38,034 bases of DNA from an uncultured Rhizobium sp. (GTDB taxonomy: Bacteria > Pseudomonadota > Alphaproteobacteria > Rhizobiales > Rhizobiaceae), in NCBI GenBank assembly GCA_945952245.1, contig CAMFHT010000005.1, positions 1-38,034 of the forward strand, read 5' to 3'. The notes under the pieces are model-generated. The model saw only the letters and a program-made list of their open reading frames with translations, did no database searches and had not been told where the DNA came from. The position numbers and the translations under genes were made by a program. Every line of letters starts with the position of its first letter. Position 1 is the stretch's first letter. Below are positions 1 through 38,034 of the stretch, piece after piece.

Positions 1-51
1 AGATCTACACGTAAGGAGTCGTCGGCAGCGTCAGATGTGTATAAGAGACAG
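1..51 (+). other. Illumina Nextera i5 adapter remnant (AGATCTACAC + index GTAAGGAG + TCGTCGGCAGCGTC + mosaic end AGATGTGTATAAGAGACAG); non-genomic
   Basis: Literal match to the Nextera P5-side adapter recalled from kit chemistry; mosaic end at 33-51; genomic sequence begins about 52. Confidence 0.97.
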
Positions 52-206
52 GCGCGGGGCTTGCGCCAAATGGGGACTGGGCGTGGCGAAAGCGATGTTG
101 CGCTTGAGATATGCCGCCTTCATTGGTTAAGGATTTGTGAAGCATAAGGATCTAGGGTTCGTTAACGACCCCTGTCCGTCTTTCTAATCGTTTCGGAAAA
201 CCTGGC

Positions 207-1421
207 ATGCGCATTCGCCATCTTCTCCTCGCGGGCCTCGTCGCCCCCCTCCTCGCCGGCTGCAACGACAGCATGGAGGCGATCGACCTCAGCAAGGTCT
301 CGAACAAGGTCGAGTACCAGCTCTCCGGCAAGATCGTCGAGGAGATGCGCAAGAAGGGCATGGCCACCACCTCGCCGATCATGCTGCGCATCTTCAAGGA
401 AGAGGGCGTGCTGGAAGTGTGGAAGGCGAAGGCCGACCAGCGCTTCGACAAGATCGCCGAATACAAGATCTGCGCCTGGTCGGGTCGCCTCGGACCCAAG
501 GTCAAGGAAGGCGACCGGCAGGCGCCGGAAGGCTTCTACCAGCTGACCCGCGCCAACCTGAACCCGAATTCCAAGTACTATCTCGCGATCAACACCGGTT
601 ATCCGAACAGCTATGACCGCTCGCTCGGCCGCGGCGGCACCAACCTGATGATCCATGGCGCCTGCTCGTCCTCGGGCTGCTATTCCATGACCGACGAGCA
701 GGTGCTGGAGATCTACGCGCTCGCCCGCGACGCCTTCAAGGGCGGGCAACAGACCGTGCAGCTTCAGGCGCTTCCCTTCCGCATGACGGCAGAGAACATG
801 GCGCGCCACCGGCTTTCGCCGCATTACGACTTCTGGAAGATGCTGAAGGTCGGCTACGACAATTTCGAAGTCACCAAGCGCCCGCCGGAAGTGAACGTCT
901 GCAACAAGACCTATGTCTTCAACCAGGATACCGGCGGCAAGGGCATGAGCCCCTCCGGCGCCTGCCCCGCCATGTCGACCCCGCCTGCCCTTGCTGCGGC
1001 TCTTTCGAGCTACAATGCGAAATATGACAAGGACTACGAGGCAGCTCTCAGGAAGTACGACAACAAGGTCTGGTACGACCCGACCGAAGCCGAACGCAAG
1101 GCAATCGTCGCCAATCTTCGCAAGGGCAAGGAGCTCGCCTTCGCACCGACAGGCACGGCGCTCGAGGCCGGCAAGCTCGTTTCGATTGAGGAATACGAGG
1201 CCATGCTTTCCGGCCAGGCCGCGAAGCAGACCAAGGGCGATGTGAAGAAGGCGGAAACCCAGCTTTCTTCCGTCGGCATGGCGCCGAAGACCGACAAGAA
1301 GGCTGATGCGCCGGCCGCGCCTGCGACCACGACGGTTCCGGTGCCGACGCCCAATCCGAACGAGCCGGTGGCAACCGCCGCCGTCGAGCCTGCCAAGAAG
1401 CCTTTCTGGAAGATCTGGTGA
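207..1421 (+). CDS. YafK-like L,D-transpeptidase family lipoprotein
   Basis: Signal peptide with lipobox (LLAGC); catalytic motif HGACSSSGCYSM (HGxxxSxGC, YkuD fold); Pro/Ala-rich C-terminus. Confidence 0.85.
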   Translation: MRIRHLLLAGLVAPLLAGCNDSMEAIDLSKVSNKVEYQLSGKIVEEMRKKGMATTSPIMLRIFKEEGVLEVWKAKADQRFDKIAEYKICAWSGRLGPKVKEGDRQAPEGFYQLTRANLNPNSKYYLAINTGYPNSYDRSLGRGGTNLMIHGACSSSGCYSMTDEQVLEIYALARDAFKGGQQTVQLQALPFRMTAENMARHRLSPHYDFWKMLKVGYDNFEVTKRPPEVNVCNKTYVFNQDTGGKGMSPSGACPAMSTPPALAAALSSYNAKYDKDYEAALRKYDNKVWYDPTEAERKAIVANLRKGKELAFAPTGTALEAGKLVSIEEYEAMLSGQAAKQTKGDVKKAETQLSSVGMAPKTDKKADAPAAPATTTVPVPTPNPNEPVATAAVEPAKKPFWKIW

Positions 1422-1663
1422 GTCCGGAATTAGAGCGGGTCGAGCCCGTCGTCTACGATCTCCGGGGGCTCAAATGCCCGTTGCCGGTGATCAAGACGCG
1501 CAAGCGCCTGACCGCGCTCGCCACGGGCACGGAGCTGACAGTCGAGACGACCGATCCGCTGGCGGGCATCGACATTCCGCATCTCTGCCAGGAAGACGGC
1601 CATCAGCTCGTCTCGTCCGAGCGCACCGAGACCGGGCACCGCTTCACGATCCGCAAAGGTTGA
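1418..1663 (+). CDS. TusA-like sulfurtransferase family protein
   Basis: 81 aa; DLRGLKCPLPVIKTRKRL motif (CPxP); GTG start overlapping the upstream stop codon. Confidence 0.85.
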   Translation: MSPELERVEPVVYDLRGLKCPLPVIKTRKRLTALATGTELTVETTDPLAGIDIPHLCQEDGHQLVSSERTETGHRFTIRKG

Positions 1664-1667
1664 ATGC

Positions 1668-2831
1668 TCAGAACCGCATGCCGGGAACGGCCAGTGGATT
1701 GTCCTCAAGTGCTGCGCGGTCCGGCCGGTCGATCCGTGGCGTGCCTGTGAAGGCATCGAAAAGATCCCTGACAAAGCTTTCCGGCAGATCATCCGTGATC
1801 AGGACGAGACGCGTGCGGCGGTCCATCGGGTCCGGCCAGGCGGCAAGCCGCACCGGCGGATGGAACACCTGCTGCACGCCATGCAGGACCACAGGCCGGT
1901 CCGGATTGTCGCTCAACCCGACGATCGCCTTCATGCGCAGAAGCTTTTCCCCATGCGCCGAGCGCAGGAGATCCACGAACATGTCAAGCGCCATGGGCGA
2001 GACCAACTTGTCGTAAAGAATCGAGAAGGAGCGGATCGACTGGCTGTGCCGGTTGAGGTCGTGATGATGATGGTGGTGGTCGTGATGCTCGTGGCCGCAT
2101 TCGGGGCCACAGGAATGATCGTGATCATGGTCGCCGTGGCCGTGGCCGTGGCCGTGAGCCTCCTCGCCCAGCCAGCGGCGAACGTCTGCGCTCTTTTGCG
2201 CGGGATCGTAGAGACCGTTGTCCAGAAGCTCGGCCGTGCCTACAGTCGGATCCTGCACGTCGGAGAGTATGGCACGGGGGTTCAGCGCCTGAAGCGTGCG
2301 GGTAAGGCTCGCCACCTGCCCGGATGAGGCAATATCCGTCTTCGTCAGCACCAGCCGGTCTGCGACCGCCGCCTGCCGAACCGCTTCGGGATGGCGCGCA
2401 AGCGTTGCCTCGCCATTGACCGCATCGATGAGCGTAACCACACCCTCGAGCCCGAAATGCTGGGCGATGACGGGATTGCCCATGACCGACTGCATCACGG
2501 GTGCCGGATCGGCAAGACCAGTGGTCTCGATGACCACGCGTCGAAGCGGGCGGCTGCGTCCAGTCTGCATGCGGTCGATCAGTTCGGCCAGCGTGTCGAT
2601 CAGCTCGCCGCGCACCGTGCAGCAGAGGCAGCCGTCCGAGAGCTCCACGATCGAATCGCCGGAGCTTTCGACCAGCAGATGATCGATGCTGACATCCCCG
2701 AACTCGTTGATGATGACGGCGCAATCGCGCATGTCGGGGCTTTTCAGGATGCGGTTCAGAAGCGTCGACTTGCCGGCCCCGAGGAAGCCGGTCACGATCG
2801 TGACAGGCACGCGGCGAAGGGCCTCGGTCAT
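1668..2831 (-). CDS. CobW/COG0523 family GTP-binding protein (putative metallochaperone)
   Basis: GFLGAGKSTLLN P-loop, DGCLCCTVRGEL (CxCC), His-rich linker HGHGHGHGDHDHDHSCGPECGHEHHDHHHHHHD; ATGA overlap with upstream CDS. Confidence 0.9.
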   Translation of the reverse strand: MTEALRRVPVTIVTGFLGAGKSTLLNRILKSPDMRDCAVIINEFGDVSIDHLLVESSGDSIVELSDGCLCCTVRGELIDTLAELIDRMQTGRSRPLRRVVIETTGLADPAPVMQSVMGNPVIAQHFGLEGVVTLIDAVNGEATLARHPEAVRQAAVADRLVLTKTDIASSGQVASLTRTLQALNPRAILSDVQDPTVGTAELLDNGLYDPAQKSADVRRWLGEEAHGHGHGHGDHDHDHSCGPECGHEHHDHHHHHHDLNRHSQSIRSFSILYDKLVSPMALDMFVDLLRSAHGEKLLRMKAIVGLSDNPDRPVVLHGVQQVFHPPVRLAAWPDPMDRRTRLVLITDDLPESFVRDLFDAFTGTPRIDRPDRAALEDNPLAVPGMRF

Positions 2832-4072
2832 TGCGCCTGACCCTGCGGCTTGGACTTCGGCACCGGCACGTTTGCCGTATCGCCCTCATCGACCGGCTGC
2901 ATTGACGCCTTCTTGGCGACCTTTTTGGTGGTCGACTTCTTGCCAGCCGTCTTCTTCTCGCCGGCTTTCTTGCCGCCGCCCTTCTTGGCCACGACCCTCT
3001 TCTCCGGCTCCGCAATCTCCGAGCCCGGGATCAGGCCGGCGAAGACATAGGCCGGCTCGTGATCCATTTCGTGGATATAGGGTGATTCCAGTTTCTGGCG
3101 CCCTGCCTCGTCGCGGCTTTCGCTCCGGACCTTGGCGCCCTTGGCGCTGCAGATATCGGCGGTGATATCGGCAACGTCGAGCGCCGCATCGGCATCAGGC
3201 CGCATCTGGTCGAGCCGCGGACCGGGCGCAGAAGGCGAAACGAAGGCCTTCTGCAGGAGGTCGGCGGACATGTCGGCGCGGGCGGCAAGGCTGTCGGTGC
3301 CGAGGACGACGCTCACGATGTTGCGGCCATTGCGGGTGGCCGACGAAACCTGGTTGAAGCCGGAAGCGCAGATGAAGCCGGTCTTCATGCCGTCGGCACC
3401 GTCGAAACGACCGATGAGCATGTTGTAGTTAGGATATTTCCGCTTGCCGGTATCGATGCCCTCGATCTTGAAATAGCTCGCATATTCCGGGAATTCCCGC
3501 TTCAGCATCACCGTCAGCAAGGCAAGGTCATGCGCAGTTGTGTACTGCCCCTTGCCGGGCAAGCCGTTCGGATTGATGAAATGCGAATCGGTCATGCCGA
3601 TGCGCAGCGCCTCTGCATTCATCCGCAGCACGAAGTTTTCCTGCGTGCCTCCGACCGTCTCGGCGATCGCAACGGCAATGTCATTCGCCGATTTGACCAA
3701 CAGGATCTTCAGCGCACTGTCGAGCGTCAGCTGCTGGCCGGGCTTGTAGTACATCTTGCTGGCAGGCTGGGCGGCGGCCCGCTTGCTCATGGTGACGAGG
3801 CTGTCGAGCCGCACCTCGCCCGCCCTGATGGCGCGGAAGGTGGTGTAGGCGGTCATCAGCTTGGTCAGCGAGGCGGGATACCATTTGCGGAACGGCTGTT
3901 CCTGGTCCAGCACCTTGAGTGTCGCGACATCAACGACGATCCGCGGATTGGCAAGGGCCTCAAAGGGCACGGCAAGGGCGGCGAGCATTGACATCGCCAG
4001 CACTGCACGGCGTGCGCCATGCGTGAACAGGGTCTTGGTCCGAAACACGTTGATCCTCAAAATCTCGGTCAA
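2828..4072 (-). CDS. D-alanyl-D-alanine carboxypeptidase (S11 family)
   Basis: SLTK (SxxK), SAN, KTG (DGMKTGF) motifs; N-terminal signal sequence; Lys-rich C-terminal tail. Confidence 0.9.
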   Translation of the reverse strand: MTEILRINVFRTKTLFTHGARRAVLAMSMLAALAVPFEALANPRIVVDVATLKVLDQEQPFRKWYPASLTKLMTAYTTFRAIRAGEVRLDSLVTMSKRAAAQPASKMYYKPGQQLTLDSALKILLVKSANDIAVAIAETVGGTQENFVLRMNAEALRIGMTDSHFINPNGLPGKGQYTTAHDLALLTVMLKREFPEYASYFKIEGIDTGKRKYPNYNMLIGRFDGADGMKTGFICASGFNQVSSATRNGRNIVSVVLGTDSLAARADMSADLLQKAFVSPSAPGPRLDQMRPDADAALDVADITADICSAKGAKVRSESRDEAGRQKLESPYIHEMDHEPAYVFAGLIPGSEIAEPEKRVVAKKGGGKKAGEKKTAGKKSTTKKVAKKASMQPVDEGDTANVPVPKSKPQGQAQ

Positions 4073-4205
4073 TCTGTCGTCATGCGACTGATTTTAGCCT
4101 ATAGGGTTTAGACATGACAAAGGTGAGCCGTCCGGTCAACCGCTTGCTCGGGGCACTGGGACCGGCTTTCACGTCTACGCATGAAACAGAGCACAGGATG
4201 AACTC

Positions 4206-5369
4206 ATGCCAATCTTGAACCGCGCCGCCGAACTGCAGGACGAAGTGACCGCATGGCGCCGTCAGATCCACGAATACCCGGAACTTCTGTTCGACGTTGT
4301 GAAGACCGCTGCCTTCGTCGCGGAGAAGCTTAAAGAGTTCGGCTGCGACGAGGTGGTGACCGGGATCGGACGGACCGGTGTCGTAGGCCTGATCCGCGGC
4401 AGCAATGCGGCAGAGCGCACCATTGGGCTCCGGGCCGACATGGATGCCCTGCCGCTGACCGAAGTGACCGGCAAGCCCTGGGCGTCCACCGTGCCCGGGA
4501 AAATGCACGCCTGCGGCCATGACGGCCATACCGCCATGCTCCTTGGCGCTGCCAAATATCTCGCCGAAACCCGCAATTTCACCGGCAATGTCGCCGTGAT
4601 CTTCCAGCCGGCGGAAGAAGGCGGCGGCGGCGGCAATCTCATGGTCAAGGACGGCATGATGGAGCGCTTCGGCATCGAGGAGGTCTATGGTCTGCATAAC
4701 CTGCCGGGCCTGCCCGTCGGCGAGTTCGCGATCCGCCGCGGCCCGATCATGGCCTCGACGGACGAGTTCAGCGTCACCGTCACCGGCCGCGGTGGCCATG
4801 CCGCCATGCCGCACAAGACGATCGACCCCGTCGCGATCGCCGTGCAGATGGTCTCGAACCTGCAGCTGATCGCATCCCGCAACGTCGACCCTCTGCAGTC
4901 CGTCGTCGTATCGGTCACCAAGTTCCATGCTGGCCAGGCGAGCAACATCATTCCCGACACCGCGACCTTCGGGGGCACGGTTCGGACTTTGAAGCCGGAA
5001 GTGCGTGACCAGGCGGAAACCCGCATCCGCGAAATCACGTCCGGCCTTGCCGCAGCCCATGGGGCGACCGTCAGCGTCAACTACGCGCGCAACTATCCGG
5101 TGACCGTCAACCATCCGGCAGAGACAGGCCATGCTCTCGAAGCTGCACTGGCGGTGGCAGGCGAGGGCAAGGTCGACGGCGACACGGATCCGATGATGGG
5201 CGGTGAGGACTTCTCCTACATGCTCAACGCCCGGCCGGGCGCCTTCATCTTCCTTGGCAATGGCGATACCGCCGGCCTGCACAATCCGAACTACGACTTC
5301 AACGACGAGATCATCCCGCACGGAATTTCCTACTGGGTAAAGCTCGCGGAAAGCCGCCTCAACCAATAA
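4206..5369 (+). CDS. M20 family metallopeptidase / amidohydrolase (hippurate hydrolase-like)
   Basis: GLRADMDALPLTE, HACGHDGHTAMLLGAA, PAEEGGGGG, MGGEDFSYM motifs. Confidence 0.9.
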   Translation: MPILNRAAELQDEVTAWRRQIHEYPELLFDVVKTAAFVAEKLKEFGCDEVVTGIGRTGVVGLIRGSNAAERTIGLRADMDALPLTEVTGKPWASTVPGKMHACGHDGHTAMLLGAAKYLAETRNFTGNVAVIFQPAEEGGGGGNLMVKDGMMERFGIEEVYGLHNLPGLPVGEFAIRRGPIMASTDEFSVTVTGRGGHAAMPHKTIDPVAIAVQMVSNLQLIASRNVDPLQSVVVSVTKFHAGQASNIIPDTATFGGTVRTLKPEVRDQAETRIREITSGLAAAHGATVSVNYARNYPVTVNHPAETGHALEAALAVAGEGKVDGDTDPMMGGEDFSYMLNARPGAFIFLGNGDTAGLHNPNYDFNDEIIPHGISYWVKLAESRLNQ

Positions 5370-5383
5370 CAGCACCCGGGATC

Positions 5384-5427
5384 GGCCGCGCCTTGCCAAA
5401 AGGACTTGGCGAAGCGCGGCCGTTTCT
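5384..5427 (+). terminator. Stem-loop terminator after M20 amidohydrolase
   Basis: CGGCCGCGC...GCGCGGCCG perfect 9-bp stem with inner GCCAA/TTGGC pairing, followed by TTTCTGTATTT. Confidence 0.7.
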
Positions 5428-5445
5428 GTATTTGATACCGCCAGT

Positions 5446-5522
5446 GGTCCCGTAGCTCAGCAGGATAGAGCACCAGATTCCTAATCTGGGGGTCTCGCGT
5501 TCGAATCGCGACGGGATCACCA
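5446..5522 (+). tRNA. tRNA-Arg (anticodon CCT)
   Basis: GGTCCCG/CGGGATC acceptor stem with one G-U; anticodon arm CCAGA-TTCCTAA-TCTGG; GTTCGAATC T-loop; CCA encoded. Confidence 0.95.
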
Positions 5523-5640
5523 CTCCCCGACATTCCAAGCTTGAACCATTTTTGGACCATAACCCCCTTCAGGCGAAAATAGCCGGAACCCATTGCTTTA
5601 TTCTGCGTTTGGCGGTGAAGAGAAACTGGGTCGCCGACGA

Positions 5641-5844
5641 ATGAAACCGGATATGTTGCTTGCGTTATGCGTAGGTTTGGTGACGAGCGCCGTCATTTTC
5701 GGCATCGGCGCGCTCATCGTCTTCTCCATTCCCGAACTCGCCGATAATGCGACATACCTGCTCCCGGCTGTGATCGTTTCCATCGCCATTCTCGCACCCT
5801 TCATTGCCTGGCGGGTATCGCCGCGCATCCGGGTTCGTCTCTGA
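5641..5844 (+). CDS. Small hypothetical membrane protein (two predicted TM segments)
   Basis: ORF MKPDMLLALCVGLVTSAVIFGIGALIVFSIPELADNATYLLPAVIVSIAILAPFIAWRVSPRIRVRL; two hydrophobic stretches. Confidence 0.55.
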   Translation: MKPDMLLALCVGLVTSAVIFGIGALIVFSIPELADNATYLLPAVIVSIAILAPFIAWRVSPRIRVRL

Positions 5845-5991
5845 CCTGTTTCCCCTCATGATGCTTCATAGGTTCAGCCGGCTTTCCCGGCTGATGTGCG
5901 ATCCGTGCTCTGCGCCACCCCGCACAAGTCGCGCTTGTTGCAGGCCGGTAAAACCGGTAGAGCAGCCAGGACTATGACAGGATCTTCCCGC

Positions 5992-7173
5992 ATGACAACC
6001 GCCCTTCCCCGCCGCCTTTCCATCCTCGGCTCCACCGGCTCGATCGGTGGAAATACGCTGGACGTGGTGCGTCAGATGGGTGGGCGGGATGCGTTCGAGA
6101 TCGTCGCATTGACCGGCAACGGCAATGTGGAGAAGCTGGCCGAACAGGCAAAAGCCGCCGGCGCCCGCATGGCCGTTACCGCCAGCGAGAACCGCTACCA
6201 CGACCTGAAGGATGCCCTTGCCGGCAGCGGCATTACGGTCGCCGCCGGGCCCTCCGGCCTCATTGAGGCTGCATCCGCGGAGAGCGACATGGTCATGGCA
6301 GCGATCATCGGCACGGCGGGGCTGGCGCCGACGCTTGCAGCCGCCCGCCGTGGCGCCGACATCGCGCTTGCCAACAAGGAATGCCTCGTGACTGCAGGCT
6401 CGCTTTTCGTCGACGCAGTCAAGGCAGGCGGCGGAAAACTCCTTCCAGTCGACAGCGAGCACAATGCCATCTTCCAGGTGCTCGAAGAGAACCAGCGCCA
6501 CGCGTTGGAGCGCATCATCCTCACCGCCTCCGGCGGCCCTTTCCGCACCTGGAGCCGCGAAGACATGGCCAACGTGACGGCGGAAACAGCGGCGAAACAC
6601 CCCAACTGGTCGATGGGCCTAAAGATTTCCGTCGGCAGTGCCACCATGTTCAACAAGGCGCTGGAAATGATCGAGGCCAAGCATCTCTTCGGCGTAGCGC
6701 CGGATCAGATCGAGGTCGTCGTTCATCCGCAGTCGATCATTCACAGCATGGTCGGCTATGCCGATGGCTCGGTGCTGGCGCAGCTCGGCTGCCCGGACAT
6801 GCGGACGGCGATCGGCTATGCCCTCTCCTACCCGGCGCGGCCGGTGCTGGACGTGGAGCGGCTGGACTTCACAAAGCTCTCACGTCTCGATTTCGAAGCG
6901 CCCGACGAAAACCGCTTTCCGGCGATCCGGCTTGCGCGGCTCGCCCTCAAGCGAGGAGGGTTGCAAAGCGCGGTCATGAATGCCGCCGAGGAGACCGCCT
7001 TCGATGCCTTCGTCGAGGGCCGAATCGGTTTCCTCGCCATGGCGGATGTTGCCGAGGCTGTCATGGAAGACATGGCCGATGCCGGCAATGCCACCGACAT
7101 GGACCATGTCTTCGCGATCGACGAAGAGGCGAGGAGCCGCGCTGCTGCCGTCATCGCGCGCCTCGCCCGCTGA
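5992..7173 (+). CDS. dxr: 1-deoxy-D-xylulose-5-phosphate reductoisomerase
   Basis: LSILGSTGSIGGNTLDVV, ANKECLV, PVDSEHNAIFQ, TASGGPF, NWSMGLKISVGSATMFNKALE motifs. Start set at MTTALPRR; the track ORF is longer. Confidence 0.95.
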   Translation: MTTALPRRLSILGSTGSIGGNTLDVVRQMGGRDAFEIVALTGNGNVEKLAEQAKAAGARMAVTASENRYHDLKDALAGSGITVAAGPSGLIEAASAESDMVMAAIIGTAGLAPTLAAARRGADIALANKECLVTAGSLFVDAVKAGGGKLLPVDSEHNAIFQVLEENQRHALERIILTASGGPFRTWSREDMANVTAETAAKHPNWSMGLKISVGSATMFNKALEMIEAKHLFGVAPDQIEVVVHPQSIIHSMVGYADGSVLAQLGCPDMRTAIGYALSYPARPVLDVERLDFTKLSRLDFEAPDENRFPAIRLARLALKRGGLQSAVMNAAEETAFDAFVEGRIGFLAMADVAEAVMEDMADAGNATDMDHVFAIDEEARSRAAAVIARLAR

Positions 7174-7354
7174 ACGACCAAAATCCTGCTGCAGCGAACG
7201 GACTTTAGTCTGGCGCAGTGACATCAATAGGTCCGTCCCGGACAGGCAATGGTCCGTTTGGTCTCGACATCTCGATTACCCGCACAAGATATCCCTGTGA
7301 AGCCGAGGTCGCCGAGATCAACGCCCTGCTCGACCGCGATCGACGGCTTCTGAA

Positions 7355-7385
7355 ACCCCGCATCGCTCCCTGGGCGATGCGGGGT
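7355..7385 (+). terminator. Perfect 12-bp inverted repeat (possible terminator or structured element)
   Basis: ACCCCGCATCGC-TCCCTGG-GCGATGCGGGGT; no strong poly-T follows. Confidence 0.45.
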
Positions 7386-7482
7386 CGTTCATTGAGCCTC
7401 CGCTCATCTACCCCCTTCCCAACTGCCCGCTTCCCCGTTACCAACTCCGATAACACAGCCTGCCGCCGGCAGGGGCCACAGC

Positions 7483-9216
7483 GTGACGGTGATGGAAGAA
7501 AGCCTGCCCTTTTCTCAACAGCTTCGCCTGATGAACCGGGCCCTCAAATGGTCCGGCCATGGCAGGCGTGCGATTGGTCTGGTGACTGCAATTCTCGCGG
7601 TCATCCTGGCCACGGCCTATGGCCAGATCGTGCTGAACCAGTGGAACATCCCCTTCTACAACGCGATCGAGAACCGCGATGTCTCGGGCTTCATCGCGCA
7701 GCTGAAAATATTCGCACTGATTGCAGGCGCCCTGCTGGTCCTGAACGTCACGCAGACCTGGCTCGACAAATATCTGTCCCTGTCGCTGCGCGAAGGCATC
7801 AGCCGCGATCTCATCCGCCAGTGGATGACGGACCGGCGGGCTGTGCGCCTTGCAGATGCCGGCCAGATTGGCGTCAACCCCGACCAGCGCCTGCAGGAGG
7901 ATGCCGGCGTGCTCGCGGAGATGACCACCTCGCTCGGCATCGGCTTCATCCAGTCGGGTATCCAGCTCGCAAGCTTCGTCGGCGTCCTCTGGATGGTCTC
8001 CAGCGACTTCGTGCTCAGCTTTGGGGGCCGGAGCCTTGCGGTGCCGGGCTACATGGTCTGGGCAGCTTTCCTCTATTCCGGCATGGCTTCATTCCTGATC
8101 TGGCTCGTCGGCCACCGGCTGGCTGGGCTCAACGCCGAGCGCTATGCACGAGAGGCGGACTATCGCACAGCCCTGATGCGGACCAATGAACATCTCGTGG
8201 CGATTGCGCTCGCCCGTGGCGAAACGCGGGAGGAACGGTGGATCGAAGGCCGCTTCGACCGGCTGCTTGCGACCCTGACCGACATTATCGGCGCCCAGAT
8301 CGGTTTGAAATGGGTATCGGCAGGCTATGGCTGGGTATCGCAAGTCATGCCGATCATCATTGCCTCGCCCATCTATTTCTCCGGCAAGATCAGCTTCGGC
8401 GGGCTGATGATGGCCGTCAGCGCGTTCAATCACGTGATCTCGGCCCTGCGCTGGTACATGGACAATTTCGCGAGCATTGCCACCTGGCGGGCGACGCTGC
8501 TGCGCGTCTCCGCGTTCCGGCATGCTGTGGAGGAGATGGACCGCCAGTCCTCTGGCGAAGGGCAGCTTGTGCGGTTGACGGACGCTTCAGGCCGGATTGT
8601 TCTTTCAAACCTCGAGACCCGATCGAGCGGCGAGGGCGCCTCGGCCTTTTCCGGTGCCCGGATTGCCGGGGGTTCCGTGACCTTCGAACCGGGCGAACAC
8701 ATCCTCTTCAATGGCGACCGGACGGCCAATCATCGCAGCCTTTTCCTGGCGCTTGCCGGGCTCTCGCCCTCTGCCAGGGGCACCATCACCCTTCCGCCTG
8801 CGGAAAACATCATGTTCCTGCAGAAGGAAGCCTATCTGCCCGAGGGCACGCTTTGCGAAGTGCTGGCCTATCCGGGAGAGCCGGACATGACCAAGGCGAC
8901 GGACATGCAGGCGGCGCTGAAAAAGGTCGGGTTGGGAAGGCTGGAAGGCAGCCTCGACCAGGAAGCGCGCTGGCACAGGTTGCTGGAGGAGGACGACCGC
9001 ACCCGTCTGCTCTTCGCGAGCATCCTGGTGCAGCAGCCGTCCTGCCTGATCATGGAGGATGTGCTGGACGGGCTGGAGGAGGAGACGGCGCGCGAACTCG
9101 TGGAGGTGCTGCTTGCATCCGGGGCCCGCACAATCCTCTATTTCGGCCATTCGAACGTGTTCATCGAGAAGGCTTCACCGCGGGTGGTTCCATTGCAGAG
9201 ATCGAACGCCCTCTGA
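7483..9216 (+). CDS. COG4178/SbmA-BacA-like ABC transporter fused permease-ATPase with degenerate nucleotide-binding domain
   Basis: TM domain with NPDQRLQEDAGVLAEM motif; C-terminal NBD with degenerate Walker A (NGDRTANHRS), signature (LEEDDRTR) and Walker B (CLIMEDVLDGLE). Start GTG 7483 or ATG 7492. Confidence 0.8.
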   Translation: MTVMEESLPFSQQLRLMNRALKWSGHGRRAIGLVTAILAVILATAYGQIVLNQWNIPFYNAIENRDVSGFIAQLKIFALIAGALLVLNVTQTWLDKYLSLSLREGISRDLIRQWMTDRRAVRLADAGQIGVNPDQRLQEDAGVLAEMTTSLGIGFIQSGIQLASFVGVLWMVSSDFVLSFGGRSLAVPGYMVWAAFLYSGMASFLIWLVGHRLAGLNAERYAREADYRTALMRTNEHLVAIALARGETREERWIEGRFDRLLATLTDIIGAQIGLKWVSAGYGWVSQVMPIIIASPIYFSGKISFGGLMMAVSAFNHVISALRWYMDNFASIATWRATLLRVSAFRHAVEEMDRQSSGEGQLVRLTDASGRIVLSNLETRSSGEGASAFSGARIAGGSVTFEPGEHILFNGDRTANHRSLFLALAGLSPSARGTITLPPAENIMFLQKEAYLPEGTLCEVLAYPGEPDMTKATDMQAALKKVGLGRLEGSLDQEARWHRLLEEDDRTRLLFASILVQQPSCLIMEDVLDGLEEETARELVEVLLASGARTILYFGHSNVFIEKASPRVVPLQRSNAL

Positions 9217-9235
9217 CCGCAGATACTCCGCCATC

Positions 9236-9264
9236 AAAAAAGCCGCCTCGGAGGGCGGCTTTTT
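9236..9264. terminator. Bidirectional rho-independent terminator between convergent ABC gene and hemA
   Basis: AAAAAAGCCGCC-TCGGAG-GGCGGCTTTTT. Confidence 0.9.
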
Positions 9265-9285
9265 CGTTGTGTGTCCTGAAGTGCT

Positions 9286-10500
9286 TCAGGCGACAGCGCG
9301 GGCGAGTGCGCAGCGGGACCAGAGGCTGTGCAGGGCCTGCACCAGATGATCCATGTCCGCATCCGAATGCAGCGGAGTCGGCGTGAAGCGCAGGCGCTCG
9401 GTCTTGCGCGGCACGGTCGGATAGTTGATCGGCTGCACGTAGACGCCGTAGCTGTCGAGCAGGATATCGGAGATCCACTTGCACTTCGCCGCATCGCCCA
9501 CCATGACGGGCACGATGTGGCTTGGATTGTTGACGTGCGGGATGCCCTTCTGATCGAGCATCTGGCGGAAGCGGCGCACGCGCTCCTGATGCCGGGCGCG
9601 TTCGAACTGCGAACCCTTCAGGTGGCGGATCGAGGCGACCGCACCGGCGGCGAGCGCCGGCGGAAGCGCCGTCGTGAAGATGAAACCGGAGGCATAGGAA
9701 CGGATGAAGTCGCAGACGGCAGCTGAGCCGGCGATGTAGCCACCCATCACACCGAAGGCCTTGCCGAGCGTACCCTCGATGATCGTTAGCCGGTCCATCA
9801 GGCCTTCACGCTCGGCGATGCCGCCGCCGCGCGGGCCGTACATGCCGACAGCGTGCACTTCGTCCAGATAGGTCATCGCGCCATACGTGTCAGCGAGATC
9901 GCAGATCTCCTTGATCGGGGCGATGTCACCATCCATCGAGTAGACGGATTCGAAGGCGATCAGCTTTGGTGCCTTCGGATCGGCAGCCTTCAGCTTGGCT
10001 TCGAGATCGGCCACGTCATTGTGCTTCCAGATCACCCGCTCGCACTTGCCGTGGCGGATGCCCTCGATCATGGAAGCGTGGTTCAGCGCATCCGAGAAGA
10101 TGATGAGACCCGGGATCTTCTGGCCGAGCGTGCCGAGCGTCGCCCAGTTCGAGACATAGCCCGACGTGAAGATCAGAGCCGATTCCTTGCCATGCAGGTC
10201 GGCGAGCTCGCGCTCGAGCAGAACGTGGTGGTGGTTGGTGCCAGAAATATTCCGGGTGCCTCCCGCACCCGCGCCACAGTGGTCGATGGCCGTCTTCATG
10301 GCCTCGACGACATCAGGGTGCTGGCCCATGCCGAGATAGTCGTTGGAACACCAGACGGTCACATCCGCCTGACCCGAGGCCGTGTGGCGCGTGGCGCGCG
10401 GGAAATCGCCCCTATGCCGTTCCAGATCGGCGAAGACGCGGTAGCGGCCTTCCTGATGAAGACTGTCCAGCTCGCCCTTGAAAAATGCCTCGAAATCCAT
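9286..10500 (-). CDS. hemA: 5-aminolevulinate synthase
   Basis: [82 protein letters not shown]-lysine region. Confidence 0.95.
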
Positions 10501-10673
10501 GAAGTGCTCCAGACCTCAGCGCCGGCCAAAAGAGTAGCAGGCTCTGGTAAACCTTTTGATTTCTGCCGCTTCCGAGGTCAACCCCTCCTGACGGGGATTT
10601 GATCGGGTGCGGCAAAAGAACCGGCTAGTCCGATTCTGATGACCGGACCCTATCCTCGCGCGACATGCGGGAA

Positions 10674-10689
10674 CTTGATTCAAATCAAG
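10674..10689. promoter_or_regulatory. FNR/FixK-type anaerobox upstream of hemA
   Basis: CTTGAT-TCAA-ATCAAG; matches TTGAT-N4-ATCAA exactly. Confidence 0.8.
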
Positions 10690-10775
10690 CATGCGACATT
10701 GCGTCCAGCTTGATGAACCGCAAAACAAAGCGGCATGCCCTCTTTTGGACACGCCGCCTCTGACTTCTCACTTGA

Positions 10776-11573
10776 TCAACGGGCAGCGGCGACCGCGCGC
10801 TTGGCCATGACCCGGACGAGGTTTGCCCGATACTCGGCACTGGCATGGAGGTCGGACAGAAGCTCCGAAGAGTCTACGGCTACGCCGGCAACCGCCTCTG
10901 CGGACCAATTGCCGGCAAGTGCCTGCTCCATGCCCTGATGCCGGAAGACGCCATCCGAGCCAGCGCCTGTCACGGCGACGCGCACGCCGCCGCCAGTCTT
11001 TGCAACGAACACGCCCGTCATCGCATAGCGCGAAGCCGGATTGGCGAACTTGGCATAGGCGGACTTCTCCGGCGCTTCGAAGCGGATTTCGGTGATGACT
11101 TCGCCCGCTTCCAACGCCGTGTCGAAGAGACCGGTGAAGAAATCGTCGGCTGCAATCTGCCGCCGGTCCGTGACGATGGTCGCCCCGAGGCCGAGCAGGC
11201 CTGCCGGATAATCCGCGGCCGGGTCGTTGTTGGCGATCGAGCCGCCGATCGTGCCGAGATGGCGGACATGGGGATCACCGATGCCGGCTGCGAGATCTGC
11301 GAGTCCCGGGCACACGGCCCGGAGTTCGCTTGACGACGCGACTTCCGCATGGGTGGCGGCTGCGCCAATGCGTACGGACCGTCCGGAAACGGAAATGCCC
11401 TTCATGGACGGGACGTGGCGCAGGTCGATCAGGTCGCTCGGCGCCGCGAGCCTCTGCTTCATTGTCGCAATCAGCGTCTGGCCGCCGGAGACGTATTTCG
11501 TATCGTCACCGGTTCCGGCGAGCTTCACCGCTTCGTCGACCGAGGAAGCGCGATGGTAGTTTGTCGCATACAT
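10776..11573 (-). CDS. coxM: FAD-binding subunit, xanthine dehydrogenase / form II CO dehydrogenase family (CoxM-like)
   Basis: MYATNYHRASSVDEAVKLAG; FAD motifs AAATHAEVASS and GTIGGSIANNDPAADYPA; start set at MYATNYHR. Confidence 0.85.
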   Translation of the reverse strand: MYATNYHRASSVDEAVKLAGTGDDTKYVSGGQTLIATMKQRLAAPSDLIDLRHVPSMKGISVSGRSVRIGAAATHAEVASSSELRAVCPGLADLAAGIGDPHVRHLGTIGGSIANNDPAADYPAGLLGLGATIVTDRRQIAADDFFTGLFDTALEAGEVITEIRFEAPEKSAYAKFANPASRYAMTGVFVAKTGGGVRVAVTGAGSDGVFRHQGMEQALAGNWSAEAVAGVAVDSSELLSDLHASAEYRANLVRVMAKRAVAAAR

Positions 11574-11587
11574 GGCTGTTCCTCCCC

Positions 11588-13933
11588 TTACTTTGCGGCG
11601 TTGAATGCGGCCCAGACCTTTTGCGGGGTCGCGGGCATGGACAGGTTGTTGTTGCCGATGGCATCGGTGATCGCATTGATCAGCGCCGGCGGCGATCCGA
11701 TTGCGCCCGCCTCGCCGCAACCCTTGATACCAAGCGGATTGCTCGGCGCGGGCGTGCACTGGTGCGAGAGCCTGAAGCTCGGAAGATCGTCCGCCCGGGG
11801 CATGGCATAATCCATGTAGGAGGCGGTGATCAGCTGGCCGTTGGTATCGTAGTGCACGCCTTCGAGCAGCGCCTGGCCGATACCTTGCGCGATACCGCCA
11901 TGCACCTGTCCCTCGACGATCATCGGGTTGATGATGTTGCCGAAGTCGTCGGCCGCAACGAACTGCACGACCTTGGTCTTGCCCGTTTCGGGATCGACCT
12001 CGACCTCGCAAATGTAGCAGCCGGCGGGGAAGGTGAAGTTGGACGGGTCGTAGAAGGCGCCTTCCTTAAGGCCGGGTTCCATGCCGGCGGGAAGGTTATG
12101 GGCGGTATAGGCGGCGAGCGCCACCTGGAACCAGGGCAGCGACTTGTCGGTCCCGGCAACCTTCAGCGTGCCGTTCTCGATCACGATGTCGCTTTCGTCC
12201 GCTTCCATCAGATGGGCGGCGATCTTCTTTGCCTTGGCCTCAACCTTTTCGAGTGCCTTGACGACAGCCGACATGCCGACGGCGCCGGAGCGGGACCCGT
12301 AGGTGCCCATGCCCATCTGCACCTTGTCGGTATCGCCGTGGACGATCGCGACGCTGTCGATCGGCACGCCGAGGCGTTCGGCAACGAGCTGGGCGAAGGT
12401 GGTTTCATGGCCCTGGCCATGGCTGTGCGAGCCGGTGAGAACTTCGATCGTGCCGACGGCATTGACGCGCACTTCCGCCGACTCCCAGAGGCCGACGCCG
12501 GCACCGAGCGAGCCGACCGCGGCGGACGGCGCGATGCCGCAGGCCTCGATGTAACAGCTCATGCCGATGCCGCGCTTCATGCCGCGCTTCTCGGCCTCCG
12601 CACGGCGGGCCGGGAAGCCGTCCCAATCCGCTTCCTTCATGGCCGCATCGAGCGAGGCGGCATAGTTGCCCGCATCATAGGTCATGATCACGGGCGTCTG
12701 GTACGGGAAGGTGCTGATGAAGTTCTTGCGCCGCAGCTCCGCCGGTGAAATGCCGAGCTCACGCGCCGCAGTCTCCATGGTCCGTTCCAGCACGTAGGTC
12801 GCTTCCGGACGGCCGGCTCCCCGATAGGCATCGACGGGCGTGGTGTTGGTGTAGACCGCACGCACGTTGCCGTAGATCGCGGGAATGGCATACTGGCCCG
12901 AAAGCAGCGTGGCATAGAGATAGGTCGGTGTCGCCGAGGAAAAGAGCGACATGTAGGCGCCGATATTGGCGATCGTGTCGACCTTCAGACCTGTGATGCG
13001 ATGGTTGCTGTCGAAGGCCATCTTCACCTTCGTCACATGGTCGCGGCCATGGGCATCGGTGAGGAAGGCTTCGGTGCGGTCGGCCGTCCACTTGACCGGG
13101 ACACCGGTGCGCTTGGACGCCCAGAGGCAGACGATTTCTTCCGGATAGATGTAGATTTTCGAGCCGAAGCCGCCGCCGACATCCGGCGCGATGACGCGCA
13201 GCTTGTGCTCCGGCGCCACGTTGTAGAAGGCGCTCATGACAAGGCGCGCCACATGCGGGTTCTGGCTGGTCGTGTAGCAGGTGTAGTGATCTTCCGCCGT
13301 ATCGTAGATGCCGAGCGCTGCGCGTGGCTCCATCGGGTTCGGCGAAAGGCGGTTGTTGACGATCTCGAGTTCGGTCACATGGGCCGCAGCGGCGATCGCC
13401 GCATCGGCCGCCGCCTCGTCTCCGAGGCCCCAGTCGAAGATGAGGTTGCCCGGCGCTTCCGGATGAACCTGCGGCGCCCCCGGCTTAAGCGTCTCGGCGG
13501 GAGAAACCACCGCCGGCAGCACGTCATAATCCACGGCAACGGCTTCCGCCGCATCGCGCGCCTCGGCAAGGCTGTCCGCCACGACCACGGCCACGGCATC
13601 GCCCACATAGCGCACGGTGTCTTCCGCGAGGGGACGCCATGCGCCCATCTTCATCGGCGAGCCATCCTTGGAATGGATCATCCAGCCGCAGATGAGATTG
13701 CCGATGCCATCGGCTTTCAACTGGTGCCCGTCGAGCACGGCGATGACGCCGGGCATGGTGAGTGCCGCAGACGCATCCATGCTCCTGATCTTCGCATGGG
13801 CATGCGGGCTGCGGATAAAATAGGCATATTTCATGCCCGGAACGACCATATCGTCGGTATACCGGCCCTTGCCGGTCAAAAAGCGCTTGTCTTCCTTGCG
13901 GGCAACGCGCGCACCAATGCCTTCAACACCCAT
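11588..13933 (-). CDS. coxL: Molybdopterin-binding large subunit, form II CO dehydrogenase-like (CoxL-like)
   Basis: AYRGAGRPEA motif (form II type), GGGFGSK, GQGHETTFAQ; start set at MGVEGIGARV. Confidence 0.87.
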   Translation of the reverse strand: MGVEGIGARVARKEDKRFLTGKGRYTDDMVVPGMKYAYFIRSPHAHAKIRSMDASAALTMPGVIAVLDGHQLKADGIGNLICGWMIHSKDGSPMKMGAWRPLAEDTVRYVGDAVAVVVADSLAEARDAAEAVAVDYDVLPAVVSPAETLKPGAPQVHPEAPGNLIFDWGLGDEAAADAAIAAAAHVTELEIVNNRLSPNPMEPRAALGIYDTAEDHYTCYTTSQNPHVARLVMSAFYNVAPEHKLRVIAPDVGGGFGSKIYIYPEEIVCLWASKRTGVPVKWTADRTEAFLTDAHGRDHVTKVKMAFDSNHRITGLKVDTIANIGAYMSLFSSATPTYLYATLLSGQYAIPAIYGNVRAVYTNTTPVDAYRGAGRPEATYVLERTMETAARELGISPAELRRKNFISTFPYQTPVIMTYDAGNYAASLDAAMKEADWDGFPARRAEAEKRGMKRGIGMSCYIEACGIAPSAAVGSLGAGVGLWESAEVRVNAVGTIEVLTGSHSHGQGHETTFAQLVAERLGVPIDSVAIVHGDTDKVQMGMGTYGSRSGAVGMSAVVKALEKVEAKAKKIAAHLMEADESDIVIENGTLKVAGTDKSLPWFQVALAAYTAHNLPAGMEPGLKEGAFYDPSNFTFPAGCYICEVEVDPETGKTKVVQFVAADDFGNIINPMIVEGQVHGGIAQGIGQALLEGVHYDTNGQLITASYMDYAMPRADDLPSFRLSHQCTPAPSNPLGIKGCGEAGAIGSPPALINAITDAIGNNNLSMPATPQKVWAAFNAAK

Positions 13934-13971
13934 GATTTCCTCCCAATGGGGTATCTGGTGAAACCTCTTCG

Positions 13972-13989
13972 GCCGGCCAACGGGCCGGC
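13972..13989 (-). other. Intercistronic inverted repeat between coxS and coxL
   Basis: GCCGGCC-AACG-GGCCGGC. Confidence 0.5.
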
Positions 13990-14003
13990 TCAAGCAATCG
14001 GGT

Positions 14004-14492
14004 TCATTCGGCGGCCTGACGGCCCGGCTGCATGGCGTCTGCTGCCGACAGCACTGATTTCACGATGTTGTGGTAGCCGGTGCAGCGACAGATATTGCCC
14101 TCGAGGCCATGACGGACATCCTCTTCCGTCAGCGAGGTGCCCTTGCTGTTGATGAGATCGACCGCAGTCATCACCATGCCCGGCGTGCAGAAGCCGCATT
14201 GCAGGCCGTGATGTTCCTTGAAGGCTGCCTGCACGGGGTGCAGTTCACCGTTCTGGGCAAGCCCCTCGATGGTGGTGATGCTGGACCCGGAGGCCTGCAC
14301 GGCCAGGATCGAACAGCTCTTGATCGACTTGCCGTCCATATGGATGACGCAGGCGCCGCACTGGTTCGTGTCGCAGCCCACATGCGTTCCGGTAAGCCCC
14401 AGTTTGTCACGAATAAAATGAACCAGCAGCGTGCGCTCCTCGCACTCGCCACTGACTGTCCGGCCGTTCACCGTCAGTGTCACTTTCGCCAT
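14004..14492 (-). CDS. coxS: (2Fe-2S)-binding small subunit (CoxS-like)
   Basis: [16 protein letters not shown] and [10 protein letters not shown]...[12 protein letters not shown] two-cluster motifs; start set at [10 protein letters not shown]. Confidence 0.9.
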
Positions 14493-14596
14493 ATTGTTCC
14501 TCCTCGCGCCCCTCCCGGGCACGAGGGCATCATTTGTCTTTTTACGACGAGTATCAACACTAACTTTTGTAGGAGGTGTTTTTTTGTCATGACGAC

Positions 14597-14614
14597 AGGT
14601 TCCGTGTGGAACCT
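14597..14614. promoter_or_regulatory. Operator-like inverted repeat upstream of coxS
   Basis: AGGTTCC-GTGT-GGAACCT, perfect 7-bp arms, in divergent coxS / glycine-zipper intergenic region. Confidence 0.45.
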
Positions 14615-14761
14615 AATGCCGCAGCCCACAGTTTAAGAACTAACCGGCCATATTGCTCGGTTCGGTATGTAATGTATGATCGTCATGTCCGAGACGCGGC
14701 AAAATCGGGGGGCGGCTTACCCGGGGTTGGCGTAACAGACTTAAACATTGGAGAGAGTTCT

Positions 14762-15025
14762 ATGAAAAAGGCCATCGTTCTTCTGTTGGTTGGTTTGTCT
14801 GTAGCGAGCTGCACGCAGACCGAAAAGGGTGCGGCAGTCGGCGCAGCAGGCGGCGCAATCCTTGGCGGCGCCATCACCGGCAACGTACGCGGTGCAGCCG
14901 TCGGCGCGGCCATCGGCGGCATTTCCGGCGCGGTCATCGGCAACGTGTCCGAACAGCCGGGCCAGTGCTACTACCGCGACCGCTACGGCCGCCGCTACAT
15001 CGACGATTGCCCGCGCGGCTACTGA
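14762..15025 (+). CDS. Glycine-zipper lipoprotein
   Basis: Lipobox (VASC); GAAVGAAGGAILGGAITGNVRGAAVGAAIGGISGAVIG repeats. Confidence 0.8.
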   Translation: MKKAIVLLLVGLSVASCTQTEKGAAVGAAGGAILGGAITGNVRGAAVGAAIGGISGAVIGNVSEQPGQCYYRDRYGRRYIDDCPRGY

Positions 15026-15048
15026 GATCGGCGATATCGAACGATCAG

Positions 15049-15073
15049 GTCCCGGGCAGAGCCCGGGACTTTT
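15049..15073 (+). terminator. Rho-independent terminator
   Basis: GTCCCGGGC-AGA-GCCCGGGAC-TTTT. Confidence 0.85.
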
Positions 15074-15248
15074 CGTTTGAGCCCGGTACGGTAACAAAAC
15101 TTCCCGATCACGCATTTTTAATGATAAGACACAATCGCCGGTTAACCCTGGTGCAATGCTTTGGGCGCATGATCCTGCCCGTGTAATGATCGTAGTATGG
15201 CGTATGCACAGCTGTTCGAATGATGCGGAACGCACCTTCGCAAGAAGG

Positions 15249-17129
15249 ATGAAAAGACTGGCTCTGGCGCTTCTTGCCGGAACGGCGGTCTGTTCCCTCG
15301 CAGCCCCCTCGGCTAATGCCTTCACCATCTTCGGCTACAAGTTCTTCGAGAGCGAGAGCCCGGAAGAGCAGGTGCTCGATCCTGTCCGCTATTCCGTGAC
15401 GCTCGATGTTGCCGGTGGCGATGACGATCTCAAGGAGACGCTGGAAAACGCCTCCCAGCTCGTGGCTGACAAGGACAATCCGGTTTCCGGCGATCTCGGC
15501 GTCGCCATCAAGGCCAGGGACGACCGTGACAGGCTCTTGGCGACGCTCTACGAGCAGGCGCGCTATGGCGCCGTGGTGACGGTCACAGTGAATGGACAGG
15601 ATCTGACCGACCTGCCGCCGAACCCGGTCTTCAACCATTCAAGCCCGGTGCCGGTGCGGGTGACGGTCGATCCGGGCCCGGTCTTCACCCTCGGGCAGGT
15701 GACCTTCGCAGGCGATGCCGGCCGCTATGATCCCGCCGAATATGATCTGGCGCCCGGCGGCAATGCCGGCTCTCTGGTCATCATCAAGGCGGCGGAGCGG
15801 GTGGTGAATGCGCTGAAGGAGGAAGGCCGTCCGCTTGCCCGGCTCGTTGCCCGCGACGTAATCGCCGACCACAAGACCAATACCGTTGCCGTCACCATCT
15901 CCGCCGATGGCGGGCCGGTCGCGCCGATCGGGGATACGAGCGTGGATGGCACGGAAACCGTGGATCCGGACTTCGTCCGCCATTATTCCCTGCTCAATCC
16001 GGGCAGACCCTATTCGCCCAAGGCCCTTACCAAGGCCTCCGACCGGTTGCGAAAGCTTGGCGTGTTTTCGAGCGTCACGATCCGCGAGGCGGAGAAGCTG
16101 GATGCGGAAGGCCGCATTCCACTGGGCATCAAGGTCTCCGAGGGCAAGCACCGCTATTTCGGTGTCGGCGCGCAATATTCGACCATCGACGGCTTCGGTC
16201 TCTCCGGCTACTGGGGCCACCGCAACCTCTTCGGCCGCGCCGAATCGCTGCGTATCGAGGGGTCCGTTTCCCGCATCGGCGAGACGACGGATTACGAGAA
16301 GCTCGACTACTCCGCCGGCATCCTGTTTTCGAAGCCAGGCTTCATGCTGCCGACGATGACGCTCGATGCAAGCATCCGGGCAAAGTCTGAGAACACGGAG
16401 TCCTACGAGGCGAAGACGGTGACGGCGGCGACCAGCCTCACCTACGAGATCAACGATACCGACAAGATCACCGGCGGTGCCGAAGTGAGCTATGCCGATA
16501 CCTTCGATGCATTCGGCGACCAGAAGTACCTGACCTTCGCAATCCCTGTCGAATTCGAGCGCGATGCGCGGAACGACAAGCTGAACCCGACCTCGGGATA
16601 TCGCGCGCTCATCAATGCCAAGCCGAGCTATGAAGCTTTGAACGGCACGATCTTCAGCTCGTTCGAGGGATTGGCGACCGGCTATCTGGGCTTCGGAGCC
16701 GAGGACGGTGTCGTTCTGGCGGGCAAGCTCTCCGTCGGCACGATCATCGGCGGCGGCGGGCTCGAGAACATCCCGGTCAACCGGCGCTTCTATGCCGGCG
16801 GCGGCGGATCGGTACGCGGCTATGCCTATCAGGAGATTTCGCCGCGCAACGGGGCGGGCGACGCAACCGGCGGGCGCTCCTACGCCATTGCCACGGCGGA
16901 AGTGCGAGTGAAGGTGACGGACAATATCGGCATCGTTCCCTTCATCGACGCGGCGACGGTCGGCAGCGAATCGGTGCCGGATTTCGACGATGTCAGGGCG
17001 GGCGCAGGCGTCGGCCTCCGCTACAACACGCCTTTCGGCCCGCTTCGCCTCGATGTTGCGGTTCCGCTCAATCCCTATCCCGGTGGCAGCAGCTACGGCA
17101 TCTACGCCGGCATCGGCCAATCCTTCTGA
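15249..17129 (+). CDS. tamA: Autotransporter/translocation assembly module outer-membrane protein TamA (Omp85 family)
   Basis: Signal peptide; POTRA-like region; C-terminal barrel with RRFYAGGGGSVRGYAYQ and RLDVAVPLNP; followed by tamB-like gene. Confidence 0.88.
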   Translation: MKRLALALLAGTAVCSLAAPSANAFTIFGYKFFESESPEEQVLDPVRYSVTLDVAGGDDDLKETLENASQLVADKDNPVSGDLGVAIKARDDRDRLLATLYEQARYGAVVTVTVNGQDLTDLPPNPVFNHSSPVPVRVTVDPGPVFTLGQVTFAGDAGRYDPAEYDLAPGGNAGSLVIIKAAERVVNALKEEGRPLARLVARDVIADHKTNTVAVTISADGGPVAPIGDTSVDGTETVDPDFVRHYSLLNPGRPYSPKALTKASDRLRKLGVFSSVTIREAEKLDAEGRIPLGIKVSEGKHRYFGVGAQYSTIDGFGLSGYWGHRNLFGRAESLRIEGSVSRIGETTDYEKLDYSAGILFSKPGFMLPTMTLDASIRAKSENTESYEAKTVTAATSLTYEINDTDKITGGAEVSYADTFDAFGDQKYLTFAIPVEFERDARNDKLNPTSGYRALINAKPSYEALNGTIFSSFEGLATGYLGFGAEDGVVLAGKLSVGTIIGGGGLENIPVNRRFYAGGGGSVRGYAYQEISPRNGAGDATGGRSYAIATAEVRVKVTDNIGIVPFIDAATVGSESVPDFDDVRAGAGVGLRYNTPFGPLRLDVAVPLNPYPGGSSYGIYAGIGQSF

Positions 17130-17230
17130 TTGAAGTTTCCATCGAAAAACCGCCTTTAGAGGCACATATTGGCTTTCCCGATCGGATTTGCCGGATTCCG
17201 GCCGGCCGATTTGGAAAGTAGGTTCAGCCC

Positions 17231-20200
17231 ATGACCCGATTGATTCGCATCCTCAGCCTCGTCCTGCGTCTCGCCGCAGTTCTCGTCCTGCTCGTCGTCC
17301 TGGCCGTCGCCGCGATCGGGTTCACGCCGTTCGGCGCGCGCTTTGCGGCGGATCAGGTGGAGGCGCTGGTCTCGAAGCCGGGGCAAACGGTCGAGATCGG
17401 GACACCGAGCGGCCTGCTGACGGGCGAATTGCGCGTCCCGCAGATCACGCTCAGCGACGAACAAGGCGCCTATGCCCATATCCGCGGACTGAAGGTAGAC
17501 TGGTTTCCGCTGGCACTCCTGAAGCGCACGTTCCGCGCTGAAGAGATCAGCGCCGAAGCTGTGGACGTCATGCGCCCGCCCATTCCGGCAGAGGTCGAGC
17601 CGGATGCGAACCCGGCTCCGTTCCAGCTGCCCGTCGCGATCGACATCCAGCACATCGCGCTTCCGGACATTACCATCGGCAAAGCGGTCGCCAAACGCGA
17701 TTTCAGGCTGTCGGCGACCGGCTCCGGTCAGGCAGACAACGAGAACATTGTCGTTCACCTCAATGCCAACCGTCAGGACCTCCCCGATGCCAAGGCAGAG
17801 GCCGATCTCGCCTACGTGCCAAGCGCGAACCGGCTGACCGTCAAGGGCAGCCTGGACGAGCCGAAGGACGGCATGATCGCGGGCCTGCTCAACCTGCCGA
17901 ACAATCCGGCCATGCACATCACGGTCGACGGCTCCGGACCGCTTTCCGATTGGCGCGGCAAGTTTACGGCCGCTCTCGACGGGAACCGGGCCTTCGAGGC
18001 GGAGGCCCATCACGAAGCCCTGGCGAACAATGGACACCGGCTGGAACTGAAGGGCTCTGGTGCCGCCGGCCCGCTGATGCCGGCGACGGTGCGCGGCCTG
18101 TTCGAGGGCGATACCGCATTCGCTTTCGATACGACCCTTGAACCGGGCGGCAAGATCGGCATCGCCAGCGGCTCTCTTGCGACATCGAGCGTCAGCCTCC
18201 AGGTTTCCGGGACCTATGACCCGAACGGAGAGAACGACCTGACGGCCCATGTGTCCGGCGTCACGGGTCCCGTGCCGTTCGTCATCCCGGCTGGCAAGGC
18301 CGAGGCGCGCATTCTGGTCGAAGACCTCGCCCTTCAGCTGAAGGGCCCGGCGACGGCAGCCGCGCTCAACCTGTCCGCCAAACTCGCCAGTGCCGATTAT
18401 CCTGCCTATCATCTCGATGATGTCGCCCTGACGGCAAGGAGCGATGCGATCGATCTTCGCAGCCGGACGGGCAAGGCAGACGTCATGCTTTCTTTCGAAA
18501 AGAGCAATTTCAGCGACCCCAATCTTGCCCGTCTCGCACCGGGTCCGTTCAAGATTGCGGCTCCCGTGACCTTTGATGGCAACAGGATCGGTTTCGACAA
18601 GGCCGAGGTCGAAAGCGCCCGCTTCGGGGGCAGTCTCACGGGAAATTACGACCTGCAGAGTAAGGTGCTGCAGACGGATGCGAAGCTCTTCGTGCTTCAG
18701 TCCGCGCTGCCGGAGGCGATCGCCGCGAAGATTGGCGACACGGTTTCTCTTGCGGGTTCGGTTGCCTACGGCTTGGATGGGGCAATCGCAGTCTCAGGCC
18801 TCGATGTGGCGTCGAAGCGGCTTTCCGTGGCCGGCGAAGCGGCGCTTTCGGGTGGGCAGTTGCGGACCGATCTCAAGGGCAACATCCCGGATCTCGGCGC
18901 CTTCCTGAGCAATGCGAAGGGCGCAGCCGATTTCACGCTTTCGGCGAGCGGCGCACCGGCCGCGCCGGACTTCAAGGCGACGGTGAACTCAGAAAAGGCA
19001 GTCCTGTCCGGGCGTGAGCTGCAGGCGCTGGCGGTTGAGGCCGAGGGCAAGGCGGACCCGAAGGCGCCGAAGGCAAGCGTCAAGGCAACAGGATCGCTCT
19101 CCGGCCAGACGGTAAGCGTGAATGCGGACCTGACGTCGGAGAACGGCGTGACGAGCCTTCCCGTGCTGAAGGCCGATATCGGCCCAAACCATCTCGACGG
19201 CAGCCTGCGCTTCACGCCGGACTTCTTGCCAGAGGGCAAGATCAGCTTTGCCCTGCCCGATATCGGACTCGTTGCGGCACTGGCCGGGCAGAAGGCTTCC
19301 GGTGATCTGAGCGGCGTTGCCGAGTTCGACGTGAACGGCGGAGTAGCCTCGGCCAAGATCAACGCGCGCGGCAAGGGCATTACGCGTGAGGGTCTATCGG
19401 TCAAGGGGCCTGATATCGCGCTCGACATCGCCGATCTCAAAGCGCTATCGGCAAGCGGCACCGTCAAGGCGCAGGAATTTTCGAGCGGCGCCAACCGGCT
19501 TTCGGGGCTTGCCCTCACCTTCGATCGCAAGGGCAGCGAAACCGGCTTCGATCTCAGGGCAAGCTATGACGGCAAGCCCGTTGCCGTGAAGGGCAGTGCC
19601 GCGGTTGCGGGAGGCCGAACGACGATCGCGCTCGATACCGCCTCCGCGACGCCCAAGGGCATTCCGCTGAAGCTTCAGCGCCCATCCGACATCGTCATCG
19701 AAAACGGAACGGCCAATCTTGAGGATATCGTGATCCAGACCGGCAAAGGCTCGGTCACGCTTTCGGGCAAGGCCGGCCAGACGCTCGATCTCACAGCGAT
19801 CATCAGGTCGCTGCCGATCAGCCTTGCCAACACGTTCCAGCCCAGCCTTCAGGCTGACGGCACGCTGTCGGGAACCGTCAAGGCGACCGGTAAGGCAGCC
19901 TCGCCCTCGGTCACCTACCAGCTCACGGCAGATGGGCTGACCCTGGCGCAAATCCGTTCTGCCGGTCTTCAGCCGCTGTCGATCAAGGCGGACGGTCAAT
20001 ATCAGGGCGATCAGGTCAAGGTGAATGCCACGGCCAGCAATGCCGACGGCCTCAAGGTTTCGGGCGGCGGCACGGCCGCGATTGCCGGTAACCGGGCGCT
20101 CAATCTCTCCTTTAATGGCAGCCTGCCCTTCAAGGCGCTCTCGCCCGTTCTTGCCGCACAGGGCTTCGAGCTATCCGGTACTGCGAACTTCGACGTGAAG

Positions 20201-21391
20201 GTCGGCGGCACCGTTTCTGCACCGGCGATCACCGGCCGCATCAATTCCTCGAATGGACAGCTGGTGGATGTCCGCCGCAACATCTCGCTGAAGAACCTTG
20301 CCCTCAGCGTCAATCTCGACCGCAATCGCGCGACGATCGAAAAGCTCTCCGGCAATCTTTCCGGCGGCGGCACGGTGGCGGTGACAGGCTCGGTCGGCAT
20401 CCAGCCCGACAGCGGCTTCCCAGCGGATCTGAAGATTGCACTCAACAAGGCGGCCTATGTGGACGGCAAGCTCGTTTCCACGGTTGCAGACGGCAATCTC
20501 GCGCTGACGGGTCCGGTCACGGGTGGCCTGAAGCTCAGTGGCAAGCTGGCGCTCGGCCGCTCGGCGATCACCATTCCACAGAAACTCCCGGCCTCGCTGT
20601 CGAAGATCAACGTGCAGCATGTGAACGAATCGAAAAAGGTGGCCGAGCAGATCACAGACGTGCGCTCGCAGGGCACGGGCGGCGGAAAGGGGTCCTCCTC
20701 CGGCATCGGCCTCGACCTCACCATCACGGCACCGCGCATCTTCGTGCAGGGCCGTGGCATCGATGCGGAGCTGGGCGGCGACCTGACGCTGCGCGGCACG
20801 GCATCCGATCCCATCGTTTCCGGCGGCTTCAAGATGCAGCGGGGACGCATGACCATCCTCTCGCGGCGGCTCGACTTCACCTCCGGCACGATCAATTTCG
20901 GTGGCGACCTGACCCCGCAGCTCAACATGGCCGCCGAATCGGACGCCGGCAGCACGACGGTGACCGTCAACGTGAACGGCCCGGCGAACGATCCGGCGAT
21001 CACCTTTTCCTCCAACCCCGCCCTGCCGCAGGACGAAGTACTGGCGCAGCTGATCTTCCAGCAATCCCTCTCCCGGCTCTCGGCGCTCCAGATCGCACAG
21101 CTTGCAGACGCGGCGGCCCAGCTTGCCGGCGGGCGTTCGACATCGCTGCTTCAGGGCCTGAGATCCAATCTCGGCATCGACGACCTCGACATCACATCAG
21201 ACGCGAATGGCGATGCGCAGCTCAGGGCAGGCAAGTACCTGAACGACAAGACCTATATCCAGATCGAACAGGGCGGCAGCTCGGGAGCGAAGGCCTCGAT
21301 CAATCTCGATGTCGGGCGCGGCATCAAGCTGAAGGGCGAAGCAGGCGGCAATGGCGGGGCAGCCGGCATCTTCTACGAGAAGGAATACTGA
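17231..21391 (+). CDS. tamB: Translocation/assembly module protein TamB (DUF490 family)
   Basis: 1386 aa; N-terminal TM anchor; repetitive beta architecture; C-terminal PQLNMAAES...DEVLAQLIFQQSLSRLSALQIAQLA...KYLNDKTYIQIEQG typical of TamB. Confidence 0.9.
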   Translation: MTRLIRILSLVLRLAAVLVLLVVLAVAAIGFTPFGARFAADQVEALVSKPGQTVEIGTPSGLLTGELRVPQITLSDEQGAYAHIRGLKVDWFPLALLKRTFRAEEISAEAVDVMRPPIPAEVEPDANPAPFQLPVAIDIQHIALPDITIGKAVAKRDFRLSATGSGQADNENIVVHLNANRQDLPDAKAEADLAYVPSANRLTVKGSLDEPKDGMIAGLLNLPNNPAMHITVDGSGPLSDWRGKFTAALDGNRAFEAEAHHEALANNGHRLELKGSGAAGPLMPATVRGLFEGDTAFAFDTTLEPGGKIGIASGSLATSSVSLQVSGTYDPNGENDLTAHVSGVTGPVPFVIPAGKAEARILVEDLALQLKGPATAAALNLSAKLASADYPAYHLDDVALTARSDAIDLRSRTGKADVMLSFEKSNFSDPNLARLAPGPFKIAAPVTFDGNRIGFDKAEVESARFGGSLTGNYDLQSKVLQTDAKLFVLQSALPEAIAAKIGDTVSLAGSVAYGLDGAIAVSGLDVASKRLSVAGEAALSGGQLRTDLKGNIPDLGAFLSNAKGAADFTLSASGAPAAPDFKATVNSEKAVLSGRELQALAVEAEGKADPKAPKASVKATGSLSGQTVSVNADLTSENGVTSLPVLKADIGPNHLDGSLRFTPDFLPEGKISFALPDIGLVAALAGQKASGDLSGVAEFDVNGGVASAKINARGKGITREGLSVKGPDIALDIADLKALSASGTVKAQEFSSGANRLSGLALTFDRKGSETGFDLRASYDGKPVAVKGSAAVAGGRTTIALDTASATPKGIPLKLQRPSDIVIENGTANLEDIVIQTGKGSVTLSGKAGQTLDLTAIIRSLPISLANTFQPSLQADGTLSGTVKATGKAASPSVTYQLTADGLTLAQIRSAGLQPLSIKADGQYQGDQVKVNATASNADGLKVSGGGTAAIAGNRALNLSFNGSLPFKALSPVLAAQGFELSGTANFDVKVGGTVSAPAITGRINSSNGQLVDVRRNISLKNLALSVNLDRNRATIEKLSGNLSGGGTVAVTGSVGIQPDSGFPADLKIALNKAAYVDGKLVSTVADGNLALTGPVTGGLKLSGKLALGRSAITIPQKLPASLSKINVQHVNESKKVAEQITDVRSQGTGGGKGSSSGIGLDLTITAPRIFVQGRGIDAELGGDLTLRGTASDPIVSGGFKMQRGRMTILSRRLDFTSGTINFGGDLTPQLNMAAESDAGSTTVTVNVNGPANDPAITFSSNPALPQDEVLAQLIFQQSLSRLSALQIAQLADAAAQLAGGRSTSLLQGLRSNLGIDDLDITSDANGDAQLRAGKYLNDKTYIQIEQGGSSGAKASINLDVGRGIKLKGEAGGNGGAAGIFYEKEY

Positions 21392-21407
21392 CGGCGCGGC
21401 TCCCGGC

Positions 21408-21836
21408 TCAGAAGCTCGATTTGCGGGACCGGAGCAGAATGTTCGTCTCCGTCACGTTGATCCCCTCGATCAGGCGGATGCGCCGCAGCGTCTCGTCAAA
21501 GGAGACGAGATCGCGGTCCTCCAGTTCGGCGATGAAGTCCCAGCGCCCGTTTGTCGAGTGCAGCGCCCGCACCTGCGGCAGCCCACGCAGCTGGTCGGCC
21601 ACCCGGTCGGCCATCTTGCCCAGCACCTCGATCATGATGATGGCGCGGACCCCTGCCTCTCGCGTCTCGTGACCCGTCTTGATCGTGAAAGCCGTGATCG
21701 TCCCGTTCTCCACCATACGGTCGATCCGGGCGCTGACGGTGGCGCGGGAAGCGCCCGTCATCGCCGAAAGCGAGGAGACGGGCAGCCGCGCATTGTGGCG
21801 CAGGGCGGCGAGAAGCGCCTGATCGAGATCATCCAT
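21408..21836 (-). CDS. Lrp/AsnC family transcriptional regulator
   Basis: MDDLDQALLAALRHNARLPVSSLSAMTGASRATVSARIDRMVENGTI HTH; RAM-like C-terminus. Confidence 0.9.
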   Translation of the reverse strand: MDDLDQALLAALRHNARLPVSSLSAMTGASRATVSARIDRMVENGTITAFTIKTGHETREAGVRAIIMIEVLGKMADRVADQLRGLPQVRALHSTNGRWDFIAELEDRDLVSFDETLRRIRLIEGINVTETNILLRSRKSSF

Positions 21837-21960
21837 TTGGCATACTGTTGGTTTGAGCCATCACTTTGCCCAATATGCCTTCAAAACCGGCACTTTTCCA
21901 TCTTTTTGTCGGCAGACCTCTACCGCTAAACTGCTCGCTCAAATAGGGAGAGTGGCTTTC

Positions 21961-22899
21961 ATGACGGTTGAGAAGAAGGTGCCGATCAGCCTGATCGGCG
22001 TGCCGCTGGAAGAGGGTTCGGGCCGCCTCGGCTGTGCCATGGGCCCGGCTGCGCTCCGCATCGCTGGCATCCGGCAGGCGCTCCAGGATCTCGGCTACAG
22101 CGTCGAGGACAAGGGCGACATCCGCGCCGTGCCGGCCCGCGATCTTGCCCTGGTGCCGAAGGCGCTCAACCTGCAGACCGTCGGCGCCTTCGTGCGGGAA
22201 CTGGAGGCGGAAACCTATGAAGTCGCCCGCTCCGGTGGCCTTCCCATCATCCTTGGCGGCGATCACAGCCTGTCCATGGGCAGCGTCTCCGGCATGGCGC
22301 GGCACGCGTCGGATCTCGGACGCCCGCTCTTCGTGCTTTGGCTCGATGCCCACGCAGATTTCAATTCGCCGGAAACGTCCCCCTCCGGCAACATGCATGG
22401 CATGCCGGTGGCATATTTCTGCGGCCGGGCGGAGTTTTCCCCCATTCTTCCGGTCGAACGTCCATTCGTCGAACCGGGCCACGTCTTCCAGGTCGGTATC
22501 CGCTCCGTCGATCCGCAGGAGCGGGAGCTTGTGGCCGCCAATGGCGTCAACGTCTTCGACATGCGCGCCATCGACGAAATGGGCGTCGCCGCGATCATGC
22601 GGCGCATTCTTGAAACGGTTCGGGATGCCAATGGCCTCCTGCATGTGAGCTTCGACGTCGATTTCCTCGATCCGGACGTGGCGCCGGGCGTCGGCACGAC
22701 CGTGCCGGGGGGCGCTACCTTCCGTGAGGCTCATCTTGTCATGGAGATGCTCTGCGACAGCGGTCTCGTCTCCTCGCTCGATCTCGTCGAGCTCAACCCT
22801 TTCCTCGATGACCGCGGCAAGAGCGCCCGGGTGCTGGTGGAAATGACGGCGAGCCTGTTCGGCCGCCGCATCTTCGATCGCCCGACACGCGCCGCCTGA
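21961..22899 (+). CDS. rocF: Arginase
   Basis: [33 protein letters not shown] metal-binding motifs; start set at [15 protein letters not shown]. Confidence 0.92.
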
Positions 22900-22924
22900 T
22901 CAACCCCCTTTCCGGAGACAGTCC

Positions 22925-24121
22925 ATGAGCACTGCAGCAGCCCTGATCGAAACCGAACACCGCCTCGGCGCCCACAACTACAAGCCGCTCGACGTGGTCC
23001 TGACCCGCGGCGAAGGCGTCTATGTCTGGGACACCGAAGGCAAGCGCTACCTCGACTGCCTGTCGGCCTATTCCGCCGTAAACCAGGGGCATTGCCACCC
23101 GAAGATCCGCGAAGCCATGATCGAGCAGGCCTCCCGCCTGACATTGACATCGCGCGCCTTCCGCAACGACCAGCTCGCCCATCTCTACGAGGAACTCGCG
23201 GCACTGACCGGCAGCCACAAGATCCTGCCGATGAATTCCGGCGCCGAGGCTGTCGAGACCGCCGTCAAGGCGGTGCGCAAATGGGGCTACGAGGTCAAGG
23301 GCGTGCCGGAAAACCAGGCCGAGATCATCGTCTGCAGCGACAATTTCCATGGCCGCACAATCGGTATTGTCGGCTTCTCCACCGATCCCGACGCCCGCAC
23401 CGGCTTCGGTCCCTTTGCCCCCGGTTTCCGCACCGTACCATTTGGCGACGCCAAGGCCTTCGAAGCGGCCATCACGCCGAACACGGTTGCGGCATTGATC
23501 GAGCCGATCCAGGGCGAAGCAGGCGTGATCATTCCGCCGAAGGGCTATTTCACCAAGGTGCGCGAGCTTTGCACCGCCCATAACGTGACGCTGATCCTCG
23601 ACGAGATCCAGACGGGCCTCGGGCGCACCGGCAAGCTTCTGGCCGAAGAGCACGAGGGCATCGAGGCGGACGTGACGCTCATCGGCAAGGCGCTTTCGGG
23701 CGGGTTCTATCCCGTCTCTGCCGTTCTCTCGAATTCCGAAGTGCTGGGCGTTCTCAAGCCCGGCCAGCACGGCTCGACCTTCGGCGGCAACCCTCTCGCC
23801 TGCGCGGTCGCGCGTGCCGCTCTTCGCGTGCTGACGGAGGAAGGCATGATCGAGAACTCGGCCAAGATGGGCGAACGCTTCCTCGCCGGCCTGAAGGACA
23901 TTCGCTCGAACATCGTCAGGGACGTTCGCGGCCGCGGGCTGATGCTGGCGATCGAGCTCGACCCGGCGGCCGGGGGCGCGCGGCAATATTGCTACCAGCT
24001 CAAGGATCGCGGACTGCTTGCCAAGGACACGCACGAGCACACCATCCGTCTCGCTCCGCCGCTGATCGTCAATGAAGACCAGGTCGACTGGGCAGTAGAA
24101 CAGATCGCTCAGGTTCTCTAA
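22925..24121 (+). CDS. rocD: Ornithine--oxo-acid transaminase
   Basis: [57 protein letters not shown] motifs; next to arginase. Confidence 0.92.
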
Positions 24122-24175
24122 GCCCAAGGATCGCCTGGCCATTCAGACTTGATCAAGATTTTGCTGCTAGAGTTA

Positions 24176-24239
24176 AGAAAATCCGGAAGTCCCCGCGGTA
24201 GAAATGCCGTGGCCTTTCCCCGCGGCGGCCGGATCTTCT
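24176..24239 (+). other. Inverted repeat / potential structured leader between rocD and cheW
   Basis: AGAAAATCCGG (24176-24186) pairs with CCGGATCTTCT (24229-24239), one mismatch; CCGCGG copies inside. Confidence 0.4.
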
Positions 24240-24272
24240 AGACACCAGTGACAGGAATCGGGACCAAGTCTG

Positions 24273-24752
24273 ATGGCAACAACTCTGAACACGGCGGCCT
24301 TTGGCGGCGAATCGCTGGAAATCATCGCGTTTAGGCTTCACGATCAGGAATTCTGCGTCCGCACGACGACCATCCGCGAGATCCGCGGCTGGGCGCCGTC
24401 CACCCCGATTCCGCATTCCCCGCCGGAAATCATCGGCGTGATGAACCTGCGTGGCTCGGTCATTCCGATCATCGACCTCGCCTACAAGCTCGGCATGAAG
24501 AGCACTGTCGCCAACGAGCGCAGCGCGATCGTCGTCGCCGAAGTGCACACAATGGTCATCGGCATGCTGGTCGACCGGGTCTCCGACATCCTCACCATTC
24601 CGTCGAGCCAGGTTCAGCCGGTTCCGGAAGTCACCGCCTCCTTCGACAAGTCCTTCTGCGAAGGCGTCATCGCCAACGAGAACGGCATGATCTGCTTCCT
24701 GAATCTCTCCAAGATGTTCAAGGGCACCGAAATGGACGATCTCGCAGCTTGA
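24273..24752 (+). CDS. cheW: Chemotaxis protein CheW
   Basis: FRLHDQEFCVRTTTIREIRGW; IIGVMNLRGSVIPIIDLAYKLG. Confidence 0.92.
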   Translation: MATTLNTAAFGGESLEIIAFRLHDQEFCVRTTTIREIRGWAPSTPIPHSPPEIIGVMNLRGSVIPIIDLAYKLGMKSTVANERSAIVVAEVHTMVIGMLVDRVSDILTIPSSQVQPVPEVTASFDKSFCEGVIANENGMICFLNLSKMFKGTEMDDLAA

Positions 24753-24776
24753 TCCGTATCAGCGTTCGGCATGCAG

Positions 24777-24809
24777 AAAGGCCCGGATGATCGCTCATCC
24801 GGGCCTTTT
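24777..24809. terminator. Rho-independent terminator downstream of cheW
   Basis: AAAGGCCCGGATGA-TCGC-TCATCCGGGCCTTTT. Confidence 0.92.
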
Positions 24810-24834
24810 CATGTCGTGGCTTCAGGCAGGAGTC

Positions 24835-24860
24835 CGCCCGGCCCCCTAGGGAGCCGGGCG
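24835..24860 (-). terminator. Stem-loop downstream of the glp operon
   Basis: CGCCCGGC-CCCCTAGGGA-GCCGGGCG, immediately after the glpV stop on the minus strand; no poly-U. Confidence 0.5.
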
Positions 24861-24868
24861 TTATATCC

Positions 24869-26590
24869 TTACTTCTGCCAGCTCTTGACCAGTTCGTCAT
24901 AGTTGATGGTGATCGGCTTTTCCTTCTCGTTCTCGACCTTCAGCTGCGGAGCGAGATTGCCAGCAGCGACGGCTGCCTTGTTCTGCTCCTCGAGAGAGGA
25001 TTCGTCGGCCAGCTTCGGACCGATATCACCCTGCACGCCAGACTTCTCGATACGGGCCAGAACCTTTTCCTGCTCGGCGCAGAGCGAGTCCATGGCTTCC
25101 TGGGCGGTCTTTGCACCCGAGGAAGCGTCGCCGATGTTCTGCCACCACAGCTGGGCAAGCTTCGGATAATCCGGAACGTTGGTGCCGGTCGGGGTCCACT
25201 GCACGCGCGCCGGCGAGCGGTAGAACTCGATCAGACCGCCGAGCTTCGGAGCCCGTTCGGTGAAGCTCTTGTCCTGGATGGTCGATTCGCGGATGAAGGT
25301 GAGGCCGACATGCGACTTCTTCACGTCCACGGTCTTCGAGGTCACGAACTGCGCATAGAGCCATGCGGCCTTGGCGCGATCGGTGGGGGTGGACTTCATG
25401 AGCGTCCAGGAACCGGCATCCTGGTAGCCGAGCTTCATGCCGTCCTTCCAGTAGACGCCATGCGGGCTCGGAGCCATGCGCCACTTCGGGGTGCCGTCGG
25501 AATTCACTACCGGCAGACCGTCCTTGACCATGTCCGCGGTAAAGGCGGTGTACCAGAAGATCTGCTGGGCGATATTGCCCTGGGCAGGAACCGGGCCGGC
25601 TTCGCCGAACACCATGCCGGCTGCTTCCGGCGGCGCATACTTCTTCAGCCAGTCGATATACTTCTCGATCGAGTAGACCGCTGCCGGGCCGTTGGTGTCA
25701 CCGCCACGGGCCACGCAGGAGCCTACCGGACGGGAGTTTTCATCGACCTTGATGCCCCATTCGTCGACCGGCTTGCCGTTCGGCAGGCCCTTGTCGCCGT
25801 TGCCGGCCATGGAAAGCCAGGCATCGGTGAAGCGCCAGCCGAGCGACGGGTCCTTCTTGCCGTAGTCCATGTGACCATAGACCTTCTTGCCGTCCTGCTC
25901 GCGGCCGGTAAAGAATTCGGCGATGTCCTCATAGGCCGACCAGTTGACCGGCACGCCGAGATCGTAGCCATACTTGGCCTTGAAGTCCGCCTTGTTCTTC
26001 TCGTCGTTGAACCAGTCGTAGCGGAACCAGTAGAGGTTCGCGAACTGCTGGTCGGGCAGCTGGTAGAGCTTGCCGTCCGGGGCTGTGGTGAAGGAGCTGC
26101 CGATGAAGTCCTTCACGTCGAGACCCGGGTTGGTCACGTCCTTGCCCTCGCCGGCCATCCAGTCGGTGAGGTTGCGGACCTGCTGGTAGCGCCAATGGGT
26201 ACCGATGAGGTCGGAGTCGTTGACCCAGCCGTCATAGATGTTTTCGCCGGTCTGCATCTGTGTCTGGATCTTTTCCACGACGTCACCTTCCTGGATGATG
26301 TCGTGGGTGACCTTGATGCCGGTGATCGCTGTGAAGGCCGGAGCCAGCACTTCGGATTCGTACTTGTGGGTGGTCAGCGATTCCGAGACCACCTTGATTT
26401 CCATGCCGGCGAAGGGCTTCGCGGCATCGACGAACCACTGCATTTCCTTTTCCTGGTCCGCGCGGGACAGGGTGGAGAGGGTGCCGATTTCCTTGTCGAG
26501 GAAACCCTTTGCCTCGTCCATGCCGGCCCAGGCATTGCCGGTCAATACCAGCAGCGCGAATGCCGTCGTCATCATCAATTGCTTGCGCAT
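24869..26590 (-). CDS. glpV: Glycerol ABC transporter substrate-binding protein (GlpV-like)
   Basis: 573 aa with signal peptide; CUT1-type extracellular binding protein; last gene of glpD-glpSTPQUV-type synteny. Confidence 0.85.
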   Translation of the reverse strand: MRKQLMMTTAFALLVLTGNAWAGMDEAKGFLDKEIGTLSTLSRADQEKEMQWFVDAAKPFAGMEIKVVSESLTTHKYESEVLAPAFTAITGIKVTHDIIQEGDVVEKIQTQMQTGENIYDGWVNDSDLIGTHWRYQQVRNLTDWMAGEGKDVTNPGLDVKDFIGSSFTTAPDGKLYQLPDQQFANLYWFRYDWFNDEKNKADFKAKYGYDLGVPVNWSAYEDIAEFFTGREQDGKKVYGHMDYGKKDPSLGWRFTDAWLSMAGNGDKGLPNGKPVDEWGIKVDENSRPVGSCVARGGDTNGPAAVYSIEKYIDWLKKYAPPEAAGMVFGEAGPVPAQGNIAQQIFWYTAFTADMVKDGLPVVNSDGTPKWRMAPSPHGVYWKDGMKLGYQDAGSWTLMKSTPTDRAKAAWLYAQFVTSKTVDVKKSHVGLTFIRESTIQDKSFTERAPKLGGLIEFYRSPARVQWTPTGTNVPDYPKLAQLWWQNIGDASSGAKTAQEAMDSLCAEQEKVLARIEKSGVQGDIGPKLADESSLEEQNKAAVAAGNLAPQLKVENEKEKPITINYDELVKSWQK

Positions 26591-26631
26591 ATCGTCCTCC
26601 CGAAGTTTGCGTTAGCAGTCTGCAGTCCGGA

Positions 26632-26651
26632 TGGGCGGTCCTCTCCGCCCA
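26632..26651 (-). other. Intercistronic stem-loop between glpU and glpV
   Basis: TGGGCGG-TCCTCT-CCGCCCA, extendable past an A-A mismatch by GG/CC. Confidence 0.55.
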
Positions 26652-26667
26652 ACCCTTTCATGTTCCC

Positions 26668-26949
26668 TCAGACGTAACGGAAGACGCCGATGGCGTAGAC
26701 CAGGCTGAGGGCAAGAGCCCACCACAGGTTGGCATTGGTGAGGCCAAGCCAGATGAGGTGGATGAAGGCGGATCCGAGGAGCGAGATGAACAGGCGGTCA
26801 CCCCTCGTGGTTTCGAAACGGAGCAGGCCGATGCGCGGATTGCCGCCCGGCGAGACATATTCCCAGATGCCCATGCCGACGAGCAGGGCTGCGATCGTTC
26901 CGAAGAAGAGCGCGGTCGGAAGGGTCCAGGCCATCCATGAGAAGTCCAT
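26668..26949 (-). CDS. glpU: DUF2160-type small membrane protein (GlpU-like)
   Basis: MDFSWMAWTLPTALFFGTIAALLVGMGIWEYVSPGGNPRIGLLRFETTRGDRLFISLLGSAFIHLIWLG; AAGGAG RBS before ATG 26949; glp synteny. Confidence 0.82.
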   Translation of the reverse strand: MDFSWMAWTLPTALFFGTIAALLVGMGIWEYVSPGGNPRIGLLRFETTRGDRLFISLLGSAFIHLIWLGLTNANLWWALALSLVYAIGVFRYV

Positions 26950-26963
26950 GACGATCTCCTTTC

Positions 26964-27809
<846 letters not shown>

Positions 27810-27810
27810 C

Positions 27811-28677
<867 letters not shown>

Positions 28678-28680
28678 GGC

Positions 28681-29751
28681 TCAGCCCTCCGGTCCGACAC
28701 GCCAGCTGTCGGCGTAGATGTTGATGGCGGATGTCTCGAACTGGAGACGCGGTTCTGCCGGGATTTCGGCGCCTTCCGGCACGACGACCGCAAGCGGCCT
28801 GCCCTCGAAACTCGCGCGCACGATCTTCTGCCGGCCGATATCCTCGATCTTGCTGATCGTAACAGGCATGCCTTCACGGGAGAGGCGGACGAATTCCGGG
28901 CGGATGCCGAGCTCCACCTTCTTGCCGGAGCCGATGGAATGGGTGGCGGCGAGCGGAATGCTCTGGCTGCCGACCACGGCGGAAGCGCCTTCCACCTTGG
29001 CGTCCATCAGGTTCATGCCCGGCGAGCCGATGAAATAGCCGACGAAGGTGTGGCTCGGGCGCTCGAAGAGTTCAGCCGGCGTGCCGATCTGCACGATCTG
29101 GCCGTCATACATGACGACGACCTTGTCGGCGAAGGTCAGCGCTTCGGTCTGGTCATGCGTGACATAGACCATGGTGAAGCCGAACTGGCGGTGCAGGCGC
29201 TTCAGCTGCGAGCGCAGCACCCATTTCATGTGCGGGTCGATGACCGTCAGCGGCTCGTCGAACAGGATCGCGTTCACGTCGTTGCGCACCAGGCCGCGGC
29301 CGAGCGAGATCTTCTGCTTCTGGTCGGCGGTCAGGCCGCGGGCGCGGCGCTTCGCCATGTCCGAAAGGCCCGTCATTTCAAGGATTTCGGTGACCCGGCG
29401 TGCCACGTCCTGCTCCGGCACATGCCGGTTGCGCAGAGGAAATGCGAGGTTGTCGTAGACGGTCATCGTGTCGTAGATGACCGGGAACTGGAAGACCTGC
29501 GCGATGTTGCGCTCCTGCGTCGACAGGTTCGTGACGTCCTTTCCGTCGAACAGGATCTTGCCTTCGGACGGATGCAGCAGGCCGGAAATGATGTTCAGAA
29601 GCGTGGTCTTGCCGCAGCCGGAAGGCCCCAGCAGCGCATAGGCGCCGCCGTCGTTCCAGGAGTGATGCACTTCCTTCAGCGCATAGTCGGATTCGCGCGT
29701 CGGCTTGGCGCCGTAGGCGTGGCGGATGTGGTCGAGATCGATGCGTGCCAT
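28681..29751 (-). CDS. glpT: ABC transporter ATP-binding protein (GlpT-like)
   Basis: GPSGCGKTT Walker A, ILFDEPLTVID Walker B, VYVTHDQTEA H-loop; signature region reads LTADQKQK. Confidence 0.87.
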   Translation of the reverse strand: MARIDLDHIRHAYGAKPTRESDYALKEVHHSWNDGGAYALLGPSGCGKTTLLNIISGLLHPSEGKILFDGKDVTNLSTQERNIAQVFQFPVIYDTMTVYDNLAFPLRNRHVPEQDVARRVTEILEMTGLSDMAKRRARGLTADQKQKISLGRGLVRNDVNAILFDEPLTVIDPHMKWVLRSQLKRLHRQFGFTMVYVTHDQTEALTFADKVVVMYDGQIVQIGTPAELFERPSHTFVGYFIGSPGMNLMDAKVEGASAVVGSQSIPLAATHSIGSGKKVELGIRPEFVRLSREGMPVTISKIEDIGRQKIVRASFEGRPLAVVVPEGAEIPAEPRLQFETSAINIYADSWRVGPEG

Positions 29752-29766
29752 GGTCTCCGCTCCTCC

Positions 29767-30846
29767 TCAGGCAGCCAATGCCGCGGGGACGGCGAGCGAG
29801 CGCCCATCCGGGCCGAACGCCATCAGGCGGTCGGCATCGAGATGGAGCGTGATTTCCGTATCGGGATCGATGTCGTGGATGCCGTGCGCCAGCATGACCC
29901 AGCGGGCATCGCCGAAACCGACATGGACGAAACTTTCCGAACCCGCGATTTCAGAAATGAGCGTCCTGACCGTCAGCGCCTGCGGATGGGCACCGCGCGG
30001 CTGAAGGCTCAAGTGATGCGGCTGGAAGGCGATCGTCAGCGGGCCATCGGAGACGTGGGCGAGATGCGCCGGCACAGCGATCTTTGCACCGCCAGCCTCG
30101 AGGGTCTGCCCGAGCTTGGTGACGGCGATCGTGTTGAGCGGCGGATCACCGAAGGTCTTCGCGGTCACGAGGTCCGCCGGATTGCGGTAGACGTCGATGG
30201 TGCGGCCGAACTGGGTGACACGGCCCTCCGACAGCGTTGCGGTATTGCCGCCGAGCAGCAGCGCTTCCGAGGGCTCGGTCGTCGCATAGACGAAGATGGC
30301 GCCGGATTCGGCAAAGATCTTCGGCAGCTCCTCGCGCAGTTCCTCGCGAAGCTTGTAGTCGAGGTTCGCCAGCGGCTCGTCGAGCAGGACGAGGCTTGCA
30401 TTCTTGCAGATCGCGCGGGCGAGCGCCGTGCGCTGCTGCTGGCCGCCGGAAAGATTGAGCGGCGTGCGGTCGAGATAGGGGGTGAGCTTCAGGAGTTCCG
30501 CCGCCTTGCGCACGGCCTTGTCAACCGTATCGCGATCCTTGCCTGCAATCCGCATGGGCGAGGCGATGTTTTCATAGACCGTGAATGCGGGGTAATTGAT
30601 GAACTGCTGGTACACCATGGCGACACTGCGCTTCTGTACCGGCACGCCGGTCACGTCCTTGCCGTCGAAATAAACGGAGCCGCTCGTCGGCTTGTCGAGC
30701 CCGGCCATCAGCCGCATCAGGGACGTCTTGCCTGACAGGGTCGGGCCAAGCAGCACGTTCAGCGTTCCCCGCTGCAGCACGAGGCTGGTCGGGTGAATGT
30801 GGTTCTCGCCGGCGACCACTTTCGCGACGTCGCGTAATTCCAGCAT
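29767..30846 (-). CDS. glpS: ABC transporter ATP-binding protein (GlpS-like)
   Basis: GPTLSGKTS Walker A, LSGGQQQR signature, LVLLDEPLANLD Walker B; H-loop position reads VYATTEPSEA; start set at MLELRDVAKV. Confidence 0.87.
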   Translation of the reverse strand: MLELRDVAKVVAGENHIHPTSLVLQRGTLNVLLGPTLSGKTSLMRLMAGLDKPTSGSVYFDGKDVTGVPVQKRSVAMVYQQFINYPAFTVYENIASPMRIAGKDRDTVDKAVRKAAELLKLTPYLDRTPLNLSGGQQQRTALARAICKNASLVLLDEPLANLDYKLREELREELPKIFAESGAIFVYATTEPSEALLLGGNTATLSEGRVTQFGRTIDVYRNPADLVTAKTFGDPPLNTIAVTKLGQTLEAGGAKIAVPAHLAHVSDGPLTIAFQPHHLSLQPRGAHPQALTVRTLISEIAGSESFVHVGFGDARWVMLAHGIHDIDPDTEITLHLDADRLMAFGPDGRSLAVPAALAA

Positions 30847-30929
30847 GTTTCCTCCCGGAGCTCCTCCGCTCCTCATTCCCCATCAGGCCGGCAGCCGCTC
30901 TCCCAACTGCCGCCCGACTGCATCATGGC

Positions 30930-32447
30930 CTAACTCGGCGCATGCTGCAGCATGTATTCGTTCAGCCGTGCGGCCTCCTGCGGCGCGAGATAGAGCCCGC
31001 GCTTGGTACGGCGCCAGAGGACATCCTCCGCAGTCCGCGCCCATTCCTTCGACATCAGCCAATCCACTTCGACGGCGTAGACGTCGGAACCAAAGTTCTC
31101 TCCGAGATCCTCCGCCGATCTGAGCCCTTCGAGCATGGCGAAGGCGCGCGTGCCGTACAGGCGGATGAGACGGCGCGCATGCTTGTCATCGAGATAGGGA
31201 TGCGCCGTCTTGAGCTTGCGCACCTCGTCCTCATAGCCATGCACGCTGAAATCGCCGCCGGGCAGCGTGCTGCTGCCGGTCCAGGGCTTGCCCTTTTCGC
31301 CGATGCCTTCGGCAATCTTTTCCAGCGCATGCTCGGCAAGCCGCCGATAGGTGGTGAGCTTGCCGCCGAAGATGTTGAGCAGCACCGGACCGCCATTGCC
31401 GCCTTCGAGCTTCAGCACGTAATCGCGCGTTGCTTCCTGAGCGGCACTCGCGCCGTCGTCGAACAGCGGGCGCACACCGGAATAGGTCCAGACGATGTCT
31501 TCCGGGCGTACGGGCTCCGCAAAATACTCACTCGCCGCATTGCAGAGATAGGTTACTTCCTGGTCGGTGATCTTCACCTCGCGCGGATCGCCCTTGTAAT
31601 CCTGGTCGGTGGTGCCGATCAGGGTGAAGTCGTTTTCGTAGGGGATGGCGAAGATGATTCGATTGTCCGGATTCTGGAAGAAATAGGACCGCGGATCGTC
31701 GAACTTCTTGCGCACGATGATGTGGCTGCCCTGCACGAGACGGACATTGTGCACCTGGTTCTTGCCGAAGGCCTGCGACAGCACCGAATCCACCCAGGGG
31801 CCGGCGGCATTGACCAGCATGCGCGCCTGATAACGCGTCGTCTTGGCCGTGACCGTATCGAGGACGTCGATTTCCCAGAATTTTTCACCGCGATGCGCGG
31901 CAATCACCTTGGACCGAGCAAGAATGGTCGCGCCCCGCTCTTCGGCATCGCGGGCGTTCAGGACCACCATGCGGGCATCGTCCACCCAGCCGTCGGAATA
32001 TTCGAATGCCTTGGTGAAGAGCGGCTTCAGCGGCTTGCCGGCGGGATCCCGGCGCATGTCGAGCGTGCGGGTCGCGGGCAATAGCTTGCGGCCGCCAAGG
32101 TGATCGTAGAGGAAGAGGCCGAGGCGGATGAGCCAGGCGGGACGGATGCCGCCCTTGTGGAACGGCAGGACGAAGCGCATGGGCCAGATGATGTGCGGCG
32201 CCATGGCCCACAGCACCTCGCGCTCCATCAGCGCTTCGCGGACCAGTCGGAATTCGTAATGCTCGAGATAGCGCAGCCCGCCATGGATCAGCTTTGTCGC
32301 GGCGGATGAAGTGCCCGAGGCGAAGTCCTTGGCCTCGGCAAGCGCCACGCTGTACCCTCGCCCCACGGCATCACGGGCAATGCCGCATCCATTGATGCCG
32401 CCGCCGATGATGAACAGGTCGAAGGTCTTCTGGTCCGGCACGCGCAT
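30930..32447 (-). CDS. glpD: Glycerol-3-phosphate dehydrogenase
   Basis: FDLFIIGGGINGCGIARDAVGRGYSVALAE FAD motif; SSAATKLIHGGLRYLEHYEFRLVREAL; start set at MRVPDQKTF. Confidence 0.94.
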   Translation of the reverse strand: MRVPDQKTFDLFIIGGGINGCGIARDAVGRGYSVALAEAKDFASGTSSAATKLIHGGLRYLEHYEFRLVREALMEREVLWAMAPHIIWPMRFVLPFHKGGIRPAWLIRLGLFLYDHLGGRKLLPATRTLDMRRDPAGKPLKPLFTKAFEYSDGWVDDARMVVLNARDAEERGATILARSKVIAAHRGEKFWEIDVLDTVTAKTTRYQARMLVNAAGPWVDSVLSQAFGKNQVHNVRLVQGSHIIVRKKFDDPRSYFFQNPDNRIIFAIPYENDFTLIGTTDQDYKGDPREVKITDQEVTYLCNAASEYFAEPVRPEDIVWTYSGVRPLFDDGASAAQEATRDYVLKLEGGNGGPVLLNIFGGKLTTYRRLAEHALEKIAEGIGEKGKPWTGSSTLPGGDFSVHGYEDEVRKLKTAHPYLDDKHARRLIRLYGTRAFAMLEGLRSAEDLGENFGSDVYAVEVDWLMSKEWARTAEDVLWRRTKRGLYLAPQEAARLNEYMLQHAPS

Positions 32448-32504
32448 CCTCCCCAGTTCACGCAACCCGTTTGGGTCTGGCCGATTTCGAAACTAAGATA
32501 GCTT

Positions 32505-32536
32505 AAAACGAAAACAAATCGCGTGTCAAACGAAAG
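32505..32536. promoter_or_regulatory. Putative GlpR operator: two AAACGAAA copies, start-to-start 22 bp, upstream of glpD
   Basis: AAACGAAA at 32506-32513 and 32528-32535. Confidence 0.5.
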
Positions 32537-32557
32537 CGAGTAGAAAACTGAAACAAT

Positions 32558-33325
32558 TTATGAACCCGCGGTTTCGATCAGCTGCACGCCGCGCGATGCC
32601 GCGATTTCCTGCAGTTTCTGCGAGGGACAGACATCCGTGATGAAGGTGTGGACCTGGGAAAGATGGCCGATGCGGACGGGCGCGGTGCGCTCGAATTTCG
32701 TGCTGTCGGCGACGAGGATGACGTGACGCGCATTGGCGATGATCGCCTGCGCGACCTTTACTTCGCGAAAATCGAAATCGAGAAGCGCACCGTCCTCGTC
32801 GATGGCCGAGGCACCGATCACGGCATAGTCCACCTTGAACTGCTTGATGAAATCGACCGCCGCTTCGCCGACGATGCCGCCATCCGAACCGCGGACGACG
32901 CCGCCGGCGATGACCACCTCGATCGAGGGATAGACACGCAAGCGATTGGCGACATTGATGTTATTTGTAATGACCATCAGCTCGTGGTGGTTCAGAAGCG
33001 CCTCTCCAACCGCCTCCGTGGTCGTGCCGATGTTGATGAAAAGCGAGGCCTTGTCCGGGATCAGGTCGGCTGCAGCGCGGCCGATCGCCTGCTTTTCCGT
33101 TGCCGCGATCGAGCGCCGTGCTTCGTAGCGGACGTTTTCCGTCCCGCTCGGAAAGAGGGCGCCGCCATGGATGCGGGTCAGCGCCTTCGCCTCGCAGAGA
33201 TCGTTCAGATCCTTGCGGATCGTCTGCGGCGTCACGGAAAATCGGGTGGCGAGATCCTCCACCTGGACACGGCCCTCGGCCTTGGCAATGTCGAGAATTT
33301 CCGCCTGCCGGCCGGTGAAATGCAT
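32558..33325 (-). CDS. glpR: DeoR/GlpR family transcriptional regulator
   Basis: MHFTGRQAEILDIAKAEGRVQVEDLATRFSVTPQTIRKDLNDLCEAKALTRIHGGALFPS HTH; next to glpD. The track ORF is over-extended. Confidence 0.9.
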   Translation of the reverse strand: MHFTGRQAEILDIAKAEGRVQVEDLATRFSVTPQTIRKDLNDLCEAKALTRIHGGALFPSGTENVRYEARRSIAATEKQAIGRAAADLIPDKASLFINIGTTTEAVGEALLNHHELMVITNNINVANRLRVYPSIEVVIAGGVVRGSDGGIVGEAAVDFIKQFKVDYAVIGASAIDEDGALLDFDFREVKVAQAIIANARHVILVADSTKFERTAPVRIGHLSQVHTFITDVCPSQKLQEIAASRGVQLIETAGS

Positions 33326-33382
33326 GGTCGTCCTCCGCGCCCGTTCGAATGCGAGCTTTCGCACCATAGGCCGAATCGAAAC

Positions 33383-33390
33383 AAACGAAA
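33383..33390. promoter_or_regulatory. Third AAACGAAA copy upstream of glpR (putative autoregulatory site)
   Basis: Exact match to the two sites upstream of glpD. Confidence 0.4.
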
Positions 33391-33432
33391 AGAACCCGCG
33401 CGCATTGCGGTTGGCAGAGTGCTGCCGCAGAA

Positions 33433-33462
33433 TGCCGCGGTACCCCTCTTGAGACCGCGGCA
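33433..33462. promoter_or_regulatory. Inverted repeat directly before the LysR-type gene
   Basis: TGCCGCGGT-N12-ACCGCGGCA; ends 4 nt before ATG 33467. Confidence 0.55.
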
Positions 33463-33466
33463 GATC

Positions 33467-34363
33467 ATGATCGACAAGCTGGAATATTTCATTGCCCTTG
33501 CCCGAGAAAGGCATTTCGCACGGGCCGCGGAGGAGCTCGGCATTTCGCAGCCGACGCTTTCCGCCGCCATCCGGCAGCTGGAAGACCAGCTGGGTGTCAG
33601 CCTCGTCGTTCGCGGCTCGCGCTTCCAGGGACTGACACCCGAGGGCCAGCGTGTGCTCGAATGGGCGCGCCGGATCGTCGGCGACGCGCGGACCATGCGG
33701 CAGGAAATGCAGGCGGCCAAGAAAGGCCTCTCTGGCCATATCCGACTCGCTGCCATTCCGACGGCGCTCGCCATGGTGCAGCAGATCACGGCGCCCTTCC
33801 AGGAAAAGCATCCGGACGTGACCATTTCCGTAGCGTCCTGCACCTCGCTGCAGGTGCTGAGCCAGCTGGAAAACCTGGAGATCGACGCAGGGATCACCTA
33901 TCTGGAAAACGAGCCGCTCGGCCGCGTCACCAGCGTGCCGCTCTATGCGGAACGCTACCATCTCATTACCGCTGCGGGCAGTCAGTATGCAGAGCGGGAA
34001 AGCGTCACCTGGCAGGAAGTATCAGATCTTAGGCTTTGTCTATTAACGCCCGATATGCAGAACCGGCGCATCATCAACCAGCATTTTGCGGAAGCAGGTG
34101 CAACGGTCAGACCCACGCTCGAATCGAACTCGATGATCGTGCTGTTTTCCCATATGCGAACCGGGCGGTGGTCGTCCATCATGCCGCTCAGCACGGCACA
34201 ATCCTTTGGTTTTCCTGAGGAAGTGCGCGCCATTCCCATCACCGCGCCAGATACCGAACACGTCGTTGGCCTGATTGCGACACATCGCGAACCGTATACG
34301 CCGCTGGTTTCCGCGCTCCTCCATGAAGCACGCACCCTAGCCGCCGATTTTACGCCTCAATAG
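33467..34363 (+). CDS. LysR family transcriptional regulator (likely fds regulator)
   Basis: MIDKLEYFIALARERHFARAAEELGISQPTLSAAIRQLEDQLGVSLVVR HTH; upstream of and co-oriented with fds genes. Confidence 0.9.
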   Translation: MIDKLEYFIALARERHFARAAEELGISQPTLSAAIRQLEDQLGVSLVVRGSRFQGLTPEGQRVLEWARRIVGDARTMRQEMQAAKKGLSGHIRLAAIPTALAMVQQITAPFQEKHPDVTISVASCTSLQVLSQLENLEIDAGITYLENEPLGRVTSVPLYAERYHLITAAGSQYAERESVTWQEVSDLRLCLLTPDMQNRRIINQHFAEAGATVRPTLESNSMIVLFSHMRTGRWSSIMPLSTAQSFGFPEEVRAIPITAPDTEHVVGLIATHREPYTPLVSALLHEARTLAADFTPQ

Positions 34364-34411
34364 AAAAAAACTATCGATCGACGGATCTGGCTTATTGACC
34401 TCGTCGCCGGT

Positions 34412-34514
34412 CCTTGCGAGACTTCAGGGATAGCTTCGGCTGCCGACAGAGATCCGGCCCCCGCAGCGCCAAATTCCACAATCAGGTCCGGCTTGTTTCA
34501 GGCGTCTCGCAAGG
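34412..34514 (+). promoter_or_regulatory. Long-range inverted repeat in the fds leader (candidate structured 5' UTR or looped operator)
   Basis: CCTTGCGAGAC (34412-34422) and GTCTCGCAAGG (34504-34514), perfect 11-bp complementarity, 81-nt spacer; fdsG ATG at 34557. Confidence 0.6.
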
Positions 34515-34556
34515 CATGTGAAGACATCGGAGGCAAGGTCTATCGGGAGGGCGTTC

Positions 34557-35036
34557 ATGACCATCAACGTAGCCGCGGGCGATCTGACCCGGCGCACCCA
34601 GGCGATCGTGGATCGCCTGATCGGACTGGAAGGGCCGCTTCTGCCCATCCTCCACGAGGTGCAGGACGAGTTCGGCTTCGTGCCGCAGGAAGCGCTGCCG
34701 GTCATCGCCGAGGCACTGAACCTCTCGCGCGCCGAAGTGCATGGCGTCATGACCTTCTACCACGACTACCGCAACCACCCGACGGGCCGCCACGTGCTGA
34801 AGCTCTGTCGGGCGGAAGCCTGCCAGTCCATGGGCGGCGATGCGCTGGCCGAGCGGGTCAAGAAGGCGCTTGGCATCGATTTCCACCAGACGACGCTCGA
34901 CGGGTCCGTGACGCTGGAACCGGTCTTCTGTCTCGGGCTCTGTTCCTGCGCGCCGGCAGCCATGCTGGACGGCGCTATCCACGGACGCCTCGACCACGAG
35001 ACCGTCGATGCCCTAGTGCAGGAGGCCCGCCAATGA
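34557..35036 (+). CDS. fdsG: NAD-dependent formate dehydrogenase gamma subunit (NuoE-like)
   Basis: EVQDEFGFVPQEALPVIAEALNLSRAEVHGVMTFYHDYR; CRAEACQSMGG and CLGLCSCAPAAM 2Fe-2S ligands. Confidence 0.92.
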   Translation: MTINVAAGDLTRRTQAIVDRLIGLEGPLLPILHEVQDEFGFVPQEALPVIAEALNLSRAEVHGVMTFYHDYRNHPTGRHVLKLCRAEACQSMGGDALAERVKKALGIDFHQTTLDGSVTLEPVFCLGLCSCAPAAMLDGAIHGRLDHETVDALVQEARQ

Positions 35037-36589
35037 CCGTCAAGATCTACGTTCCCAAGGATGCAGCAGCCGTCGCCTGCGGTGCGGACCGTGTTGCCGC
35101 CAAGCTTGGCGAGGCCATCAAGGCCCGCAACCTCGACGTCGTGATCGTCCGCAACGGCTCGCGCGGCATGCACTGGCTGGAGCCGCTCGTCGAAGTCGAG
35201 ACCGCCTCGGGCCGTATTGCCTATGGTCCGGTCAAGGTCTCCGATGTCGACAGCCTGATCGGTGCCGGCCTCGCCGAGGGCGGCGCCCATGCGCTGTCGC
35301 TTGGCCTGACCGAGGACATTCCCTTCCTCAAGAACCAGACCCGCCTGACCTTCGCCCGCTGCGGCGTGATCGATCCGCTTTCGCTTGCCGACTACAAGGC
35401 GCATGGAGGCCTCAAGGGTCTCGAGCGCGCTGTCGCCATGACGCCGATCGACGTCGTCAAGGAAGTCACCGACAGCGGCCTTCGTGGCCGCGGCGGCGCG
35501 GGCTTCCCGACCGGCATCAAGTGGAAGACCGTGCTCGACGCCGTCGATGACCGCAAGTACATCGTCTGCAATGCCGACGAAGGCGATAGCGGCACCTTCG
35601 CCGACCGCATGATCATGGAAGGCGATCCCTTCGTGCTGATCGAAGGCATGGCGATCGCCGGCATCGCGACCGGCGCCACCAAGGGCTTCATCTACATCCG
35701 CTCCGAATATCCGCATGCGATCGAGACCATGAGCCGCGCCGTCGAGCTTGCCCGCGCAGCCGGCATCCTCGGTGTTTCGGTCCTCGGCTCGGCCAATGCC
35801 TTCGACATGGAGGTGCGTGTCGGCGCCGGTGCCTATGTCTGCGGCGAGGAAACGGCTCTGCTGAATTCGCTTGAAGGCAAGCGTGGCGTGGTTCGCGCCA
35901 AGCCGCCGCTTCCGGCCCATAAGGGCCTGTTCGGCAAGCCGACCGTGATCAACAACGTGATCTCGCTCGCCTCCGTCCCGGTCATCATGGAAAAGGGTGC
36001 TGCCTTCTACCGCGATTTCGGCATGGGCCGTTCGCGCGGCACCATCCCGCTGCAGATCGCCGGCAACGTGAAGCATGGCGGGCTCTACGAGACCGCCTTT
36101 GGCCTGACGCTCGGCCAGATCATCGACGATATCGCAGGCGGTACGGCGACGGGCCGTCCGGTCAAGGCCGTGCAGGTCGGCGGTCCGCTCGGGGCCTATT
36201 TCCCGCGCGCCCTCTTCGACACGCCGTTTGACTACGAAGCCTTCGCGGCGAAGGACGGCCTGATCGGCCATGCCGGCATCACCGTCTTCGACGAAAGCGC
36301 CGACATGCTGAAGCAGGCCCGCTTCGCCATGGAATTCTGCGCCGTCGAAAGCTGCGGCAAGTGCACGCCCTGCCGCATCGGCTCGACCCGCGGCGTCGAA
36401 ACCGCCGACAAGATCGCCCGTGGCATCGAACCCGAGAAGAACAAGGCGCTGTTGACGGATCTCTGCAACACGATGAAGTTCGGTTCGCTCTGCGCACTCG
36501 GCGGCTTCACGCCCTATCCGGTCATGAGCGCGATGACGCACTTCCCAGAAGATTTCTCGCCGGCTCCCATGGTGGAGGCCGCCGAATGA
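35033..36589 (+). CDS. fdsB: NAD-dependent formate dehydrogenase beta subunit (NuoF-like, FMN/NAD-binding)
   Basis: DSGLRGRGGAGFPTGIKWK; CNADEGDSGTFADRMIME; GAGAYVCGEETALLNSLEG; ESCGKCTPCRIG; ATGA overlap with fdsG. Confidence 0.94.
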   Translation: MTVKIYVPKDAAAVACGADRVAAKLGEAIKARNLDVVIVRNGSRGMHWLEPLVEVETASGRIAYGPVKVSDVDSLIGAGLAEGGAHALSLGLTEDIPFLKNQTRLTFARCGVIDPLSLADYKAHGGLKGLERAVAMTPIDVVKEVTDSGLRGRGGAGFPTGIKWKTVLDAVDDRKYIVCNADEGDSGTFADRMIMEGDPFVLIEGMAIAGIATGATKGFIYIRSEYPHAIETMSRAVELARAAGILGVSVLGSANAFDMEVRVGAGAYVCGEETALLNSLEGKRGVVRAKPPLPAHKGLFGKPTVINNVISLASVPVIMEKGAAFYRDFGMGRSRGTIPLQIAGNVKHGGLYETAFGLTLGQIIDDIAGGTATGRPVKAVQVGGPLGAYFPRALFDTPFDYEAFAAKDGLIGHAGITVFDESADMLKQARFAMEFCAVESCGKCTPCRIGSTRGVETADKIARGIEPEKNKALLTDLCNTMKFGSLCALGGFTPYPVMSAMTHFPEDFSPAPMVEAAE

Positions 36590-36810
36590 GCGAGACCGAG
36601 AAGGTGAAAGGTCCGGCCTCCTACTTTCCTTCGATCGAGAAGAAGTATGGACAGCCGATCGCTCACTGGCTCGACCTCGTTCGCGCGCAAGACGGCATGG
36701 CCCACATGCAGGCCGTGAATTTCCTGAAGGAAACCCATGGCCTCGGCCATGGCCATGCCAATGCAATCGTCGCTCACGTTTTCGCCGAGAAGAACAGGGA
36801 CAAAGGCTGA
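36586..36810 (+). CDS. DUF4287-like small protein within fds operon
   Basis: MSETEKVKGPASYFPSIEKKYGQPIAHWLDLVRAQDGMAHMQAVNFLKETHGLGHGHANAIVAHVFAEKNRDKG; ATGA overlap with fdsB. Confidence 0.75.
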   Translation: MSETEKVKGPASYFPSIEKKYGQPIAHWLDLVRAQDGMAHMQAVNFLKETHGLGHGHANAIVAHVFAEKNRDKG

Positions 36811-36865
36811 TGAAAAGCTTCACCCGACCTTCCTCTCCGGCTGCATCTTCAAAAGGATAATCCCG

Positions 36866-38034
36866 ATGGGTCTCGTACACGAAATCGACTACGGCACGCC
36901 CGCCTCGAAATCCGAAACTATGGTGACGCTGACGATCGACGGCGTTTCCATCACCGTGCCGGAAGGCACCTCCGTCATGCGCGCCTCGATGGAAGCCGGC
37001 ATTCAGGTGCCGAAGCTCTGTGCCACAGACATGGTCGATGCCTTCGGTTCGTGCCGCCTCTGTCTCGTGGAAATCGAGGGCCGGATGGGCACGCCCGCAT
37101 CCTGCACCACGCCGGTCGCGCCCAACATGGTCGTGCACACCCAGACCGGCAAGCTCAAGGACATCCGCAAGGGCGTGATGGAGCTCTACATCTCCGACCA
37201 CCCGCTTGACTGCCTGACCTGCGCCGCCAACGGCGATTGCGAGCTGCAGGACATGGCCGGCGCCGTCGGCCTGCGTGACGTCCGCTACGGCTATGACGGC
37301 GACAACCATGTCCGCGCCCGCAACAATGGCGCAATCAACGCCAAGTGGATGCCGAAGGACGAATCGAACCCGTACTTCACCTACGACCCGTCCAAGTGCA
37401 TCGTCTGCTCCCGCTGCGTCCGCGCCTGCGAGGAAGTTCAGGGCACGTTCGCGCTGACGATCGAGGGCCGCGGCTTCGAAAGCCGTGTCTCGCCCGGCAT
37501 GCACGAAGACTTCCTCTCCTCCGAATGCGTCTCCTGCGGGGCCTGCGTGCAGGCCTGCCCGACCGCGACGCTGACGGAAAAGTCCGTGATCGCCATTGGC
37601 CAGCCGGAACATTCCAAGGTGACGACCTGCGCCTATTGCGGCGTCGGCTGCTCCTTCAAGGCGGAAATGCGCGGCGAGGAACTCGTGCGCATGGTGCCGT
37701 GGAAGGATGGCCAGGCAAACCGTGGCCATTCCTGCGTCAAGGGCCGCTTCGCCTATGGCTATGCTACGCACAAGGACCGCATCCTGAACCCGATGATCCG
37801 CGAGAAGGTCTCCGACCCGTGGCGTGAAGTCACCTGGGAGGAAGCCTTCGCCCACGTGGCCTCCGAGTTCAAGCGCATCCAGTACCAGTATGGCCGCGAC
37901 TCGATCGGCGGCATCACCTCCTCGCGCTGCACCAATGAAGAAACCTTCCTGGTGCAGAAGCTGATCCGCGCCGGCTTCGGCAACAACAATGTCGATACCT
38001 GCGCCCGCGTCTGCCATTCGCCGACCGGCTATGG
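36866..38034 (+). CDS. fdsA: NAD-dependent formate dehydrogenase alpha subunit (partial, runs off window)
   Basis: Manual translation MGLVHEIDYGTPASKSETMVTLTIDG...; 2Fe-2S ligands, DPSKCIVCSRCVRACEE, SSECVSCGACVQACPT, TTCAYCGVGCSFK, CARVCHSPTGY. Absent from the ORF track because there is no stop in the window. Confidence 0.94.
   Translation, partial: MGLVHEIDYGTPASKSETMVTLTIDGVSITVPEGTSVMRASMEAGIQVPKLCATDMVDAFGSCRLCLVEIEGRMGTPASCTTPVAPNMVVHTQTGKLKDIRKGVMELYISDHPLDCLTCAANGDCELQDMAGAVGLRDVRYGYDGDNHVRARNNGAINAKWMPKDESNPYFTYDPSKCIVCSRCVRACEEVQGTFALTIEGRGFESRVSPGMHEDFLSSECVSCGACVQACPTATLTEKSVIAIGQPEHSKVTTCAYCGVGCSFKAEMRGEELVRMVPWKDGQANRGHSCVKGRFAYGYATHKDRILNPMIREKVSDPWREVTWEEAFAHVASEFKRIQYQYGRDSIGGITSSRCTNEETFLVQKLIRAGFGNNNVDTCARVCHSPTGY

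Follow-up and report, generated by a model that had tools for sequence, protein, structure and literature searches.

The 577-aa protein encoded by an uncultured Rhizobium sp. at positions 7483 to 9216 on the forward strand of the window (the whole stretch of 38,034 nucleotides analyzed here) is an ExsE-family (COG4178/YddA-type) ABC half-transporter with a strongly degenerate nucleotide-binding domain (NBD). The explanation that best accounts for the observations as a whole, and that we hold with moderate confidence, is a pseudo-NBD docked on an ATP-independent ExsE half-transporter, representing one stage of a family series. We give an even chance to the broader proposal that the ExsE family is a living series from ATP-driven to ATP-free transporters. 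In this series, the ATPase motifs would have been lost in order while a docked pseudo-NBD was kept (as NGDxxxNR in one large clade), the NBD would then have been deleted independently at least two times, and the coupling helix would have relaxed only after deletion. The series would be separate from SbmA/BacA, with an energy source other than the glutamate ladder of SbmA.

Gene organization and genomic context

The gene is an intact open reading frame starting with GTG at 7483 (an ATG at 7492 is a possible alternative start). The codon-position GC of both its halves matches that of the neighboring dxr and hemA genes, and the uninterrupted frame of 577 aa given in a preliminary description is confirmed. 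The transmembrane domain (TMD; residues 27-356, TM1-TM6; 7561-8550, +) has the ABC_membrane_2/SbmA_BacA fold according to Pfam and the AlphaFold2 helices. It contains a first cytoplasmic loop (coupling region 1; residues 116-140; 7828-7902, +) with an NPDQRxxED motif, in which 12 out of 12 conserved positions are kept. The pseudo-NBD follows at residues 363-572 (8569-9198, +) and is supported by homology, selection and predicted fold. Pfam recognizes the membrane half only (ABC_membrane_2, 111 bits; SbmA_BacA, 81 bits), with no ABC_tran match even at E-values up to 10. The NBD half alone nevertheless has Rv1819c of Mycobacterium tuberculosis as its best match (E 7e-14), in agreement with the earlier assignment of the C-terminal domain as an NBD homologue. 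An alignment of the whole protein with Rv1819c spans residues 62-532. With an NBD homologue behind its ABC_membrane_2 TMD, the protein has the architecture expected of the ExsE family.

The gene is located between dxr and hemA, an arrangement that is shared only with a sister genome of the same genus (G002, locus L058). The sister species G003 and G004 lack exsE, and their dxr and hemA genes directly adjoin each other (loci L295 and L297), which indicates an accessory gene that was either recently gained or repeatedly lost at this site. The neighborhood was considered as a clue to the substrate and rejected, since the order dxr-exsE-hemA is limited to the genus. An inverted repeat rich in G+C and flanked by runs of A and T lies between the gene and hemA (9238-9265, no strand assigned) and is terminator-like by eye. 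The exsE gene marks an insertion or deletion site in the genus and is preceded by a stretch of 300 bp (7174-7482). Beyond hemA, the window contains three reverse-strand genes (10776-14522) encoding a molybdopterin dehydrogenase of the xanthine dehydrogenase/CO dehydrogenase type. The same assembly also carries a second dxr-like gene with 59% identity (G000, contig C162, 8054-8989; L299), possibly on a contaminating contig.

Assignment to the ExsE family

Homologue searches covered 398 Rhizobiaceae genomes, 398 genomes of the order and a number of named genomes, and yielded 240 unique homologues. On pSymB of Sinorhizobium meliloti, the orthologue lies between two sets of genes, one comprising exsH, a PAS-domain gene and a gene for a response regulator, and the other queE, queD and queC. 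Based on the published exs gene order, we take this orthologue to be ExsE. It shares 46% identity with the 577-aa protein over 93%, and both group together in the TMD tree, with YddA, the canonical relatives and BacA falling outside. This places the 577-aa protein in the ExsE class of Smith et al. 2025 (PMC12003926).

Degenerate ATPase motifs

Motif comparison shows a degenerate Walker A, NGDRTANHRS (8710-8739, +), with K417 changed to His, a degenerate ABC signature, LEEDDRTR (8983-9006, +), and a degenerate Walker B, LIMED (9046-9060, +), with D525 changed to Glu and the catalytic E526 to Asp. These three losses had been described before and are all upheld. The Q-loop glutamine, in turn, had been described as retained, but this was due to a misalignment: in the sequence MFLQKEAY, Q447 occupies the Pro column, one column ahead of the Q-loop Gln, and the Q-loop column itself is Lys448 (8821-8826, +), while relatives read (P)Q-x-x-Y with the Gln three residues before the Tyr. 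The H-loop region YFGHSN (9139-9156, +) does contain the His that had been reported (His556). Because the surrounding clade with a dead Walker A mostly has Arg in this column, His556 probably represents a secondary R-to-H change and not a relic. The protein thus has neither the Walker A lysine, the LSGGQ signature, the Walker B Asp-Glu pair nor the Q-loop Gln of a functional ATPase. Judged from these motifs, the pseudo-NBD would no longer bind or hydrolyze ATP productively, a claim included in the moderate confidence given to the explanation as a whole. Some residual nucleotide binding is conceivable, and degenerate sites of heterodimers are able to bind ATP. Decay limited to one protein, or a sequencing artefact, was rejected as an explanation: a protein of the same genus (L002) also lacks the lysine and the signature, and more than 100 relatives lack the lysine.

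Order of motif loss in the family

All trees were built from the TMD only, and a second, careful tree contained 70 rows. The ExsE family forms one clade, with SbmA/BacA as a separate and distant clade. According to parsimony on the TMD tree, the signature glycine and the H-loop His disappeared early, close to the family base (three changes each). Losses of the Walker A lysine, in contrast, number at least about eight, either alone or with the whole domain. The clade of dead-Walker-A representatives to which the 577-aa protein belongs has 100/100 support in the 70-row tree. In one large clade of Rhizobiaceae, which includes Rhizobium and Agrobacterium, GxGKT has become NGDxxxNR. This motif is fixed in 109 sequences (27 of them non-redundant), in which N410, G411 and R417 are invariant (100%) and position 416 is either Asn or Asp. 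The 577-aa protein and L002 both belong to this clade, and both have His instead of the motif Arg. The orthologues share the lost motifs. The closest ones (57, 53, and 52% identity) are non-canonical and so withstand the check on Walker A/B named in the preliminary description, and GxGKT is found only in more distant members of the family.

The Pfam ABC_tran score declines in parallel, from 72 bits in the basal L250 to 43 bits in L223 (GxGKT type) and 17.7 bits in L066 from Agrobacterium, with no match in L002 and the 577-aa protein. The ratio of NBD to TMD divergence increases in the same order and is 1.14 for canonical transporters, 1.50 for basal members, 1.58 for the GK type, 1.88 for the NR type and 2.13 for the pair formed by the 577-aa protein and L002. 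Altered Walker A motifs (GSAH, GFGG/GSGG, GQQH, TETQR, GIDR, and GVDG) also occur in other ExsE lineages, specifically L236, L237, L240, L241, L243 (family f16), L181/L248, L183/L185, L163/L170/L007, L173/L175/L180, and L184, where the changes apparently occurred independently of the NGDxxxNR clade.

The constancy of NGDxxxNR could have a different meaning, namely that the protein is a cryptic ATPase or a ligand-binding regulator, in which the remodelled pocket (NGDxxxNR and YxGR in the clade) would bind another nucleotide or a phosphorylated ligand and regulate the TMD. The most conserved NBD positions of the clade do include residues from what was once the nucleotide pocket, some of them clade-specific (N410, R417, Y553). 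The 577-aa protein, however, has lost R417 and R556 and keeps only N410 and Y553, and we consider such a function improbable for it.

Relatives without an NBD

Several genera encode clean TMD-only ExsE genes of 339-385 aa, a status that was set by gene length and independently of the tree. No NBD remnant was found near these genes, and no free NBD of the ExsE type was found elsewhere in the TMD-only genomes searched, where NBDs reach no more than 35% identity and the best-matching ones are part of full-length transporters. The TMD-only genes form two groups, group A among the GxGKT members and group B in the dead-Walker clade that also holds the 577-aa protein. Group B adjoins the pair of the 577-aa protein and L002 in the best tree, with support of 94/70 for the sister relation, 97/88 for the nine-row set and 100/100 for the whole clade, although the long branches of this group (L202) call for caution about the exact sister relation. 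A single origin of the TMD-only genes is rejected (p-AU 0.0005, 70-row tree). The whole NBD was thus deleted independently at least two times within ExsE.

Assembly frameshifts as the source of the TMD-only genes were rejected, since these apply only to L186, L260, and L267, while the others end cleanly. In these three ExsE copies, the NBD sequence continues in another frame, and they represent recent pseudogenes or assembly errors. In a fold comparison, the model of a TMD-only protein has a TM-score of about 0.47 to SbmA and to ABC structures alike. In genome G115, a full-length 580-aa ABC_membrane_2 transporter (contig C11, 23.0-24.6 kb) is encoded about 12 kb from an NBD-less ExsE.

Probable docking, predicted fold and selection of the pseudo-NBD

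The AlphaFold2 model of the 577-aa protein has a mean pLDDT of 89, with the NBD mostly at 86-97 in blocks of 10 residues, and its best PDB match is Rv1819c (TM-score 0.79), with ABCD1 also resembling it. We should note that the input alignment included canonical relatives, which pull the model towards the canonical fold. Docking was assessed with the seven residues of cytoplasmic loop 2 (coupling helix 2; residues 229-252; 8167-8238, +) that are conserved in at least 80% of the NBD-bearing family members. The 577-aa protein and L002 both keep seven out of seven, TMD-only group A keeps two to four and TMD-only group B none. Elsewhere in the TMD, conservation stays at about 81-94% in all of them, and the contrast with loop 2 gives Fisher p values from 1e-2 to 6e-6. 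Conservation of loop 1 in group B is 68%. A separate coupling helix is present in the model of the 577-aa protein (residues 238-243) and absent in the lower-confidence model of L199. Since the coupling helix is gone in the NBD-less relatives but kept in the 577-aa protein, the pseudo-NBD is probably still docked on the TMD. The kept coupling helix 2 could also point to a regulatory rather than a transport role.

Between the 577-aa protein and L002, dN/dS is 0.51 for the NBD (95% 0.32-0.74) and 0.19 for the TMD (0.13-0.26), which are rough values from the Nei-Gojobori method at a synonymous divergence of about 1.2. The pseudo-NBD is thus under relaxed but real purifying selection and, together with the intact predicted fold, this agrees with the earlier view of divergence and not recent pseudogenization. 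The alternative is a gene that is decaying and on its way out, with relaxed selection, reduced or no transport and an NBD that has gained no new role. Such decay would fit an NBD that evolves faster than the TMD, the loss of the clade-conserved W428, G431, and H570 in the 577-aa protein, the accessory nature of the gene in the genus and the frameshifted copies elsewhere in the family. It is at odds with a frame that is intact in two diverged species of the genus, with the dN/dS of the TMD and the upper bound for the NBD, with the fully conserved coupling helix and with a dead motif that is constant across many species of the clade. We therefore regard decay as unlikely.

Relation to SbmA/BacA

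In the preliminary description, the protein was seen as a possible BacA-like, ATP-independent intermediate that keeps a structural NBD. The structural NBD and the probable ATP independence remain part of the best reading, but descent in the BacA line was rejected on the basis of the tree and the missing glutamate ladder. SbmA/BacA form a clade separate from ExsE with a support of 100 in the TMD tree. The ladder of SbmA consists of six glutamates, E193, E203, E269, E276, E287, and E378 (PMC13316013), and the 577-aa protein has E, T, N, E, N, and T at these positions. The two kept glutamates (equivalents of E193 and E276) are also present in canonical ATP-driven relatives. A gained acidic residue was not found in the NBD-less ExsE groups, and neither these groups nor the 577-aa protein have the SbmA ladder, so that proton coupling gains no positive support from these residues. 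Further traits of SbmA/BacA are absent as well: these are TMD-only proteins with TM0 helices and lost coupling helices, while the NBD of the 577-aa protein is present and predicted to be folded. In addition, the genome carries its own true BacA (L289), with 60% identity to E. coli SbmA.

A proton-driven importer similar to BacA/SbmA, which would move peptides along with protons through the glutamate ladder and keep a structural NBD, would be in line with the SbmA_BacA match of the TMD, with the two kept glutamates and with the ExsE of Phyllobacterium, which partly complements the gentamicin phenotype of an S. meliloti bacA mutant (PMC12003926). The same Phyllobacterium protein, however, gives little or no NCR247 complementation (PMC12003926), four of the ladder positions are Thr or Asn, and the separate clade and the resident BacA also argue against such an importer, which we consider quite unlikely. 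A more fitting description of the 577-aa protein is that of an intermediate on the way to a separate, independent NBD-less lineage inside the ExsE family.

Search for a partner half-transporter

Heterodimeric exporters commonly have degenerate NBDs (PMC7756269), and the 577-aa protein might be the non-catalytic half of a heterodimer in which an intact half-transporter supplies the ATPase sites, as in TAP or TM287/288. No intact partner was found: among ABC_membrane_2 (PF06472) proteins, the sister genome G002 (100% complete) and the assembly with the 577-aa gene (G000; 77% complete, 3.6% contamination) encode only the type of the 577-aa protein and BacA, and G189 and G119 each encode one other, BacA-sized protein. 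A partner acting in trans was rejected on the basis of the complete sister genome. Known heterodimeric exporters, moreover, usually keep the Walker A lysines on both halves, while the lysine is destroyed here. A heterodimer is thus very unlikely.

Proposed mechanism and implications

We propose that the 577-aa protein is a half-transporter that probably acts as a homodimer and has kept a folded cytoplasmic pseudo-NBD, docked on the TMD via coupling helix 2. The pseudo-NBD would serve as a scaffold or gate for dimerization and alternating access. ATP independence is likely, and transport may be powered by the gradient of the substrate itself or, via residues outside the SbmA ladder, by an ion or proton gradient. 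The ABCD and ExsE annotations are what suggest hydrophobic or acyl compounds as substrate. In the proposed family series, a canonical ABC transporter would first have lost the signature and the H-loop, then the Walker A lysine and finally the NBD, with relaxation of the coupling helix.

According to a proposal from 2026, a YddA-like ABC transporter gave rise to the proton-driven SbmA family by losing its NBD and coupling helices (PMC13316013). The only hints of intermediates in that study are split genes; it mentions a TMD gene of Rhizobium that has no NBD next to it, but not ExsE (PMC13316013). Degeneration of ExsE NBDs was not found described in the literature outside subscription journals. 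ExsE adds many intermediates, along with two more NBD deletions that occurred independently and can be compared with NBD-bearing relatives. With these natural pairs, both the sequence of events and the source of energy become testable. The 577-aa protein may thereby show a stage in how an ATP-driven pump turns ATP-free. Throughout Rhizobium and Agrobacterium, the annotation ‘ABC transporter ATP-binding protein/permease’ may cover proteins that are not ATPases.

Comparison with known systems

S. meliloti ExsE belongs to the same orthologous family as the 577-aa protein and shares its TMD-NBD architecture and its place in the tree. ExsE copies of the S. meliloti type have lost the LSGGQ signature and the H-loop His but keep Walker A (GxGKT) and the Walker B DE, whereas the 577-aa protein also lacks Walker A and has an altered Walker B pair. 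Rv1819c (6tqe) and ABCD1/ABCD4 are the best sequence and fold matches across most of the length of the protein, yet they carry canonical ATPase motifs, and Rv1819c has only about 21% identity in the structural alignment. The heterodimeric TM287/288, TmrAB, and TAP resemble the 577-aa protein in their degenerate NBD motifs. They differ in having an intact partner site and in usually still binding ATP, while the 577-aa protein has a destroyed Walker A and no encoded partner.

SbmA/BacA (SLiPT) have a TMD related to that of the 577-aa protein, and both departed from YddA-like ABC transporters. They nevertheless form a separate clade, and the 577-aa protein has an NBD and a coupling helix but no glutamate ladder. 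Finally, MsbA without its NBD still transports in the laboratory, driven by ΔpH (PMC4979069). This construct provides a precedent for ATP-free transport by the TMD of an ABC exporter, although it is an artificial truncation, whereas ExsE is an evolved lineage.
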